Positions 1 to 64,000 of a stretch of 64,000 nt of DNA are shown piece after piece. The position numbers and the translations under genes are program-made. Within the stretch, counting starts at the first letter, position 1. The number at the start of each line of letters is the position of its first letter. The notes beneath the pieces are model-generated. The model was not told where the DNA came from. It was given only the letters and a program-made list of their open reading frames with translations, and ran no database searches. The stretch covers positions 1 through 64,000 of the forward strand of contig NZ_JDTH01000006.1 of NCBI RefSeq assembly GCF_000710615.1, read 5' to 3'. This DNA is from Haladaptatus cibarius D43. GTDB taxonomy: Archaea > Halobacteriota > Halobacteria > Halobacteriales > Haladaptataceae.

Positions 1-838
1 CGACGTCGCCGACGAGTTCGACCTTCACGGAGGGCATCTCCTCGTGGACGACACGATGTGGGCGCTGTTCACCCAAGACCTCCGGAGCGCACTTCCGGAG
101 GCAACCTTCGGTCTCGCCAGCGAAGTTCTCGAACCTCTCCGAATGCGAAAAGACGAAGCGGAAATCGAGGCGCTACGACGCGCTGGCGAGGTCGCAGACG
201 AGGTCTGCGTCGAAATCCGCGAACTCGGCGAGGACGCAATCGGGATGACCGAGGGCGAACTGGCGCAGGAAATCGAGTCTCGATTGAACGATGCGGGCGG
301 CGACGAACCCGCATTCGGCACTATCGTCGGTTCCGGGCCGAACGGGGCGAAACCGCATCACGGTCATGGCGACCGTCAAATCGGGTACGGCGACCCCGTC
401 GTCCTCGATTTCGGCGCGTTCGTGGACGGCTATCCGGGCGACCAGACTAGAACCGTCGTCTTCGCGGGGACGCCGCCGGAGGAGTTCGACCGGGTTCATC
501 GTGTCGTCCGCGAAGCACAGCAAGCGGGCGTTGAGGCCGCCGAACCCGGCGTCACTGCCGAATCCGTGGACGAGGCAACCCGCGAGGTTATCGAATCCTA
601 CGGCTACGGCGAGCAGTTCATTCACCGAACCGGCCACGGAGTCGGCTTGGACGTTCACGAAGGGCCGTACATCGTTTCGGGGAACGACCTGCAACTCCAA
701 TCCGGGATGGTGTTCAGCATCGAACCCGGCGTCTACATCCCCGGCGAGTTCGGCGTCCGAATCGAGGATTTGGTCGTCGTTACGGAGGACGGCTGTGAAC
801 GATTGAACGATTCTCCCCGGACGTGGCAAGCGCTGTAG
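1..838 (+). CDS. M24 family metallopeptidase (Xaa-Pro aminopeptidase type), 5' truncated
   Basis: The reading frame is open from base 2, so the start lies outside the window; 278 residues remain. The fragment keeps the end of a creatinase-like N-terminal domain and the whole pita-bread catalytic domain. The five expected metal ligands of M24 peptidases are visible: Asp in LDFG (near base 407), Asp in GDQTRT, His in HRTGHG, Glu in SIEPGVY and Glu in VRIEDL. Family members use two divalent metals to cleave the bond before proline in dipeptides or peptides in the cytoplasm. The short intergenic stretch after the stop leads to a gene on the opposite strand. Whether it is an aminopeptidase or a prolidase cannot be told. 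Confidence 0.93.
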   Translation, partial: DVADEFDLHGGHLLVDDTMWALFTQDLRSALPEATFGLASEVLEPLRMRKDEAEIEALRRAGEVADEVCVEIRELGEDAIGMTEGELAQEIESRLNDAGGDEPAFGTIVGSGPNGAKPHHGHGDRQIGYGDPVVLDFGAFVDGYPGDQTRTVVFAGTPPEEFDRVHRVVREAQQAGVEAAEPGVTAESVDEATREVIESYGYGEQFIHRTGHGVGLDVHEGPYIVSGNDLQLQSGMVFSIEPGVYIPGEFGVRIEDLVVVTEDGCERLNDSPRTWQAL

Positions 839-909
839 GATAGCTCTCGATTTGTGTCGGTCGCTCCTCCAGTCTCATTTCAAAAAATTCGCGAGCCTGC
901 TAGAATCCG

Positions 910-1716
910 CTAGCAGTCGTTCGTGTCTTCGTCGTCAGTCGCTTCGTCGTCCTCGGAATCCGAGTCTTCGGCCGTGTCGTCCGAGCCATCGTCGTCGGTA
1001 CTTTCATCCGAATCGTCGATCGTTTCTTCGTCGCTGTTGTCGGACTCTTCGCTGTCGTCCGTGTCGTTGCTATCGTCTTTCGGGGTCGTCGCGGAGTCGT
1101 CGGAGTCGTCCGTCGAGTCGTCGGTGTTGTCGTCAGACCCGTCGTCTGCGCCATCGTCGGAACCGTCACCAGCATCGCCATCCGAACCGTCGTCCGCGTT
1201 GTCGTCGGAGTCGTCGCTGTCGTCCGAATCATCGGAATCGTCGGTGTCATCCGAGTCATCGGAGCCGTTCGATTCATCGTCGCCGGGTGCAGTTGCACCC
1301 TGTTCGCTGTCGTCACCACCACTCTGCGTCGCCGTCACGATGCCGCCATCGTCGCGTAGTTCGACGATGTCCGGTTCTCCGTTGTAGAGAACGGTGCCGT
1401 CGTATCCGGCATTGTAGTCCGCATCGATTGTCGTCTCACTACCCGTTCCGACCGTTATCGACTCTCCCGGGTCGATACTCGTTCCATACGGGAACGAAAA
1501 TCGTTCGTAGTTATCGCCGAACGAAACCGTCATTCCTGAGAGGTCATACGACTGGTCACCCTCGTTTTCGATGACGACGTACTCTCCCTCATCGTTGACC
1601 TCGGAGATGCCGAGGTCAAGCTCGGCGTATTGTGCGCTTACGAGATGGAATCCGGTTGCAGACAGTAGCAACGCGAACACCACCGCGATCACTGCACCAC
1701 GTCCTTTCGATTTCAT
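910..1716 (-). CDS. Secreted lamin-tail-domain protein with long Ser/Asp-rich tail
   Basis: 268 residues. Residues 1-29 form a Sec-type signal (Lys/Arg start, then AVIAVVFALLLSATGFHLV) ending near a VSA-QYA cleavage site. Residues 30-125 match a lamin-tail domain: ISEVNDEGEYVVIENEG, DLSGMTVS, FPYGTSIDPGESITVGTG, and a terminal VELRDDGG. Residues 135-268 are almost only Ser, Asp, Glu and Thr, ending in Asn-Asp-Cys. The tail looks like an extended acidic stalk or spacer at the salty cell surface, which is an inference. There is no lipobox and no PGF-CTERM signal, so anchoring is unclear. The Asp-Ser codons also create an open frame on the + strand that is not a gene. Confidence 0.8.
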   Translation of the reverse strand: MKSKGRGAVIAVVFALLLSATGFHLVSAQYAELDLGISEVNDEGEYVVIENEGDQSYDLSGMTVSFGDNYERFSFPYGTSIDPGESITVGTGSETTIDADYNAGYDGTVLYNGEPDIVELRDDGGIVTATQSGGDDSEQGATAPGDDESNGSDDSDDTDDSDDSDDSDDSDDNADDGSDGDAGDGSDDGADDGSDDNTDDSTDDSDDSATTPKDDSNDTDDSEESDNSDEETIDDSDESTDDDGSDDTAEDSDSEDDEATDDEDTNDC

Positions 1717-1947
1717 GATTTACTCTGTTAGGTGTGAACGTGCCGGAAATTTCATTTCGATGCACTGTAATTATTCGTTGTCTCGCGGTAATTCCGGCTC
1801 GTTCGTATGATAATCATGTTGTCGATTATATTTATATAATATTGGCCGAATAACAAATTATTCAGATTTGGAATATGATAATTGTGTGGGGTATATACTA
1901 CTGTAATGATTCTTTCCCGAAGTTGAATTTAGAGGATATATCCGAAA

Positions 1948-2826
1948 TTACAGTGGTCTCCGAGGAGTAACGACCGGCCCTTCCGGGCCGATTCCGACCG
2001 TCGCCTCGACGCCGAACACGTCGGCCAACAGCTCTTCGGTCACCACTTCGCTCGGCGGTCCCCAGTCGTACGGTTCGCCGTCCCGCAGGGCGACGAGGTT
2101 GTTGGCGTAGCGGGCCGCCTGTGAAATGTCGTGGAGGACGATGCCGATTGTCAGGTCTTCTTCCTGCGCGAGGGTTCGGACGACTTCCAGCACGCGAAGT
2201 TGGTGGCGCAAGTCGAGGTAGGTGGTCGGTTCGTCCAGCAGGAGAACGTCCGTATCTTGGGCCAACACCATCGCAATCCACGCGAGTTGCCGCTGGCCGC
2301 CACTGAGACTGCCCATCTCCTCGTCTCGAAGGTGGGTGACTCCCGCGAGTTCGAGAGCCTTTTCTACAGCCTCGTGGTCTTCTTCCGTTTTCGACTCGAA
2401 AAATCCGCGATGCGGGTACCGCCCGTGATACGCGAGGTTTTCTACGGTCAGGTTTCCGGGCGACTCGTTCTCTTGAGAGAGCAAGCCGAGTTTTCGGGCC
2501 AGCGTTTTGGTTCCGAGTGAGTGTACGTCCTCGCCATCGAGCTGTACGACTCCCGATTCGGGGTGGAGTTCCCGCGACATCGCCTTGAGAAGCGTGCTTT
2601 TCCCGCTTCCATTCGGCCCGACAAGGGCCGTGATTTCGCCCGCCGGGACGACGATGGATTCACATTCGACGATGATACCCGAGTTGGGATAGCCGATTTC
2701 CAAATCGACTCCGCGAAGTTCGCTCGCGTTTTCGGGGTTCTGCTCTCCGCCAGCGTCCATTTCTTTCCGTTCTGCGACCATTCCACCGTCGGTCTGTCGC
2801 TCGTCGTCGGTTGTTCGTTCGCTCAT
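1948..2826 (-). CDS. Ferric-siderophore/cobalamin ABC transporter ATP-binding protein
   Basis: 292 residues from the ATG at 2826, which overlaps the TGA of the preceding FAD gene by four bases (ATGA). A longer frame upstream is only read-through into that gene. Walker A GPNGSGKS, signature LSGGQRQLAWIAMVLAQ, Walker B VLLLDEPTTYLDL and the switch His in VLHDISQAAR are all intact. The spacing matches the FecE/FhuC/BtuD group that powers import of ferric siderophores, haem or cobalamin. An acidic linker of about 35 residues precedes the ABC domain. It is last in the operon permease, FAD protein, ATPase, and should pair with the permease at 3638-4729 and the binding protein at 5091-6269. Confidence 0.93.
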   Translation of the reverse strand: MSERTTDDERQTDGGMVAERKEMDAGGEQNPENASELRGVDLEIGYPNSGIIVECESIVVPAGEITALVGPNGSGKSTLLKAMSRELHPESGVVQLDGEDVHSLGTKTLARKLGLLSQENESPGNLTVENLAYHGRYPHRGFFESKTEEDHEAVEKALELAGVTHLRDEEMGSLSGGQRQLAWIAMVLAQDTDVLLLDEPTTYLDLRHQLRVLEVVRTLAQEEDLTIGIVLHDISQAARYANNLVALRDGEPYDWGPPSEVVTEELLADVFGVEATVGIGPEGPVVTPRRPL

Positions 2827-3638
2827 GGTTCGATTTCCTCCATGTGTTTTCGGACGAGATTCCGCCCGCGCTCCGCTCGTTTCACTCGCTCCGTATCGTC
2901 CATCTCCAGTGAGGTGTATTCGCGCTTGAGCCGTTCTTTCATTCGCTTTTTGTCTTCGGGAGTCGCACTTTCGGGCGCGTGCTCGGCGATTAAATCGTCC
3001 AACCATTCCCAGTTCGTTCCGCTGTACCGTCCCTCCTCGACAGTCCAATCGTAGTAGTGCTCGGCGGCCTCATCCCAGAGTTCCTCGTCCTCTCGCCGAA
3101 CGTCGCGGACGAGCGCCAGCGCAGTCCGCGCACCGTCGCCCGCGCTGACGATGGCTTGATGTTCCGCCTCGCCGAGCCATCCCGTGACGTACAGTCCGGA
3201 AACGGGTGTTTTCCCGTCGCGTTCGACGGACTCCAACTCCGTTTCGAAATCGGACAGATATTCGTCGTCGTAGACTGACGCGGCGACCAGTCGATTCGGT
3301 TCGATTTCTCGACCGTCCTGCGTCGTCACGCGAAACCCGTCGTCGGTTTTCTCGGCGGCGACCACCATCCCGTCCGTGATTTCTGCTCCCGCGAGTTCGG
3401 CCTGTTCTCGGCTCATCGCAAGGAACGTCTCCGGCGGAATTCCACCGGGGAAGCCGAGGTAGTTCTCCAGATGCACACACTGACGAATCGCGGCTGTTCC
3501 GCCGTCGAATACGAGCGTATCGAGTCCGTACCGGGCGAGAAACACCGCGGCGGAGAGGCCCGACGCACCGCCGCCGACAATGACGACATCCCGGTTCGAA
3601 GCCGTTCTTTCGCCCTCCGTCCGTTCTTTTTCCACCAT
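2823..3638 (-). CDS. FAD-binding oxidoreductase, thioredoxin-reductase-like, without NADPH domain
   Basis: 271 residues. An N-terminal Rossmann fingerprint VVIVGGGASGLSAAVFLARYGL and the second FAD segment (GLYVTGWLGE, then GDGARTALAL) resemble thioredoxin reductase-like flavoproteins. The stretch between them is short: the NADPH-binding domain and the redox CxxC are missing, while a charged helical C-terminus of about 90 residues is added. Translation is coupled on both sides, since its start codon shares one base with the permease stop and its stop overlaps the ATPase start. Lying inside a ferric-siderophore transport operon under an iron-type operator, it may help release iron by reduction. 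That role is inferred, and the electron donor is unknown. Confidence 0.8.
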   Translation of the reverse strand: MVEKERTEGERTASNRDVVIVGGGASGLSAAVFLARYGLDTLVFDGGTAAIRQCVHLENYLGFPGGIPPETFLAMSREQAELAGAEITDGMVVAAEKTDDGFRVTTQDGREIEPNRLVAASVYDDEYLSDFETELESVERDGKTPVSGLYVTGWLGEAEHQAIVSAGDGARTALALVRDVRREDEELWDEAAEHYYDWTVEEGRYSGTNWEWLDDLIAEHAPESATPEDKKRMKERLKREYTSLEMDDTERVKRAERGRNLVRKHMEEIEP

Positions 3639-4729
3639 CAGAGTTCACCCAGTTGTTGTCGCTTTCGCATGAGATAGAGGAAGTACGGCCCGCCGACCAG
3701 TCCGGTGACGATGCCTACCGGAACCTGAACCGGGTTGAGCGCGAGGCGCGCGCCCACGTCTGCACCGACGACCAGCGCAGGCCCCGCGAACAGACAGCCG
3801 ATAACCAGTTTTCGGTAGTCGGTTCCGACGACGTTTCGGACGATGTGCGGGACGATGAGGCCGACGAAACTGACGATTCCGGCGACCGAAATGGCGGTGC
3901 TCGCGGCGAGAATCGCCAATGTGGAGAGCATGAATCGGACGCGTTCGACCGACATTCCGAGCGACCGGGCGGTTCGTTCGCCGAGCAGGAGGAGGTTCAA
4001 CTGCCGCGACACGACGAGGGAAATCGGGACGATGAACAGCGTCGGAATCAGGGCGGTTCTAACTTGTTCCCATCCGGTTCCCGTGAGCGACCCGGTCGTC
4101 CACGCGAGGGCGGTCTGTACCACGCCGATGTCCTGCGCGAAAAAGAACAGGCCGCGCTGGAACGAGTAGAAAATCGTTCCGACGATGAACCCGGCCAGCA
4201 CGAGGCGGACGGGACTCGTCCCACCTTTCCAGGCGATTGCGTACACGATCATGAAGGCGACGATGCCGCCCAGTGCGGCGAATATCGGCAGGAACATCGA
4301 CAGGCCGCTGAAGACGATGAGCGTGAGCAGGACGGCGAAACCAGCGCCGTGGCTCACGCCGAGGATGTACGGACTGGCCAGTTCGTTGCGTGTGACAGCC
4401 TGAAAGATGGCTCCCGAGATGGCGAGATTGGCACCGACCAGAATCCCGACGAGGACGCGCGGGAGTCGAAGGCTCCAGACGACGGTGGTTTCACTGCTCA
4501 ACTCCACAGGAATCTCGTTCCCGAGGAGCAGCGCCAGCAGCACGTCGGGATTTGTTATCACCTTCGGGTCGAACACCGCCCCCCACGCCTGTTCGAGCGA
4601 CATGCTAAACGCCCCGAAACTCACCTGCACCAGTCCACCAATCACGACGATGGCAGTGCTGGCAATTGCGACTGCCGCCAGTGCCCCGTCGAACGTCTTC
4701 GTTACCTCGTTCTCAAAATTCTCGCTCAT
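3638..4729 (-). CDS. FecCD-family ABC transporter permease (iron-siderophore type)
   Basis: 363 residues with about nine to ten hydrophobic segments, typical of the FecCD/BtuC family. Recognisable family stretches are LRLPRVLVGILVGANLAISG, then TRNELASPYILGVSHGAG and the late IVSFVGLIVPHIVRNVVG. The cytoplasmic gate/coupling region with the G-R-T-A-R-S-L-G-M segment (near residues 250-258) is present. Only one permease gene is seen, so a homodimer is expected. It opens the three-gene operon; a TTTAGG-N4-CCTAAA palindrome lies about 77 bases upstream of its ATG. A long open frame on the opposite strand is a shadow. Confidence 0.94.
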   Translation of the reverse strand: MSENFENEVTKTFDGALAAVAIASTAIVVIGGLVQVSFGAFSMSLEQAWGAVFDPKVITNPDVLLALLLGNEIPVELSSETTVVWSLRLPRVLVGILVGANLAISGAIFQAVTRNELASPYILGVSHGAGFAVLLTLIVFSGLSMFLPIFAALGGIVAFMIVYAIAWKGGTSPVRLVLAGFIVGTIFYSFQRGLFFFAQDIGVVQTALAWTTGSLTGTGWEQVRTALIPTLFIVPISLVVSRQLNLLLLGERTARSLGMSVERVRFMLSTLAILAASTAISVAGIVSFVGLIVPHIVRNVVGTDYRKLVIGCLFAGPALVVGADVGARLALNPVQVPVGIVTGLVGGPYFLYLMRKRQQLGEL

Positions 4730-5090
4730 GTATCCTCTTTTTGTGACTCGGTCGAATCGAGTGCCGCCGGTCGCACTTTGTCGATTTCGAGTCCTCGTTC
4801 CTGACTTTAGGTCACCCTAAACGCCGATAAGAGCTTTGGTTTTCCGCACCGCACCCAAATCTGCTTTATTTTCCGTCTTCCGACGCGATACTCTACTCTG
4901 TTCAGATTTGTTCGTCTGAAATTATATCTGCCACTTCGCGCTCATCGGTCGGTTGACTTTCGGGGAGTGTTCTCGCTCTTCTCTGTTGTGTAAAATAAGG
5001 GTGATTTGTGATATGGGATTGAACGCGAGCGCGATGCCCACCGTGCTCGCGTCGTTCTGCGTGCGATACACTGACTACTGCTTGTTCGTC
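4730..5090. other. Intergenic region with iron-type promoter
   Basis: About 360 bases separate the permease start from the stop of the binding-protein gene. The part next to the permease holds the palindromic operator at 4806-4821 and a weak TATA-like CTTATC element read on the minus strand near 4825-4832. The rest is AT-richer, and I see no coding potential or strong hairpin in it. The open frame running through 4953-5420 on + is mostly antisense to the binding-protein gene. Confidence 0.5.
4806..4821. promoter_or_regulatory. Palindromic operator TTTAGG-N4-CCTAAA, probable DtxR/SirR-family iron site
   Basis: A perfect inverted repeat of six bases with a 4-base spacer (TCAC) lies in the promoter of the permease-FAD-ATPase operon. 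The same half-sites with the same spacing recur at 6272-6287 before the binding-protein gene. The arms resemble those of DtxR/IdeR boxes (TTAGG...CCTAA). Haloarchaea use DtxR-family regulators (SirR, Idr) for iron uptake genes, so iron-dependent repression is the likely role. The regulator gene itself is not in the window. Confidence 0.75.
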
Positions 5091-6269
5091 TTAACCGTTG
5101 ACGATGTTGACGACCTTCTCGCGGTCGAACAGCTGTTCGGAAATGTCGTACACCTGCTTCGCCGCGCGCTCGGTGACGACGAGGTTCGTGATTGGCCCCT
5201 GATAGAGCGGGCCGCCACGGTACACGTCGCCGTTTTTGACCGCCGTGAGTTTGCTCGCCACGTTGTGGTCTTTCATGAACGAGACGACGGTGTTCTGGAA
5301 CTCCTCTTTTGTCTTCGCTTCGTGACCACGGAAGAGGAGTACGTCGGGGTCGATTTCGAGCAAAGTTTCGTAATCGACCTCGCCGCGGTTTTTGTGGAAG
5401 TCACGAACCGACGTGTTTGAAAGTGCGTCTTTGACTTTCAGGCTCCGCCACTGCTTGAAACTCGTCCCCTCGCTGATGAGGTAGGGGAGGAACGCCGTCG
5501 GTTCGTTGCCCGACGCCCACATGGTTGCGACTTCGGGGCGGTCGGCTTTGTTCTTCGGAACGACCGAATCGACTTTCGATTGGAACTCTTCGTGGAGCGA
5601 CGCAAACTGTTCGTATCGGTCAGTTCGCTGGAACACCTGTGCCAACTTCTCGAACGCTTCGTACAGCGTGTAGTACTTGTAATCGTTGTGGAAGTCGTAG
5701 CTACGCGAGAAGATGCTGTTCCCGAAGAAGGGTGCGACATCATTGCGAACATCGTCGATGTCACCCTGCTCCCAGTTGAATCGGTTCAACAGGAAGTTCG
5801 GGTCAATGATGTGAACGTCGCCGTCCAGTTCGTAGAACAACTCTTTGTTTACGCCGTCCGAAGAAAGGTTGACCATGTCGCTTTTGTCGACGGACACACC
5901 CGGAATTTCGTCGTAATACTGGGTGTGGTATCGGCTGGTCAGCCATACTGCTTTCGGCGGTTCAAGTCCGAGCGCGATGCCCATGTCGGCCCAACTGCCG
6001 TTGTTGGCGACCCACGTTTCCGGCACCGATTCGAACTCCACTTCGCCGACCGGTTCCATCGACACCGAGTACGGCCCTGACTGGGAAGTCGTGCCGCCAC
6101 TGCCCGTCCCGTCGTCATCTTCACCGGTTCCGTCGGTACTCGTCTGTGTCTCGTCGCTATCGTCGCCGCCGCCGGTACATCCGGCAAGCAGTGCCGCGCC
6201 AGCGACACTGCTTCCCGTGATGAATCGACGTCGAGTGACGGTTTTCGACTCGTCTGCTACCATACTCAT
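5091..6269 (-). CDS. Iron-siderophore ABC transporter substrate-binding lipoprotein, Tat-exported
   Basis: 392 residues. The N-terminus has a twin-arginine motif (TRRRFITGSS), a short hydrophobic stretch and a lipobox LLAGC, so the mature Cys near residue 31 is probably lipidated after Tat export. A Gly/Ser/Thr/Asp linker to about residue 65 precedes a class III periplasmic-binding (FepB/FhuD-like) fold that ends near VYDISEQLF. The ligand side-chain set cannot be deduced, so siderophore, haem or cobalamin all remain possible; iron is favoured by the operator. The ATG at 6269 sits two bases from that operator, fitting a leaderless mRNA. A second in-frame ATG at 6263 is an alternative start. 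Confidence 0.92.
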   Translation of the reverse strand: MSMVADESKTVTRRRFITGSSVAGAALLAGCTGGGDDSDETQTSTDGTGEDDDGTGSGGTTSQSGPYSVSMEPVGEVEFESVPETWVANNGSWADMGIALGLEPPKAVWLTSRYHTQYYDEIPGVSVDKSDMVNLSSDGVNKELFYELDGDVHIIDPNFLLNRFNWEQGDIDDVRNDVAPFFGNSIFSRSYDFHNDYKYYTLYEAFEKLAQVFQRTDRYEQFASLHEEFQSKVDSVVPKNKADRPEVATMWASGNEPTAFLPYLISEGTSFKQWRSLKVKDALSNTSVRDFHKNRGEVDYETLLEIDPDVLLFRGHEAKTKEEFQNTVVSFMKDHNVASKLTAVKNGDVYRGGPLYQGPITNLVVTERAAKQVYDISEQLFDREKVVNIVNG

Positions 6270-6271
6270 GT

Positions 6272-6287
6272 TTTAGGCTTACCTAAA
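6272..6287. promoter_or_regulatory. Second TTTAGG-N4-CCTAAA operator abutting the binding-protein start
   Basis: The half-sites are identical to those at 4806-4821, with spacer CTTA. On the minus strand the palindrome lies immediately before the ATG at 6269, with an AT-rich TATA-like stretch (TTTTACGTA) just upstream at about 6289-6297. This would put the operator between TATA box and transcription start, a position that blocks initiation. A further half-site, CCTAAAA, lies at 6318-6324. Confidence 0.75.
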
Positions 6288-6435
6288 GATACGTAAAACT
6301 TCCCATTTTTCGGCGGGCCTAAAATCTCCTCCCGGCGTGTCTTCGATAATTTTTCGTGTCGCTTGTTGAACTTGACGGCCGAGTTTCAAATACTTGCCCA
6401 TCGTACCGCGTATCGAGAATGGGGGAGACGACACG

Positions 6436-7581
6436 ATGGGAAACAAAAACGACGGAGAGCGACGACCAGCGACGCGCTCGACGTTCGACAGACGATTTAG
6501 AACCATGGGCAGACGACGCTTCGTTTCGACGCTTCTCGGGGCCGGATTCGGTTCGATGGCGGCACTACTCACACCGGACGATATAGAATCTGCAGGGCGC
6601 AACGAAGTTCCACTCGTGTACGCGCGCGGGAGCGGCTCCGAACCGCGAACGACGACGGTTTCCGCGGACTGGTTCGAAAACCTCCGCTCGGCTTTCGACG
6701 CACACCGCCGACTCGACGTTGCCTCGCTGCCGAGTGTGGTCGGAAGTGCCGTCGTTCCGGGGGAGTTCGGCGGCCGAAACGCCGCGCTCTCGGTTGACGT
6801 GACCGGAAGCGAAGCAGGCGGCGCAGTTCCGGAACGCGTCGGCGACGTAGCAGTCGAACTGAACCGCGTCGAATCGAGGAAGACGGACGCGAATCGGAAC
6901 CGCAGTTCCGATTCGCTCGGGGGAAAACTGGTTCCCGGCGGTATCAAATGCGGCAACCGGAACTCTGCCGGAACGCTCGCACCCGCGATGTACGACGGAA
7001 CGTCCCCGTTTTTCGCCACCTCAAACCACGTCTTCGGCGGCGATGCGGAACAGCATCGGGGCGAATCGTTCTTCGTCTTCGGCGACGACACCCCGCGGAA
7101 AATCGGTGAAGTTCGCAGAGGCTACCAACTCGACGATTTCGTCCGCATCGACCCCGTAAACGGGTTTCACCCGGCGAGCGAGATTCACGGCGTCTCACCG
7201 GCCACCGTCGTCGGGCAGTTCACCCGCGAGGGACTCGCCGAACTCAAAGCGCGCGGCGAAAAACTGGAGAAAGTCGCGTATCGGTCGGGCCACTCTACCG
7301 GGGCCCTCCACGCCATCGACGGACTGACCTGCGCCTACGGAAAGGTGTGCAAGCGTGGCCAACTGAAATGGGGGTCGCAGTCGGATTTCACCGACGGCGA
7401 CAGCGGCAGCGTCAACTACCATCCCGACCCGGAAAACCCCGATACTGGCGTTCTGGTCGGCGGGTTCAACAACGCTCGGACGTGGTGGCCCGGCGAGGAT
7501 TACATCTGGGGAACGTCGGCTTACCACATCACGGCCAACTACGGCTTTACGTTCTCGCCACTGACCGCTGGCTCTCGGTGA
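6436..7581 (+). CDS. Tat-exported trypsin-like serine protease homologue
   Basis: 381 residues from the ATG at 6436, chosen because a strong GGGGGAG ribosome-binding sequence lies 8-10 bases upstream; a later ATG at 6505 would begin right at the Tat motif. The motif MGRRRFVSTLLGAGFGSM (about residues 24-41) is a twin-arginine signal. The mature part carries a chymotrypsin-like triad: His198 in SNHVFGG, Asp near 233-239 in LDDFVRID, and Ser323 in DGDSGS. The Gly-Asp-Ser-Gly-Ser element is the clearest evidence. Sequence around these motifs is otherwise diverged, with paired Cys residues (GIKCGN, LTCAYGKVCKRG). Its 3' end overlaps the convergent DUF389 gene by 35 bases. Substrate is unknown. 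Confidence 0.75.
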   Translation: MGNKNDGERRPATRSTFDRRFRTMGRRRFVSTLLGAGFGSMAALLTPDDIESAGRNEVPLVYARGSGSEPRTTTVSADWFENLRSAFDAHRRLDVASLPSVVGSAVVPGEFGGRNAALSVDVTGSEAGGAVPERVGDVAVELNRVESRKTDANRNRSSDSLGGKLVPGGIKCGNRNSAGTLAPAMYDGTSPFFATSNHVFGGDAEQHRGESFFVFGDDTPRKIGEVRRGYQLDDFVRIDPVNGFHPASEIHGVSPATVVGQFTREGLAELKARGEKLEKVAYRSGHSTGALHAIDGLTCAYGKVCKRGQLKWGSQSDFTDGDSGSVNYHPDPENPDTGVLVGGFNNARTWWPGEDYIWGTSAYHITANYGFTFSPLTAGSR

Positions 7582-8824
7582 ACTCCACTTCGACTATCGT
7601 TTTTCCGTCGAGTCGTCCGGAGACTGCGTTTGCAAGTCGCTCCGACAACTGCGGATACGGTTCGTTCGTCGGACGACGCACGACGACGGTAATCTGTTGA
7701 CTGTCGTCGAGGGTTCCCATGTCGTCGAACTCGACCTGTATCTTCACGAGTTCGAGCTGTTGGTACCGCTCTTGTTCGAGTACCGACTGAACCTCTTCGT
7801 TGACGGCGTTTTCCGTCTGCATCTGCTTGCTCATCACCAGCCCCGACCCGGAAAACGCGGTGAGCAGGACGGCAACAGCGACGAGGGTCGGAGCCGCCTT
7901 TCGGAGCGTCGTTCCTTCGACCGGTCGATAGCCGAGTATCCACAATACGCCACCGCCTGCAGCGTTGATGGAGACGGCGTTCACGACCAACAGGACGAAC
8001 GCGCCGAGTGCGATGACCGGCGGCCCCCACGCGAGTCCGATTCCGACCGCCGCCGCCGCGGGGATGAGCGCCGCGGCAATCATGACGCCGACGAGCGAAA
8101 CCGGGAGGGCGGTTGCAAGCCCTAACGCCCCTGCCGCTCCTGCACACAGACCGACCGCCACCGAGAGAAAGCCGGGTGAAATGCGTTGGCTTATCTGATT
8201 CACCGTCACCACGTTGAGCGACGGGGGGATGAACTGTGCCGTCTTCAGTGCCCAGCCAAAAATCGTCGCACTGACGATGGCGACGACTAACCCGAGAATT
8301 TGGGAACGTAACCCGTCGATAATCATGTGTCGGTCGTTCAGTACGAGGCCGACGCTCGCCGTCATCGCCGACCCGACTTGCGGGGCGATAACCATCGACC
8401 CGACGACGATTGCCGGCGAATCGAGCAGGAGTCCGGCGGTTGCGACGATTGCCGACAGCACGGTCATCGCGTAGTAGGTCACCGGACTCGGATTCATCCC
8501 GAGCGCTTTCGTGCGGATTTCCTCGGTGGCGATGCTGTCGTCCTCGTCGCCACCCTTGACGAACTTGTCCTCCAGTTCCTGAATGTTCGGCGTCCGTGCC
8601 GTTTCCACGCTCCCGATGACGGTGTAATCGTCGGATAGACCGGCCTCCCGAAGGTCAGAGAGCACCCTATCCACGGCCTGTGCCGGGAGTGGAAACTGAA
8701 CGATTGCCGAGTTGTCGCCGTTGCTCTCCTCGCGCGTGAGGACGTAATCAATACGCTCGTCGTCTAAGACGGAGAGAACGGCGTCCCGGCAGTCGTCCGG
8801 AACGAGGACCTGGATGAGACGCAT
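7547..8824 (-). CDS. DUF389 family (TIGR00341-type) membrane protein
   Basis: 425 residues. The first 100 residues form a soluble ACT-like domain starting MRLIQVLVPDD. The membrane part (about 130-330) has six or so helices with the family pattern GSMVIAPQVGSAMTASVGL followed by LIPAAAAVGIGLAWG. A soluble C-terminal domain of about 90 residues follows. Function of the family is not established; it is widespread in haloarchaea and some bacteria. It is convergent with the protease gene and lies in the same direction as the large regulator upstream, with a 30-base gap, so co-transcription is possible. Confidence 0.9.
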   Translation of the reverse strand: MRLIQVLVPDDCRDAVLSVLDDERIDYVLTREESNGDNSAIVQFPLPAQAVDRVLSDLREAGLSDDYTVIGSVETARTPNIQELEDKFVKGGDEDDSIATEEIRTKALGMNPSPVTYYAMTVLSAIVATAGLLLDSPAIVVGSMVIAPQVGSAMTASVGLVLNDRHMIIDGLRSQILGLVVAIVSATIFGWALKTAQFIPPSLNVVTVNQISQRISPGFLSVAVGLCAGAAGALGLATALPVSLVGVMIAAALIPAAAAVGIGLAWGPPVIALGAFVLLVVNAVSINAAGGGVLWILGYRPVEGTTLRKAAPTLVAVAVLLTAFSGSGLVMSKQMQTENAVNEEVQSVLEQERYQQLELVKIQVEFDDMGTLDDSQQITVVVRRPTNEPYPQLSERLANAVSGRLDGKTIVEVEFTESQRSVART

Positions 8825-8854
8825 GGCGAAACAACCGAGCGGATGATAAAAACC

Positions 8855-11641
8855 TCACCGGTCGAAGAATGTTCCAAGCAGTTTCAACTGCGCACGTCGC
8901 AGATGTTGGTGAAACGTCGGCGGTGACACGCCGAGTGACGCCGCTACGTCTTCGCCCGTGCTGTTTCGCGGCCATTCGAAAAACCCGGCGAGATAGGCCG
9001 TCTCCAACGCCGTCCACTGGCGGTCGGTCAGCGATTCTCCCAACGTTGTCCGAAACTCCGTCACGGTCGGTTCGGGCGTGTCCCGTTCGCGCTGTGCGAC
9101 GACGTGTACGTCGGGATACATGCCTTGAATCGCCTCGACCATCCCCCGAACGTTCGCGGTCGTCGGGAGTTCGATAAGCGCTCGTGCGCCATTCTCGTCA
9201 GCTTCCGCGCTCGCAATCGTTGCACCCCTGTCCGCGAGTGCCGTGACGAACGGCGCTTTTTCGTACCGTAATTCGAGGACGCACTCTGTCTCGGCTTCGT
9301 GGAGGATACGACTATCAGTTATCCTGTCGAATTCGGATACCCAGTCGATAACGTCCGAAGATTCTGCGTCCGACACGGTTACGAAGCAGAGGAGCGCCCC
9401 GTCCGACGCGAGCGTGTTTCCGAGCAAGTCGAGTTCACATCCCAACTCCTGCGGTAGCTGGACGAAGACGTTGTTCGCATCCGTCGATTCGATTTCCACC
9501 TCGACCACGCAGTCGGAAACGAGCGCCTTCCGACTCTCGATTCCAGCAATCGCAAGGCCGATCGTTTCGCCGAGTTCGGCGAGTACCGACTGCTCGCGCT
9601 CGTCGAACGCACCGGTTTGATTCGCATGAACGACGAGAACGCCGTAACACGTTTCGTCGTATCGAATCGGGATGGCAGCGAGCGAGCGAAATCCCCTGTC
9701 GAGCGACTCCTCGCGCCATGGTTCGAACGCCGGGTCGGTGGCGATGTCCGAGACGACGACGGCGCTCTCCGTTTCCAACGCTTCCGTCGCTGGCCCTCGG
9801 AACTCGTCGTCCGGCCTGATGGCCGATTCGAGATACGCTTTGCCGTCCTCGTCCCCGGCGTGTGCAACCGGTTTGACGCTTTTCGCGTTGGCGTCGTACT
9901 CGCCGACCCACGTGAACTGATACGGCTCCACCGTCACTAACCGCTCTGCGACCGTCGATTCTATCTCCTCTCGACTCGTCGCCTGCACCAGCGTTCGGTC
10001 AACGTCGCGGATGACTGCGTTGATGCGGTTGAGTTCCTCTAACTCTTCGCGGTGCTTCGAAAGCGTCTCTTCGCGCTCGGCTCGGTCGAGTGTCGATTGC
10101 ACGTTGGCCGCCAGAATCTCCGCGAAATCGTGGACGCGTTCGTCGAGTTCGGTTTCGAGCACCGAACCGACCACGAACACGCCGTGGTCGGCCAGCGGCA
10201 GGATGAGTTCCGTTTCGACCGGCGTTTCCGGATTGTACGCCCGCTGTTCGTCTTCTACATCCTCGAAAACGATGGCTTCGCCGGATTCGAACACCGACCA
10301 CGCAAGCGCTGTTTCATCCTCGGATTTGGGTATCTCGCTTAGTATCTCCTCTGCTTTTCCCGTCACTGCGGCGGGTCGAAGGATGCACTCTTCGGTGTCC
10401 ACGAGATAGATACCACAGAGCGACAGATCGAGTATCTCGCTCGCCGCCGACACCGCTATCTCGCAGATTTCGTCTTTCGTTTCCGCCCGCATCAGGTCGC
10501 GTGTCGCGGAGCGAAGCCTATCGAGGCTTCGCTCGCGTGCGTTTCGCTCCGACACGTCCTTGAAAATCGCGTGGAGAACCTGCTGGTCGCCGAGTTCCGT
10601 CACGTTCGAACTGACTTCCACCGGAATTTCAGTTCCGGAGGGGCGGGCGATGTTGATGCCAGTCGCATCCTTCGTGACGCCGCCGCGTTCTGCGTGCTGG
10701 TCGAAGATATGTCGATAGAACGCGCGACGCTCGACGGGATGAATTTCCGACTGGTGCATTCCGATTAGTTCGTTTTGTGGCCGTCCGAGCAGAGTTTCGG
10801 CGGCCGGATTCGCTTCGATGATGGAACCCGTTTCCGTATCGGCGACGAGAATCGCCTCCGGACTCGTCTCTATCACTTTTCGATACCGTTCGCGTGACTG
10901 TTCGAGTTCCGCTTCGACCCGTTTGCGCTTCGAGATGTCGCGGATAACGCCGGTAATCGTTCGCTCGCCGTCGTACCGTCCCTCGCGGAACGACAGTGCA
11001 ATCGGGATTTCGGCTCCGTTTCTGTGCTGGGCGGTCGTCTCGACGTATCCCCAATCGGTTCGCTGTTCGCCGGTCTCAACGTATCGAGCGAGCGATTCCC
11101 GATGAGTCGGTTGCAGTCGTTCCGGTATTAGCTCCGTCAACGGCGACCCGACGAGGTCGTCCGACTCGTAGCCGAAAATCCGTTCGACGCCGTCGTTGGT
11201 ACATTTGATACTCCCGTCTTCGCCTATCGTGATAATAGCGTCCGGTATTCTGGAAAGCAGCGCCTCTGTGCGTGACTGCCTGTTTTGTGTCCGATACTGG
11301 TCGATTGCGCGCTCGATTCGATGTGTTAGCAGTTCCGGGCTGTCGGGTCGAACGCAGTCGGTCGCACCCGCCGAAAGAACGTCAGAGATGACGGTTTCGT
11401 CGGCAGTTAGAACGAGAACTGGGAGGTTCGAATCGCGCTCACGAATCGTTTCGAGAGACGACAGCGCATCGTGGTCGGGCAGTGCGTGTTCACAGAGGAT
11501 ACAGTCGGCCGTTTCGAGATTCTCGATAATTTCACGTTTCCCTCTCACTCGCTCGACATGCCCTGACTTCCCTATTTCGACGTGGCTATCACCAACATGA
11601 AGGATTCTCGTCTCTGGTTTAGATTCTATCTTAGAGGGCAT
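8855..11641 (-). CDS. Bat-type multidomain sensor/transcription regulator (receiver-like, PAS-PAS-GAF-GAF, HTH_10)
   Basis: 928 residues. Domain order seen: a receiver-like domain (about 1-125, with CEHALPD in place of the usual phospho-Asp segment and no acidic pair near the N-terminus), PAS (about 125-245), PAS (about 250-370), GAF (about 385-520), GAF (about 550-690), a bacterio-opsin-activator domain (about 700-855) and a C-terminal HTH_10 (about 870-922, LTDRQWTALETAYLAGFFEWPR then the recognition helix in GVSPPTFHQHLRRAQ). There is no histidine-kinase domain. Such proteins sense light, redox or small molecules and regulate transcription directly. The signal is unknown. Its start faces the MutS-like gene across a 79-base divergent promoter region. 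Confidence 0.92.
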   Translation of the reverse strand: MPSKIESKPETRILHVGDSHVEIGKSGHVERVRGKREIIENLETADCILCEHALPDHDALSSLETIRERDSNLPVLVLTADETVISDVLSAGATDCVRPDSPELLTHRIERAIDQYRTQNRQSRTEALLSRIPDAIITIGEDGSIKCTNDGVERIFGYESDDLVGSPLTELIPERLQPTHRESLARYVETGEQRTDWGYVETTAQHRNGAEIPIALSFREGRYDGERTITGVIRDISKRKRVEAELEQSRERYRKVIETSPEAILVADTETGSIIEANPAAETLLGRPQNELIGMHQSEIHPVERRAFYRHIFDQHAERGGVTKDATGINIARPSGTEIPVEVSSNVTELGDQQVLHAIFKDVSERNARERSLDRLRSATRDLMRAETKDEICEIAVSAASEILDLSLCGIYLVDTEECILRPAAVTGKAEEILSEIPKSEDETALAWSVFESGEAIVFEDVEDEQRAYNPETPVETELILPLADHGVFVVGSVLETELDERVHDFAEILAANVQSTLDRAEREETLSKHREELEELNRINAVIRDVDRTLVQATSREEIESTVAERLVTVEPYQFTWVGEYDANAKSVKPVAHAGDEDGKAYLESAIRPDDEFRGPATEALETESAVVVSDIATDPAFEPWREESLDRGFRSLAAIPIRYDETCYGVLVVHANQTGAFDEREQSVLAELGETIGLAIAGIESRKALVSDCVVEVEIESTDANNVFVQLPQELGCELDLLGNTLASDGALLCFVTVSDAESSDVIDWVSEFDRITDSRILHEAETECVLELRYEKAPFVTALADRGATIASAEADENGARALIELPTTANVRGMVEAIQGMYPDVHVVAQRERDTPEPTVTEFRTTLGESLTDRQWTALETAYLAGFFEWPRNSTGEDVAASLGVSPPTFHQHLRRAQLKLLGTFFDR

Positions 11642-11720
11642 AATATTAGTACAGCATAGACTGTCTTTATCTTTCGGTCGAACGGGAATCGTTAATACCG
11701 GTGCGTGTCAGCCGACAGGT

Positions 11721-13459
11721 ATGAGGCTGGAGGACTACTGGGGCGTGGGACCGAAGACGAGCGACCTGCTCGAAACCAAACTCGGCGTCGAACGGGCGAT
11801 TCAGGCCATCGAATCGAACACCGTCCGCGTCCTCTCGAACGCAGGCTTGTCGAGAGGTCGGGCGACTCAGATTCTTCGGCAGGCTAACGGCGGCGAGGGA
11901 ATGGCGGTACTGGCGACGCGGGACACCCGCTCCGTCTACAAATCGCTTCTCGACCTCGCCAGCGACTACGCCGTGACGCCCGACGCTGGCGACCGGATTC
12001 GCGTCATGACGCCGGTTCGCTCCTCCGAAGAAGCGTCTGACCGACTCGATTCGGTGATGGACGCCGTCACGTCGTGGAACGTCCTGTCGGACGCCGAGCG
12101 CGAATCGGTACTCGCCGCGTTCGAAGAATACGACGGAAGCGAACGAACCGCCGTCGAGACGGCCCTCTCCCTGCAAGCGACCGACACGACCGAGGGCGCG
12201 TTCTCTCCCGTCGCGGCAATTGACCGGTCGGCCCTCGACGCCGCGGTCGGTGCCCTCGGCAAACTTGACGATGGCCAAGTCGCCGAAGGTGCGGACGACG
12301 AACTCGACCGCCGCCGCGACCAACTGACGGCAGTCGAACGCCTCGAAAGTGATGCGTTAGACGTTCTCGAAGCGGTACAATCCGAAAATGTGCGAAACCC
12401 CGACGAGTTCCGCGAGAGCTACGTCGAGTACGTCGCCCGCGAAACCGACATCGAGCCACAGCGCATCCGCGATGCGACCGTCGGGGAGGCCACCGACGCC
12501 ACGGATTTCGTCGGCGGGTCGCTCCGCGAAATCGTTTCTGAACAGCGAGAGACGGTCGAGGAGCGCGAATCGACAGTCGCAGCGGAACTCGAAACGAAAA
12601 TCGAGGACGCAAGAGACGCCATCGACGCCGCCGTTTCCGCTGTCAACGACCTCGCTGTCTCGCTCTCGTTGGCTCGATTCGCCGACGAATTTTCGCTCAC
12701 GCGCCCCGAATTCGTGGACGAGGGGTTCGCCGTCGAAGACGCACGAAATCTGTTTCTCGCAACCGGAAACGGGGACGGGGACGTACAGCCAATCACCTAC
12801 GGAACGGCGAGCACGGCGTCGCCGGGCCGCCGAAAGGTGATCGAGTTGCCGTCCTGACTGGGGCGAACAGCGGAGGGAAAACCACCCTCCTCGAAACGCT
12901 CTGTCAGGTCGCCCTGCTGGCCCAGATGGGATTTCCGGTTCCAGCAGATCGCGCCCAAATCTCGATTTCGGACACCATCGTCTTCCACCGCAGACACGCC
13001 AGTTTCAACGCCGGGGTGCTAGAATCCACGCTTCGCAACATCGTCCCACCGCTCACGGACGACGGGCGCACCCTCATGCTCGTGGACGAGTTCGAGGCGA
13101 TTACGGAACCCGGAAGCGCGGCTAACCTCCTGCACGGCCTCGTCGGCCTGTCGGTAGACCGCGGCGCGCTCGGCGTCTTCGTCACCCACCTCGCGGAGGA
13201 TTTGAACCCGCTTCCCGACCAAGCCCGAAAGGACGGCATCTTCGCGGAAGGATTGGACGACGACTTAGAACTGCTCGTGGACTACCAGCCCAGATTCGAT
13301 ACCGTCGGCAAATCGACCCCCGAGTTCATCGTTTCGCGTCTCATCGCCTCCGCCAACGACCGCGGCGAACGCGCCGGATACGACGTTCTCGGGCGGGCGG
13401 TGGGCGAGGCGGCGGTTCAGCAGACGCTGAGTTCGTGGGCGGAAGAGCAGGAGAAGTAA
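11721..13459 (+). pseudogene. HhH-MutS-like ATPase (archaeal MutS5-type), frameshifted before Walker A
   Basis: Two frames encode one protein. Frame 1 (11721-12857) has a helix-hairpin-helix domain (YWGVGPKTSDLLETKLG, residues 6-22) and a coiled-coil core, and ends out of frame after ASTASPG. Frame 2 resumes at about 12830 and runs to 13459 with PPKGDRVAVLTGANSGGKTT (Walker A), MLVDEFEAITEPGSA (Walker B and D-loop) and an H-loop in FVTHLAED. Adding one G to the GGG at 12824-12826 restores a continuous protein of about 579 residues. HhH-bearing archaeal MutS homologues act on branched DNA in recombination or repair. Both halves are otherwise well preserved, so this is either a sequencing error, a very recent mutation or a recoding site. 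Confidence 0.85.
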
Positions 13460-13478
13460 TCGAAAATCAGTTGTCGAA

Positions 13479-13937
13479 CTACTCTCGTTCTCGAAGTCGC
13501 TCGCGCTCGTCCGCACGAAACCGATCTTCTACGTCCTCTATCGTCTCGGTTTCCATGAGCCGTTCCAGTTTCCGCTCGAACTGGTCGTCCGTGAGTTCGC
13601 CGCTCGCGTATCGGTTCCTGAGGGTTTCGAGGGCGTCCTTGTTCGATTCGGTCGGCTCGTCCGGCCTTTCAGCTTCGTTCGATTTTGCCTCTCCGAGGCC
13701 GCCGAATCCGTTCCACCAGTCGGGTTCGTTCCACGACTCGTTCCACCAATCATCGACTTGGTCTTCTTGGTCGAACAGCATGGAGACGATTGGAACGACG
13801 ACCATGTAGCCGAGGAGCAGGGCATAGAGCCACCAGCCTTGCCCGCTAAGGAGGGCCACGAGCCAGATTCCCGTGACTACCATCGACGTGATTCCCGTCG
13901 CGTTTTCGTAGAGTCGTTCACGGGGTGTGTCGCCCAT
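13479..13937 (-). CDS. SHOCT-domain membrane protein
   Basis: 152 residues. Two membrane helices near residues 14-55 (SMVVTGIWLVALLSG and YALLLGYMVVVPIVSMLF) are followed by a Trp-rich acidic linker (DDWWNESWNEPDWWNGF) and a C-terminal SHOCT motif (about 100-130: DALETLRNRYASGELTDDQFERKL). The short SHOCT helix pair is common at the end of haloarchaeal membrane proteins and is thought to mediate oligomerisation. The gene is convergent with the MutS-like gene and divergent from the flavoenzyme at 14086. Function is not known. Confidence 0.88.
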   Translation of the reverse strand: MGDTPRERLYENATGITSMVVTGIWLVALLSGQGWWLYALLLGYMVVVPIVSMLFDQEDQVDDWWNESWNEPDWWNGFGGLGEAKSNEAERPDEPTESNKDALETLRNRYASGELTDDQFERKLERLMETETIEDVEDRFRADERERLRERE

Positions 13938-14011
13938 AGGTGTGGGTTTTCGCTACTGGCTATAAAATATCACCTTTGCTATGTTGTCGAGCCCTTCACA
14001 ACCACAGAGAT

Positions 14012-14030
14012 GGCAGGCCGTTGGCCTGCC
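14012..14030. repeat. 8-bp perfect inverted repeat in divergent promoter region
   Basis: GGCAGGCC and GGCCTGCC flank a 3-base loop (GTT). The repeat lies between the SHOCT gene and the GTG start of the flavoenzyme, so it could be an operator or a leader hairpin. Its presence argues against the longer open frame that would start at 13981. Confidence 0.35.
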
Positions 14031-14085
14031 CGCCACTATCTCGCCACAAACCTTTACGCCGAAACCCGACGAATCCAAACCCAAC

Positions 14086-15444
14086 GTGCCCGAACTCGAA
14101 GACCCTCTCGAAATCGCGGGCGTCGAACTGCCGAACCGCCTCTATCGCGCCCCGCTCCTCGAATGCGCCGGAAACGGCCCGGACGCAGTGGACACCCTGA
14201 TTCGGGAACTCGAACCCGCGGCGGAGTCGGGTGTCGGCCTCATCTGTCAGGGTGCAACCATCGTTCGCGGGGAGGGCGGCTGTGCCGCACCGGGAATGAC
14301 GCGGGTTCACGACCCGAAATTCGTTGCGAAACTGGAGCGGCTGACCGACGCTATTCACGACCACGACAGCCGGATTTTTCTCCAGTTGGAACACGGCGGC
14401 CTGCGAAGCATGGAGACGTGGCACGCGGGCTTTCGCGCCGAAAATCCCGACCTCCAGCAACTCGCGGTTTCGTGCCCCCCCGCCATCCTGCGGGCGCTTG
14501 ACCGCGTCGGATTTCTTTCCTACGACGCGCACGTCCTTAGCACCGAAGAGGTGTACAACCTCGCAAAAGATTTCGGTGAAAGCGCGAAGTACGCCATCGA
14601 CGCGGGCTACGACGGAATCCACATCGCTGGAGCCAACATGGGCATCGTCCAGCAGTTTCTCTCGCCGTTTTACAACCGCAGAACCGACGAATTCGGCGGG
14701 TCGCTGGCCGAACGAACGCGATTTCTCGAACTCGTCCACGACGAGATTCGAGAGCGAGTCGGCCCGGCGGTTCCGATTATGACGAAGGTGCCCGCCGAGA
14801 CGACCGTGCCGCCATTCGTCCGAACGCATCTCTCGCTCGCGGATGGGGTTCGAATCTGCGACCGACTCGCCGATGTCGGATTCGACGCGCTCGTTCCCGT
14901 GCAGGCCTCCGTGTTCTGGGACGCGAGCATCGTCCGCGGCGCGTTTCCGGCCCGCGCGTGGCGCGACGAGCGATTCCGCGAGGGCTACGCCGACGCGTTC
15001 GGAAGCAAGTGGCGGGCGAGCATGGTTGCCCTGCTGAACTGGCTTCAGTCGAAAAAGTACGATTTCGACCCGGCGTGGAACCGCCCGTTCACCCGTCGGG
15101 TGACGGAGCGCGTTTCGGCTCCGGTTCTCGCGGAGGGTGGTATTCGAACCCGGGACGGAATCGATAGGTTGCTCGCAGGAGGTGACTGCGATGCTGTCGG
15201 AATGGGCCGTCCGTTTTACGCCGAACCGCGGCTTCCGGCCCGAATTCTCGGGGAGGGGGTTCGGGGAAGTGAGCAGACCGCCGTCGTCTGTGAAAACTGC
15301 AACAACTGCACCGTCCCGCAGGCGACTGGTGCCCACGGGGTCTGTCGAACGACGAGCGTTCTCGAAAAACGCGGCGAACTGCGGAAGGCGGGGGTCTACG
15401 ACGTGGACGAGTCGGGCAATCGCCCGAATCGTCCGAATCGGTAA
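14086..15444 (+). CDS. Old Yellow Enzyme-like NADH:flavin oxidoreductase
   Basis: 452 residues from a GTG at 14086 (VPELEDPLEIAGVELPNRLYRAPLLE), chosen because the family begins with such an LxxPLxIxGxxLxNR stretch; the frame is open further upstream but has no homology-like sequence there. The TIM-barrel FMN-binding pattern is present: LEHGG (about 103-107), the conserved GYDGIHIAGANMGIVQQFLSPFYNRRTDEFGGSL segment (about 173-206), and phosphate-binding GGIRTRDG plus DAVGMGRPF. A Cys cluster near the end (CENCNNCTVPQATGAHGVC) resembles the Fe-S site of 2,4-dienoyl-CoA reductase-type members. Substrate is unknown; enoate or enoyl-CoA reduction is plausible. Confidence 0.88.
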   Translation: MPELEDPLEIAGVELPNRLYRAPLLECAGNGPDAVDTLIRELEPAAESGVGLICQGATIVRGEGGCAAPGMTRVHDPKFVAKLERLTDAIHDHDSRIFLQLEHGGLRSMETWHAGFRAENPDLQQLAVSCPPAILRALDRVGFLSYDAHVLSTEEVYNLAKDFGESAKYAIDAGYDGIHIAGANMGIVQQFLSPFYNRRTDEFGGSLAERTRFLELVHDEIRERVGPAVPIMTKVPAETTVPPFVRTHLSLADGVRICDRLADVGFDALVPVQASVFWDASIVRGAFPARAWRDERFREGYADAFGSKWRASMVALLNWLQSKKYDFDPAWNRPFTRRVTERVSAPVLAEGGIRTRDGIDRLLAGGDCDAVGMGRPFYAEPRLPARILGEGVRGSEQTAVVCENCNNCTVPQATGAHGVCRTTSVLEKRGELRKAGVYDVDESGNRPNRPNR

Positions 15445-15489
15445 CCCGAGTCGTAACGGGTATTCCGCGGGAGAACCAACCGTGGAGCA

Positions 15490-17325
15490 GTGACCGACGA
15501 GGATTACGGGATTTCGGACGTGTACGACGCCGTTGAGGACATCGGTCGTCCGGTGCTCACCGCCGACGAAGTCGCTCGGGTACTCGACTGCTCGCACGAG
15601 GAGGCAAACCGCGTGCTGGAACGATTGGCTGACGAGCGCGAGGTGTCCCGCCTCGACGTGGAACGCGACCCTGTCGTCTGGTTCCCGACCGAATGGGAGC
15701 GACTGGCCGACCGGGAGCGAATCGTCGTGTTTCCGAATCGCCGGGAGATCGTCGCCGACCAACCGCGGCAGTTCACCCGGGCGCAACTCTCGCAGTTCGC
15801 GCATTTGACGGAGACGACCCGGGAGGGCGGTTACAGCTATCGAATTCGACAAGAAGACATCTGGTCTGCCCCCTACGACTCGCTCGACAACCTACTGCGA
15901 ACCGTCCGGCAGGTGCTTCCCGAGCAGTCGCCCGACATCGAGCAGTTCGTCGAACAGCAGTGGAAACGCGCGAAACAGTTCCGACTCTACACGCACGAAG
16001 ACGACTACGTGGTTCTCGAAGCCGCGAGCGACGACCTGATGGGCAACGTCGCACGGCAGAAATTGGACGACAGCCACCTGCGCGCGCCGGTTTCCGACAA
16101 CGAGAGTTGGGTCGCCGAGGAGAAAGTCGCCGAAGTCAAACGAATCCTGTACGAGGCGGGCTACCCGGTGCAGGACGAACGCGATTTGGAAACCGGCGAC
16201 GAACTGGCCATCGACTGTTCGCTCTCCCTGCGTGACTATCAGCGCGAATGGGTGGCGGAGTTCATCGACCTGAAATCCGGCGTCCTCGTCGGCCCGCCGG
16301 GAAGCGGGAAGACGGTTGCCGCGATGGGCGTTCTGGAAGCCGTTTCGGGGGAAACACTGATTCTGGTTCCGAGCAGGGAACTCGCCGGACAGTGGCGCGA
16401 CGAACTGCTGGCCCACACGACTCTCTCACCGGAACAAGTCGGCGAGTACCACGGCGGCGAGAAGAACGTTCGCCCCGTGACGATTGCGACCTACCAAACT
16501 GCCGGAATGGACAGGCATCGGCAACTGTTCGACCAGCGACGTTGGGGGCTCATCGTCTATGATGAGTGTCAGCATATTCCAAGTAAGGTTTTCCGCCGGA
16601 GCGCGAACCTCCAGAGCAAACATCGATTGGGACTGTCAGCCACACCCGTCCGGGAAGATGACAAAGAAAAAGATATTTTCACGCTCATCGGGCCGCCAAT
16701 CGGCACCGACTGGGACGCGTTGTTCGAGGCGGGATTCGTCGCCGAACCGGAGGTGGAAATCCGGTACGTCGGTTGGGACGACGAAACGTATCACGGCGAG
16801 TACGCCAACGCGAGCCAGCGCGGCAAACGCCAGATTGCCGCGTCGAATCCCGCGAAGATGGACGAAATCCGGTTCCTGCTGGAAGAACACCCTACTTCGA
16901 AAGCATTGGTGTTCGTGGAGTATCTGGAACAGGGTGAGGAGATTTCAGAGGCTATGGACGTTCCGTTCATCAGTGGCCAGATGCCGCATCCCGAACGCGA
17001 GCGCCATCTGCAAGCGTTCCGTGACGGGCGTCTCGACACTCTCGTCATCTCGCGCGTCGGCGACGAAGGAATCGACCTGCCGGATGCCGAACTCGCAATC
17101 GTCGCGTCGGGACTCGGCGGGTCGCGGCGGCAGGGTGCCCAACGCGCCGGGCGAACAATGCGCCCCGCCGGACGCGCCCGGATGTACGTGCTGGCGACTC
17201 GCGGAACGCGCGAAGAGGAGTTCGCGCGCCAGCAGTTGCGCCATCTCGCGTCGAAGGGAATCCGGATTCAGGAGTCGGTTGCAGAGGAGACGATTTTGGA
17301 GGAAAAAGCAGTCGCGGAAGAGTAA
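15490..17325 (+). CDS. XPB/Rad25-like DEAD-box DNA helicase
   Basis: 611 residues from a GTG start. A winged-helix-like and damage-recognition-like N-terminal region (about 1-235) precedes a superfamily 2 helicase core: Q-like motif SLRDYQREWV, Walker A GPPGSGKT at residues 268-275, DECQH at 358-362 in the DEAH position, SATP near 383, and motif VI QRAGRTMRP near 555. The domain order matches archaeal XPB, a 3'-5' helicase linked with nucleotide excision repair and the nuclease Bax1. No bax1 gene is adjacent here. The gene starts 45 bases after the flavoenzyme stop, so the two may be co-transcribed. Confidence 0.92.
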   Translation: MTDEDYGISDVYDAVEDIGRPVLTADEVARVLDCSHEEANRVLERLADEREVSRLDVERDPVVWFPTEWERLADRERIVVFPNRREIVADQPRQFTRAQLSQFAHLTETTREGGYSYRIRQEDIWSAPYDSLDNLLRTVRQVLPEQSPDIEQFVEQQWKRAKQFRLYTHEDDYVVLEAASDDLMGNVARQKLDDSHLRAPVSDNESWVAEEKVAEVKRILYEAGYPVQDERDLETGDELAIDCSLSLRDYQREWVAEFIDLKSGVLVGPPGSGKTVAAMGVLEAVSGETLILVPSRELAGQWRDELLAHTTLSPEQVGEYHGGEKNVRPVTIATYQTAGMDRHRQLFDQRRWGLIVYDECQHIPSKVFRRSANLQSKHRLGLSATPVREDDKEKDIFTLIGPPIGTDWDALFEAGFVAEPEVEIRYVGWDDETYHGEYANASQRGKRQIAASNPAKMDEIRFLLEEHPTSKALVFVEYLEQGEEISEAMDVPFISGQMPHPERERHLQAFRDGRLDTLVISRVGDEGIDLPDAELAIVASGLGGSRRQGAQRAGRTMRPAGRARMYVLATRGTREEEFARQQLRHLASKGIRIQESVAEETILEEKAVAEE

Positions 17326-17381
17326 TCTCGAAACGTCGATTTCACGCCGAAACTGAAGTGTTGGGAGCGACAACTCCGCAC

Positions 17382-17609
17382 ATGGCCCGCGAAGTCAGAC
17401 ACACAGAACGGAGTCCACGGATAATCGACGAGGACGACATCGACGAAGAGAAGGGCGACATCGCAATCTGTCTCTGCGGACTGTCCGCCGAATATCCGTT
17501 CTGCGACGGGTCACACCGAGCGACCTACGACGAAGAATCGGATACGGTGTACCGATACGGGAACGGCGAGCGCCGGGAAATAGAAGAGCTGGTTTTCGCC
17601 GACGAGTAG
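17382..17609 (+). CDS. CDGSH iron-sulfur domain protein
   Basis: 75 residues from the ATG at 17382 (MAREVRHTERSP); eight codons of open frame further upstream are unlikely to be translated. The ligand set of a CDGSH 2Fe-2S centre is seen: CLCGLSAEYPFCDGSH gives Cys-x-Cys, then Cys and His with three-Cys/one-His coordination. Proteins of this family carry redox-active, labile clusters in the cytoplasm. It follows the XPB helicase gene on the same strand with a 56-base gap. Confidence 0.9.
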   Translation: MAREVRHTERSPRIIDEDDIDEEKGDIAICLCGLSAEYPFCDGSHRATYDEESDTVYRYGNGERREIEELVFADE

Positions 17610-17630
17610 CCCCTAACTGCACTGAAACAG

Positions 17631-18875
17631 TTACGCGTCCGAAACGAGTGACCGAACTCGTTTTTCGAGGTCGGCAAGGGGAACCGATTGTGGCGCAGTC
17701 GGCGGCGCTGACTGCTCACGGAACCCGGTTCCGGTCGCAATCGCAACGACGTAATCGCCCGTCGAAATCTCGCCCGATTTCGAAAGCTGGCGGATTCCCG
17801 CCAATGTGGTCGCAGAGGCGGGTTCGACGCAGATCCCCGCACGGCGGGCGAACTGCTGTTTCGCGTCGAGAATCTCGTTGTCCGAGACGGACAGCACCGC
17901 ACCGCCCAGTTCACGAACTGCGGCGAGGACGCGGTTACCACTCGGCGGGTCGGAATTGGCAATCGAGTACGCGACGGTTTCACCGCCCTCGATAGAATCG
18001 ACTTCCTCGGCATCGGCGCGAAATGCCTGTGCAATCGGGTCACAAGCGGCGGCCTGCACGAAATACAGTCGCGGAATCGAGTCGAGCAACTTCGCCTCGC
18101 GGAGTTCCCGAAGGGCTTTCCAGATGGCGCTCGCGTGGCCGCCGCTGCTGACCGGCGCGACGATTGCGTCTGGAGCGTTGGGGGAATCGGGTGACTTCGA
18201 CGAATCCGCCACGAATCGGCCGTGACCGGTCGCAAACGCCTCGCAGATTTCCAGCGCCGTGGTCTTTTGCCCCGCCACGCGATACGGCGTATCGGAGTTG
18301 ACGAACCGAATGCCCGGCAGTTCCAAACTGTCGTAGTATAGTTTTCCGTACTCCCCTTCGACCTGCACGAGTGTCGGGTCGTACTGGGCGATGTGTCCGA
18401 GGCGCTCCGGCGGAATGTCGTCGGGGACGAGGACGAGGCAGTTCACGCCTGCACTGGCCGACATCGCGGACATGCTCATCGCCATGTTTCCGTGCGAGAC
18501 GGTGCCGACCCAGCCATCTCCGGCTTCCGTTGTCTCCAGCGCGCGGGCGACGCCGACCGCACTACCGCGGTCTTTGAACGTCCCTGTCGGATTGGCGCTC
18601 TCGTCTTTGACCCACAACTGACATCCGGCGTAGTCGTCCAATCGTTCGGTTCGAATCAGCGGCGTTCCGCCCGCCGCCAGACCGACGCCCGGTAGCGGTT
18701 CCGTCGGAAGCAACTCGCCGTAGCGCCAGAGTCCGGATTCGGGTGGGTTTGATGATTCGTCCGATTCCGTCCACGAAAAATCGCTCGCGTCGGTTTTCAG
18801 CCAGAGCGGTTCGCCGCACGCACAGCGCGCGCCGGTTTCCGTCTCCCTGCCGCAGTGATAACAGACGAGGGTCAT
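17631..18875 (-). CDS. Threonine synthase-like PLP enzyme
   Basis: 414 residues from the ATG at 18875, which overlaps the TGA of the upstream aldolase gene (ATGA). The open frame extends further upstream only inside that gene. An N-terminal zinc-ribbon (CYHCGRE then CACGE) is typical of archaeal threonine synthases. The PLP lysine is Lys101 in TGTFKDRGS; phosphate-cup residues appear as PVSSGGHASA. The enzyme converts O-phosphohomoserine to threonine; haloarchaea often have several paralogues, and this one could act on another hydroxy amino acid. The middle has a Ser/Asp/Pro-rich loop (SSKSPDSPNAPD). Confidence 0.88.
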   Translation of the reverse strand: MTLVCYHCGRETETGARCACGEPLWLKTDASDFSWTESDESSNPPESGLWRYGELLPTEPLPGVGLAAGGTPLIRTERLDDYAGCQLWVKDESANPTGTFKDRGSAVGVARALETTEAGDGWVGTVSHGNMAMSMSAMSASAGVNCLVLVPDDIPPERLGHIAQYDPTLVQVEGEYGKLYYDSLELPGIRFVNSDTPYRVAGQKTTALEICEAFATGHGRFVADSSKSPDSPNAPDAIVAPVSSGGHASAIWKALRELREAKLLDSIPRLYFVQAAACDPIAQAFRADAEEVDSIEGGETVAYSIANSDPPSGNRVLAAVRELGGAVLSVSDNEILDAKQQFARRAGICVEPASATTLAGIRQLSKSGEISTGDYVVAIATGTGFREQSAPPTAPQSVPLADLEKRVRSLVSDA

Positions 18876-19633
18876 CGAATCAGTTGCTCGTACTCCCGCT
18901 TCGCGCGCGTTGCCCCATCCAGAAGATAATCGGCGTCGATACCGACGACCTGAAAGTCGAACCCGGTTTCGGCCCATCGCTCGACGTCGGTGGGGTCAAG
19001 GGCGATGGTTCCGACCGCGGTGTCGGATTCGCCGACGGCGTCCAAAACAGCGGAAATCTCGGTGTCGAGGGAGTCCGTTTCGCCGAACCGACCGAGGGAT
19101 GCCGAAAGGTCTGCCGGGCCGACGAACAGCGCATCGATGCCGTCCACCGCCGCAATCGAACCGGCGTGTCCGACGCCCTTTGCGGATTCTATCTGCACCA
19201 TCACGAGGAGGTCGTCGTTCGCGCGTTCGAAGTAGTCACCCATTTCGAGTCCGTACTTCGCGGCTCGTGACCCGGCAACGCCTCGAACCCCTTCCGGCGG
19301 ATAGCGCGTCGCTTTGACCACTGCGCGGGCCTGTTCCGCCGTTTGGATCATCGGCACGATAACACCGGAAACGCCGGTGTCGAGGACGCGCTTGATTCGG
19401 GTCGGGTCGTCGTCCGGTAGGCGGACGACAGGTTGCGTTTCACCGCTCGCCGCGTCTACCGCTCGAACGAGGTTTTCGACGGTTTCGAGCGACATAGACG
19501 AGTGTTCCGCGTCGATGACGACGAAATCGAATCCGAGTTCGGCGCTCATTTCTGCGACCGCCGGATGGCCGATTGTCACCCACGTCCCGACGACGGGGTC
19601 GCCCGCCCGCACTGCCTGCCTGAGTTCACTCAT
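18872..19633 (-). CDS. HpcH/HpaI family aldolase
   Basis: 253 residues, the usual length. Class II pyruvate-type aldolase features are present: VIDAEHSSM near residue 40, RLPDDDPTRIKRVLDTGVSGVIVPM (about 74-98), MVQIESAKGVGHAGSIAAVDGIDALFVGPADLSASLG (about 145-180). These hold the metal-binding Glu and Asp and the substrate-binding Arg. The family cleaves 2-keto-4-hydroxy acids such as 2,4-dihydroxyhept-2-enedioate. It is translationally coupled to the threonine-synthase-like gene, which might hint at a shared amino- or hydroxy-acid pathway; this is an inference. Confidence 0.9.
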   Translation of the reverse strand: MSELRQAVRAGDPVVGTWVTIGHPAVAEMSAELGFDFVVIDAEHSSMSLETVENLVRAVDAASGETQPVVRLPDDDPTRIKRVLDTGVSGVIVPMIQTAEQARAVVKATRYPPEGVRGVAGSRAAKYGLEMGDYFERANDDLLVMVQIESAKGVGHAGSIAAVDGIDALFVGPADLSASLGRFGETDSLDTEISAVLDAVGESDTAVGTIALDPTDVERWAETGFDFQVVGIDADYLLDGATRAKREYEQLIR

Positions 19634-19697
19634 GGTTCTCCAAACGCTTGGCGGGCAAAAATAGCTATTCGGTCGGCGGTGTGGCTGATTTTTTCGC

Positions 19698-19979
19698 TCA
19701 GTCCGACCCTGTCACGCTGTAGATGACGAACAGGTATCCAATCGTCGAAACGCCGTAGTTCACGGTCAGCAGCACGCGACTGTTTTCGAAATCGTACAGA
19801 AACGCGCTGAACGTGGTTGCGATTGCGGCCGCGACGAGAATCGAAAAGCCGATGCAGAGGACGAGCATCGACCGACGATTGGTCTGTAAATACGCCCGCA
19901 TCGCCAGTCCCACCATGGTAAGACCGGTCGCCGCGAGAACGGCACTGAGTACGATATAGGTGATTTCGATAACTTGCAT
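19698..19979 (-). CDS. Small haloarchaeal membrane protein
   Basis: 93 residues with three hydrophobic helices (about 5-27, 37-60, 68-90) and no signal peptide. The arrangement resembles small haloarchaeal three-helix proteins of unknown function that are common next to regulators. It lies alone between two same-strand genes, with gaps of 64 bases to the aldolase and 54 bases to the LutB/LutA-type gene. No function can be given. Confidence 0.7.
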   Translation of the reverse strand: MQVIEITYIVLSAVLAATGLTMVGLAMRAYLQTNRRSMLVLCIGFSILVAAAIATTFSAFLYDFENSRVLLTVNYGVSTIGYLFVIYSVTGSD

Positions 19980-20033
19980 CTGGTGAGTCGCCCTCGGTAT
20001 TCGTCACCTACAATTCGGGCAATAGATTTAAAT

Positions 20034-22232
20034 TTATTCAATACCGCAAGTCAGTAACTGGACTGGATGGTTCACCGATAGTTTTGATAGCGCATCGAAC
20101 TGTTCGACGCACGATGCGCCACTTGCGACGACGCAGTCGTGTGTCACAGCTTCGACAGCAGATTCACCGACTGTGATGCTGAGGTCGTAGTAGTCGGATT
20201 TGTAGCCAAAACTTCCGGCCATGCCACAACACTCCACGTCGGTCGTCTCGACCTCGTAGCCGAATCGGGAGAGGACGGCGACGGTGTACGGTTCGAGGCC
20301 GAGCGTTCGCGCTTGACAGTGGGCGTGGTAGGTGACTTGCTCTTTGGCTCCGGCTTCGGCATCGGACTCCGAGGCCGAGGCCGAAAGCGCGTCCGGATTG
20401 GCACCGTTTTCCAGCAATCCGTAAATATACTCGAACAGTTCGTAGCTGTTCTCGCCGAGACGGTCGAAATCGGACGCGGACAGCAGATTCTCGTAATCCC
20501 GTCGGAACATGGCGAGGTCGCTCGGTTCGATGACGACCACGTCCCGATTCGAATCGAGATGCGGCGCAAGTTCGTCCGAAAGTGCCCGAGCGTTGCTTCG
20601 CGCCGTTTCGACCATGCCTTGCGAGAGCGGCGCGCGACCGGTCGGCGGCAAAGATGGAATCCGTACCGAAACCCCGAGCGATTCGAGGACTCGCACGGCG
20701 ACTTTGCCCCGCTCAACGAGAATGTAGTTCGTGTAGGGGTCGGGATACAGAATCGCTTCGCGCTCCACCGATTCCGCGTTCGTCTCTGTTTCCGCATCCA
20801 CGTGGAGTGGTTCGCGGTCCGCGAACCACTCAACCAGCGTCTCGCGTTGAAACTCCGGCAGTTCCCGTCGTGGGTCGATGCCGAACGCCCACGACAGAAA
20901 TTGTCGAGTCGCCGTCGAACCGGCGACCCAGTTCGAAACCGGAGCGAAACGACTCCCGAATTTGGCGAGCGTCGAGAAGTTGCCGAACAGTTGCTTTCCC
21001 CCGTCGAGAGAGGCGGTTTCGTCGTCCGGCAGGAGTCCGTGGTACACCGAATCGAGATTGTCACTACCATCGCGGTTGATTCGGTCGCGGATGGCAGTGT
21101 TTATCCACGGAATATCTATTTCGACCGGACAGGCGTTCACACAGCGAGAACAGCCGGTGCAGAGGTCGTTGAACTCGCCCGCGCTGTCGAGGCCGTAAAC
21201 CCCTGCCTCCCATCCGGTTGCGATTCCGCCGGTGTACGTTTCGCCGCCGAAGGCGTGGCCGCCGACGTGCTGGAAGTTCGCACAAGAGTTTGCACAGGCA
21301 CCACAGCGCACGCAGTACAGCGTCTCGCGGAGGACATCGTCGTCACGCATGGCCATCCGACCGTTGTCCAACAGGACGAGATGGAAATCGCGGTCAGCGT
21401 CCGAATCGGTCACCGTTTCGACCGGCGGCGTCAAAAACGACACGTAGGAGGTGATGTCCTGTCCGGTCGCGGAGCGCCCGATGAGTTCCACGAAGGGTTG
21501 TAAGTCGCTGATGGTGGGTACCAACTTTTCGACGCCTGCTATTGCGATGTGCGTATCCGGCGCGCTTGCCGTCTTTCTGGCGTTTCCCTCGCTGGTGACG
21601 AGCGCAAGCGTTCCGGTTTCCGCGGCGACGAAGTTCGCACCAGTGAGGCCAACGTCAGCAGTGCTGATTTTCTCGCCGAGGTAGTTGCTGGCGAACGCCG
21701 TGAGGCCTTCCGCGGTTTCGAGCGGTTCGTCCGGGTCGAAATGGCCGTTGAACAGTCGCGCGATGTCCTCGCGGGAACGGTGAATAGCGGGCGCGACGAG
21801 ATGCGACGGTGCTTCGTCGGCTACCTGCAAGACGAACTCCCCGAGGTCGGTTTCGTACACGTCGATTCCCGATTCCGCGAGATGGTCGTTGACCTCGATT
21901 TCCTCCCCCGTCATCGTCTTGCTCTTGACGAGCAGTTCGGCGTCGGCGTCATCTGCGACTTCCGCAATGTACCGATTCGCATCCTCCGCATCGTCCGCGA
22001 GATAGACGGTTCCGCCGTTGGCTTCGACCGATTTCCGCACGGTTTCGACCAATTCCGGCAGGCGCTCGATTGCATCTTCCTTGATGCTTCTGGCTCGGGA
22101 CTTCAGTTCCTCGTACTGTTCGAGTTCCGCGGTTGACTCGTATCGTCCGTCGTTGAACGTTCGCGTATTTGTTTCGACGCTCCGTCCCTCGGTCGCTAGT
22201 AGATTTCGGATGCTGTCGGCTTTGTCCGTCAT
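20034..22232 (-). CDS. LutB-LutA fusion: LUD, 4Fe-4S and cysteine-rich (CCG) lactate-utilisation protein
   Basis: 732 residues. The N-terminal LUD domain (about 60-300; VGLTGANFVAAETGTLAL) corresponds to LutB. Two 4Fe-4S ligand sets follow (CVRCGACANSC near 305 and CTGCSRCVNACP near 360). The C-terminal CCG domains (TYHAHCQARTLG and ECCGMAGSFGYKSDYYDLS) correspond to LutA. In Bacillus LutA, LutB and LutC are separate subunits of an L-lactate oxidising complex; here two are fused. The stop overlaps the start of the LutC-type gene upstream by four bases. Electrons probably go to the quinone pool. Confidence 0.9.
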   Translation of the reverse strand: MTDKADSIRNLLATEGRSVETNTRTFNDGRYESTAELEQYEELKSRARSIKEDAIERLPELVETVRKSVEANGGTVYLADDAEDANRYIAEVADDADAELLVKSKTMTGEEIEVNDHLAESGIDVYETDLGEFVLQVADEAPSHLVAPAIHRSREDIARLFNGHFDPDEPLETAEGLTAFASNYLGEKISTADVGLTGANFVAAETGTLALVTSEGNARKTASAPDTHIAIAGVEKLVPTISDLQPFVELIGRSATGQDITSYVSFLTPPVETVTDSDADRDFHLVLLDNGRMAMRDDDVLRETLYCVRCGACANSCANFQHVGGHAFGGETYTGGIATGWEAGVYGLDSAGEFNDLCTGCSRCVNACPVEIDIPWINTAIRDRINRDGSDNLDSVYHGLLPDDETASLDGGKQLFGNFSTLAKFGSRFAPVSNWVAGSTATRQFLSWAFGIDPRRELPEFQRETLVEWFADREPLHVDAETETNAESVEREAILYPDPYTNYILVERGKVAVRVLESLGVSVRIPSLPPTGRAPLSQGMVETARSNARALSDELAPHLDSNRDVVVIEPSDLAMFRRDYENLLSASDFDRLGENSYELFEYIYGLLENGANPDALSASASESDAEAGAKEQVTYHAHCQARTLGLEPYTVAVLSRFGYEVETTDVECCGMAGSFGYKSDYYDLSITVGESAVEAVTHDCVVASGASCVEQFDALSKLSVNHPVQLLTCGIE

Positions 22233-22744
22233 CGGTCGGAAAGCAGGATAACGTGGACGTTTTTCGGCCCGTGGACGCCGTGAACGAGCGCCCCCATATC
22301 GGCGGTTGCGCTCGCTCCGGTTGCGAAGATTGCGCTTCCACCGGATTCTGCAATCGCTTCTAGCCGGTCGAACGCACCGGTCATACCGGGAACCACGTCA
22401 CTCTCGGCGACGACGGCGACGTGGTGGTTGGGATGAAGGCTAACTCGCTCCTCGCCTGCCGAAGTCGGCTGAATCACGACGGTTCCGTAATCTGCGATTG
22501 CGAGGCTGGCGTGCGTGACGCCTGTTTTCGCGTTTTCGAGGGCGTCAACAGTCGAATCGCGTGCGCCGAATCGAGGAATTGAATCGGGGAGCGAAATGCC
22601 GTCGAACGGCAGTTCCGTCCCCAGTGCAGGTTCGACGACGGCGTCCGAGAGTGCCCGGCCGAACTCGGCCGTCGTCGTTCGGGTAAATCCGACATCGAGT
22701 TCCCGCAGGGAGTCTCGAAAAGTCGAGACGGTGTCGGCAGACAT
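22229..22744 (-). CDS. LutC-type LUD domain protein
   Basis: 171 residues from the ATG at 22744; the longer open frame upstream only shadows the neighbouring dehydrogenase gene. The LUD fold is shown by VGFTRTTTAEFGRALSDAV, the IADYGTVVIQ strand, and the terminal HGVHGPKNVHVILLSDR. It matches the third subunit of lactate-utilisation systems. Its TGA overlaps the ATG of the LutB-LutA fusion, and the dehydrogenase ends 31 bases upstream, so all three are probably one transcript. Confidence 0.88.
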   Translation of the reverse strand: MSADTVSTFRDSLRELDVGFTRTTTAEFGRALSDAVVEPALGTELPFDGISLPDSIPRFGARDSTVDALENAKTGVTHASLAIADYGTVVIQPTSAGEERVSLHPNHHVAVVAESDVVPGMTGAFDRLEAIAESGGSAIFATGASATADMGALVHGVHGPKNVHVILLSDR

Positions 22745-22775
22745 GGCACAACGTGGCGCGTTCTCGAATAAATAG

Positions 22776-25742
22776 TTACGGGCGATGCAGCGCCTCCGCG
22801 ACTTTTTCGATGGGATGCGGCGGACGCGTACCGATGTCTTCGAGTTGGGTTCGACAGGACGTGCCGGGCGCGACGACGGTTTCGGCGTCGCTCGCTTCCA
22901 CCTGTTCGAACAGGATTCGCCCGATTGCCTGCGAGAGGTCGTACTGTTCGGCACGGTAGCCGAAACTCCCCGCCATGCCACAGCATCCCGAATCGAGGGG
23001 GGCAACCTCGTATCCTGCTCTGCGGAGCACGCCGACGGCGTGATGGTCGCTTCGAATCGCCTTCTGGTTGCAGTGGCCGTGGTAGGCGAGCGATTCGTCA
23101 ACCTCCCGAAACCGGATTCCGTCGTCCAGCCGTTTTTTGTCGAGAAATTCACAGACGCTGAAGGTGTTCGCCGCGACCAACTCGACCATCGATTCGGTCA
23201 CCAAATCGGTGTACTCGTCCTGAAACATCACCACGTCGGAGGGTTCCACGAAGACCACAGACCAGCCGTCTTCGACGCGGTTTTCGAGGGCCGAAACGTT
23301 CGTTTCGGCCCGTTCGCGCGCTTTATCGAGGAAGCCTTCCGAATAGGCGGCGCGACCACTTGGTGCGAGATTATTTGGAACTCGGACGTGAACTCCCGCC
23401 GCTTCGAGCACGCGAACGGCGGCTTTTCCGGGTTCCGGATAGCTGTAGTTGGTGAACGTGTCCGGAACGAACAGCACTCGCTCGGTGGCGATTTCGCGGG
23501 AGATTCGCGGCCCGCGCGATTCAAACCAGTCGGTGAACGTCTCGCGTGTGAATCGCGGGAGGTCGCGCTCCGCGGCGATTCCGAGCGCTTTTTGGGCGAG
23601 CAGTCCGGCACCCGGTAGTTTCGTGGCCCAGTTCGAAACCGGCGCGAGCGCGCTTCCGAGGGCGGACGCGCGCTCCGCCTCGGCGAAGAATTTGTCCCGC
23701 AAACTCGCACCCTGTTTCCGGTGGCTGGCGTGTTTCACCTCGGCTTTCAGCTTTGCGAGGTCTACTCCGGTCGGACAATCTCGGGCACAGCCCTTACAAC
23801 CTAAACAGAGGTCTAACACTTCTTCCTGAAATCGGTCGGTGTACAGCTCTTCGGTCGGAATCTCGCCGCTGATGGCGGCCCGGAGGAGGTTCGCCCGCCC
23901 GCGCGTGGTCGTCATCTCGTCCTTCATGCCACGGTAGGACGGACACATCGTTTCGCTTCCCGTTTGTCGGCAGGTGCCACAGCCGTTACACAGTTCCACG
24001 AGATGCGAGAAGCCGCCTTCGTCGGAGAAATCCTGTACCGTTCTCGGTTCGATGGAGGCGTATTCGGGGCCGTATCGGAGGTTTTTGCGCATATCTGCCT
24101 CATCCTTGCGGAACACCACTTTCCCCGGATTCAGCCGCCACTCCGGGTCGAACGCGGTTTTGAGTTCCTTGAACGCCGTCCAAAGCTGTGGCCCGTACAG
24201 TTTCGGATTGAATTCGGTTCGGGCGAGTCCGTCCCCGTGCTCGCCCGAAAACGCTCCGTTGTGGGTGAGAACGAGCGACGTCACGTCCTCCGCGATGGAG
24301 TGCATCGTCTCGATTCCGTCCTCGTCTTTCAGATTCAGAATCGGTCGAATATGGAGCGTTCCGCTTCCGGCGTGGGCGAAGTAAGCCGCCGTGGTGCCGT
24401 GGTCTTCTAGAATCGCCATGAACTCGCGGACGTACTCGGCCAACTCTTCGGGCGGCACCGAGGCGTCTTCGATGAAGGGGTAGGGTTTCGGGTCGCCGTC
24501 CATGCTCATCAGGAGCGGAATCGCGGCTTTACGGAGTTTCCAGAGGCGCGCTTGGTCGTCGTCCGAATAGGCTTCCAGCACGTCGAAGGCGTCTCCGGCG
24601 TGGACGAAATGCGCGTTCGTCTCCGCGATGGCCTCCTCGAAATCCGAGTGCAGTTCGGAGTCGAACTCAAGCATCAATCCCGCTTCCGCCGTTTCCGGAA
24701 TCGGTTCGGCGTACTCCGCAAATTCGGTCGATTCGCGGGCCAGTCGAAACACCTCGTCGTCCATCAACTCGACTGCGCTCACGTCGAAATCGAGCGCGTC
24801 GGGAACCGCCGACAGCGCCGAAACGAGGTCGTCGTAGCAGTAGAGCGCGAGCGCGGTTTGTTCGGGCCGCGTCACCAAATCCAGCGCCGCGCGGACGACG
24901 ACGCCAAGCGTGCCTTCCGCTCCGACGAACAGTGCAGAGAGGTTGATGTACGTCTCGCCGTCGCGCTCGGACACGACTTTGTGGAGGTTGTATCCGCTGA
25001 CTGAGCGTTTCAGCGTCGGATAGCGTGATTCGATTTCGTCCTCGTTTTCCGAAACCAGCTTTCGGACGGTTCGGTACAGTTCGGCTTCCTTGTCGTCTTT
25101 GCCGACGATTTCGTCCCACTCCGCGCCACCGACCTCGATTTCGCGCGTGTGAATCAGCGACCCGTCAGCCAGTACCACCTCCAGCTCCGCGGTGTAGGCG
25201 TTGGTGATGCCGTATCGAACGGAGTGCGCCCCGGTCGAGTTGTTGCCGATACCGCCGCCGATTGTCGCCCGGTTCGAGGACGCGGGGTCGGGTGCGAACT
25301 TCAGTCCCCATCGGTGGAGGTGGTCGTCCAAATCGTCTTGCACGACGCCGGGTTCGACGGTGGCCCGTTTCGAATCCGGGTCAACGTCGAGGATTTCGTC
25401 CATGTCGCGCGAAAAGTCGAGAACGACACACCCCGGGCCGACCGACTGTCCCGCGAGCGACGACCCGGCACCGCGCGGGAGAATCGGCGTGTCGAACTCC
25501 GCGGCGATTCGAACTGCGGCCTGTACGTCCTCGATGCAGGTTGGAAAGACGACGCCGACAGGTCGGGCTTGGTAGATACTCCCGTCGGTGGCGTAGAGTA
25601 TCTGCGTGTACTCGTCGAAGCGAACGTCGCCATCGACGGCAGAGCGGAGGTCTGACGCGAGTTCGGGGCGTTCGTCTGCGGGGTCGTGGCCGAGCGACTC
25701 TCGGTGCGTTTCGAAGTCGGGATTTTCGTCCCGTGTTGCCAT
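22776..25742 (-). CDS. D-lactate dehydrogenase, FAD/4Fe-4S/CCG fusion (GlcD-GlcF type)
   Basis: 988 residues from the ATG at 25742. The FAD-binding PCMH domain occupies about residues 55-235 (ILPRGAGSSLAGQSVG; TIGGGIGNNSTGAHS), followed by the FAD-oxidase C-terminal domain (HAGSGTLHIRPILNL; GEHGDGLARTE). Two 4Fe-4S sets (CNGCGTCRQTGSETMC near 600 and CLGCKGCARDCP near 650) and CCG domains (YHGHCNQKAI; GCCGMAGSFGYRAEQYDLS) follow. The order matches large fused D-lactate or glycolate dehydrogenases. Next to LutABC-type genes it suggests use of both lactate enantiomers. A TATA-like ATAAAT on the other strand lies about 26 bases upstream. Confidence 0.93.
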   Translation of the reverse strand: MATRDENPDFETHRESLGHDPADERPELASDLRSAVDGDVRFDEYTQILYATDGSIYQARPVGVVFPTCIEDVQAAVRIAAEFDTPILPRGAGSSLAGQSVGPGCVVLDFSRDMDEILDVDPDSKRATVEPGVVQDDLDDHLHRWGLKFAPDPASSNRATIGGGIGNNSTGAHSVRYGITNAYTAELEVVLADGSLIHTREIEVGGAEWDEIVGKDDKEAELYRTVRKLVSENEDEIESRYPTLKRSVSGYNLHKVVSERDGETYINLSALFVGAEGTLGVVVRAALDLVTRPEQTALALYCYDDLVSALSAVPDALDFDVSAVELMDDEVFRLARESTEFAEYAEPIPETAEAGLMLEFDSELHSDFEEAIAETNAHFVHAGDAFDVLEAYSDDDQARLWKLRKAAIPLLMSMDGDPKPYPFIEDASVPPEELAEYVREFMAILEDHGTTAAYFAHAGSGTLHIRPILNLKDEDGIETMHSIAEDVTSLVLTHNGAFSGEHGDGLARTEFNPKLYGPQLWTAFKELKTAFDPEWRLNPGKVVFRKDEADMRKNLRYGPEYASIEPRTVQDFSDEGGFSHLVELCNGCGTCRQTGSETMCPSYRGMKDEMTTTRGRANLLRAAISGEIPTEELYTDRFQEEVLDLCLGCKGCARDCPTGVDLAKLKAEVKHASHRKQGASLRDKFFAEAERASALGSALAPVSNWATKLPGAGLLAQKALGIAAERDLPRFTRETFTDWFESRGPRISREIATERVLFVPDTFTNYSYPEPGKAAVRVLEAAGVHVRVPNNLAPSGRAAYSEGFLDKARERAETNVSALENRVEDGWSVVFVEPSDVVMFQDEYTDLVTESMVELVAANTFSVCEFLDKKRLDDGIRFREVDESLAYHGHCNQKAIRSDHHAVGVLRRAGYEVAPLDSGCCGMAGSFGYRAEQYDLSQAIGRILFEQVEASDAETVVAPGTSCRTQLEDIGTRPPHPIEKVAEALHRP

Positions 25743-26113
25743 GGTAGACAAAACCATACATGGCGACATAAATCCGATGCAGATTCCGAGGTCGAAAATT
25801 TAAAAAGATATATCTGACTGTTGCCGGAGTGATTTTCACAGATTTGCTCGCCCTGTCGGTGTCGGACAGTCGTAGTCGTGGTGTCACCGGACGACGCAAT
25901 CCAAATTTCGCGTGGTTTCCACGCGAGATGTGACGGTCGGGAAACTATCTTCGCAGTTTGGATAGAGCGGGAAAATATCGTTTGAACAACAATTTTAGCT
26001 GCCAGAGAAGACGGGAGAATCGGACATATAAATCGCAAGCAAGCGGTCTGGTGCCCTCTGTTTGGCCATCACTCTTTTGTCTATTGCATGAATCTGTAGT
26101 ATTAGGGAGAACC
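25743..26113. other. Divergent intergenic region between D-lactate dehydrogenase and PadR gene
   Basis: About 370 bases hold the promoters of both genes. AT-rich tracts lie near 25768-25773 (dehydrogenase side) and 25797-25812 (AAATTTAAAAAGATATATC). I see no convincing coding frame, although the PadR frame stays open upstream to 25958. A PadR-type repressor controlling the neighbouring lactate genes would bind here; that is a guess from position. Confidence 0.45.
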
Positions 26114-26413
26114 ATGCACGACCTGACTGGTTTCCAGCGAGACTTGCTGTACGTCATCGCTGGACTAGACGAACCTCACGGACTCGCTATCAAAGAAGAA
26201 CTCGAAGCCTACTACGAGAAAGAGATTCATCACGGGCGACTATACCCGAATCTCGATTCGCTCGTGGATAAAGGACTGGTGGAGAAAGGCCAGCGCGACC
26301 GCCGAACGAACTACTACACGCTCACGCGTCGCGGCGCACGAGAAATCGAAGCGCGCCGGGAGTGGGAAGAACAGTACGTCGGCGAAGACGTGTCCCAAAC
26401 GCAGACCGTTTAG
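26114..26413 (+). CDS. PadR-family winged-helix transcription regulator
   Basis: 99 residues from the ATG at 26114 (MHDLTGFQRDLLYVIAGLDEPHG), preceded by a GGGAGA sequence. The PadR winged helix is recognised by GLAIKEELEAYYEKEIHHGRLYPNLDSLVDKGLVEKG and the wing RRTNYYTLTRRGAREIEAR. The long C-terminal helix of larger PadR proteins is absent, as is usual in short haloarchaeal forms. It is divergent from the D-lactate dehydrogenase and overlaps the convergent regulator gene by four bases. It may control the lactate locus, which is inferred from position only. Confidence 0.9.
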   Translation: MHDLTGFQRDLLYVIAGLDEPHGLAIKEELEAYYEKEIHHGRLYPNLDSLVDKGLVEKGQRDRRTNYYTLTRRGAREIEARREWEEQYVGEDVSQTQTV

Positions 26414-27057
26414 GGGGACAGTGCGGTGCCGAGAACGGCGGCGTTTAACGCTCTCACGTTGCCGAACACCGGATTTGCCTCGTCGAGCACGTAGCTATCG
26501 CCGGATTCTACGAGTATACCGAGATTTGCGAGTCGTTCGACGTGCATCCACACCGATTTTCTGGACAACCCAACGAGTTCGTGGAGGTCGTCCTGTGTGA
26601 TTTTTTCGTCCATCTCCATCGAGAGCAGTGCGTCCAACATCAGGCGAACCGCCTCCGGACTTGCGATGTCGTGGAAACCGTCTTCCGAACCGTGTTCGTC
26701 CGCAGTGACGCGCAGACGCTCCGCAGTCTGGGCAACGACGCTTTCTGCGTTCGGACGGTAGGCATCGTCTTCTTCCCGAAATACGTCGAGCGCGACGAGG
26801 TATTCCAAGCTCTGTTCGACAGTTTCCTCGCTCTGGTCGAGTTCGTGTGCGAGTTCCTCCGCCTCCCACTCGCCGCCGGTCGCGGCGGCGAGACGAACCA
26901 GTTCGCGGGTGGCGGTGTCGCGGGTCAAAAAGAGCCATCCGGAAGGATACGTTAGTCGTGCCTCTCGAATGCCGTCTTCGTCTGCGAGTTCCCACATCTC
27001 GTCTCGGTTGTGGGCAGTGCGGAGAGTCCAATCGTGGGCATCTGCGTGAAGCGCCAT
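26410..27057 (-). CDS. Winged-helix transcription regulator, haloarchaeal type
   Basis: 215 residues. Two helix-turn-helix-like parts are visible: about 45-95 (RELVRLAAATGGEWEAEELAHELDQSEETVEQSLEYLVALDVF) and about 145-190 (DEKITQDDLHELVGLSRKSVWMHVERLANLGILV). The architecture suggests a DNA-binding protein with tandem winged helices and no ligand domain. It converges with and overlaps the PadR gene at the stop codons. The targets are unknown. Confidence 0.8.
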   Translation of the reverse strand: MALHADAHDWTLRTAHNRDEMWELADEDGIREARLTYPSGWLFLTRDTATRELVRLAAATGGEWEAEELAHELDQSEETVEQSLEYLVALDVFREEDDAYRPNAESVVAQTAERLRVTADEHGSEDGFHDIASPEAVRLMLDALLSMEMDEKITQDDLHELVGLSRKSVWMHVERLANLGILVESGDSYVLDEANPVFGNVRALNAAVLGTALSP

Positions 27058-27108
27058 TGGTTTTCATCTATGCGTAAAGGTATTTAATGTTGTACTCCTG
27101 CACCTGCG

Positions 27109-27519
27109 TCAGGTCGATGTCGATTCGCACGAAACAGTCCACGAAATCCCCGAACAGTCGGAGAGGCGGTGATACATGGCGAGTAACCCCGCAGAGCGCG
27201 TGTCGGGAAGTACGTGCAGTTCGACTGACTCGTACCTGACAACGACGCGAAACGTCGTGTCTCGGTCGTGATCGCGGACGAGATACATCGGTACCGGCAG
27301 GTCGAACCAGTCGCCGTAGGTGTACGGTTCGGATTCCAGTACGTCCTGTACGACCGCGGTCAGGCGCTCTTCCGAGCAGTCCGAACCGGGCGACAGGCGA
27401 AAGATAGTCTCCCCCTCGTAGCGGACGCCGCCGCCGCGCGGATACGTCCGTCGCGGGCGGTGCGGAATCGAAAACGATGGGTCGCTATCGTCTACCATCT
27501 TCACGAAATATGCCGTCAT
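27109..27519 (-). CDS. Haloarchaeal hypothetical protein
   Basis: 136 residues, or 129 from the second Met (MVDDSDPSF), which is the more likely beginning. It is soluble, acidic, with predicted beta strands around FRVVVRYESVELHVLP and a Cys near the end (SDCSGISWTVSC). I recognise no family. It lies 12 bases downstream of a membrane-protein gene on the same strand and is probably co-transcribed with it. Confidence 0.65.
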   Translation of the reverse strand: MTAYFVKMVDDSDPSFSIPHRPRRTYPRGGGVRYEGETIFRLSPGSDCSEERLTAVVQDVLESEPYTYGDWFDLPVPMYLVRDHDRDTTFRVVVRYESVELHVLPDTRSAGLLAMYHRLSDCSGISWTVSCESTST

Positions 27520-27531
27520 CGGTTAAATAGT

Positions 27532-28275
27532 TCAGCCACGGGAGCGAACGAAAATCGCGGCTCCCGAGACGAGTAGTACCGCGACGACGTGTCCGACGAG
27601 GGCGAAGACGAGCAGGTCGTAGCCCCACACGAACGGAACGAGGACGAGTTGAAGCAGAGAGAATCCGATGACGAGCGCATCGACTGCCCGAAGATGCGCG
27701 CGAGTTTCGCCGTCGGTCGGATGCCGAACTGCGATCCAGAACCCGGTGACGCTGGCCCACCACGCGGTTCCGATTCGGTAGCAGACGTCCCAGAGGACGA
27801 GCAAGGTGAGAACCACCGCCGGAATCGGCGGTTCGGTTCCGAGCACCGATTCGAACAGTGGCGTCCCGCCCTGCCGCGGATTGTAGACGAACAGGTAGGT
27901 AACCAGTCCGATGTAGGACAGCAGGCCGAGAACCACCTCGATGCTCGACCCGAACAGCAGTTTTCGGTAGGCGGCGGGCGTCGAAAGCGTTCGAATCCGC
28001 CGCGCAATCGTGAGCATCAGCGCGCTTCCGGCAGTGGCGATGACGACCGCCGCAGTTCCGGCGAGGAAACCACTCCAGAGGTCGTAGCGCCACACGAGGA
28101 GTAAGAGTAGTCCTTCGAAAAGAACGAACTGAACGGTCAGCGCGAGCCAATCGGGAAGCGTCACGCCCGGAATCGCGTCCACGATGCTCTCGTACGTCCA
28201 CTGATACGGCCCGCGCTCCGCTTGGCTCATTCCATCCGCCGGATTCGTCTGCTCTATCCGATTCGTCCGGCTCAT
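27532..28275 (-). CDS. Six-helix haloarchaeal membrane protein
   Basis: 247 residues with about six hydrophobic helices between residues 42 and 243 and a hydrophilic N-terminus. There is a charged cytoplasmic loop near RHPTDGETRAHLR. No catalytic motif stands out. Its start overlaps the stop of the NAD(P)-binding gene by four bases, and it is followed closely by the hypothetical gene at 27109, so the three appear to form an operon. Confidence 0.75.
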   Translation of the reverse strand: MSRTNRIEQTNPADGMSQAERGPYQWTYESIVDAIPGVTLPDWLALTVQFVLFEGLLLLLVWRYDLWSGFLAGTAAVVIATAGSALMLTIARRIRTLSTPAAYRKLLFGSSIEVVLGLLSYIGLVTYLFVYNPRQGGTPLFESVLGTEPPIPAVVLTLLVLWDVCYRIGTAWWASVTGFWIAVRHPTDGETRAHLRAVDALVIGFSLLQLVLVPFVWGYDLLVFALVGHVVAVLLVSGAAIFVRSRG

Positions 28276-29150
28276 GAGACCGCTTGTCTGACTGCTTCCT
28301 CGAATGGAGTCAGTTCGACTGGGACGATGGAGCGAATCCGATCGTCTTCGACCACAGTGCGCGTTTTCAGGCCGAGGATGAGCGGATGGGCGACGTCTTT
28401 CGGCACGTCCGTCACGAGGTCAACCCAGTAGGCGGACAGCTTCGGTGTCAGGACGGGAACCGGAACCATCGTCGCTTTCTTGTCGAGGATTTCGCCCGTC
28501 GTCAGCACCATCTCGCCGTAGGTTAGCACGTCCGGGCCGCCGATTTCGAACGTCTCGCCAGCCGCATCTGAACTGTCGAGCACGCCGACCAGGTACGCGA
28601 CGACATCGTCGATGGCGATTGGTTGACACTCGGTTCTGACCCACTGCGGGGTAATCATCAGCGGGAGACGCTCCGCCAACTGCTGGACGATTCGAAAACT
28701 CACGCTATCGTCCCCGATGATGATGGCCGCCCGAAGGACGGTGAGGTCGTAATCACCGTTTGCGAGGATATGCTCCACCTCGCGCCGTGATTTGAGATGG
28801 TCGGAGAGCGTCGCTCGCTCGCCACCGAGGCCGCTGAGGTAGACGACGCGCGAAACGTTCGTTCCGCGCGCCGCGTCCACGAAGTTTCTGGCCGCGTTGC
28901 GGTCTTGCTGCATGAAATCACCATCTTCGCCCATCGAGTGGACGAGGTAGTACGCGGCATCGATTCCGTCGAAAATTCCGTCGAGACTGTCTCGGTCGTT
29001 CAAATCACCCTCTACTACCGAAACCCCGTCTGGCGGGTCGTAAGACGAGGCGTCACGAACCAGTGCGGTCACGGCGTTGCCGTCTGCGAGGAGTTCGGGG
29101 ACGAGGTGGCGGCCGACGAATCCAGTCGCCCCGGCGACGAGTACCGTCAT
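28272..29150 (-). CDS. NAD(P)H-binding protein (NmrA/atypical SDR, NDUFA9-like)
   Basis: 292 residues from the ATG at 29150 (MTVLVAGATGFVGRHLVPELL); upstream codons of the open frame are not homologous. The glycine-rich Rossmann motif GATGFVG begins at residue 7, and YYLVHSMG with VVYLSGLGG supplies the typical strand ends of atypical short-chain dehydrogenases. No classical YxxxK is seen. Relatives include NDUFA9-like and NmrA-like proteins that bind NAD(P) for sensing or for unknown reductions. It is first in a run of overlapping minus-strand genes. Confidence 0.88.
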   Translation of the reverse strand: MTVLVAGATGFVGRHLVPELLADGNAVTALVRDASSYDPPDGVSVVEGDLNDRDSLDGIFDGIDAAYYLVHSMGEDGDFMQQDRNAARNFVDAARGTNVSRVVYLSGLGGERATLSDHLKSRREVEHILANGDYDLTVLRAAIIIGDDSVSFRIVQQLAERLPLMITPQWVRTECQPIAIDDVVAYLVGVLDSSDAAGETFEIGGPDVLTYGEMVLTTGEILDKKATMVPVPVLTPKLSAYWVDLVTDVPKDVAHPLILGLKTRTVVEDDRIRSIVPVELTPFEEAVRQAVS

Positions 29151-29229
29151 TATCCACAGTGGGTTCGCTATCGTCCAAAAGCTATCGGGCAACCCGTGAG
29201 GTTATGGCTTGGGAGTGTGATATTTTCGT

Positions 29230-29709
29230 ATGGATTGGCTCTTCGTCGTCGCCGTTGCGCTCCTCCTCGCTGGCGTCCTTGGAAGCATCCTGCCGCTTCT
29301 CCCGGCGGTTCCGCTGTCGCTCGCCGGAATCTACGCTTACTGGTGGGGAACTGTCTTTTCCGAACCCGGCCTCCTGTTCGTCGCCGGAGCGACGATTGTG
29401 GGTGTTATCGCATTCGTCGGAGAGCATACCGCGAGCGCCGTTTCGGCCAAAGCGAGTGGTGGGTCACTCTGGAGCGCGCTCGCCGCAGGTATCGTGGGAG
29501 TGGCCGCGCTCCTGACTACCGGCCCGGTCGGAATGGTCATCGGTGTCGCACTCGCTACGTTCGCAGTCGAGTTCTATCGCACACAGGACGCGAAAAAAGG
29601 CGCGAAAACCGCAACCTACGCGGTGGCTGGACTGCTTGCGTCGGCGGTGTTCCAACTGCTGGTTACGGGGTCGTTGCTCGTCGGATTCGTCGTTGCAGTG
29701 TTAGTTTGA
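29230..29709 (+). CDS. DUF456 family membrane protein
   Basis: 159 residues, nearly all hydrophobic, with three to four helices rich in Gly and Ala. The pairs VLGSILPLLPAVPLSLAGIYAYWW and AGIVGVAALLTTGPVGMVIG are the signature of DUF456, a family of small integral membrane proteins of unknown function. It is divergent from the NAD(P)-binding gene with an 79-base gap and is followed on the same strand by the DUF192 lipoprotein. Confidence 0.88.
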   Translation: MDWLFVVAVALLLAGVLGSILPLLPAVPLSLAGIYAYWWGTVFSEPGLLFVAGATIVGVIAFVGEHTASAVSAKASGGSLWSALAAGIVGVAALLTTGPVGMVIGVALATFAVEFYRTQDAKKGAKTATYAVAGLLASAVFQLLVTGSLLVGFVVAVLV

Positions 29710-29765
29710 GGTCGATTGTTACTGATTGACCATGTTTTTGTCGATTGGTCACGTTCCTGTGGAAT

Positions 29766-30329
29766 ATGCGCGTAACTCCCGCCCTGCTGGTTGCCTTCCT
29801 CGTCGTCTGCTCGGGTTGTATGGGCCTCGGAATAAACTCGGACGGGCCGATGCAGTCTCCCGACCAATCCGGCGACCAGTCGGCGACAGCAGGAACTGCG
29901 ACGCAAGAAACGACCAACGCGGAGGAGAACGTCTCCGCTTCGTTCGTGACGAACGGCGAGCGAACGAACGTGACGCTGGAAGTGGCAAACTCGCCCGACG
30001 AACGCTCGCAAGGATTGATGCATCGTGAGTCTCTGCCGGAAAATCACGGCATGGTGTTCGTCTTTGATGAGGCACAGCCACAGACGTTCTGGATGAAAAA
30101 CACGCCGCTCCCGCTCGACATCATCTTCATTTCGGCGGACGGCACCGTCATCAACGTCGAACAGGCAGACCCACAACCGAACGCGAGCGATTTGGAACTC
30201 GACCGTTATTCGAGCGACGAACCCGCAAAATACGTGGTCGAGATGCGTCAAGGATTCGCAAACCGGGAGGGAATCGAATCGGGAACGACGTTCGTCTTCG
30301 ATGGGGAGCGTCCGACGACCGAAAACTGA
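29766..30329 (+). CDS. DUF192 family secreted lipoprotein
   Basis: 187 residues from the ATG at 29766. A signal with lipobox-like VVCSGC (Cys near residue 18) precedes a Ser/Thr/Gln linker to about residue 55, then the DUF192 domain (VTLEVANSPDERSQGLMHRESLPENHGMVFVFDEAQPQTFWMKNTPLPLDIIFI). The family has a beta-rich fold of unknown function and is often secreted. The MxxTxxPLDIIF pattern is diagnostic. Confidence 0.9.
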   Translation: MRVTPALLVAFLVVCSGCMGLGINSDGPMQSPDQSGDQSATAGTATQETTNAEENVSASFVTNGERTNVTLEVANSPDERSQGLMHRESLPENHGMVFVFDEAQPQTFWMKNTPLPLDIIFISADGTVINVEQADPQPNASDLELDRYSSDEPAKYVVEMRQGFANREGIESGTTFVFDGERPTTEN

Positions 30330-30425
30330 GCTATCGAACTGTCTGCTGAAAGTCGAATTTATTTTCTTCAATCTAATTGGTGATTCAGAACTGTTACCCC
30401 ATCGCACGGCGTACAGAACGCAGAG

Positions 30426-30920
30426 ATGAACGGAATGGAGATTCGACCCGCGAACGAGGGGGATTTCGGCGCGATTCGGCGAATCGCACACCGAGCATGG
30501 GACGAAGCCTACGACGACATCCTAGACGAGGACATCATTACAGAAACCGTGTCGTCGTGGTACTCGAACGAATCGCTTTCCGACGCGCTCGACAGGCCCG
30601 GAACGGCGTTTCTCGTTGCAGTCACGGACGACGAACTCGTCGGATTCTGTCACGCCGTGTTCTACGAGGACGAAGGCGACGTACTCCGACTCTACGTAGA
30701 CCCGGACGACTGGGGAAACGGGGTGGGAACCGCATTACACGAGCGCCTCCGCGAGGACTTCAACGACTTCAACACGAAACGGATGAACGCTATGGTGCTC
30801 GCGGACAACGACATCGGCAACGAGTTTTACAAACGATTGGGCTTCGAGAAAACCGACGAGGCATCGGTCGAACTCGGTGGCAAAGAGTACGCCGAGAACG
30901 TCTACACCTACGCATTCTAA
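30426..30920 (+). CDS. GNAT-family N-acetyltransferase
   Basis: 164 residues. The fold is shown by IRPANEGDFGAIRRIAHRAW, the VLRLYVDPDDWGNGVGTALHERL acetyl-CoA loop (about 84-106, with the Q/RxxGxG/A pattern changed to WGNGVG), and the late NEFYKRLGFEKTDE. It resembles the RimI-like group. The alternative start MEIRP lies three codons later. Its substrate cannot be predicted. Confidence 0.88.
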   Translation: MNGMEIRPANEGDFGAIRRIAHRAWDEAYDDILDEDIITETVSSWYSNESLSDALDRPGTAFLVAVTDDELVGFCHAVFYEDEGDVLRLYVDPDDWGNGVGTALHERLREDFNDFNTKRMNAMVLADNDIGNEFYKRLGFEKTDEASVELGGKEYAENVYTYAF

Positions 30921-31055
30921 GCATCGCACGACGAATCGAGAACACAAAGCATATACATTATCCCCGACAATTCGCTGATACCTCGGGTAGGGGTACACGA
31001 GGTTTTCTTTCGGACTACACGGCTAGCGACTGCTTCGCTCTCGTTCGACTGACAA

Positions 31056-31424
31056 CTACTGTTCCGACCAGTCGTCCTCGAACAGTTGGTACGCACTAGC
31101 GAGATTGAACAGCAGGCCACGCTTTTTTGCCCCGTCATCGAGCGCCTGTGCCGTCGCGTGAACGACCTGCGAGTACTGTATCGTCGCTTCACTCACTTCT
31201 GCATGGTCGGAACCGAACTCTTCTTCGGTGAACGCGGCGCGAATCGCGGCGCGTTGATACTGTTCGACCAGTTCGAACAGTTGCCAGTACTCCATTCCGT
31301 CCCGGCGCGCGTCCACCATCGCGGAGAGCAGACGGCGCTCGAACCGTGACTCCGGAGATTCCGGCAGTTCCTCGTCGCCCACCCCCAGCGCGGTCAGAAT
31401 GTCGTCCGTGTCATCCACACCCAT
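31056..31424 (-). CDS. Haloarchaeal hypothetical helical protein
   Basis: 122 residues from the ATG at 31424 (MGVDDTDDILTALG). It is acidic and predicted to be mostly helical, with no Cys-rich or membrane segment. I do not recognise the family. It lies downstream of the HalX response regulator on the same strand, with a gap of about 68 bases, so they could share a transcript. Confidence 0.65.
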   Translation of the reverse strand: MGVDDTDDILTALGVGDEELPESPESRFERRLLSAMVDARRDGMEYWQLFELVEQYQRAAIRAAFTEEEFGSDHAEVSEATIQYSQVVHATAQALDDGAKKRGLLFNLASAYQLFEDDWSEQ

Positions 31425-31492
31425 GTTCGAAAACTGTGAGGTCACTTCCTTTATTATTTTGGGTGAACGACTCCCGATCGGTCAGCAAAAAG

Positions 31493-32059
31493 TTACGAGA
31501 GGTCTTGGAACGCGCCGACGAAATCGTCGTGGTCGGAGAGCGTTTCCCGTGCGCCATCGACGGAGTTACGAAGCGTTTCGACCTCCGATTGAAGTCTTCG
31601 ATATTCGTCGTTGTCGGCGAGTTCGTCCGCTGTCTTTTCGGTTTCGAGCACTGCCTTCTTCGAAACCAAAGAGAAGTACTGCTGCATCTGGTCGTCGTAT
31701 TCGACGCGCGTGAGCATCCCCTCGACGGTCGTGTAGAGGTCGTCTTTGGAAACCGGTTTGACGAGGTAGTCGTCGAACCCCATCTCGATGATGTCGAAGT
31801 CGGGTTTGACAGCAGTGACCATCACGACGCGGGAACGCAAATCGCGGCTGCGGAGTTCTGCGAGCACTTCGTCGCCGGACAGACCGGGCATCCGTCGGTC
31901 GAGGAGAACGACGTTCACCTCGTCGTCGAGTAGGTCTAGCGCCTCGTGCCCTTCGTAGGCCCGTCGAACATCGAAGGAAACCTCTAGCCACGTCGCATAG
32001 AGGTCCGTCACGTCTTTCTCGTCATCGACGACGAGAATCGTTGGTTCGTCAACAGCCAT
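31493..32059 (-). CDS. HalX-type response regulator
   Basis: 188 residues. The receiver domain (1-118) is complete: acidic pair Asp12-Asp13 in VVDDE, phospho-acceptor Asp54 in LLDRRMPG, Thr82 in VMVTAV and Lys101 in LVKPV. A C-terminal HalX domain (about 120-185), a helical module common in haloarchaeal regulators, replaces a DNA-binding domain. No histidine kinase is encoded nearby, so it is an orphan within this window. Confidence 0.93.
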   Translation of the reverse strand: MAVDEPTILVVDDEKDVTDLYATWLEVSFDVRRAYEGHEALDLLDDEVNVVLLDRRMPGLSGDEVLAELRSRDLRSRVVMVTAVKPDFDIIEMGFDDYLVKPVSKDDLYTTVEGMLTRVEYDDQMQQYFSLVSKKAVLETEKTADELADNDEYRRLQSEVETLRNSVDGARETLSDHDDFVGAFQDLS

Positions 32060-32261
32060 AGTTGATCACAGGTGTCCAAGTTTTTCCAGCGGGGACAGTT
32101 TGTTAATGAATCATTCGCCATAGCATCTTTATATCTTGTGGTTACGGAATCCGAGAATAGCTAAATATATTTCGTCGCTTGTGTATATTCTATACGAATA
32201 TCTCTCACCGAAATAAATAACTAGTTCGGGTTCGAAGTGGGGAACGGAATGTCGAAAACCA

Positions 32262-32555
32262 GTGGTCGTTTTTGCCGGACGCTCCGGCAGTAACACAACC
32301 CCCGAAGAACGATTCGAACGACTTCTCGAACTGCCACCGAGTGCGAAACTCGTCTACCGGGTTCTCCAGGAGAACGCGCCCCAGACCCAGCGACAGGTGC
32401 GCGAAGAGGCACTCCTGCCCGCCCGAACGACGCGAGATGCACTGACGAAACTCAAACAACAGGAACTCGTCGCGGAACGACTGTACGTTCCCGACGCGCG
32501 AAAGCGCCTCTACGACCCCCTTCCGACGGCTCGACCGGACGACGCCACGGAGTAG
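32262..32555 (+). CDS. MarR-like winged-helix regulator, start possibly frameshifted
   Basis: 97 residues if a GTG at 32262 is used. The helix-turn-helix is clear: LPPSAKLVYRVLQENAPQTQRQVREEALLPARTTRDALTKLKQQELV. A better start exists at ATG 32249 (MSKTSGRF), placed about 30 bases after an AAATAAATAA TATA-like element, but it is one frame off. Removing one T from the TTTTT at 32269-32273 would join it to the rest. Regulator targets are unknown. Confidence 0.8.
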   Translation: MVVFAGRSGSNTTPEERFERLLELPPSAKLVYRVLQENAPQTQRQVREEALLPARTTRDALTKLKQQELVAERLYVPDARKRLYDPLPTARPDDATE

Positions 32556-32582
32556 CGGTTCGCTTCGAACGAAGCGAACCGC
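32555..32582. terminator. 28-bp perfect palindrome at the end of the MarR-like gene
   Basis: The sequence GCGGTTCGCTTCG-AA-CGAAGCGAACCGC begins with the last base of the TAG stop. In RNA it can form a 13-bp stem. There is no following U-tract, but its position directly after the stop suggests 3'-end formation or mRNA protection. Confidence 0.5.
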
Positions 32583-32932
32583 GCCACATCGAACCGCACT
32601 ACACCGCACCACAGTGTACTCAACGTGCGATTCAGCGTCCTCAAACGATGACTGCTCATTTTTATACCGTAATCGTGCAAAACAGCGACAGGAAACAATA
32701 GCGCAACAACTGCTATTTCACGTCGAATCCCCGCAAGAACACGAAAACGCACCGTGTCGGTGCGCAACCTGACTGGGCCTCGGTGACTCGCGCCAACCGC
32801 CACCCACTGAAAACTGTACACAACTACCACTATTCGTCATTCGGATTTACTATGCAAGCACGTTATATATGAGACGCAGCGATTCCGCCGACCGCTTCAT
32901 AATCGGTCGTCGCGTGTACTGTATATAGCACA
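32583..32932. other. Intergenic region without recognised gene
   Basis: About 350 bases. It holds CGAACCGCACTAC/CACCGCACCAC-like short repetition (32583-32614), a TTTTTATA-like AT element near 32658-32665, a 7-bp hairpin at 32748-32764 (CGCACCG/CGGTGCG with loop TGT), and an AT-rich ACGTTATATATGAG promoter-like stretch near 32861-32874 ahead of the zinc-ribbon gene. I see no convincing open frame on either strand. A small RNA beginning near 32690 is possible but unsupported. Confidence 0.4.
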
Positions 32933-33223
32933 ATGCCGTCGGACGAACAACCGTGGTTGCGAAAGCGACGACCGCGTATCGACCCCCCGTCTCATCGGAC
33001 GGACCACGACCAGTCGAGCCAGTACGCTCAACTGCAGACCGAACTGGAAACCCTTCGACAGCGTCTCGCCGAAACGGAGGCCAGATTGGCATCGCTCGAA
33101 GCGGAGTGTGAACGTCGAGAACGACTCGTCAGAGCGTGTTCGATGTGCGGGCGCGTCAGTACTCGACCGGGGCCGGGAGCAGTCTGTCCGCACTGTGAGC
33201 ACGGAACGCTTCATCGCGTGTGA
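32933..33223 (+). CDS. Coiled-coil zinc-ribbon protein
   Basis: 96 residues. Residues 28-65 (QYAQLQTELETLRQRLAETEARLASLEAECERRERLV) form a coiled coil with Leu/Ala heptads. Residues 69-92 carry CSMCGRVS...CPHCEHG, a two-CxxC zinc ribbon. This plan (coil followed by a small zinc module) fits a dimeric nucleic-acid- or protein-binding adaptor, which is an inference. It is convergent with the small membrane-protein gene at 33273. Confidence 0.78.
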   Translation: MPSDEQPWLRKRRPRIDPPSHRTDHDQSSQYAQLQTELETLRQRLAETEARLASLEAECERRERLVRACSMCGRVSTRPGPGAVCPHCEHGTLHRV

Positions 33224-33272
33224 GGACGAACTACCGCCAACGGCGGGAGTTCGCCGCACAATAGAGGGCTTC

Positions 33273-33515
33273 CTACCGTGTCCCCGAAAGACCGCTGACG
33301 TTCTGCTGGAGTCGAATCGTCGCCGTCAGCAAGAACGCGCCGATCATCACGAGGAAGACGTTTTCGATGCTCCGAATCACGAGCAACTCCACTCCGAGAA
33401 GAACATCCAACGCGAGGCCGAGCAGCCCGGAGCAGACGAGCACCGGAAGCAGATGTCTGCGGAGCGTATCGACCGAACTTTTTCGAACCACTGACTCGAA
33501 CGGCGGACTTCTCAT
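33273..33515 (-). CDS. Small two-helix membrane protein
   Basis: 80 residues from the ATG at 33515 (MRSPPFESVVRKSS); 15 further upstream codons are open. Two hydrophobic segments (about 20-40 and 46-65) are joined by a short acidic loop. The arginine-rich N-terminus before the first helix suggests it stays in the cytoplasm. No family is recognised. The start faces the dhaK gene across about 50 bases. Confidence 0.55.
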   Translation of the reverse strand: MRSPPFESVVRKSSVDTLRRHLLPVLVCSGLLGLALDVLLGVELLVIRSIENVFLVMIGAFLLTATIRLQQNVSGLSGTR

Positions 33516-33565
33516 CGAATCTGAGGAAACCGTTATGCGATAACAGGTGGTTGCTAGCATGAGAC

Positions 33566-34567
33566 ATGAAAAAGCTCATCAACGACCCATCCGCCGTGGT
33601 TGACGAGATGCTTGACGGAATGCTTTCCGCGCACCCGGACGAACTCCGGCGACTGCCGGACACGAACGTTCTCGTCCGAAAAGACGCTCCCGTTTCGGAC
33701 AAAGTCGCGGTCGTCAGCGGTGGCGGAAGTGGCCACGAACCGACCCACGCCGGATACCTTGGGCCGGGAATGCTGGACGGGGCGGCGGCAGGCGAGGTGT
33801 TCACCTCGCCGACCGCCGACGAAATCAGCGAGATGATTCAAGCCTGCGATTCCGGAAAAGGGGTCTTGAACGTCGTCAAAAACTACGAGGGCGACGTGAT
33901 GAACTTCGAAACCGCGGGCGAATTGGCCGAGATGGAATCCGACGTGGAGGTCGCCGAAGTCGTCGTCAACGACGACGTGGCGGTCGAGGACTCGCTCTAC
34001 ACCTCGGGACGACGCGGCGTCTGCGGCACGATTTTGGTTCACAAAGTCGCGGGCGCGATGGCCGACAGCGGCGAAGATTTGGACGAGGTACAGCGCGTCG
34101 CGGAGAAAGTAATCGACAACGTGGCGACGATGGGAACCGCCCTGACTTCCTGTATCACGCCCGAAAAAGGTGAACCGACCTTCGACCTCGCGGAGGACGA
34201 AATCGAACTCGGCATCGGCATCCACGGTGAACCCGGCGTCGAACGCGTCGAAATGATGTCGGCGGACGAGATTACGGAACGACTGACTGAACAGGTGTTG
34301 GACGACCTCTCGCCCGACTCCGGCGCGGAAGTCCTCACCATCGTCAACGGAATGGGCGGCACGCTGCTTTCCGAACTGTACATCGTGAACCGCAAACTCC
34401 AGTCGATGATGGACGAGCGCGATTTGACGACGTGGGACGCGTGGGTCGGCGACTACATGACCTCGCTCGACATGCAGGGCTGTTCGGTGACGGTGTTGGT
34501 GCTGGACGACGAACTGAAGGCGTTGTTGTCGCATCCGGCCGAAACGCCAGCGTTGACGGTGTCGTAG
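33566..34567 (+). CDS. dhaK: Dihydroxyacetone kinase subunit DhaK
   Basis: 333 residues, normal for PTS-dependent DhaK. The Gly-rich loop VVSGGGSGHEPTHAGYLGPGML (49-70) and the covalent substrate-binding His220 in GIGIHGEPGVERVEM are present. DhaK binds dihydroxyacetone as a hemiaminal on this histidine and receives phosphate from ADP/ATP held by DhaL. DhaL and DhaM lie downstream on the same strand, but an AT-rich insert of about 385 bases separates dhaK from dhaL, so the usual operon is interrupted. An opposite-strand frame of 369 codons is a shadow. Confidence 0.95.
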   Translation: MKKLINDPSAVVDEMLDGMLSAHPDELRRLPDTNVLVRKDAPVSDKVAVVSGGGSGHEPTHAGYLGPGMLDGAAAGEVFTSPTADEISEMIQACDSGKGVLNVVKNYEGDVMNFETAGELAEMESDVEVAEVVVNDDVAVEDSLYTSGRRGVCGTILVHKVAGAMADSGEDLDEVQRVAEKVIDNVATMGTALTSCITPEKGEPTFDLAEDEIELGIGIHGEPGVERVEMMSADEITERLTEQVLDDLSPDSGAEVLTIVNGMGGTLLSELYIVNRKLQSMMDERDLTTWDAWVGDYMTSLDMQGCSVTVLVLDDELKALLSHPAETPALTVS

Positions 34568-34951
34568 GGGTCGAGAGAGCGACTTTTTGTTCAGTATTGG
34601 ATAGAAAGCAGACGTGCCGAAATACGGTAAAAATAATAAATGTATTACCTGATGTTCTCTCATGCTCCTATTTGGGCCAGTTCAAAATAGTTCTGAATTA
34701 TTCCTCATTTATGTCCTATTGGGTATCTTTTCACTACTAACCATCCTATTTTGGGGAAAATTAGCACTTTTGCTCGCCGCTGTCCCCGGGTGATATCGAG
34801 AAGGAAAAGAAAGCGCGAGAAGTTCAGCAGACGAGGAAAACGACGAATAATCTGTGTACTTCGCCCGGTGAAATTTCCACATGGTTGTCAGTATCGTCTA
34901 CCCTCCCGGGAGAAATCTTTACCCCTCCCGCCGCGTGCTACCACACCATAG
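34568..34951. other. AT-rich insert between dhaK and dhaL
   Basis: The stretch starts with a terminator-like GTCGAGAGAGCGACTTTTTG after the dhaK stop and then turns much AT-richer than the flanking kinase genes. Except for the small open frame at 34662-34793 I find no gene. The last 60 bases return to the local composition and must contain a promoter or leader for dhaL. Confidence 0.5.
34662..34793 (+). CDS. Possible 43-residue single-helix membrane protein
   Basis: An ATG-to-TGA frame below 60 codons encodes a peptide whose residues 13-33 (LFLIYVLLGIFSLLTILFW) form one strongly hydrophobic helix, ending LLLAAVPG. Codons are AT-rich, unlike the neighbours. No clear ribosome-binding sequence precedes it. 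It could be a genuine small membrane protein from a mobile fragment or a chance frame in AT-rich DNA. Confidence 0.3.
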   Translation: MLLFGPVQNSSELFLIYVLLGIFSLLTILFWGKLALLLAAVPG

Positions 34952-35713
34952 ATGGGAACCACCGAGCAAGAAGCAGTCCGCGCGGCAATCGAACGCATCG
35001 CAGACCGGATGGCCGACGAAAAGGAGTACCTGACCGACCTCGACTCCGCCATCGGCGACGCAGACCACGGAGCGAACATGAACCGCGGCTTTCGGGCGGT
35101 TCACGAAAAAATCGAGGGGATGGACGACGCGCCGCCCGCCGAACTCGTCAAAACGGTCGGGATAACCCTCGTCTCCGAAGTCGGCGGGGCCGCTGGGCCG
35201 CTGTACGGCGGGTCGTTCATGACCGCCAGCGCGGAACTCGAAGACGGAGTCACGGCGGAATCGAGCGTGGCGTTCGCCGAGGCGTTTCTGGAAAAAGTGA
35301 AAGACCGGGGCGACGCACCCGTCGGCGCGAAAACGATGGTCGATGCCATCACGCCCGCGGTTCACACCTATAAGAAATCCATCGAGGAAGACGACCTCGA
35401 ACCGGTAGAAGCGCTGACGAAAGCGGTTGACGCCTGCGAGCGCGGCGTGAACTTCACGACGCCGATTCGGGCGACGAAAGGGAGAGCCTCCTATCTGGGT
35501 TGGCGCTCCGTCGGCCACCAAGACCCCGGCGCGACGAGCACGCTGTTCATCGTGGAAGCGATTCGGGAAACCGCGGTCGAGTATCTGGGCGACGGCGACC
35601 TCGAACCGGATGCCACCTCGCCGACGGTGCCGGACGAAGCGCCCGCGGAAGCGAAGGACGATGAGGAAGCGGGAGGAGCGGAGGAGAAAAACGAAACGCA
35701 GGAGGACGCATAG
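34952..35713 (+). CDS. dhaL: Dihydroxyacetone kinase subunit DhaL
   Basis: 253 residues. The nucleotide/Mg-binding Asp cluster DLDSAIGDADHGANMNRGF (about 30-48) and GGAAGPLYGGSFMTA (about 76-90) identify DhaL, which keeps a bound ADP that is rephosphorylated by DhaM. After the core (about residue 215) there is a charged Glu/Ala/Asp/Lys tail of about 40 residues that is not in bacterial DhaL. Its TAG is directly followed by the dhaM start with no gap. Confidence 0.95.
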   Translation: MGTTEQEAVRAAIERIADRMADEKEYLTDLDSAIGDADHGANMNRGFRAVHEKIEGMDDAPPAELVKTVGITLVSEVGGAAGPLYGGSFMTASAELEDGVTAESSVAFAEAFLEKVKDRGDAPVGAKTMVDAITPAVHTYKKSIEEDDLEPVEALTKAVDACERGVNFTTPIRATKGRASYLGWRSVGHQDPGATSTLFIVEAIRETAVEYLGDGDLEPDATSPTVPDEAPAEAKDDEEAGGAEEKNETQEDA

Positions 35714-36091
35714 ATGGTCGGACTCGTCGTCGTTTCACACAGCGAGCGCGCCGCCGAGGGAATCCGAGAAATCGCCGCCGAAATGGCTGGCGACACGCAA
35801 ATCGAAGCGGTCGGTGGCGACGGAGACGGCGGCATCGGAACCAACGCGACGGACATTCAGGAGACGATTGACTCGATTTCCGATGGAGAAGCAGCCGTAT
35901 TGGTTGACCTCGGAAGCGCGGTGATGAACGCCGAACTCGCCATCGAGATGTCGGACAACGACGCGAAAATCGCGGACGCGCCGGTTCTGGAGGGCGCGGT
36001 CAACGCCGCTGTTTCGGCAACCAGTCCCAAAGCGACCCTCGATTCCGTGCTGGAAGCGGCGGAGGAAGCGGGCGAGATTTCGAAGGTGTAG
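35714..36091 (+). CDS. dhaM: PTS-dependent dihydroxyacetone kinase phosphotransferase subunit DhaM
   Basis: 125 residues, equal to the EIIA-mannose-like domain only; the fused HPr and EI-like domains of enterobacterial DhaM are absent. The phospho-histidine is His9 in VVVSHSERA, and GGDGDGGIGTNATDIQ with LVDLGSAVMNAELAIEM fits the fold. It should be phosphorylated by the separate HPr at 40160 and enzyme I at 38481, and in turn phosphorylate the ADP on DhaL. Confidence 0.93.
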   Translation: MVGLVVVSHSERAAEGIREIAAEMAGDTQIEAVGGDGDGGIGTNATDIQETIDSISDGEAAVLVDLGSAVMNAELAIEMSDNDAKIADAPVLEGAVNAAVSATSPKATLDSVLEAAEEAGEISKV

Positions 36092-36192
36092 AAAATGGAT
36101 GATATTAAATTCTATGGTAAGACATCTCGATAGAGAAGGGATCTCCAATATCTTACCAAGATTTTTGTCACATAAACGACCATCTGTATTCA

Positions 36193-37239
36193 ATGAAGAG
36201 GTTTGGAGCCAAAGACGAACTTCTCGAACGCTCACTCGATATTGATGCTGAGGAGTTTGAACACTTGAGTAAGATTCTCGTTGAGCAGGTAGAGCGAACG
36301 AACGAAATAGAACTGACTCCTTTTCATGGTGACGGAGGTATCGACATCCGCGGTTCCATTGGACAAGATTTCTACTGGGCTCGCTTCGGCGTGCAAGTCA
36401 AGCAATATACGAGGAATGTAGGGAGTCCATCAATGCGAAGTTTCGTTGGTGCGCTCCGTTCTCACAACTATCAATTCGGGAGCTTCATCACTTCATCTGA
36501 GTTCAACTCGGGTGCAGTAGAAGTGGCGGAGGGAGAGTTATCCCACCCGATTAAGCTTATCGACCGTGACCGACTGACCGAAATAATGCTGAACCATGAA
36601 CTGGGTGTAGTTCACATCGGTGATGAGTACGAAATCGATGAAGATTTCTGGGACTTGTTCGGTACTTCAACTGGCGACAATCTCGTAAAATCGGATGCGG
36701 TTCCACAGGCAGATTCCTTTGATGTCATCGAACTCGTGATGCAAGGACTTGATGAGGGGTATCGGTTCAAATATGAACTTTTGGAATACATGAAGGCTAA
36801 GACAGGAAAGGACTGGACACCGCGACAAGCAGATTACTATCCACAGGCGGCATGGGCGCTTGGGTATGTTCACAAGAATACAGAGGGAGAGTATGATGGT
36901 CGTCAGATGCGGCAGTGGAGCTTAACTCGAGACGGCGAGGAATACCTGACGTACTTGCGGGATGGTGACGAAGATATTGCCAGAGAAAGTCTGCTGAAAC
37001 ATATCCAGAAAGCAGATATCATTCAGAGCGTGTTGGAACGTCTACGTGAAGAGAGTCCGCTCTCACACGACGAACTTGGTGAGATAATCGAAAAAGAGAG
37101 TGAACTGAACGACACGACCGCTAATCGCCGACGTGGTACTGTTGGTAAATGGCTCAATGTGCTCCCCGAAGTTCGGCAATCTCGTGACGGTCAAACATAC
37201 AAATACGAATATCTTGCGAAAAACATGAGCGACTACTGA
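36193..37239 (+). CDS. Mrr-like restriction endonuclease
   Basis: 348 residues. The N-terminal third has a PD-(D/E)XK nuclease core of the Mrr type: FHGDGGIDIRGS supplies the catalytic Asp, and FGVQVKQY the Gln-x-Lys pair. The C-terminal part (about 175-340) looks like two winged-helix modules (SRYRFKYELLEYMKAK-like and PLSHDELGEIIEKESELNDTTANRRRGTVGKWL). It ends two bases from the convergent adenine methylase, so the pair probably forms a restriction-modification unit. Codons use more A and T in third positions than the flanking dha and pts genes, which points to horizontal acquisition. The recognition sequence is not known. Confidence 0.85.
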   Translation: MKRFGAKDELLERSLDIDAEEFEHLSKILVEQVERTNEIELTPFHGDGGIDIRGSIGQDFYWARFGVQVKQYTRNVGSPSMRSFVGALRSHNYQFGSFITSSEFNSGAVEVAEGELSHPIKLIDRDRLTEIMLNHELGVVHIGDEYEIDEDFWDLFGTSTGDNLVKSDAVPQADSFDVIELVMQGLDEGYRFKYELLEYMKAKTGKDWTPRQADYYPQAAWALGYVHKNTEGEYDGRQMRQWSLTRDGEEYLTYLRDGDEDIARESLLKHIQKADIIQSVLERLREESPLSHDELGEIIEKESELNDTTANRRRGTVGKWLNVLPEVRQSRDGQTYKYEYLAKNMSDY

Positions 37240-37241
37240 GG

Positions 37242-38195
37242 TTACGTTTGACCGGTATCGGTCTCTACGAATTGGTCAAGGTAGGCGGTTTTCTCACGTC
37301 GATTGTCTTCGGGTACGTTGGTTACGATAATTTCGCCGACCTTTCCTCGCCCTTCGCCGTCGGAGTTTATGTGGCGTTTCGCACCGACATCGTGGACTCG
37401 AAACTCGTCGAGATACTGGTACAGATCTCGCATCGGGGGAGAATTGGAGACAACGACATGAGCGCCGATTTCGTTTAACTCGACTGCGACCTCGCTGAGT
37501 CGTTCTTGTTCCTCTGTATCGAACTCCTTCGAGGAATACTCCACGAAGCTCGATGTATGACTGACTGGCTCGTATGGAGGATCGAAGTACACGAGGTCGT
37601 CTTCGGTAGCGTGGTCAAGAACATACGAGAAGTCCCCATAGTAGATCCCTATGTCTGCTAAGGCCCGAGATGCGTTCATGATTCGAGAGGCCTGTACCCA
37701 ATCTGCGCTGGAATGGCGGCCAATTGGAACGTTAAACTCGCCACTGTTGTTTTCCCTGTAAAGACCATTATAGCACGTACGGTTGAGATACATGAGGAGT
37801 GCGGCTTCTTCTACCTCATCATACTCTTCTCCGTTTGGTCTCCGGTTGTATAGTTCGCGCTGTTGGTAGTAGTACTGGTCAACTTCCTTTCCTTTGCGGT
37901 TCGCCTTCGAAAACTTACGGTTAGGGTCTGGATCGGATTCTGGGCCGTCAAATTCTTCCAGCACCTCGATAAGTGCATTCGGTGAGTCACGAACGACGCG
38001 ATAGAATGACATCAGTCGTTCGTTTATGTCATTTATTGTACCACTGCTGTGTGGCCCTGTTTTGAAAAAGAGCGCACCCCCACCGAAAAAAGGCTCGTGG
38101 TAGGCGTCTACATCAGACTCAGGCGGAAAGCACGCACGTATTTCGTGTAGTATTTGGCGCTTCCCGCCTGCCCATTTGAGAACCGGCTCAGCCAT
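37242..38195 (-). CDS. DNA adenine methylase (Dam/MboI type, D12 class)
   Basis: 317 residues from the ATG at 38195 (MAEPVLKWAGGKRQI). The first motif KWAGGKR, the SAM-binding PFFGGGALFF (about 34-43) and the catalytic DPPY (about 205) define a class alpha D12 N6-adenine methyltransferase; LMYLNRTCYNGLYR is the typical family segment before the target-recognition part. Many members methylate GATC, but the sequence here does not prove that. It is convergent with the Mrr-like nuclease and would protect the host from it. Composition is AT-rich like its partner. Confidence 0.92.
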   Translation of the reverse strand: MAEPVLKWAGGKRQILHEIRACFPPESDVDAYHEPFFGGGALFFKTGPHSSGTINDINERLMSFYRVVRDSPNALIEVLEEFDGPESDPDPNRKFSKANRKGKEVDQYYYQQRELYNRRPNGEEYDEVEEAALLMYLNRTCYNGLYRENNSGEFNVPIGRHSSADWVQASRIMNASRALADIGIYYGDFSYVLDHATEDDLVYFDPPYEPVSHTSSFVEYSSKEFDTEEQERLSEVAVELNEIGAHVVVSNSPPMRDLYQYLDEFRVHDVGAKRHINSDGEGRGKVGEIIVTNVPEDNRREKTAYLDQFVETDTGQT

Positions 38196-38480
38196 CTTAC
38201 TGAAGATTGTTTCTCCAAGCCCTATAAACGTCCCCCAACCGTTTCGAAAGTAGAAATCCCACACTCCATGAGATGAGTGCGAGCAGACCGATAGCTGCTA
38301 GAACTTTCCGATCTACAATTGGTGTGTTATGTCATGACTCTCTAATTTCGCACGTAACTGTTAACAAGTCAGTCTTCATCCAAAATGGGTAGAGGGGGGT
38401 TGAAGAACTTGCTCTTCTTTCGGTTCACTATTAGTCAGTACCATCTACTAATATTCAAATCTAAAGAATATATCCCATCT
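38196..38480. other. AT-rich intergenic region upstream of the methylase and downstream of ptsI
   Basis: About 285 bases of clearly AT-rich DNA that shows no gene. It contains the methylase promoter and the 3' end of the ptsI transcript, and marks the right boundary of the foreign-looking restriction-modification block (the left boundary is near 36092). Confidence 0.45.
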
Positions 38481-40163
38481 CTACTTTTCCACCTTCCTCA
38501 CCTCCTCTCGCGTTTCGACTGACAGCACCTGCTCCGCAAGTTCTTCTGCCTCCTTCGAATCCGTTTCTCGAACCCGACTTTTTACCTCCGGCACAGTCAC
38601 GGCGCTCATGCTCAACTCATCCAGTCCAAAGCCGACCAGCAGTTCCGTCAGGTCTGGGTCACCGGCCATCTCGCCGCACATGCCGACCCACGCGCCGCCG
38701 TCGTGGCCAGCGGAAATCGTCCGGTGAATCGCCCGCAAAACCGGCGGGTGAAGCGGGTCGTGCAGATCTGCGACCTGCTCGTTCTCGCGGGAAGCCGCCA
38801 TCACGTACTGCGTGAGGTCGTTGGTTCCGATGCTGAGGAAATCGACTCGTTCGGCGAGCGACTCCGCCATGAACACAGACCCCGGCGTCTCTATCATCAC
38901 GCCGAGTTCCGGAACCTCGTACTCGATTCCATCCTCGTCCAACGCTTTTGCAACCTGCTCGACGCGGGCGAGTGCGGCGTCGAGTTCTTCGACGTGGGAG
39001 ACGAGCGGAAACATCACGGCGAGGTTTCCCTCTGTCCCGGCGCGGAGCAGTGCGCGGAGTTGCGTTTCGAACAGGTCGGCGTCGGTTCCGAGCGAGCGCC
39101 GAATCCCGCGGTCGCCCAAAAACGGGTTGTCTTCTTCGGGCGTGTCGAGGTACGAAATCGGTTTGTCCCCCCCGATGTCGAGGGTTCGGACGATGACTCG
39201 CTCGTTTGAGAAGGTAGACAATGCTTCGACGTATGCGTCGTACTGTTCGTCCTCGTCCGGCGGAGATTCCCGGTCGAGGAACAGAAATTCGGTTCGAAAG
39301 AGACCGATGCCGTCTGCGCCCGCTTCGTTCGCCGGGTCGAGTTCGGCGAGGGTGCCGACGTTCGCTGCGACTTCGATTTCGTTCCCGTCTCGGGTTCCGA
39401 CGTGGTCTGTGATGATTTCGGCTTTTTCGTCGCCTGCTCGTTCTCGGGCAGATTCGTCCGGGTCGATGACCACGAGGCCGTCCGTTCCATCGACCAGCAC
39501 AGGTCGCCCTTCGGCGATCTGCGCCAGTTCATCGCCGACGCCGACCACGGCGGGAATTCCGAGCGACCGGGCGAAAATCGCGGCGTGCGAGGTTCGTCCG
39601 CCGAACACAGTTGCGAATCCGGCGACTGTTTCGGGGTCGAGTTGCGCCGTGTCGCTCGGCCCGAGTCGTTCCGCGAGGAGGATTGTGCCATCAGGAAGGT
39701 CGCTGAGGTCGGTGCGGTCGCGGTCGGTCAGAATCCGCAGCAGTCGGTCGCGGATGTCCCGAAGGTCGTCCGCTCGTTCGGCCGTTCGGCCCTCCAACCC
39801 TTCGAATTTCGCTATCGGGTCTTCGAACGCCTGTCGAACCGCGTGGGGTGCCGGAAGTCCGTTTTCGATGGCGGTTTCGACGCCCCCGCTAATCGCGGGG
39901 TCGTCGAGAAACGCCTTGTGCGCGTCGAAAATTTCTGCTTCGTCGTCGCCGACACGCTCACGCGCTCGCTCGCGCTCGGCGTCTAGTTCCTCGTGGGCGC
40001 GTTCGCACGCCGATTCGAACCGCTCTAGTTCGGCGTCGGTATCGACGGTTTTCGGGTCGGGGAGGTCGGACAAATCCGCCGTTCCGCGATACCAAATCAC
40101 GTTCCCGACTCCGGTTCGGGGCGTCACGCCGACCCCCGATAGTTCGACGGACTCGGCGCTCAC
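38481..40163 (-). CDS. ptsI: PTS enzyme I (phosphoenolpyruvate-protein phosphotransferase)
   Basis: 560 residues from a GTG start that overlaps the HPr stop (GTGA). The N-terminal HPr-binding domain, the phospho-histidine His193 in GGRTSHAAIFARS and the TIM-barrel PEP site (TEFLFLDR, GDKPISYLDTPEEDNPFLGDRGIR, NDLTQYVMAASRE, CGEMAGD) are complete. It transfers phosphate from PEP to HPr. No sugar-specific EIIABC is encoded in the window, so in this locus its visible client is DhaM. Confidence 0.96.
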   Translation of the reverse strand: MSAESVELSGVGVTPRTGVGNVIWYRGTADLSDLPDPKTVDTDAELERFESACERAHEELDAERERARERVGDDEAEIFDAHKAFLDDPAISGGVETAIENGLPAPHAVRQAFEDPIAKFEGLEGRTAERADDLRDIRDRLLRILTDRDRTDLSDLPDGTILLAERLGPSDTAQLDPETVAGFATVFGGRTSHAAIFARSLGIPAVVGVGDELAQIAEGRPVLVDGTDGLVVIDPDESARERAGDEKAEIITDHVGTRDGNEIEVAANVGTLAELDPANEAGADGIGLFRTEFLFLDRESPPDEDEQYDAYVEALSTFSNERVIVRTLDIGGDKPISYLDTPEEDNPFLGDRGIRRSLGTDADLFETQLRALLRAGTEGNLAVMFPLVSHVEELDAALARVEQVAKALDEDGIEYEVPELGVMIETPGSVFMAESLAERVDFLSIGTNDLTQYVMAASRENEQVADLHDPLHPPVLRAIHRTISAGHDGGAWVGMCGEMAGDPDLTELLVGFGLDELSMSAVTVPEVKSRVRETDSKEAEELAEQVLSVETREEVRKVEK

Positions 40164-40426
40164 GACTCACCCTCCGGCGTCGTGAGAACGTCTTCCAGTG
40201 CATCGAGGGCCGATTCCGCGTCCTTTCCCTCGGCGACGAGGTGAACCTCGTCGCCCTGCCGAGCGTCGAGGGTCGTGACGGAAATCATGCTTCCTGCGTT
40301 TACCGGGCCGTTTTCCTCGGTGGCGACCGTAATCTCGGCGTCGAACTCGCCCGCGGTGGTGACGAACTTCGCCGCGGGTCGAGCGTGGAGGCCGTCTTCT
40401 GGGACGATGGTTACTGTTCGCTCCAT
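40160..40426 (-). CDS. ptsH: PTS phosphocarrier protein HPr
   Basis: 88 residues from the ATG at 40426; the frame is open upstream, but the HPr fold begins here (MERTVTIVPEDGLHARPAAKF). The phospho-histidine is His14 in GLHARPA. The regulatory-serine position region reads AGSMISVTTLDARQG, so a serine is present near position 46, although an HPr kinase is not expected in archaea. Translation is coupled to ptsI by a four-base overlap. Confidence 0.95.
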   Translation of the reverse strand: MERTVTIVPEDGLHARPAAKFVTTAGEFDAEITVATEENGPVNAGSMISVTTLDARQGDEVHLVAEGKDAESALDALEDVLTTPEGES

Positions 40427-40490
40427 GTGGTCTGCTGTGGGTTGAACGGGAACCCGCTTCAGGCTATCGCCGGTTCGAAGTCGGGTTCGA

Positions 40491-40763
40491 CTACTCACCT
40501 TTCCAGCGTTTCAGCCCCCACTGTGCTCGCGTGTAGCCGAGCGCGAACAGCACCGTTCCGACCAGCATGAGCGACCCGCCCAGCATCGAATTTTGAACCG
40601 GCGCGCTCGGGTCGGAGATGGCAACCAGCATCATTCCAGTTACGAGGACGACGAGTCCGGCAAGCGTTATCGGGTCGAGAAACACCAGTCGAAGGTAGTC
40701 GCCGATAGACCCTTTCGACCTTTTTGACCCCTTTGTTTCGTCGGAATCGGACACGGTTGACAC
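40491..40763 (-). CDS. Small two-helix membrane protein between glpF and ptsH
   Basis: 90 residues from a GTG at 40763, which directly follows the glpF stop. After a Lys/Ser-rich N-terminus, two hydrophobic helices lie at about 33-49 (ITLAGLVVLVTGMMLVAI) and about 59-77. Its setting inside the glycerol facilitator / PTS operon suggests a role in glycerol metabolism, but no family is recognised and no activity is proposed. Confidence 0.7.
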   Translation of the reverse strand: MSTVSDSDETKGSKRSKGSIGDYLRLVFLDPITLAGLVVLVTGMMLVAISDPSAPVQNSMLGGSLMLVGTVLFALGYTRAQWGLKRWKGE

Positions 40764-41678
40764 CTAACTCCCTCCCGCCGGTCGTTCCTGTTCTTCGTCG
40801 TGAACTGCCGGTTCTTCAGGTTCGATATCCTGCTCTTCGAGTTTCTTGACGTATCGCCGTGTCAGCAGGTCGTATAGACCACCGCCGATGATGCCGCCGA
40901 CGGTCGTGGACGTGGCCGGGAGCCACCATCCGCCGCGCGGGCCGGGGAAGGCGATTTCACCCCATCCGGCGAGATACCCGAAGATTCGTGGACCGAGGTC
41001 GCGGGCGGGATTCAGTGCGGCCATACTCACTGGCGCTTCGTACTGCACCAGTGCGGCGACGAGCAGACCGATGAGGGCCGCCGCGAGGCCGGGCGTCGCT
41101 CGCGTTCCCATCGGATTCCAGTCGTCCACGAGCGCGAAGATGACCGCGACGAGGATGGCCGTGATGACCACTTCGCTGAAGAACGCTTGCGGAAATGAGA
41201 CGAGGAACGCTGCCTCTTGAAGCGTCTGGAAATCGCCAACTTTCACGCCTGCGAACACCGGGTTCGGGAAGAACGTCCAGAGGGTCATCCCCGTGATGGA
41301 ACTGCCCGGTTCGCCACGAACCACGTTGTTCGCCTGACTGAACTGCTGGTAGTAGCCAGACCACGTCACGAACAGCGTCGCGGCGGCGAGAAATGCTCCT
41401 GTAGTCTGGGCAACGACGTAGCCTGGAACGTGTTTCCACGGGAAATCGCGCCAGACGGCGTTGGCAATCGTCACCGCCGGGTTGATGTGGCCCTCCGAAA
41501 CGCCGCCGACCCAGTACACCGCGAACATCACGCCGAATCCCCACAGCACGGCCACGCCGAATAGGTCGAATCCACCCGTCAGCACGGAAACGACGACTGC
41601 GCCGTCCCCGAGCAGAATGAGGATGAAGGTTCCGACGAGTTCGTTTACGTATTTCGCTCGCCAGTACTCTTCTGCCAT
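40764..41678 (-). CDS. glpF: Glycerol uptake facilitator (aquaglyceroporin, MIP family)
   Basis: 304 residues from the ATG at 41678, one base after the glpK stop. Both pore motifs are intact: GHINPAVTIA (about 60-69) and AALNPARDLGPR (about 215-226). Arg after the second NPA and the wide residues around it fit the glycerol-conducting group. Six membrane helices are followed by an acidic cytoplasmic tail. It gives glycerol to GlpK, which lies immediately upstream. Confidence 0.94.
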   Translation of the reverse strand: MAEEYWRAKYVNELVGTFILILLGDGAVVVSVLTGGFDLFGVAVLWGFGVMFAVYWVGGVSEGHINPAVTIANAVWRDFPWKHVPGYVVAQTTGAFLAAATLFVTWSGYYQQFSQANNVVRGEPGSSITGMTLWTFFPNPVFAGVKVGDFQTLQEAAFLVSFPQAFFSEVVITAILVAVIFALVDDWNPMGTRATPGLAAALIGLLVAALVQYEAPVSMAALNPARDLGPRIFGYLAGWGEIAFPGPRGGWWLPATSTTVGGIIGGGLYDLLTRRYVKKLEEQDIEPEEPAVHDEEQERPAGGS

Positions 41679-41679
41679 C

Positions 41680-43218
41680 TCACCCACCTCCTTCCTGCGC
41701 CCAGTCGAGAGAACGCTCCACGGCATCGACCCAGCGCTCGTGTTTCCTGTCCGCTTCCTCGCTCGCCATCGACGATTCGAACTCGCGGTCAACCTGCCAG
41801 TTGTCCCGGAGGTCGTCCACCGAATCCCAATAGCCGACCGCGAGTCCGGCGGCGTAGGCCGACCCGAGCGCGGTCGTCTCGTCTACGACCGGGCGGACGA
41901 TGTCCGCCCCCAAAATGTCGGCTTGGAGTTGACAGAGGAAGTTGTTCTTCACCGCGCCGCCATCGACTTTCAGCGACTCGACTTCGATGCCGCTATCGGC
42001 TTCCATCGCCTCCGCCACGTCTCGGGTTTGATACGCGACGCTTTCGAGCGTCGCCCGGACGAGATGCTCTTTTCTGGTTCCACGGGTCATCCCCACGACG
42101 ATGCCGCGAGCGCGTTGGTTCCAATGTGGCGCGCCCAATCCCGTGAATGCAGGAACCATGTACACCCCATCCGTCGAATCGACGCTTCTGGCCATCGACT
42201 CGGTTTCCGCCGCGTCGTCGATGAATCCGACATCGACCAACCACTCGATAGCCGCGCCCGTGACAAAAATCGAGCCTTCCAGCGCGTACTGTACCGGTTG
42301 TCCGGAACGCTGGAAGCCAACGGTCGTGAGCAGGCCGTGTTCGCTCTCGACCGCTTCCTCGCCCGTATTGAGCAGGAAGAAACTTCCCGTCCCGTAGGTG
42401 TTTTTCGCATCCCCTTCGTCGAAGCAGGTCTGCCCGAACAGGGCGGCCTGCTGGTCGCCGAAGGCACCCGCAACCGGAACGTCCGCACCGAGGAATCCTT
42501 CGGCGTCTGTCGAACCATACGTATCGTCGTCACTCGATGGCCGAACCTCCGGAAGCATTTCTACCGGAACGCCGAACTCCTCGCAGAGTTCGGCATCCCA
42601 GTCCATCTCGTGAATGTCGAACAGCATCGTGCGCGAGGCGTTCGTCACGTCCGTGATGTGCTCTCCTGTCAAATTGTAGATGAGCCACGAGTCAATGGTG
42701 CCGAACAGGATTTCACCTTCTTCCGCCCGTTCACGGATGTCCTGCGGTCGCGCGCGCTGGAGTTTTATCGGGTCGGCGTTGTCGAGCAACCATTCGGCTT
42801 TCGTCGCCGAGAAGTAGGCGTCCGGTTCGAGGCCGGTTTTCGACCGAACCATCTCGACTTTGCCTTCGTCCTCGATTTGCTCCACTCGGTCTGTGGTTCG
42901 CCTGTCCTGCCAGACGATGGCGTTGTGGACTGGTCTGCCGGAATCTTTGTCCCACAACAGCGTCGTCTCGCGCTGGTTGGTGATGCCGATTGCTTCTAAC
43001 TGGTCAGCGGAGCAATCGGCGTCCGAAAGCGCGCTCGTGACGACGTCCTGTGTGTTCTCCCAGATTTCGAGCGGGTCGTGTTCGACCCAGCCCGGTTCCG
43101 GATAGTTCTGTTCGTGTTTCTCGTAGGCGCTGGCGACGACCCGACCGTCGTGGTCGAACAGCATGAACCGCGTGCCGGTCGTTCCTTGGTCTATCGCGCC
43201 GACGTATGTGTCCGTCAT
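41680..43218 (-). CDS. glpK: Glycerol kinase
   Basis: 512 residues from the ATG at 43218 (MTDTYVGAIDQGTTGTRFMLFDHDG). The FGGY-kinase signatures GAIDQGTTGTR (7-17), WQDRRT (about 102) and VDGGAVKNNFLCQLQADILG (about 410) are complete. It phosphorylates glycerol to glycerol 3-phosphate. First in the minus-strand operon glpK, glpF, small membrane gene, ptsH, ptsI. A TATA-like CTAATTATTC on the minus strand lies at about 43280-43290. No glpABC dehydrogenase is in the window. Confidence 0.97.
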   Translation of the reverse strand: MTDTYVGAIDQGTTGTRFMLFDHDGRVVASAYEKHEQNYPEPGWVEHDPLEIWENTQDVVTSALSDADCSADQLEAIGITNQRETTLLWDKDSGRPVHNAIVWQDRRTTDRVEQIEDEGKVEMVRSKTGLEPDAYFSATKAEWLLDNADPIKLQRARPQDIRERAEEGEILFGTIDSWLIYNLTGEHITDVTNASRTMLFDIHEMDWDAELCEEFGVPVEMLPEVRPSSDDDTYGSTDAEGFLGADVPVAGAFGDQQAALFGQTCFDEGDAKNTYGTGSFFLLNTGEEAVESEHGLLTTVGFQRSGQPVQYALEGSIFVTGAAIEWLVDVGFIDDAAETESMARSVDSTDGVYMVPAFTGLGAPHWNQRARGIVVGMTRGTRKEHLVRATLESVAYQTRDVAEAMEADSGIEVESLKVDGGAVKNNFLCQLQADILGADIVRPVVDETTALGSAYAAGLAVGYWDSVDDLRDNWQVDREFESSMASEEADRKHERWVDAVERSLDWAQEGGG

Positions 43219-43316
43219 TGTTCCCCCATTCAGTGTGCCGGTTTTCCCCCCTCCCCGCACACCTCGTCAGACACACGGCACGAAGAATAATTAGTTTTCC
43301 CACCAATTTCGCCGGA

Positions 43317-44282
43317 TTAGCTCGCGTCGGCGATTCGGTCGTACTGTTCCGCCGAAAGCTCAATATCGGCGGCACCGACGTTTTCTTCCAACTGCTCCGT
43401 CGTTCGTGCCCCGACGATTGGAATGCAGGAAAAGTCGCGCTGTTGGACGAGCCATCGAAGCGCGACCTGTGCGGGCGTCGCATCGAGCTCGTCCGCGATG
43501 GACTGGATTTCGTCCAACACCTGCCAGCCATCCTCGGACATGTAGTAGTCCTCGAATCGGTCGGTGATGTCGCCGCGAGAGCCTTCCGGAACCTCGCCGT
43601 CGCGGTCGTATTTCCCGGTCAGGAACCCGCCCGCCAGTGGCGAATACGGGCAGACCGCGATGTCTTGGTCGGCACAGACGTCGAGATAATCCTCCACGTC
43701 ACCACCCGCCGCGGCGTGATACATCGGCTGGGTCACGTCGAACCGTGCGAAATCGTTCACGTCGCTCTCCCAGAGCGCCTTGGTCAACTGCCACGCCGCC
43801 ATCGAACTCGCGCCCAAATAGTTCACCTTTCCATCCTCTACGAGGCCGTTCAGGGTCGAAAGCGTCTCCTCGATTGGCGTTTCCTCGTCCCACCGGTGGA
43901 TGTAGTACAGGTCGAGGTAGTCGGTTCCGAGTCGGTCGAGTGTCCCCTGAATCTGTTTTTGGATGTGCTTGCGCGAGAGGCCGCGTCCGTTCGGGTTGTC
44001 GCTGTCGAACGGGAAGTAGACCTTCGAGGCGATGACGAAGTCCTCGCGGTCGTAGTCCGCGAGCCAATCGCCTATCCACTCTTCGCTGGTTCCGTTCGGG
44101 TCGCCGTAGACGTTCGCGGTGTCGATGAAGTTGATGCCGTTTTCCCACGCTGTATCGAGCAAATCGTGGGCCGTCTTGCGGTCGGTTTCGACCGTGCCGT
44201 TGGATTCCTTGGCGAATCGCCACGTACCGAAACAGAGTTCCGAGACTTTCGTACCGGTTGCACCGAGTGTTCTGTACTCCAT
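43317..44282 (-). CDS. Aldo/keto reductase
   Basis: 321 residues. The catalytic tetrad is visible: Asp and Tyr in FIDTANVYG, Lys in IASKVYFPF, His in LYYIHRWDE. The NADP phosphate-binding end reads IPIVGARTTEQLEENVGA. It is most like the Kv-beta/YdhF-like aldo/keto reductases of haloarchaea that reduce aldehydes or ketones. It is transcribed in the same direction as glpK with a gap of about 100 bases but has its own setting; a role in glyceraldehyde or methylglyoxal reduction would be an inference. Confidence 0.92.
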   Translation of the reverse strand: MEYRTLGATGTKVSELCFGTWRFAKESNGTVETDRKTAHDLLDTAWENGINFIDTANVYGDPNGTSEEWIGDWLADYDREDFVIASKVYFPFDSDNPNGRGLSRKHIQKQIQGTLDRLGTDYLDLYYIHRWDEETPIEETLSTLNGLVEDGKVNYLGASSMAAWQLTKALWESDVNDFARFDVTQPMYHAAAGGDVEDYLDVCADQDIAVCPYSPLAGGFLTGKYDRDGEVPEGSRGDITDRFEDYYMSEDGWQVLDEIQSIADELDATPAQVALRWLVQQRDFSCIPIVGARTTEQLEENVGAADIELSAEQYDRIADAS

Positions 44283-44350
44283 GCACGGGAGTCGTCGGGA
44301 AGGGAGGTAAAAGTCGGGAAAGCGGTGAGATGTGGCCTCGTGTTTTTCCG

Positions 44351-45331
44351 CTATCCTGAATATTCCTTCCGCAGAACCACGTCATCACTCGCATTCCGAA
44401 CGGTAATCGTATCGTCGCCGTTGTTCCAAACCGCACCATCAGACCCCCAGTACAGTTCGGATTCCGAATCAGAACCACTTCCGGTGTAGAGCGTGACCCT
44501 CGCGCCCGATTCCAGCGAAGTGCCGGACGGAACGCGGTAGGTATGGTCTGCCTCGTCCGAAACCGTCCATCCCGAAATGTCGAGAGCGTCGTTTCCGCTG
44601 TTTCGTAGGACGATGTACTCGTCGTTCAGGTTCTCGTGGTCGTTGCCTTCTGCATCGGCGTGAATCTGGGCGATGGTGAGGCCAGTCGTGCCACTACTGC
44701 CATCCGTGGTTTGGGAACTACCCGAACCGCCCGAACCATCTCTACACGCCCACAATCCGACTTTCTCCTGCTGAGCCTCCGATTCAGCGGAATAGAATCG
44801 CTCGCGCTGTTCGAACTTGCTGTCGTAGACGCGGGCGTAGCCCTGCTTTACCAACTGATAGTTGAACGACTTCCCGTCGTCGCGGATGTACACCAGCAGT
44901 CGGTCGTACCTGTCGCGGGGGCCTTCGTTCGGGTCGAAAGAAATCGTCACCTGCTCGTCCGCGAGTTCGCTCCGCGCGAACTCGCTCGCTTTGTGGCCCC
45001 AGTCGCGCAGGCAGGTCGCTCCGGATTCGTCGTTCGGGACGCCTTCGAACTCCTCGGGGTCGTTTGCGGTGTGCACCTCGGGTGTGTCCACGCCGAGCAG
45101 TCTGGCCGTCTCCTGCGTTCCGTTCCGGTATTCGAACTCCACCGTGTCGCCATCCACGATTCTCGTGATGGTGACCGTCCACGCTTCGCCTGTTGTTTCT
45201 CCGGCGCTCTGGTCGCCCGTTTCGCCTGCGGGAGCGTTCGTCTGCGTCGTCGAAGACGGCACAGACGAACAGCCTGCGAGGACGACTGCCGAGACGAGGC
45301 ACACGACCAAAAGCGACGACTTGAGAGACAC
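44351..45331 (-). CDS. Thermonuclease (SNase) lipoprotein with lamin-tail domain
   Basis: 326 residues. A signal with lipobox VVLAGC (Cys near residue 21) is followed by a Thr/Gly/Gln linker, then an SNase domain (about 52-200): ITRIVDGDTVEFEY, LLGVDTPEV, RDRYDRLLVYI and RVYDSKFEQRERFY hold the catalytic Arg-Glu-Arg pattern in part. After a Gly/Ser linker, residues 218-326 form a lamin-tail domain (IHADAEGNDHENLNDEYIVLRNSG; LDISGWTVSDEADHTYRVP). It is probably a surface-bound nuclease for scavenging DNA. The gene at 910-1716 has a related tail domain. Confidence 0.92.
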   Translation of the reverse strand: MSLKSSLLVVCLVSAVVLAGCSSVPSSTTQTNAPAGETGDQSAGETTGEAWTVTITRIVDGDTVEFEYRNGTQETARLLGVDTPEVHTANDPEEFEGVPNDESGATCLRDWGHKASEFARSELADEQVTISFDPNEGPRDRYDRLLVYIRDDGKSFNYQLVKQGYARVYDSKFEQRERFYSAESEAQQEKVGLWACRDGSGGSGSSQTTDGSSGTTGLTIAQIHADAEGNDHENLNDEYIVLRNSGNDALDISGWTVSDEADHTYRVPSGTSLESGARVTLYTGSGSDSESELYWGSDGAVWNNGDDTITVRNASDDVVLRKEYSG

Positions 45332-45424
45332 GATATTGAAACGGTGCCGTTCCCGATTAAATCTATGTCTTCGTGCGTTTTTCCCCGAGAATCATTTATC
45401 TGATTGCACGGCGTTACTGCTTCT

Positions 45425-45655
45425 ATGCGTTCCATTCGCATCGAGCGCGCCATCAGTCGCGCTCGTCACGCCGCAATCGGCGGGGCAATCGGTGGTGGAC
45501 TCGGAGGACTAATCAACAGCAGAGCGGCGAGTACCGGCGGTGCCATCGGCGCGTTCGTCGGCGCAGTAGTCGGGGAAAAACGTCCGGCCGCACGCGCCAA
45601 GTTCGAAATCGCCAAAGAACGAGGACAAAAGCGCGTCGAACGAGTTCGGCGATAA
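45425..45655 (+). CDS. Small glycine-zipper protein
   Basis: 76 residues from the ATG at 45425 (MRSIRIERAISRARHAA). Residues 20-52 have Gly at regular spacing (AAIGGAIGGGLGGLINSRAASTGGAIGAFVGAVVGE), a glycine-zipper that packs helices in membranes. A basic C-terminal helix (KFEIAKERGQKRVERVRR) follows. It is convergent with the DoxX gene. The function is unknown. Confidence 0.65.
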   Translation: MRSIRIERAISRARHAAIGGAIGGGLGGLINSRAASTGGAIGAFVGAVVGEKRPAARAKFEIAKERGQKRVERVRR

Positions 45656-45717
45656 CTCGCCGAACTCGGCGGGCAAGGTTGCTGAAAATCGTGTCACACC
45701 CGATGCAAATCGAAGTT

Positions 45718-46131
45718 TCAGTTCTTTTTCTCGCCGATACCGAGGAACGCGAGTGCCGCACCCGCGAGCGCGACGTTTTTCAGGAAGTGATTTTTCTCGT
45801 TCTGGCGCTCTTGGCCATCGTGGCTCCAGAAGTCGTGTATCGTCGGGGTGACGCCCGCGAAGAACGCGACGATGGAACTGGCCGCGAGGGCGGGGAATCG
45901 CCAGATGCTGATACCGACCCCGCCGAGAAGTAGCAGTCCGTGCGAGGAGACGACAGACTCTTCCGGCATCGGGATTCCCTTCGATTCGGCGTAGCCTGCC
46001 TGTGCGTCGATGTCTCTCAGGCCGGAGATAGCAGTGAACACGATAACGCCGCCGTACAGCAGTCTGGCGACCCTGAACGCAGTCGATTTTGAAACGTCAT
46101 TCTCGGACGTGTCGTCAATTGCTTCGCACAT
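45718..46131 (-). CDS. DoxX-family membrane protein
   Basis: 137 residues from the ATG at 46131. Four hydrophobic helices and ARLLYGGVIVFTAISGLRDID, then TPTIHDFWSHDGQERQNEKNHFLKNVALAGAALAFLG, match DoxX/SURF4-like proteins, including the HDFW...KNxxLxGA pattern. Family members take part in redox or membrane homeostasis, with no firm function in haloarchaea. The next same-strand gene upstream (46240-46848) encodes a thioredoxin-fold protein. Confidence 0.88.
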   Translation of the reverse strand: MCEAIDDTSENDVSKSTAFRVARLLYGGVIVFTAISGLRDIDAQAGYAESKGIPMPEESVVSSHGLLLLGGVGISIWRFPALAASSIVAFFAGVTPTIHDFWSHDGQERQNEKNHFLKNVALAGAALAFLGIGEKKN

Positions 46132-46239
46132 ACTCACACGCAGTACACAAACCAAGTTATAGACGACGGCTGCATGATTCGGTTACGCTTGTGTCCCTTG
46201 CAGACACAGGTGTTACCGCGACTTTCCCGTGGGGCTATC

Positions 46240-46848
46240 TCATTTCCACTTGATGGAACAGCCGCGGGAGGGCAAGAACTCAAGCTCCACGTCCTCGCTC
46301 GCCAGCACGGATTCGATTGCGTCGTGGATGTGAAACTCGGTGGGTTCGTCGTCGGGGTTCAGTGCGTCGTCCAGTCGGCCGTGATACGCGAGGGTGAACT
46401 CATCGGCTCGCGGCTCGTCACCGCTCGCCCGTTCCGAGGCGCGTTGTGCCTCGTGTCCTTCGTTGCGAAGGAGGAACGGGTCGGGGGTACAGACCGCGCC
46501 GTAGGCCGTGGCCACTTCCTGTGTCTCGTCGTGGAGGTAAGCGTCGTACTGAAGCGTACCTTCCTCGACCCACTCCTGCATGGCCTCGAAAGAGTCGTCC
46601 GGATACTCTTCAGCGTCGTTCGAGTTCACGCCGACGACGGCCACCTCGTCGTACTCCGCCGCGATGTCGTTTAGTAGGTCGAACTTCGCCTGCGCGTAGG
46701 GACAGTGATTGCAGGTAAACACCAGCAGAACTGCCTCGTACTCCGTGAAATCGCCGAGGCTGTATGTTTCCCCGTCGGTGCCACGAAGTTCGAAGTTCGG
46801 CACCGGGTCGCCGCGCTCGATTTCGGCCTCGGATTCTTTCATTACCAT
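46240..46848 (-). CDS. Thioredoxin-fold redoxin (AhpC/TSA-like) with CxxC
   Basis: 202 residues from the ATG at 46848 (MVMKESEAEIERGDPVPNFELRGTDG). The fold is shown by FELRGTDGETYSLGDFTEYEAVLLVFTCNHCPYAQAKFDLLNDIA, with redox Cys pair CNHC (about 46-49), and a second Cys in YGAVCTPDPFLL. This CxHC arrangement is typical of the thioredoxin-like family that follows peroxiredoxin sequence but uses a CxxC site. Near the C-terminus SRGCSIKWK adds a third Cys. It acts in the cytoplasm; substrate unknown. Confidence 0.88.
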   Translation of the reverse strand: MVMKESEAEIERGDPVPNFELRGTDGETYSLGDFTEYEAVLLVFTCNHCPYAQAKFDLLNDIAAEYDEVAVVGVNSNDAEEYPDDSFEAMQEWVEEGTLQYDAYLHDETQEVATAYGAVCTPDPFLLRNEGHEAQRASERASGDEPRADEFTLAYHGRLDDALNPDDEPTEFHIHDAIESVLASEDVELEFLPSRGCSIKWK

Positions 46849-46934
46849 GCCAAGGGATTGCTCACCGAGCCTAAAAATACGTTTTCCCCGGTTCGGCCTT
46901 CTTGACCGCTTCGACCGCGACTGTTCGGCCTCGA

Positions 46935-47387
46935 TTATTCGACTTCGATTTCGACGACGTCGTCGTTGTTTTCGAACCCATCGCCCCACGGTTCCTCGGC
47001 GAGGTCGTTCAACACCAGTTCGAGGTTGCGCTTGTTCGCCTTCCATACCGCGTCCACGATGCCGCCGACTATCGGAATCGTCCCGCCGACCACGTCGATG
47101 GCGATGTTCGCAATCATCCGCAACAGCGTGGTGAACGAGACGCCCAACCACGCCGCTTCGACGACGATGTACAGCGAGAGTCCGGCGCTGATGACGTCGC
47201 CGACCCCCGGAAGCGCGCCGAGAATCGGATCGATTCCGACGCGAAAGTCGGTTCCCGGGACGCGAACGAGGTCGTCGAACACTCTCGCAACGGTTCGCAT
47301 CCGCTCGATTGCGGCCCGATTGACGGTGTCGGGGAGTTCGCCGTCGAAGTCGAACTCGTCCGCTAAATCGTCTCTGTCGGTGTTCAT
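46935..47387 (-). CDS. DUF4112 family membrane protein
   Basis: 150 residues. FRVGIDPILGALPGVGDVISAGLSLYIVVEA followed by IANIAIDVVGGTIPIVGGIVDAVWKANKRNLELV is the signature of DUF4112, with two Gly/Pro-kinked hydrophobic segments and a conserved Asn-Arg-Asn-Leu end. The family is of unknown function. The gene is divergent from the acyl-CoA synthetase with a 98-base gap. Confidence 0.88.
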   Translation of the reverse strand: MNTDRDDLADEFDFDGELPDTVNRAAIERMRTVARVFDDLVRVPGTDFRVGIDPILGALPGVGDVISAGLSLYIVVEAAWLGVSFTTLLRMIANIAIDVVGGTIPIVGGIVDAVWKANKRNLELVLNDLAEEPWGDGFENNDDVVEIEVE

Positions 47388-47485
47388 GCAGGCTACTGTT
47401 TCCGGAATACAATAAATCCGATGGCGGATGCGTTTCGAATCTCACGACACACGAACTTATACGAGATGCTCCGAAACATAGTGGC

Positions 47486-49264
47486 ATGACTTGGCATCTC
47501 GCACCCGATTTTCCCTCCTACGAGGCCGCCAAAAGCGAGTTCTCGTGGGACACTATTCCCGACGACTACAACATCGCTCACGACTTCCTTCGGAAGCACG
47601 ACGATTTGGACGCCACTGCGCTGGAGCAGTATTATCTCGACGGTCGGCACGAAACCTACTCCTTTCGGGATTTGGACGTTTGCTCCAATCGACTGGCCAA
47701 CGGTCTGTCCGACCTCGGCGTCGGACGAGGCGACAGAGTCGCCGTCGTGATTCCACAGAACCCCGCGAATCCACTGACCCATCTCGCCTGCTGGAAACTC
47801 GGCGCGATTTCGCTCCCCCTCTCGATTCTGTTCGGCGAGGATTCCCTGCGCTATCGACTGAACGACAGCGGAGCAAAAGTGGCCGTCGTGGATTCGTCAG
47901 TTCGACCCACGCTCGATACGGTTCGGAAGGACTGTCCCGACTTAGAACACGTCATCGAAGTTGACGGGAGCGATTCCGTCGGCAACGGAATCGCTCCCGA
48001 GGGTGGGGATGAAAATCACAGCATCCATAGCAACCACAACAACCACAACAACCACAACAACCACAACAACCACAACAACGACAGCTACGATTTCGGCGAG
48101 TTTTGTGCAGGCCGGTCGGAATCGTTCGACATCGTGGAAACGACCCGCGATACGCCTGCGATCATCATCTACACCAGTGGTTCGACCGGGCCGCCGAAGG
48201 GTGTCCTGCACACTCACGACCTTTGGCTCGGCCACTGTCCCGCGTTTTACATGTACTTCGAGCGAACTGGTGACCCCGAAAAAACGGCAGAATCGACCGA
48301 ACCGTCGGTCGTACCCGACGATTCGGTGTACTGGACGCCCGCGGATTGGGCGTGGATAGGCGCGCTGGGAGATGTGCTGTTTCCGGCGTGGCACTACGGC
48401 GAAACCGTCGTCGGCTGTCCGATGGGCGGATTCGACGCCGAAACCGCCTACGAACTGCTGGAGCGATTTTCGGTCACCGACACGTTCCTTCCGCCCACTG
48501 CGATTCGGATGATGATGGGAGTCGAAAACCCCACGGAAAAATACGAATTGTCGCTCCGAAACATCTGTTCGGGCGGCGAACCGCTCACCCCCGAAATCAT
48601 CGACTGGGCCGAAACGGAACTAGACGGCGTCTCGGTCAACGAACTCTACGGCCAAACCGAAGCGAACCTTCTCGTTGCCAACTGCGGCGACTGGTTCCCG
48701 GTTCGCGCCGGAAGCATGGGAAAGCCGGTTCCGGGCCACGAAATCGCCATCATCGACCCGACTTCCGGCGAGGAGAAAGCAATCGGCGACGTGGGGATGA
48801 TTGCCGTAAAACGCGACGACGACCCAATCGTTTTCGAGGAGTACTGGAATCAAGCCGAAAAAACAGAGGCCGTAACCCTCGACGACTGGCATCTCACCGG
48901 CGACCTCGGCTCCCGCGATTCGGACGGCTACTTCTGGTTCAAATCGCGCGACGACGACGTAATCATCACGAGCGGCTACCGCGTCGGGCCGGGCGAAGTC
49001 GAAAGTGCAATTCTGGAACATCCGGACGTAGAACAGGTCGGCGTCGTCGGCGTTCCCGACGACACCCGCGGCGAAATCGTCGCGGCGTTCGTGCAACCAG
49101 TCACTTCCCGGGACGAGAACGAAGCCTTTCGGGAGGAAATCCGGACGCTCGTGCGCGACAAGTTGGCCAAATACGAGTATCCTCGAAAAATCGAGTTCGT
49201 CGCCGAACTCCCACAAACGACGACCGGCAAGATTCAGCGGCGGAAACTCCGGGAAGATGAGTAA
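47486..49264 (+). CDS. AMP-forming acyl-CoA synthetase with Asn-His tandem-repeat insert
   Basis: 592 residues. Adenylation motifs are complete: A3 YTSGSTGPPKG (229-239), VYWTPADWAWIGAL, A5 ELYGQTEANLL, A7 LTGDLGSRDSDGYFWFKSRDDD, and A10 TGKIQRRKL. The layout fits medium-chain acyl-CoA synthetases (ACSM-like). An unusual low-complexity loop at residues 183-198 (five N-H-N units) sits between the N-terminal subdomain and A3, coded by a 9-bp tandem repeat. It activates a fatty or aromatic acid to acyl-CoA in the cytoplasm. It is convergent with the formamidase-type gene, one base apart. Confidence 0.93.
   Translation: MTWHLAPDFPSYEAAKSEFSWDTIPDDYNIAHDFLRKHDDLDATALEQYYLDGRHETYSFRDLDVCSNRLANGLSDLGVGRGDRVAVVIPQNPANPLTHLACWKLGAISLPLSILFGEDSLRYRLNDSGAKVAVVDSSVRPTLDTVRKDCPDLEHVIEVDGSDSVGNGIAPEGGDENHSIHSNHNNHNNHNNHNNHNNDSYDFGEFCAGRSESFDIVETTRDTPAIIIYTSGSTGPPKGVLHTHDLWLGHCPAFYMYFERTGDPEKTAESTEPSVVPDDSVYWTPADWAWIGALGDVLFPAWHYGETVVGCPMGGFDAETAYELLERFSVTDTFLPPTAIRMMMGVENPTEKYELSLRNICSGGEPLTPEIIDWAETELDGVSVNELYGQTEANLLVANCGDWFPVRAGSMGKPVPGHEIAIIDPTSGEEKAIGDVGMIAVKRDDDPIVFEEYWNQAEKTEAVTLDDWHLTGDLGSRDSDGYFWFKSRDDDVIITSGYRVGPGEVESAILEHPDVEQVGVVGVPDDTRGEIVAAFVQPVTSRDENEAFREEIRTLVRDKLAKYEYPRKIEFVAELPQTTTGKIQRRKLREDE
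48032..48076 (+). repeat. 9-bp tandem repeat (AACCACAAC) x5 inside coding sequence
   Basis: Five exact copies of AACCACAAC run head to tail, followed by a partial AAC. Because the unit is three codons, copy-number changes keep the frame. It encodes (Asn-His-Asn)5 in the acyl-CoA synthetase. Confidence 0.95.
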
Positions 49265-49265
49265 T

Positions 49266-50174
49266 TTAAAACGGTGACGAGAGGTACTCCTTCGGAATCG
49301 CGTTTCTGACCGTCACGAGGGGATCAACAACCTGCGATATTTCGAGTCCGCCGACGAGACTCGAAAACAGATGGGCGTCCGTCTCGTCGAATCCGTGTTC
49401 GTTCGCGAGCAGGGCAATCGCGTCCTCGTTCGCCAACTGGCAGGCCGATTCGAGGGTTTCCGCGCTCGCAATCGTCTTCCACAAATCCGCGGTTTCGACC
49501 ACGGGCCGCGAGAGTTCGAAACCGGGGTTCGACAGCACCGTCACCGTGATGTCGATGTCCGTGCTGATTTCCGCGCCGGTTCCGCACATCTCTCCGTCGG
49601 CCATCGCCGCCTTCGAATCGCCCATCGCAAGCAGCGCACCCTCCTGAAAAACCGGAAAATACGCCGTCGTTCCGCCGGTCATATCCGTCGTATCGAGATT
49701 TCCTCCGTGGTCGTGCGGAACGAGCGTCGTGTACGATTCCTCCGTCGGAGCGACCCCGATGGTACCGATACAAGGCTGAATCGGCACGTCGATGTCATCG
49801 AAACGAATCATGTCGCCTTCGACCGGGGTCACTCTGGTTTTCGGTTCTTCGATTTCATCTGATTCCTGTAGGAGGCCGAATCCGGGAATCGTCAGCACTC
49901 GCCCCCGGTCTTCGGTGACCCGAACGTCCTCGATTTCGACCTTCAGCACGTCACCGGGTTCTGCCCCCTCCACCGCGATTGGCCCGGTTGCGCCGTTGAC
50001 TTCGTCGGGAACTTCGTCCACAACGTCGCTATCTTCCTGCACCGCCCCGCCGATGCTATCTATGGTTTCGACGGTTAGCGATTCGCCACTCTCCGCGGTG
50101 TACACCGGTTCGAGGGTCGGCGTGAACTCGTAGATGAGACCGTCCGCATCGTAGGCTACTGTCTGTCGTGCCAT
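49266..50174 (-). CDS. Acetamidase/formamidase family protein
   Basis: 302 residues from the ATG at 50174 (MARQTVAYDADGLIYEF); the nine codons upstream are not family-like. Recognised segments are NGATGPIAVEGAEPGDVLKVEIEDV (about 60-85), PCIGTIGVAP (about 132), PHDHGGNLDTTDMTGGTTAYFPVFQEGALLAMGDSKAAMADGEMCGTGAEI (about 148-200). The family hydrolyses acetamide or formamide to ammonia and the acid. The metal-binding HDHGGN and GDxxAxxxDGE patterns are intact. Confidence 0.93.
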   Translation of the reverse strand: MARQTVAYDADGLIYEFTPTLEPVYTAESGESLTVETIDSIGGAVQEDSDVVDEVPDEVNGATGPIAVEGAEPGDVLKVEIEDVRVTEDRGRVLTIPGFGLLQESDEIEEPKTRVTPVEGDMIRFDDIDVPIQPCIGTIGVAPTEESYTTLVPHDHGGNLDTTDMTGGTTAYFPVFQEGALLAMGDSKAAMADGEMCGTGAEISTDIDITVTVLSNPGFELSRPVVETADLWKTIASAETLESACQLANEDAIALLANEHGFDETDAHLFSSLVGGLEISQVVDPLVTVRNAIPKEYLSSPF

Positions 50175-50221
50175 GGAATACTCTGCCACGCACGATTGCA
50201 AAAAACCACGTTTGGGAGACG

Positions 50222-51214
50222 CTATTGCCGAATCGCTTCCGGTGGCCCGCCAGCCAACCGTTCTCTGTCGTGTGCCTCCTCGAAGTCGAGTTCCGGCCCC
50301 TTCGGGACGATTCCTTTCGGATTGATGTCGGTGTGACTTCGGTAGTAGTGTTCTTTGATGTGGTTCATCCGCACCGTTTCAGCGACTCCCGGCAGTTGGT
50401 ACAACTCCTTCAGGTAGTTCCAGAGGTTCGGGTAGTCTACGATTCGCCGGATGTTGCATTTGAAATGCGTCGCGTACACCGCGTCGAATCGTACCAGCGT
50501 GGTGAACATCGCAAAGTCGGCTTCCGTCAGTTTCTCGCCGACCAGATACCGTTGGTCGGCGAGCACGTCCTCCCAATGGTCTAACGCGGCGAACAACTCG
50601 GTTACCGCCTTCTCGTAGGCGGATTGGGTGTCGGCGAATCCAGACCGATAGACGCCGTTGTTGATTGGTTCGTAAATCGCATCGATGGTTTCGTCAACCT
50701 CGTCGCGGTACGCTTCAGGGTAGAACGTCACGTCTCGCTCCGCCACGTCGTCGAACGCGGTGTCCAGCATCCGCATGATTTCCTCCGATTCGTTGTTGAC
50801 GATGGTTTCTTTCTTTTTGTCCCACAGCACCGGCACCGTCACGCGACCTGTAAATTCCGGGTCGGCCTCAGTATACACGTCGCGCAGATAGTCCGCTCCG
50901 TTCACTGTATCGGCGGTACAGCCCAACCTGTCCGGCGAGAACTCCCAGCCGTCGTCCTGTCTATAGGGGTCAACAACCGACACAGAAATCGCGTCTTCCA
51001 GTCCTTTCAGCGTCCTCGTGACGAGTGTCCGATGCGCCCACGGACAGGCGGAGGAGACGTAGAGGTGATAGCGTCCCGATTCTGCCGGAAACTCCGCATC
51101 CTCATCCGCTTCGACCCAGTCCCGAAACGACGTAGTCTGGCGCTCGAACTCACCTTCTTCGTTCGTCGTCTCGTAGGCATCCGTCTGCCACTCGCCGTCC
51201 ACGAGCATTCTCAT
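50222..51214 (-). CDS. Glutathione S-transferase-like (ECM4/YqjG glutathionyl-hydroquinone reductase type)
   Basis: 330 residues. The N-terminal thioredoxin-like part (about 40-155) has the catalytic SACPWAHRTLV motif with Cys near residue 55; VPVLWDKKKETIVNNESEEIMRML holds the cis-Pro and Glu-Ser thiol-binding residues. A helical C-terminal domain follows. ECM4-type enzymes reduce glutathionyl-hydroquinones. Haloarchaea generally use gamma-glutamylcysteine in place of glutathione, so the true thiol partner may differ. Confidence 0.9.
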   Translation of the reverse strand: MRMLVDGEWQTDAYETTNEEGEFERQTTSFRDWVEADEDAEFPAESGRYHLYVSSACPWAHRTLVTRTLKGLEDAISVSVVDPYRQDDGWEFSPDRLGCTADTVNGADYLRDVYTEADPEFTGRVTVPVLWDKKKETIVNNESEEIMRMLDTAFDDVAERDVTFYPEAYRDEVDETIDAIYEPINNGVYRSGFADTQSAYEKAVTELFAALDHWEDVLADQRYLVGEKLTEADFAMFTTLVRFDAVYATHFKCNIRRIVDYPNLWNYLKELYQLPGVAETVRMNHIKEHYYRSHTDINPKGIVPKGPELDFEEAHDRERLAGGPPEAIRQ

Positions 51215-51374
51215 GGTTCGAAGTAGGGCCGTTTTCGACTTAGCCCTGCGGTTCCCCCACGTTCCTTCCGGGTTCGCTGGTTGCGCTGTAAGGAGCTAGA
51301 ATCGATTTCAGAGTAGCTATCGGGATGGTACATGTATTCCCATCTGGATATTTTCACACCTACTTAGGTAGCTT

Positions 51375-51422
51375 TCTGGCTATCTGTCTGGATATCTCTC
51401 AGTATATCTTTCTGTATATCTC
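51375..51422. repeat. Four imperfect 12-bp tandem repeats (TCTGNATATCTC-like)
   Basis: Units at 51375, 51387, 51399 and 51411 share the pattern TC(T/A)G(T/G)(A/C)TATCT(C/T/G), followed by a partial TCT. They lie in the AT-richer gap between the GST gene and the mosaic pseudogene. The core ATATCT could be a regulatory-site array or a leftover of slippage. Confidence 0.8.
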
Positions 51423-51485
51423 TCTAGAAATCCAAAAGATTGCGCCGATTTCACCCGAACTCGATGTTCATTGCCTCTCGAGATT

Positions 51486-52161
51486 TTAGAGCAGATAGAA
51501 TGCCCCAATACCCACGACTCCCCCACCGAGGATGAGCGTCACTGCCTGTACTCCGCGGACGAACAGCACGAACGTCACGACTGCGAGCGCGGCGGTAAGT
51601 GGGTCGATAATTGCCTCCTGTGCCAGCGAGACGGTTGCCCCCAAAATCGCGCCGACGACTGCGGCGTTGATACCGACGAGTGCGGCTCTGACCTGTGGAT
51701 TGTCGCGCACTCTCGCCACGTGGGGAAACATCGCCACGATGAAAATAAACGAGGGCGCGAACGCCGCAAATGCGGCGACGAATGGCCCGAGAACCCCATC
51801 GCTTTCTGCTGAACTGTCCGTCGAATCCTCGACGGAAAGTTCGTGGCTGACTGTACTCGAACACCACGGACAGACAGCATCGCGGAGATTTCCCACCAGT
51901 CGGCGCGTCCAGCGGTCGAACGCCCAGAGTCGTTCGTCGAATGAACGTCCCGGCAAGTTCGTTCAGATGGTATTGAAACTGGCCGCTGTCACGCATTCCG
52001 ACGGCGTCTTTCAGTTCCGTAAACGTCGCCGTCCACTCCGGTGCGTTCCAGAGCGCGAAGAGGATTTCCAGTCGGGTTTCGTTCGCCAGCAGTTGGAAGG
52101 CGTCTCGAACGCGTTCGTCGGTTGTCTCACCCGTCGCTGAATCCATCGACTGAACCGACAC
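51486..52161 (-). pseudogene. Mosaic pseudogene: ArsR-like HTH regulator remnant joined to a ChrA C-terminal fragment
   Basis: Reading from 52161, about 70 residues form a winged helix (QLLANETRLEILFALWNAPEWTATFTELKDAVGMRDSGQFQYHLNELAGTFIR). Near 51950 the frame changes, and the next frame gives AFDRWTRRLVGNLRDAVCPWCSSTV, a zinc-type end of the same haloarchaeal HTH family; the middle of that family is missing. From about residue 55 of this frame the sequence becomes a chromate-transporter tail (VLGPFVAAFAAFAPSFIFIVAMFPHVARVRDNPQVRAALVGINAAVVGAILG to the stop). So a deletion with frameshift and a fusion are superimposed. The HTH part may still be translated alone. Confidence 0.8.
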
Positions 52162-52292
52162 GGAGAACCGAACAAAAACTACTGATTGGCGTCGGAGACG
52201 AACGCCATTCGTGTAATTCCGACAACTGAAACGATTTTCTACGAGCGATTATTACCCCCTGTCTTCCTTGTCGATTACGACCACTACGCTCG

Positions 52293-53501
52293 ATGTCACA
52301 ACACACCTACTCGTCCATCGATTCGCTCATCATTCGGTTCTACAGCTATCGCGGCCTCACCTCCGGTGGATTCGTCTACCCGATTCTGACGGTGCACGCG
52401 CTCGCACAGGGCCTCGACCTCGCTGGTGTCGGCCTCGCCGCCGGGATGTTTTTCGCCGGAACGCTTCTCGGCGAGATTCCGACGGGCTACGTCGGTGACC
52501 GAATCGGTCGCCGGAACAGCCTCTTCGTCGGTTCAGTCCTCATCTCCGTCACCCATTTTGGGTTCGCATTCGCCGATTCCTTGGCCGGGTTCGTCTTCTT
52601 CTGGGGCTTCTGGGGCTTGGCCGCGACTTTCCGCTCGGGAAGCACGGACGCGTGGCTGTACGACACGTTGACCGACCACGAGGCAACCGAGACGTACACC
52701 CGCGTTCGCGGCAGAGCGACCGGCGTCTTCTACGCCTCCGCCGCGATTTCCGCCTTGGTCGGCGGCGCGCTCTACGAAAACTGGTCTGCTCTGCCGTTTC
52801 TCCTCGCGGGCGTGCTGACCGCGATTGGCGCGCTGGTCGTCCTGACGCTGCCGGAACCCGCCGCGTCCCGCACAGACCAAGGGTTCTCGCTCAGAGAAGC
52901 GCGAACCGCCCTCGTCTCGGTCGTTTCGAACCGAACGGTTCGCTCGTTCGTCATCCTCTCCGGAATCGTCCTCGCGGTGCCGGAAACGGTCGAAGTGTTC
53001 GTCCAACCAGTTGCGCTATCTATCGGTTTTCGACCGTCCACACTCGGCCCGCTGTACGCCGGCCTCATGCTCGCCGCGGCAGTTGGTTCCTCGACTGCCG
53101 ACGCCATCGGCCGTCGAATCGGGGTCGGGCGTTGGTTCGTCGTCGGGCCGACGATGCTTGCCGTCGTCCTCATTCTGGCCAGTTCGGTTCACGCCGTGGC
53201 CCTCCCCGTGTTTTTCCTTTCCCGCGGTGCGAATACGGTCACGGACACGCTCGGAAGCACGTTCGTCAACGACCGGGTCGCCTCCCACGGACGAGCGACC
53301 ACGCTCAGCGGCGTTTCCATGGTTCACGCGCTCGTCTTTCTGGTCGGCAGAACTGCTGGCGGCGCGGTGGCTGACGTCACCTCGCCGCTGGTTGCACTGG
53401 CCGGATTCGGCTGTCTCGCCGTCGGGGCCGTCGCGGTCATTCGCGCGACCGCAGACCCGTTTTCGGCGCGTTCGCCCGTTCGACCCGAGCAAGCCGATTG
53501 A
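52293..53501 (+). CDS. Major facilitator superfamily transporter
   Basis: 402 residues with 12 predicted helices. The motif-A-like loop GYVGDRIGRRNSLFVGS (about 68-84) between helices 2 and 3 and the central loop near residue 200 fit an MFS drug/metabolite carrier. The N-terminus is short and cytoplasmic (MSQHTYSSIDSLIIRFYSYRGL). No signature assigns a substrate; export is more likely than nutrient import from the loop motif. It is convergent with the Rieske gene, 32 bases apart. Confidence 0.92.
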   Translation: MSQHTYSSIDSLIIRFYSYRGLTSGGFVYPILTVHALAQGLDLAGVGLAAGMFFAGTLLGEIPTGYVGDRIGRRNSLFVGSVLISVTHFGFAFADSLAGFVFFWGFWGLAATFRSGSTDAWLYDTLTDHEATETYTRVRGRATGVFYASAAISALVGGALYENWSALPFLLAGVLTAIGALVVLTLPEPAASRTDQGFSLREARTALVSVVSNRTVRSFVILSGIVLAVPETVEVFVQPVALSIGFRPSTLGPLYAGLMLAAAVGSSTADAIGRRIGVGRWFVVGPTMLAVVLILASSVHAVALPVFFLSRGANTVTDTLGSTFVNDRVASHGRATTLSGVSMVHALVFLVGRTAGGAVADVTSPLVALAGFGCLAVGAVAVIRATADPFSARSPVRPEQAD

Positions 53502-53533
53502 CAACTGGACTGCGTCGTCAAACCGGCGTCGTC

Positions 53534-54400
53534 TCACTCGCTAGAATTTCCGGAACTGTCGTCGTCGGGCCGCGGAAGCGCGACGAACGACGTTCGCTCG
53601 ATGCTGAAGGGGTCGTACACCGACTGGTGGCACGGACAGTAAATCTCGTCCGCAGCCCCGAACTTCGCACTGCCGGGGTCGCCCTTGAACAGCGGCACGC
53701 AGCAGAAATGCGTGCATTTGTCCATGATGGCGATGAAGCCCTGTTGCGTGCTTGCGCTCAACCACTGATTGTCGTTGGCCGCTTCCTCGATTCGCGTGCT
53801 CCGAATGAGTTGGACAGGAATCGTCCCGCTCGCGGGAACGTCCTGCGAGCGCCACGTCGCCACAGCGGGTTTCCCGAGCCCCGATTGACCGATACCGTTG
53901 CCCCACGATTCATAGTCCTCGAAATCGCTGACGTTGACGATGGCTCCCCCTTCTACCTCCGACTGCCATTCGTACTGCGACGACGATGCGTAGCGGAAGT
54001 AGTTGTCTTGGTCTGCGTTTGGTTCGACGCCGGGATACGTCTGGACGCCGCAGTACTGGAACCACTCCGACGAGTACGTGACGCCGCCGAGTTGCTGTTC
54101 GGCGACGGTTATCGTTTGCCCTGCCTGCCGCTGCTGTTGAACCTCCGGCCAGACTCCTTTCACGTCACCGTTGTCCTCGATTTCGACCGGAATTTGTGGC
54201 ATCGGTCGCGGCGCTGGCCCCGCCGTGTTTTCGACGCCGTAGTATTGAATGATACCTCCGCCTTCACCAGTCGGTGCCGTCGCGGAGTTGAGCGTTGCCA
54301 CCGTTCCAGTTCCGATACCTGCCAACGCCGCGCTTCCGACGACTCCCTTGACGAAGCGACGACGGGACGTGTCTTCCGGATATTTGTCCGCCTCTGACAT
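53534..54400 (-). CDS. Tat-exported Rieske 2Fe-2S protein
   Basis: 288 residues from the ATG at 54400; 29 further codons are open upstream but precede a better start. The Tat motif SRRRFVKGVVGSAALAG (12-28) acts as export signal and membrane anchor. The Rieske ligands are in CTHFCC (229-234) and CPCH (255-258), giving the Cys-x-His...Cys-x-x-His set with the two disulfide Cys. It is like the Rieske subunit of a haloarchaeal cytochrome bc-type or related complex, but no cytochrome b gene is in the window. Confidence 0.92.
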   Translation of the reverse strand: MSEADKYPEDTSRRRFVKGVVGSAALAGIGTGTVATLNSATAPTGEGGGIIQYYGVENTAGPAPRPMPQIPVEIEDNGDVKGVWPEVQQQRQAGQTITVAEQQLGGVTYSSEWFQYCGVQTYPGVEPNADQDNYFRYASSSQYEWQSEVEGGAIVNVSDFEDYESWGNGIGQSGLGKPAVATWRSQDVPASGTIPVQLIRSTRIEEAANDNQWLSASTQQGFIAIMDKCTHFCCVPLFKGDPGSAKFGAADEIYCPCHQSVYDPFSIERTSFVALPRPDDDSSGNSSE

Positions 54401-54762
54401 CGTGTTGTTCACCCTGCGTGGTTCGTTGTGGAACCCTCGTGTCATCACGAAGGTTTGCGCATCATCAGTTTGCGCATGTTTCACCACGCAATCGTGGAGG
54501 CTAGGGATTCACCGCCCTTTGTTATTCGTCGCCCATTCGCTAGTCCGCACCGATTACTCCGAATGTCTATCGAGTAATGTTATATTTCTTGATAATTTCT
54601 CCCTCGCCGACTGCGACGACTTTTACTCGGTATGATATTATCCATTACAGATTCACATACCGAAAACGATTAAAACAGTGTTACAACCTCCCCGTCTGGT
54701 GATTTCTTCCTTTCACGCCCAATAGAGATATATGCGTGTTACAGTGATATCTATACTAGGGC
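54401..54762. other. Divergent intergenic region between Rieske and KaiC-like genes
   Basis: About 360 bases without a gene. Near the Rieske start is a direct repeat GTTTGCGCAT at 54453-54462 and 54468-54477. The KaiC side is AT-rich, with a TATA-like AGATATATG at 54726-54734, about 30 bases before the KaiC ATG, implying a very short leader. I see no coding potential in between. Confidence 0.5.
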
Positions 54763-56241
54763 ATGACTCACAGTCCACCAGAGCGAATATCGACGGGCGT
54801 GTCTGGACTGGACGAGATACTGCACAGTGGTCTTATTCCAGGACGGAGCTATCTCGTTCGGGGCGACCCGGGAACAGGAAAGACGATTCTCGGAATGAAC
54901 TATCTCACTGCTGGCGTCGAGGCGGGTGAGACGGTTTTATTCGTCAACTTAGAAGAATCGGAAGAGGACATTCGTTCCAACGCGACAACGTTGGGAATCG
55001 ACCTTTCGGACGTTCACTTCCTCGATTTGAGTCCGGATTCCGATGTCTTCGTTGACCAACAGTCCTACGATATTTTCTCGCCGAGCGAAGTCGAGCAGGA
55101 ACCGCTTACCACGGCGATTACGGAGCGTGTCGAATCGATAGAACCCGACCGGGTGTTCATCGACCCGTTGACGAAACTGCGCCACCTCACCTCTGACACC
55201 TATCAGTTCCGAAAGCAGGTCATCGCGTTTATGCGCTACCTGAAAGAGCAGGGGGCGACGATACTGCTCACGTCGGAGAGTACGCCGGATTCACCCGACC
55301 ACGACCTGCAGTATATGACCGATGGCACCATCCAACTCGAACGGCCGGATATGGGTCGCGTCATTTCGGTTCCGAAGTTCCGCGGGTCGTCGATTCGGGA
55401 GGGCAAACACTCGATGCGAATCGAGCAGGGCGGTCTCGCCGTCTATCCGGAACTGACGACGAACGGGCACGACCGGGAGTACGTCGCCGAACCGATTCCG
55501 TCCGGCGTCACCGAAATCGACAACCTGCTTCACGGCGGTATCGAGCGCGGAACGGTCACGGTGTTGAGCGGGCCGACTGGGGTCGGCAAAACGACCGCCG
55601 GAACGCAGTTCATGAAGGAGGCCGCGAGCAGGGGCGAACGCTCGGTCATCTACATGTTCGAAGAAAGTACGGAGACGTTTATGCGGCGGAACGAGGCCAT
55701 CGACATCCCCGTCGAGGAGATGATGGAACAGGGAGCGCTCGAAGTCGAAGAAGTCGAACCCCTCGACCATTCCGCCATGGAGTTCGCCCGCGAAGTTCGG
55801 CGCGAAGTCGAAGAGAACGACACGGACATCGTCATGCTAGACGGTTTGCAGGGGTACAAACTCTCGATTAGCAGTGAGAGCAATGAGATGCTCGTCAGGA
55901 AACTCCACACGCTGTCGCGCTATCTCAAGGATATGGGCGTCTCAGTTATTCTCGTGGACGAAATCCAATCCGTTACCGGCGAGTTTCAAGCGACGGAGGC
56001 GGGAATCAGCTACCTCGCGGACAACATCGTCTTCCTGCGCCATATCGAAATTTCGGGCGAGATGCGCAAGGCCATCGGCGTGTTGAAAAAGCGGACGAGC
56101 GATTTCGAGCGCACGCTCCGCGAGTTCAGAATCACCGACCACGGCCTCGAAGTTGGCGAACCGCTTACCAGGCTTCGAGGCGTTCTGTCGGGCGCGCCGG
56201 AGTGGACTGAAGTCGAATCCACACTGGACAATGGAGGATGA
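54763..56241 (+). CDS. Double-domain KaiC-like RecA-fold ATPase, copy 1
   Basis: 492 residues. Two KaiC domains: domain I has Walker A GDPGTGKT (34-41), LEESEED and Walker-B-like DRVFIDPLTKL; domain II has GPTGVGKT (270-277), the FEES glutamate pair (about 302), VMLDG and late GEMRKAIGVLKKRTSDFERTLREF. In cyanobacterial KaiC the phosphorylated pair is Ser-Thr in HISTITDTI; here the matching segment reads AGISYLADNI, so the Ser is kept and the Thr is Tyr. KaiA and KaiB are not seen. The stop overlaps the start of the receiver-like gene by 11 bases. The partner paralogue is at 60955. Confidence 0.93.
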   Translation: MTHSPPERISTGVSGLDEILHSGLIPGRSYLVRGDPGTGKTILGMNYLTAGVEAGETVLFVNLEESEEDIRSNATTLGIDLSDVHFLDLSPDSDVFVDQQSYDIFSPSEVEQEPLTTAITERVESIEPDRVFIDPLTKLRHLTSDTYQFRKQVIAFMRYLKEQGATILLTSESTPDSPDHDLQYMTDGTIQLERPDMGRVISVPKFRGSSIREGKHSMRIEQGGLAVYPELTTNGHDREYVAEPIPSGVTEIDNLLHGGIERGTVTVLSGPTGVGKTTAGTQFMKEAASRGERSVIYMFEESTETFMRRNEAIDIPVEEMMEQGALEVEEVEPLDHSAMEFAREVRREVEENDTDIVMLDGLQGYKLSISSESNEMLVRKLHTLSRYLKDMGVSVILVDEIQSVTGEFQATEAGISYLADNIVFLRHIEISGEMRKAIGVLKKRTSDFERTLREFRITDHGLEVGEPLTRLRGVLSGAPEWTEVESTLDNGG

Positions 56242-56596
56242 ATCGCTCGTCCTCGTCCTTAGCAAGAACGAAAAAAACCTCGAACTGCTCGCCGACCTCG
56301 TTGACCAAGAAGGATGCACGGCGCGCATCACGACTACGGTCGGGGAGTTCGATGCCGTCCTCCGCGGGGACGAGCGAATCGAAATCGCCGTCCTCGATAC
56401 CGAGGGGTTCACGGCGGACTTGTGGAAGCGATGTGGCTATCTGCACGAACAAGATATTCCGTCCGTCGTCCTCACCCCATCGACGCCCGCGCACGTTCGA
56501 CGCGAAGCAATCAGCCGCGGCGTTCGTTCCATCCTCGAAAAGCCGGTCGATACGGCCGACCTGCGGGCGACGATTCGCGGCATGCTGATGCAGTAA
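56231..56596 (+). CDS. Degenerate receiver-domain protein, copy 1
   Basis: 121 residues from the ATG at 56231, inside the end of the KaiC gene (11-base overlap), so translation is coupled. The fold is that of a CheY-like receiver: phospho-acceptor Asp56 in VLDTEGF, Thr82 and Lys104 in LEKPVD are retained, but the acidic pair that binds magnesium (usually DD near residue 12) reads LSKNEK. Phosphorylation is thus doubtful and a signal-independent protein-protein role is likely. It is the expected partner of the KaiC-like protein. Confidence 0.88.
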   Translation: MEDESLVLVLSKNEKNLELLADLVDQEGCTARITTTVGEFDAVLRGDERIEIAVLDTEGFTADLWKRCGYLHEQDIPSVVLTPSTPAHVRREAISRGVRSILEKPVDTADLRATIRGMLMQ

Positions 56597-56726
56597 ACTG
56601 AACGCCACTCCATTTTTGAACCACCTTCAATCGTCGGATTGGCTTATATAGTCTGTCCAGTTACACACAATTTCTTACCTGTTTGAAATCTGTCTGTCTA
56701 AGTGTACAAACCATATCCCCCGAGCG

Positions 56727-59363
56727 ATGATTTCACGGACACATTCAGACGCCGATTCGACTGACCTGATTTCTGGTCGCACCGTCGTGAGCCTCATCTT
56801 CGTCGCCATCATGCTGTTTTCTGCCGTGGCCCCGGCAGTTGCCAGCATTTCGGCGACAGCAAGCGAATCGACGCCAGCGGCGGTGACAGAATCAGCACCA
56901 CTGACGGCATCGACGCCAACGGCGACCACCGGACAACTGAGCGCCGCTGACGGCACCCCGCTTACCGGCGATTCCGTCTGGTCGTTCGACGGTGGGACAC
57001 ATCGCTACGCGACGACAGACGAAACCGGTTCGTTCAGCCTCGATGGCGACGGGACGGTCGGTTTCTACCAGAAAACTGACAATCACTACTGGCAGCGCGA
57101 CGGAGTTGCCGACATGTATGCAACCGGTCATGGATCTGAAAACATCGGTGAAATTACCGTCCCGAACGCGCATGTGCTCAACGTGCGTGTTCTCGACACA
57201 GATGGAAATCCGGTTTCCGACGTGAGCGTTCGTCTGAGCGACCACGCAGAGGATTCGAACGCATCGGTCGGTATCGTCGGTGAAACGGATGAAAACGGAT
57301 TCTATCGTGCGGACAGAGCGCCGTTTACCGGCGTCGAAATCGCCGGAAACGTCTCGGTTGCGGTTCGCTCCCCGCCGACGCAAGAGCGATTCGTCCAGCG
57401 TCAGTATCGCCGAAATCTGACTGTCACGAACGAACAAACGCTGACGATTCGGTTGGAAGACGGGGAAGAAGCTATCGACGTGACCGGCAGTTTCAGCCGG
57501 TTCGACGGAACGCCGACGTCCGGTTCGGTCGATATTCGAACCGAACGCACGTTCGCCGACGGTGAGAATCGTTCGTTTGCACTGGATGATTCCGGCGCAC
57601 TCGACGCGACGCTTCCATTCAATCAGCAACTGGAAGGGATGACGTTCCACCACGTTTCGTTTGTCCAACCCGACTTTCAGCGTGATGGCGCGCCAGACCT
57701 GTTCGCCGTCGATAGAATCGACGGCACGGAATCCGTCGATTTCGACCGGCAACTCCCACAGGCGCACACGACGATGTTCTCCGTTACCGACGACGACGGG
57801 ACGCCGGTTGCGAACGCGGACGTTACGGTAACCCACCGAAGTCCGACGGGAGCGACGGCGAGCAAAACGTTCCAAACCGACGAAAGCGGGCGACTCGGCG
57901 GCGGCAAGTCACCCGGACTCGAACTCACCGGACGTCTGACTATTCGAGTGTCGCCGCCGGACTCCGACCGATTCGTCGGCGGTGCGGTTCGTTCCCTCGA
58001 CGTTCGTGATTCGACGCACGTCTCGGTTTCGCTTGACGAAGCGCCGCCGGAGTTGTCCGGCCTTTCAACCCCGAATTCGGTCGAACTCGGCGATTCGATT
58101 TCGCTCACTGCGGACGCGAGCGGCGCTGTTTCCGAATACCGATGGGATTTCGATAGCGACGGGGTGACCGACGAAACGACCGCGGAACCGACGGTTTCAC
58201 ACAGCTACGCCGAAATCGGCACGTTCTCTCCGACCGTGACGGCGGTTGCCGACGATGGCGTAACCGCGAGTACGAGCGAGACGATTTCGGTGGCGGACAC
58301 GCGTGCACCGATTGCGAACATCTCCGTCCCGCTGACGATACTCTCCGGCGTTCCGGTCACCTTCTCCGCCGAGGAGACGACCGACGAGGGTGGAATTGCT
58401 CGCTACGTTTGGGAGTTCGATGACGGAACGACGAAGGAAACGAACTCACCGACCGTTTCGAACACGTTCGAGACGGTCGGCCCACAAACGCTGCGAGTTA
58501 CGGCGTATGACGACGCCGGAAATTCCGATTCCGCGGCCCGAACGTTCGAAATCGGAAATTGGAGCGAGGATGGCGGCGGTGCCCCCGGAAACAACAGTAG
58601 TGCTGGAAACGGTACTAACGGCGGCGGTGCTGGCGGCGCGGGTGGCGGCGGTGGCGGATTCAGCGAAGCAATCGTCGAAACATCGCACGGCGACGACGGC
58701 GTGGCAATCGACGTGTTGAACGGTCGAGACGGCGAAACCGCGTGGGCCGACCTCTCCGGCGAGGAAACGGCCGCCGTCTCGTTCACCGAAGTCGGCATCG
58801 AGTTCGACCGAACCGACGCGAACACCGCGATTACGGCGGACGGAAAATCCGTTGATGACGCTTCTGACGCTCCGGAGAACGCTCTCGCACTTCTCGACCT
58901 TCGGGAGCGATACGTTCGAACCGGTGACGTGGATTCTGCGACGATTCGGTTCTCTGTTTCGCCCGACGAACTACCGGAGGGGGCGACCCTTTCGGACGTG
59001 ACCCTCTCCCAACTTCGGGGCGACGAGTGGCACACCGTTCACAGCACGCGGGACGGAGTCGAATTTTCGGCGACCGTTTCTGCCTTCTCGACCATTGCGG
59101 TGAGCGTCGCTGGTGAGGGAGCGGAAACGGTACCCGAGTCCGGAACTGGCACCGAAACGAACTCCCCGGACGACCGGCAGTCGAATTCGGCAGAGTCGCG
59201 TGCTAACACCAACACCACGAACGCCAGGAAAACGACATCGACAGTGACGACCACGGGAACGGCGGAAACGCAGGACGTGCTTAGCAATGGCCAACCAGGA
59301 TTCGGATTCGTCGTTGCTCTTCTCGCGCTGGTGGTTCTCGCCCGCGAGAGGCAACGTCTTTAA
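56727..59363 (+). CDS. PGF-CTERM surface protein with carboxypeptidase-regulatory-like and PKD domains
   Basis: 878 residues. Signal peptide to about residue 45 (TVVSLIFVAIMLFSAVAPAVAS). Ig-like carboxypeptidase-regulatory repeats follow (about 75-440), then PKD-type modules (DGVTDETTAEPTVSHSYAEIGTFSPTVTAVADDG; IARYVWEFDDGTTKETNSPTVSNTFETVGPQTLRVTAYDDAGN) to about 620. A Gly/Asn-rich linker leads to a PGF-pre-PGF domain (about 650-800). A Thr/Asn/Ser-rich stretch precedes the C-terminal PGF-CTERM signal (QPGFGFVVALLALVVLARERQRL), a substrate of archaeosortase ArtA. It is probably glycosylated and anchored in the S-layer region. Confidence 0.93.
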   Translation: MISRTHSDADSTDLISGRTVVSLIFVAIMLFSAVAPAVASISATASESTPAAVTESAPLTASTPTATTGQLSAADGTPLTGDSVWSFDGGTHRYATTDETGSFSLDGDGTVGFYQKTDNHYWQRDGVADMYATGHGSENIGEITVPNAHVLNVRVLDTDGNPVSDVSVRLSDHAEDSNASVGIVGETDENGFYRADRAPFTGVEIAGNVSVAVRSPPTQERFVQRQYRRNLTVTNEQTLTIRLEDGEEAIDVTGSFSRFDGTPTSGSVDIRTERTFADGENRSFALDDSGALDATLPFNQQLEGMTFHHVSFVQPDFQRDGAPDLFAVDRIDGTESVDFDRQLPQAHTTMFSVTDDDGTPVANADVTVTHRSPTGATASKTFQTDESGRLGGGKSPGLELTGRLTIRVSPPDSDRFVGGAVRSLDVRDSTHVSVSLDEAPPELSGLSTPNSVELGDSISLTADASGAVSEYRWDFDSDGVTDETTAEPTVSHSYAEIGTFSPTVTAVADDGVTASTSETISVADTRAPIANISVPLTILSGVPVTFSAEETTDEGGIARYVWEFDDGTTKETNSPTVSNTFETVGPQTLRVTAYDDAGNSDSAARTFEIGNWSEDGGGAPGNNSSAGNGTNGGGAGGAGGGGGGFSEAIVETSHGDDGVAIDVLNGRDGETAWADLSGEETAAVSFTEVGIEFDRTDANTAITADGKSVDDASDAPENALALLDLRERYVRTGDVDSATIRFSVSPDELPEGATLSDVTLSQLRGDEWHTVHSTRDGVEFSATVSAFSTIAVSVAGEGAETVPESGTGTETNSPDDRQSNSAESRANTNTTNARKTTSTVTTTGTAETQDVLSNGQPGFGFVVALLALVVLARERQRL

Positions 59364-59386
59364 CCCTCTCCTCAAATGGTTCGGCA

Positions 59387-60133
59387 ATGCGAATCGAGAA
59401 CAGTTTCATTCCCGTCCGCGGGGTGGGCGAGAAGACGGAGCAGAAACTGTGGCAAAACGGTGCAATCGATTGGAACGAGTTCGACCCGTCGCTCGTCGGC
59501 AGCGCGACGGGGGACAGAATCGAGTCGTTCATCGCCACGGCGAGCGAGCATCTCGACGACGGCAACTCACGCTATTTCGCGTCCGAATTTCCCAGCGGCG
59601 AGAACTGGCGACTGTACGAGAACTTCCGCGAGAACACCTGTTTTTTCGACATCGAAACGACCGGGCTAAGCAAATATTCGAGCGTCGTCACGACCGTCAG
59701 TTTGCATCGCGGCGGCGAGACGAAAACGCTGGTTCGAGGTGACGACCTCACGGCGGAGGCCCTTCAGCGCGAATTTTCGGAGTCCGATCTGCTCGTTTCC
59801 TTCAACGGCAAGCGGTTCGACCAGCCTTTCTTGGAACACAACTTCGACCTGTCGATGGACGCGCCGCACCTCGATTTGATGTACACCTGCAAACGTCTCG
59901 GCCTCTCCGGCGGGCTGAGTGCGGTGGAAAACGAACTCGGCGTCAGCCGCGGCGGCATGGACATCGGCGGGCAGGATGCAGTTCGACTCTGGTATCAGTA
60001 CGAAGCAGGGGATGAAGCGGCACTGGAGACGCTCGTTCGATACAACCAGTACGACACGCAGAATCTGGAGACGATTTTGGAGACGGTTACCGAGACGCTT
60101 CACGACGACGTGTTCGCGTGTCATCTGCCCTGA
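59387..60133 (+). CDS. YprB-type RNase H-like exonuclease
   Basis: 248 residues. A short HhH-like N-terminus (VRGVGEKTEQKLWQNG) precedes an RNase H fold: FFDIETTGLS near residue 87 supplies the DxE pair, SFNGKRFDQPFLE the third Asp, and YNQYDTQNLETIL the last Asp of a DEDDy-type nuclease. The YprB/RNase H-like family is linked with DNA repair or RNA turnover. It ends in the palindrome shared with the cyclase gene. Confidence 0.9.
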   Translation: MRIENSFIPVRGVGEKTEQKLWQNGAIDWNEFDPSLVGSATGDRIESFIATASEHLDDGNSRYFASEFPSGENWRLYENFRENTCFFDIETTGLSKYSSVVTTVSLHRGGETKTLVRGDDLTAEALQREFSESDLLVSFNGKRFDQPFLEHNFDLSMDAPHLDLMYTCKRLGLSGGLSAVENELGVSRGGMDIGGQDAVRLWYQYEAGDEAALETLVRYNQYDTQNLETILETVTETLHDDVFACHLP

Positions 60134-60165
60134 GCGCAAACGCGGGAAACCCGCGTTTGCGCTCA
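60131..60165. terminator. 35-bp perfect palindromic hairpin enclosing both stop codons
   Basis: Arms TGAGCGCAAACGCGGG and its reverse complement form a 16-bp stem with loop AAA. The left arm begins with the TGA of the exonuclease and the right arm ends with the TGA (read as TCA) of the cyclase, so one structure can end transcripts from both sides. Confidence 0.75.
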
Positions 60166-60801
60166 ATACTCCGCAACCGCACGAACCGGCGCACCATCTG
60201 CATCTTCTACGGAAAGCGGAAACGCGGTCAATCGAAACTGTCGCGGCAATCCATCGAGGTTGGTCAAATTTTCCAGAATGAGGTGGTCGGTTCCGAGCAG
60301 TTTGCGGTGGGCGGGAACTCCTTCGGGTTCCCCTTCAGTTGCGTTTTCCGTCGGCGTCGGGTCAACGTTCAGCGCGTCGATGGCGACGTGGTAGTCGTGG
60401 TCTGTACACCATCTTGCGGTTTCGCGGGTCAGATACGGATGGTCGAAATAGTCGTCCGTTCCCCAGTGGGTGTCCCATCCGGTCCGAAAGACGAGCAGGT
60501 CGTCGTCGGTCGGTTCTGGAAGGTCGGCGGGGCGAATCGGTTCTCTGGCCACCTTTTGACGGCAATCGACCAGCAGGGCGTCGAAAACGAACGTTTCGAT
60601 GGAGAACGAATCGAGCGTTCGCCCCTCGGGTTCGGTGTGACACGGCGCATCGACGTGGGTTCCGCTGTGGCTCCCGAGTTCGAGGTTGGTGACCCGATAG
60701 CCGTCCGCCTCGTGGGTCGCATGCGGCGTGCAGTTTACGGGTGGGTCGTCGGGGTACACTGTCGCGCCCGAGTCGAGCGAGTGGGAACAATCACGGTACA
60801 T
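60163..60801 (-). CDS. Cyclase-family metal hydrolase (kynurenine-formamidase-like)
   Basis: 212 residues. The conserved HxGTHxDxPxH metal site is seen as SHSGTHVDAPCH (about 45-55), and YHVAIDALNVDP near residue 138 plus HRKLLGTDHLILENLTNL near 166 complete the fold. Enzymes of this family hydrolyse N-formylkynurenine or cyclic/amide bonds with a divalent metal. The physiological substrate is not clear. It is convergent with the exonuclease gene. Confidence 0.92.
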   Translation of the reverse strand: MYRDCSHSLDSGATVYPDDPPVNCTPHATHEADGYRVTNLELGSHSGTHVDAPCHTEPEGRTLDSFSIETFVFDALLVDCRQKVAREPIRPADLPEPTDDDLLVFRTGWDTHWGTDDYFDHPYLTRETARWCTDHDYHVAIDALNVDPTPTENATEGEPEGVPAHRKLLGTDHLILENLTNLDGLPRQFRLTAFPLSVEDADGAPVRAVAEY

Positions 60802-60914
60802 CCTCGTTCGTCCGAATGGGATGTTGAAATAAAACTGCGCGGTTCGTTCGGGATTTTATAAATTATGGTACGACTACTACTCTCCCGAACTTTCAAGAGT
60901 ACAGACTCCGGTAG

Positions 60915-60923
60915 AAATATACC
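60915..60923 (+). promoter_or_regulatory. TATA-like element of the second KaiC module
   Basis: AAATATACC lies about 36 bases before the KaiC ATG at 60955. Initiation about 25-28 bases downstream would give a leader of some ten bases. Confidence 0.4.
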
Positions 60924-60954
60924 GCTCCACTGAGCAGGTATAGCAACGCCGCGT

Positions 60955-62430
60955 ATGAGTAACATTCAACTGACAAAAATATCGACCGGAACAACGGGGC
61001 TTGACGAAATTTTGCGAGGGGGTTTCATCGCAAAACGAAGCTACCTTCTTCGGGGTGACCCGGGAACAGGAAAGACGATTCTCGGAATGAACTATCTCAC
61101 TGCTGGTGTCGAGTCTGGCGAGACGGTTCTGTTCGTTAATTTGGAGGAATCAGCGGAGGACATTCGGGACAACGCATCGACGCTCGACATCGACCTCTCG
61201 GACGTTCACTTCCTCGATTTAAGTCCGGATTCCGACGTGTTCGTTGACGAGCAATCCTACGATATTTTCACACCCAGCGAAGTCGAACAAGAACCGCTCA
61301 CACAAGCGATTACCGAACGGGTCGAATCCATCGACCCAGACCGGGTGTTCATCGACCCGCTCACCCGACTTCGTCATCTGACGTCGGACGAGTATCAGTT
61401 CAGAAAGCAAGTCATCGCGTTCATGCACTACCTGAAAGAGCAGGGTGCGACAGTGCTGTTTACGTCCCAGCACAGCGATGAATCGTCGGACGACGACCTG
61501 CAGTATATGACCGACGGCACGATTGAACTGGAAAACTCGACGCACGGACGCACCATCAGCGTCCCGAAATTCCGCGGGTCGTCGGTCAATGAGGGCGACC
61601 ACGCGATGCGAATCAAAACGGGCGGCCTTGCGGTCTATCCGGAAATATCTCCGACGAACCACTCCCGAACGTTCGAAATCGAATCCGTTTCCTCGGGCGT
61701 TCCAGAAGTTGACCAACTGCTTCACGGTGGTCTCGAACGCGGAACCATCAGCATTCTAAGCGGGCCAACTGGGGTCGGCAAGACGACTGTCGGAACGCAG
61801 TTCATGAAAGAGGCCGCGGGACGAGGTGAACGCTCGGTCATGTACATGTTCGAGGAAACGTTGGAGACGTTCCGTGAACGGAGCGAAACCATCAACATCC
61901 CGGTCAAACGGATGCAAGAACAGGGGGCGCTTGAAGTCGAAGAGATGAAACCGCTCGACCGCTCCGCCACCGAGTTTGCCCACCGCGTTCGGAAAGATGT
62001 AGAGGAAAACGACACCAGCATCGTCATGATAGACGGTATCGACGGCTACAAACTCTCGCTTCGGGACGACAACGAACGCGTGTTGGTGCGAAAACTCCAC
62101 TCGCTCTGCCGATATCTGAAAAACATGGGCGTCACCGTCATCCTCGTGGACGAAATCGACACCATCACCGGCGAGTTCCAAGCCACGGAGGCGGGAATCA
62201 GCTATCTCGCGGACAATATCATTTTCCTCCGCCACCTCGAAGTGACGGGCGAGATGCGCAAGGCCATCGGCGTGTTGAAAAAGCGGACGAGCGACTTCGA
62301 ACGCACGCTTCGCGAGTTCGAAATCACCGAGCATGGACTCAAAGTCGGAGAACCGCTGACCCAACTCAACAGTGTCCTCTCGGGTTCTCCGGAGGTGGCG
62401 CAACAGCCATCGGAGTCGTACAATGGGTGA
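60955..62430 (+). CDS. Double-domain KaiC-like RecA-fold ATPase, copy 2
   Basis: 491 residues, a close paralogue of the protein at 54763, with the same architecture: Walker A GDPGTGKT in domain I and GPTGVGKT in domain II, FEET in place of FEES, and AGISYLADNI at the phosphosite position. Differences cluster in the linker and in the region between residues 160 and 250. A 50-base block at its start (61057-61106) is identical to the other copy (54865-54914). Stop and receiver start overlap by eight bases. The domain II region PVKRMQEQGALEVEEMKPLD may set partner choice. Confidence 0.93.
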   Translation: MSNIQLTKISTGTTGLDEILRGGFIAKRSYLLRGDPGTGKTILGMNYLTAGVESGETVLFVNLEESAEDIRDNASTLDIDLSDVHFLDLSPDSDVFVDEQSYDIFTPSEVEQEPLTQAITERVESIDPDRVFIDPLTRLRHLTSDEYQFRKQVIAFMHYLKEQGATVLFTSQHSDESSDDDLQYMTDGTIELENSTHGRTISVPKFRGSSVNEGDHAMRIKTGGLAVYPEISPTNHSRTFEIESVSSGVPEVDQLLHGGLERGTISILSGPTGVGKTTVGTQFMKEAAGRGERSVMYMFEETLETFRERSETINIPVKRMQEQGALEVEEMKPLDRSATEFAHRVRKDVEENDTSIVMIDGIDGYKLSLRDDNERVLVRKLHSLCRYLKNMGVTVILVDEIDTITGEFQATEAGISYLADNIIFLRHLEVTGEMRKAIGVLKKRTSDFERTLREFEITEHGLKVGEPLTQLNSVLSGSPEVAQQPSESYNG

Positions 62431-62800
62431 GGCGGCCCTTATCCTCGCACTCGGGAAACAAGAGCGGAACCTCGAACTGCTCGCCGGACTGCTCGAAAAC
62501 GGTGGTTACGATGTCGAAATTGCGACGAGTATGTCCGAGTTCGACGAATTGCTCTCCGTTCGGGACGACGTGGCACTTGCCGTCCTCGACGTTGACGGCT
62601 TTACTGAGGACATCTGGAAGCGCTGTGAGCAACTCAACGACCGCGACATTCCGATGCTCGTCCTCGCCGCACAGATTCCGCCCGCAATGCGCCAGAAGGC
62701 GGTCAGCAGGGGGGCACAGACGATTCTCGAAAAGCCGGTGGACAAAGCGGATTTGCAGGCGACGATACGCGGACTGATGGAATACATCCGAATGAACTGA
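62423..62800 (+). CDS. Degenerate receiver-domain protein, copy 2
   Basis: 125 residues from the ATG at 62423. Asp56 (VLDVDGF) and Lys104 (LEKPVD) are kept, but the acidic pair is replaced by LGKQERN and the switch Thr is Ala82, so it is more degenerate than copy 1. Otherwise the two are paralogues over their full length (VxSRGAQTILEKPVDKADLQATIRG). Coupled translation with KaiC copy 2 predicts a complex. Confidence 0.88.
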   Translation: MGEAALILALGKQERNLELLAGLLENGGYDVEIATSMSEFDELLSVRDDVALAVLDVDGFTEDIWKRCEQLNDRDIPMLVLAAQIPPAMRQKAVSRGAQTILEKPVDKADLQATIRGLMEYIRMN

Positions 62801-63237
62801 GGTCGGGTGAGGAGACACCGGTGGAGTTGCCGAATTTTTTCGTTTCGAGCGGAACGAGGCCGCGGACGTGCTGATTTCTGTGAAAAAGCGATTTTCGGTG
62901 GGGGCAAACCGATGACGAGTAGAGTTTGTCCGGCGACGATTGGGGTGGGGGAGGGCCGAAGCGTCAGCGGGGGGTTCAGGGGGACGGCTGGAGGTTCGGT
63001 GGCAGGCTGGACTCCAGTGCAACCGGAGTCCAGCGAGGGCCAAGGGGGAACCAACGCAGTTGGGTATCGTCGGGGCGGACAGGTGGGGGAGGGGATGCTA
63101 CGTCGTCATCAGTTACTGCTTCGTAGGGTACCTAATTCAGCACTACCACGAAACTACCGACCGTATCAAAACTACACACAGTATCAAAACCATCTATACT
63201 ATTCTGACTGGCGATTGTTTTCGGGGTAGTTACCCTG
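62801..63237. other. Long intergenic region with G-tracts and a hairpin
   Basis: About 440 bases between the receiver gene and the stop of the DUF6293-type gene. It contains G-tracts at 62942-62983 (runs of 4, 5, 3, 6 and 5 G), a hairpin at 63007-63033 and a short direct repeat GTATCAAAAC. Several open frames pass through, but their Gly/Arg-rich translations look like compositional artefacts and none has a good start. A structured RNA is possible, without support from a known family. Confidence 0.45.
63007..63033. repeat. 9-bp perfect hairpin
   Basis: CTGGACTCC and GGAGTCCAG flank the 9-base loop AGTGCAACC. It may fold in RNA from either strand. There is no poly-U after it, so it is not a classical terminator. 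Confidence 0.6.
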
Positions 63238-63978
63238 CTATAGTTTATGTCGGAATGCACGAAGCACGTCTCGACCCGTTTCGGTCAGCGTGACCTGCTT
63301 TTGCCGACCGACTTTCGAGACATCGACGTAGCCATCCTCGGCGAGTGGGTCAACGATGTTGGCGTTCAACAGCGCGAACTTCGCTTTGTCGTTCGCCGGA
63401 CTGCTCTCCGAGATGAACGACAGATTCGCACTCTCGGCGTAGTCGATGATGTCCTTTTTCTTCGGGGTGTAGACCTCCGTATCCACCTCTTCCAAATAAT
63501 CCATTACGGCGACTTGGTCGCGCGACGGCGATTCGATGGGATAGGTCGGAAGCACTTCTTCGCCGACGTAGCCGTAGCTCTGTCGTTCGTCTCGGTCTTG
63601 ATGTGCGTATCCCTCCGGTTGGACGTAGTACGCCGTGGCGTCCGTCGCCATGCAGGCGATGGCCGCGCCGACCGCGGAGAGTTTCGACCCGCTCGAAACG
63701 TTCACGCGCACGATGTCGTCTACGTGGTCGGAGACGAGCGTCGTGACGACGCCGAGAACGTCGTAGATGTCGAGCAAATCGACGGCCTCGCTTCGAACGT
63801 CGATTCCCTCATCCACCAAAACGGATTTCAGTTCGTCGTGATATGTTGGGCGCTCGCTCGCCGGGCCGTCGTGTTCGAGAAGATAGAGAACATCGACACC
63901 GTGTTCTCGGACTGGTTCGACGATTCTGTCGTATTCGTATCCGAGCGGCGCGATGTGAACCTCGTCGATGGATTGCAT
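63238..63978 (-). CDS. DUF6293/HFX_2341-type regulator: CARF-like sensor with winged helix
   Basis: 246 residues. The N-terminal part (about 1-150) is a Rossmann-like fold with VNVSSGSKLSAVGAAIACMA, the Gly-Ser-rich loop typical of CARF-related ligand-binding domains. The C-terminal part (about 160-246) is a winged helix (DYLEEVDTEVYTPKKKDIIDYAESANLSF; VSKVGRQKQVTLTETGRDVLRAF). This matches a haloarchaeal regulator family that includes HFX_2341. CARF domains usually bind cyclic oligonucleotides or nucleotides, but no CRISPR system is in the window. The remaining 22 bases to the end of the window hold nothing. Confidence 0.85.
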   Translation of the reverse strand: MQSIDEVHIAPLGYEYDRIVEPVREHGVDVLYLLEHDGPASERPTYHDELKSVLVDEGIDVRSEAVDLLDIYDVLGVVTTLVSDHVDDIVRVNVSSGSKLSAVGAAIACMATDATAYYVQPEGYAHQDRDERQSYGYVGEEVLPTYPIESPSRDQVAVMDYLEEVDTEVYTPKKKDIIDYAESANLSFISESSPANDKAKFALLNANIVDPLAEDGYVDVSKVGRQKQVTLTETGRDVLRAFRHKL

Positions 63979-64000
63979 TACTCGGTCGTTCGCCTCCGAC

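Follow-up and report, generated by a model that had tools for sequence, protein, structure and literature searches.

The two exact TTTAGG-N4-CCTAAA palindromes in the analysed window, a stretch of 64,000 nt that includes a ferric-siderophore ABC locus, together with a third, imperfect copy, are very probably operators of a DtxR/IdeR-family metal-dependent repressor, in a regulon of a type already described in haloarchaea. Both exact copies claimed in an earlier note were found where it had placed them (Table 1), and its assignment to the promoters of ferric-siderophore ABC genes was correct. One copy lies directly upstream of the Peripla_BP_2 gene and the other 76 nt upstream of the FecCD start codon at 4729, the first gene of the permease operon. 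The gene order on the minus strand is Peripla_BP_2 lipoprotein, intergenic promoter, permease, oxidoreductase and ATPase. The motif had been said to occur nowhere else in the window, which is true of exact matches, but a one-mismatch copy (O2) had been overlooked. It reads TTTCGG-CGGG-CCTAAA on the plus strand and TTTAGG-N4-CCGAAA on the gene strand, and this form, with CCGAA in one arm, is retained by close relatives within the genus.

Table 1. Operators, promoter elements and genes of the siderophore locus (positions in the window)
Feature	Position	Strand	Remarks
Inner operator O1, siderophore-binding-protein promoter	6272..6287	.	TTTAGG-N4-CCTAAA, exact
Outer operator O2	6308..6323	.	One mismatch; 36 bp from O1, start to start
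Single operator, permease-operon promoter	4806..4821	.	TTTAGG-N4-CCTAAA, exact
TATA-like element TTTTACGTA	6290..6298	-	Between O2 and O1; putative function
BRE/TATA-like element AACCAAAGCTCTTATC	4826..4841	-	Immediately upstream of the permease operator; putative function
Siderophore-type substrate-binding lipoprotein (Peripla_BP_2), 392 aa	5091..6269	-	Alternative ATG at 6263 possible
FecCD-family permease, 363 aa	3638..4729	-	First gene of the permease operon
FAD/NAD(P) oxidoreductase, thioredoxin-reductase-like	2823..3638	-	Candidate ferric-siderophore reductase (putative role)
ABC ATPase, FecE/FepC type	1948..2826	-	

With a Markov model fitted to the window, only 0.0001–0.0003 exact 16-mers would be expected per 64 kb. 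When up to two mismatches were allowed, three motif matches were found in the window, compared with an average of 0.55 in shuffled sequences; three were reached in 2 of 100 shuffles. In Haloferax mediterranei, the iron-uptake genes reported to shift together with siderophore synthesis genes under denitrification include an ATPase, a permease and an oxidoreductase gene whose locus tags are consecutive (PMC11218638). Elsewhere in the window, positions 910–1716 (minus strand) encode an apparently exported protein whose long tail is rich in Ser and Asp and which has no obvious tie to the iron genes.

The earlier note had proposed scanning the whole genome for the motif and looking for enrichment upstream of iron genes. 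In the host genome (3.93 Mb, 13 contigs), the pattern TTAGG-N4-CCTAA gave 16 exact sites, against 0.04–0.33 expected under Markov models of orders 1–4. All 16 lay outside called genes (binomial 6e-14, with ~15% of the window non-coding), the genes having been called by codon usage, so that small ones may be missed. The sites fall into 12 promoter regions, nine of which could be tied to iron through Pfam matches or location: five Peripla_BP_2 regions, the permease operon of the window, an aminotransferase/decarboxylase/IucA operon, an Acetyltransf_8 gene and sufCBD, the suf genes being named from sequence and order with a profile run for the ATPase only (ABC_tran match). Because nine of the 12 regions are iron-related, the proposal passed this test. 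The idea of an iron regulon therefore stands, but not its restriction to this locus, since the sites are spread genome-wide. A reversed-pattern control at up to one mismatch gave 109 matches in the host genome compared with 30 for the motif, an excess foreseen by the Markov model; for a single site this control was judged poor and was replaced by the Markov expectation and 59 permuted half-site patterns.

The remaining three regions, which are not clearly iron genes, comprise a DUF7552 gene, a LysE-containing region and, close to a ferritin-fold gene, a 55-aa ORF. The DUF7552 gene (L054:6616-7068, minus strand) is preceded by two operators 20–21 bp apart (L054:7070-7106), an arrangement that recurs across the family, and its product is predicted from these operators to be iron-regulated. 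The 55-aa ORF, with a CxxC motif, begins 8 nt behind an exact operator (L060:6556-6571), and the ferritin-fold gene nearby is Dps-like. Other variants were also noted in the host. Two TGAGG-N4-CCTAA sites on contig C11 (L061:7963-7976 and 8550-8563), ~3 kb from the second DtxR-FeoA paralogue, may mark another metal regulon, and a site with a single base of one arm altered, TTTAGGTTAGGCTAAA, lies upstream of a Cupin_2 gene (L064:4061-4076).

Conservation was examined at the family, genus and class levels. Among binding-protein relatives in the family, 25/25 parsed loci carried O1 (up to one mismatch) and O2 (up to three) 34–36 bp apart; of 30 loci fetched, these 25 were parsed, and they count the window itself as well as one identical pair of duplicates. 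Pairs were later found at two of the unparsed loci, L088 and L089 (the others being L085, L098 and L099). Across 49 named haloarchaeal loci, collected by protein similarity to the binding protein of the window, 48 had a site within 450 bp upstream (34 a pair, 14 a single site), and one had none. Spacing in the 34 paired loci was 36 bp (22), 34 bp (five), 35 bp (five), 37 bp (one) and 20 bp (one). None of the 59 permuted half-site patterns gave a match in any of the 49 loci, and the closest named matches to the binding protein were from Haladaptatus species (73–79% identity). The permease operator was present with 0–1 mismatch in all 11 genus loci examined, in which some species appear twice, and upstream of it AACCAAAGCTCTTAT, the core of AACCAAAGCTCTTATC, was identical in all 11. 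The exact tandem pattern was found in 28/28 family genomes and 191/292 class genomes, and the reversed tandem pattern in none of them.

It had been claimed that the arms of the palindrome are selected and the spacer is not. This was contradicted, as the spacer is constrained: a C or T adjoins the TTAGG arm in 30 of the 32 half-sites in the host genome, and in 97/110 O1 half-sites of 55 non-redundant tandem promoters, with the same proportion at O2.

The resemblance to DtxR/IdeR boxes pointed out at the outset was confirmed, in that the TTAGG-N4-CCTAA core present at the window sites equals the 14-bp site TTAGGNNNNCCTAA, which IdeR binds as one dimer with a KD of about 78 nM and which that study puts forward as the redefined consensus (PMC8464063). 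The actinobacterial operator is, according to the same study, usually a 19-bp overlapping double site, whereas the haloarchaeal sites are separate and stand 34–37 bp apart around BRE/TATA. Within the haloarchaea, PMC11349517 places a 'ferR regulon signal' before all Haloferax fhu operons (citing Leyn and Rodionov 2015), describes induction of FhuD/FhuG by iron starvation in Haloferax, and refers to TroR of Haloferax volcanii as a DtxR-family regulator (citing Martinez Pastor 2024). The same paper gives the level of the siderophore biosynthesis protein IucC as lower, not higher, under iron starvation. The present sites share with that regulon, as cited in PMC11349517, the host class, the fhu-type siderophore ABC targets and probable DtxR-family control; they stand at siderophore uptake, siderophore synthesis and suf promoters (nine of 12 regions) and are kept across haloarchaeal genera (48/49 loci). 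Because the 14-bp core matches the published IdeR site and the ferR signal is in print, the window sites were assigned as probable further members of the haloarchaeal iron regulon.

Eight PF01325 matches were found in the host genome; four of these proteins also carry PF02742 (C2:469937, C11:114757, C2:503264 and C2:1850946), and two of the four also carry FeoA. The suggestion of a SirR/Idr-type regulator can thus be upheld at the level of the DtxR family but not for the specific type, as there are four candidate proteins and none is a certain pick. One DtxR-FeoA protein, P0001 (C2:469937), could be aligned with IdeR, and two residues of the recognition helix, Pro39 and Thr40, are unchanged in it; at the IdeR base-contact positions Ser37, Pro39, Thr40 and Gln43 (PMC8464063) it has Thr, Pro, Thr and Ser. 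Between TATA and ATG, the promoter of P0001 has TTTAGA-N4-TCTAAW or a close variant in 27/28 family loci (20/21 plus 7/7; L132 and orthologues, with 29 loci fetched and L159 set aside as a match to the other paralogue). In a class-wide sample of 30 genera, the same holds for P0001 orthologues in 13 at the chosen threshold. In the host genome there are only two copies of TTTAGA-N4-TCTAAW, one of them at G000:C2:469919-469934. IdeR tolerates this C-to-T change, with a KD of about 70 vs 45 nM (PMC8464063). These observations point to P0001 as the likely reader of the motif and as a regulator of its own gene, though a paralogue may act on the P0001 promoter.

The strongest competitor to iron control through a single repressor is control chiefly by manganese or some other metal, or by several DtxR paralogues acting jointly. 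Where IdeR has Met10 and Cys102, P0001 has Asp, a pattern resembling Mn-type sites; both P0001 and L161 score best with the NCBIfam Mn-dependent MntR model, under its cut-off, and the presence of four host proteins with PF01325 and PF02742 leaves room for more than one reader. Against this, the genes behind the sites are for siderophore uptake, siderophore synthesis and suf, and the homologous FhuD/FhuG are up in iron-starved Haloferax (PMC11349517), and we consider this reading unlikely.

In several relatives two DtxR genes lie ~5 kb or less apart, and in the host one is directly behind sufCBD. The suf-linked short DtxR (L102:1501-1926, minus strand; G000:C2:503264-503689) is without most of the usual metal ligands: Tyr, Arg, Lys and Ser stand at the positions of His79, His98, Cys102 and His106, respectively. 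Cys 77, 121, 124 and 132 are invariant in 12/12 aligned orthologues, and the protein is possibly an Fe-S or Zn sensor beside suf. Choosing the regulator by presence or absence was attempted and dropped. The short DtxR was found in 58/60 genomes (66–82% identity; host 100%), a set made up equally of genomes picked because they lack a tandem pair and genomes picked because they have three or more, and therefore gave no discrimination; the DtxR-FeoA type was equally uninformative, being matched in 30/30.

The paired arrangement upstream of the binding-protein gene recurs with a restricted set of spacings. For 75 listed of 77 family pairs, start-to-start distances were 36 bp (32), 34 bp (12), 35 bp (four), 37 bp (three) and 20–21 bp (24), those examined in the last class mostly preceding DUF7552-like genes. 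Among the matches listed outside the family of the window, 52/59 pairs were at 34–37 bp. Helical phasing of two dimers, for which peaks at ~26 and 46 bp would be expected, was rejected, as the same 59 pairs included one at 26 bp and none at 46 bp. In the 55 non-redundant 34–37 bp promoters, and most clearly in the 34 and 36 classes (the 35 class having n=7), two elements hold a constant place relative to O1, namely a BRE-like (C)CGAAA (~-18 to -13) and a TATA-like run (~-9 to -5), and the position of TTTTACGTA agrees with the TATA columns. Both elements lie between the two operators, the ATG follows O1 by 3–6 nt in 51/55 promoters, and the difference between 34 and 36 bp spacing sits in the gap between O2 and BRE. 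Exact copies are found at O1 in 41/55 and at O2 in 17/55. Several operators at one promoter are also a feature of MDR1 of Archaeoglobus fulgidus, an archaeal DtxR-family repressor.

It could be argued that the 34–37 bp pairing reflects past duplication of binding-protein genes instead of a functional geometry, since many pairs precede paralogous binding proteins. This appears improbable: a 36-bp pair also precedes an unrelated siderophore-synthesis operon, the sequence between the sites is mostly dissimilar except for BRE and TATA, and the 34–37 bp spacing prevails among the listed pairs outside the family as well. A role of the palindromes at the RNA level, as hairpins or terminators and not as DNA operators, is highly improbable, for although each could form 6+6 pairing around a 4-nt loop, O1 stands between TATA and the start codon and so is at most partly transcribed, the arms are identical upstream of unrelated genes, the outer spacer bases are conserved too, and no Rfam match was found in window positions 4500–6700.

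For the preferred reading, that of DtxR-family operators, we infer binding by a DtxR protein, the paralogue and metal concerned, and a repressive effect from the arrangement above. When iron is sufficient, a metal-loaded dimer would sit on each of the palindromes (TTAGG-Y-N2-R-CCTAA). In front of the binding-protein gene, O1 fills the stretch from TATA to the start codon (~-4 to -20) and a weaker O2 adjoins BRE on its upstream side, so that the two bound sites would mask the core promoter and keep TBP, TFB and RNA polymerase from assembling there; the permease operon has one O1 in the corresponding place behind TATA. As iron falls, the repressor would leave and the siderophore binding protein, permease, oxidoreductase and ATPase would be produced. 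The O2 of the window may be weak or bound via one arm, because it has CCGAA in one arm and a T3-to-G change in all repeats abolished IdeR binding (PMC8464063). Points against the repressor reading are the direction of the IucC response, this arm change in O2, the three regions not clearly tied to iron, the Asp residues of P0001 and the excess in the reversed control.

A broader model can be put forward tentatively, with somewhat more doubt than confidence: a standard haloarchaeal iron-promoter module in which two separate single-dimer DtxR operators clamp BRE/TATA, together with a variant operator on the regulator gene. The inner operator would be fixed ~7 nt from TATA and ~4 nt from the ATG, and the outer operator packed against BRE with a gap of ~0–2 nt. 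TTTAGA-N4-TCTAAW at the O1 position of the regulator gene would then provide graded autoregulation. A 34–37 bp double operator around a haloarchaeal TATA box was not found in the literature compared, with Leyn and Rodionov 2015 and Martinez Pastor 2024 lying outside that comparison; the paired geometry may be unreported so far.

These results assign the ferric-siderophore locus of a little-studied haloarchaeon to a defined iron regulon and name further members of unknown function, DUF7552 and the 55-aa ORF. The chief addition to known iron control is that the operators are often paired in a manner suggesting that they clamp the core promoter. The promoter geometry offers a directly testable model for how an archaeal repressor may block the TBP/TFB machinery and, if the clamp model is true, would represent a geometry of repression that is shared across the class and particular to core promoters of the archaeal kind.
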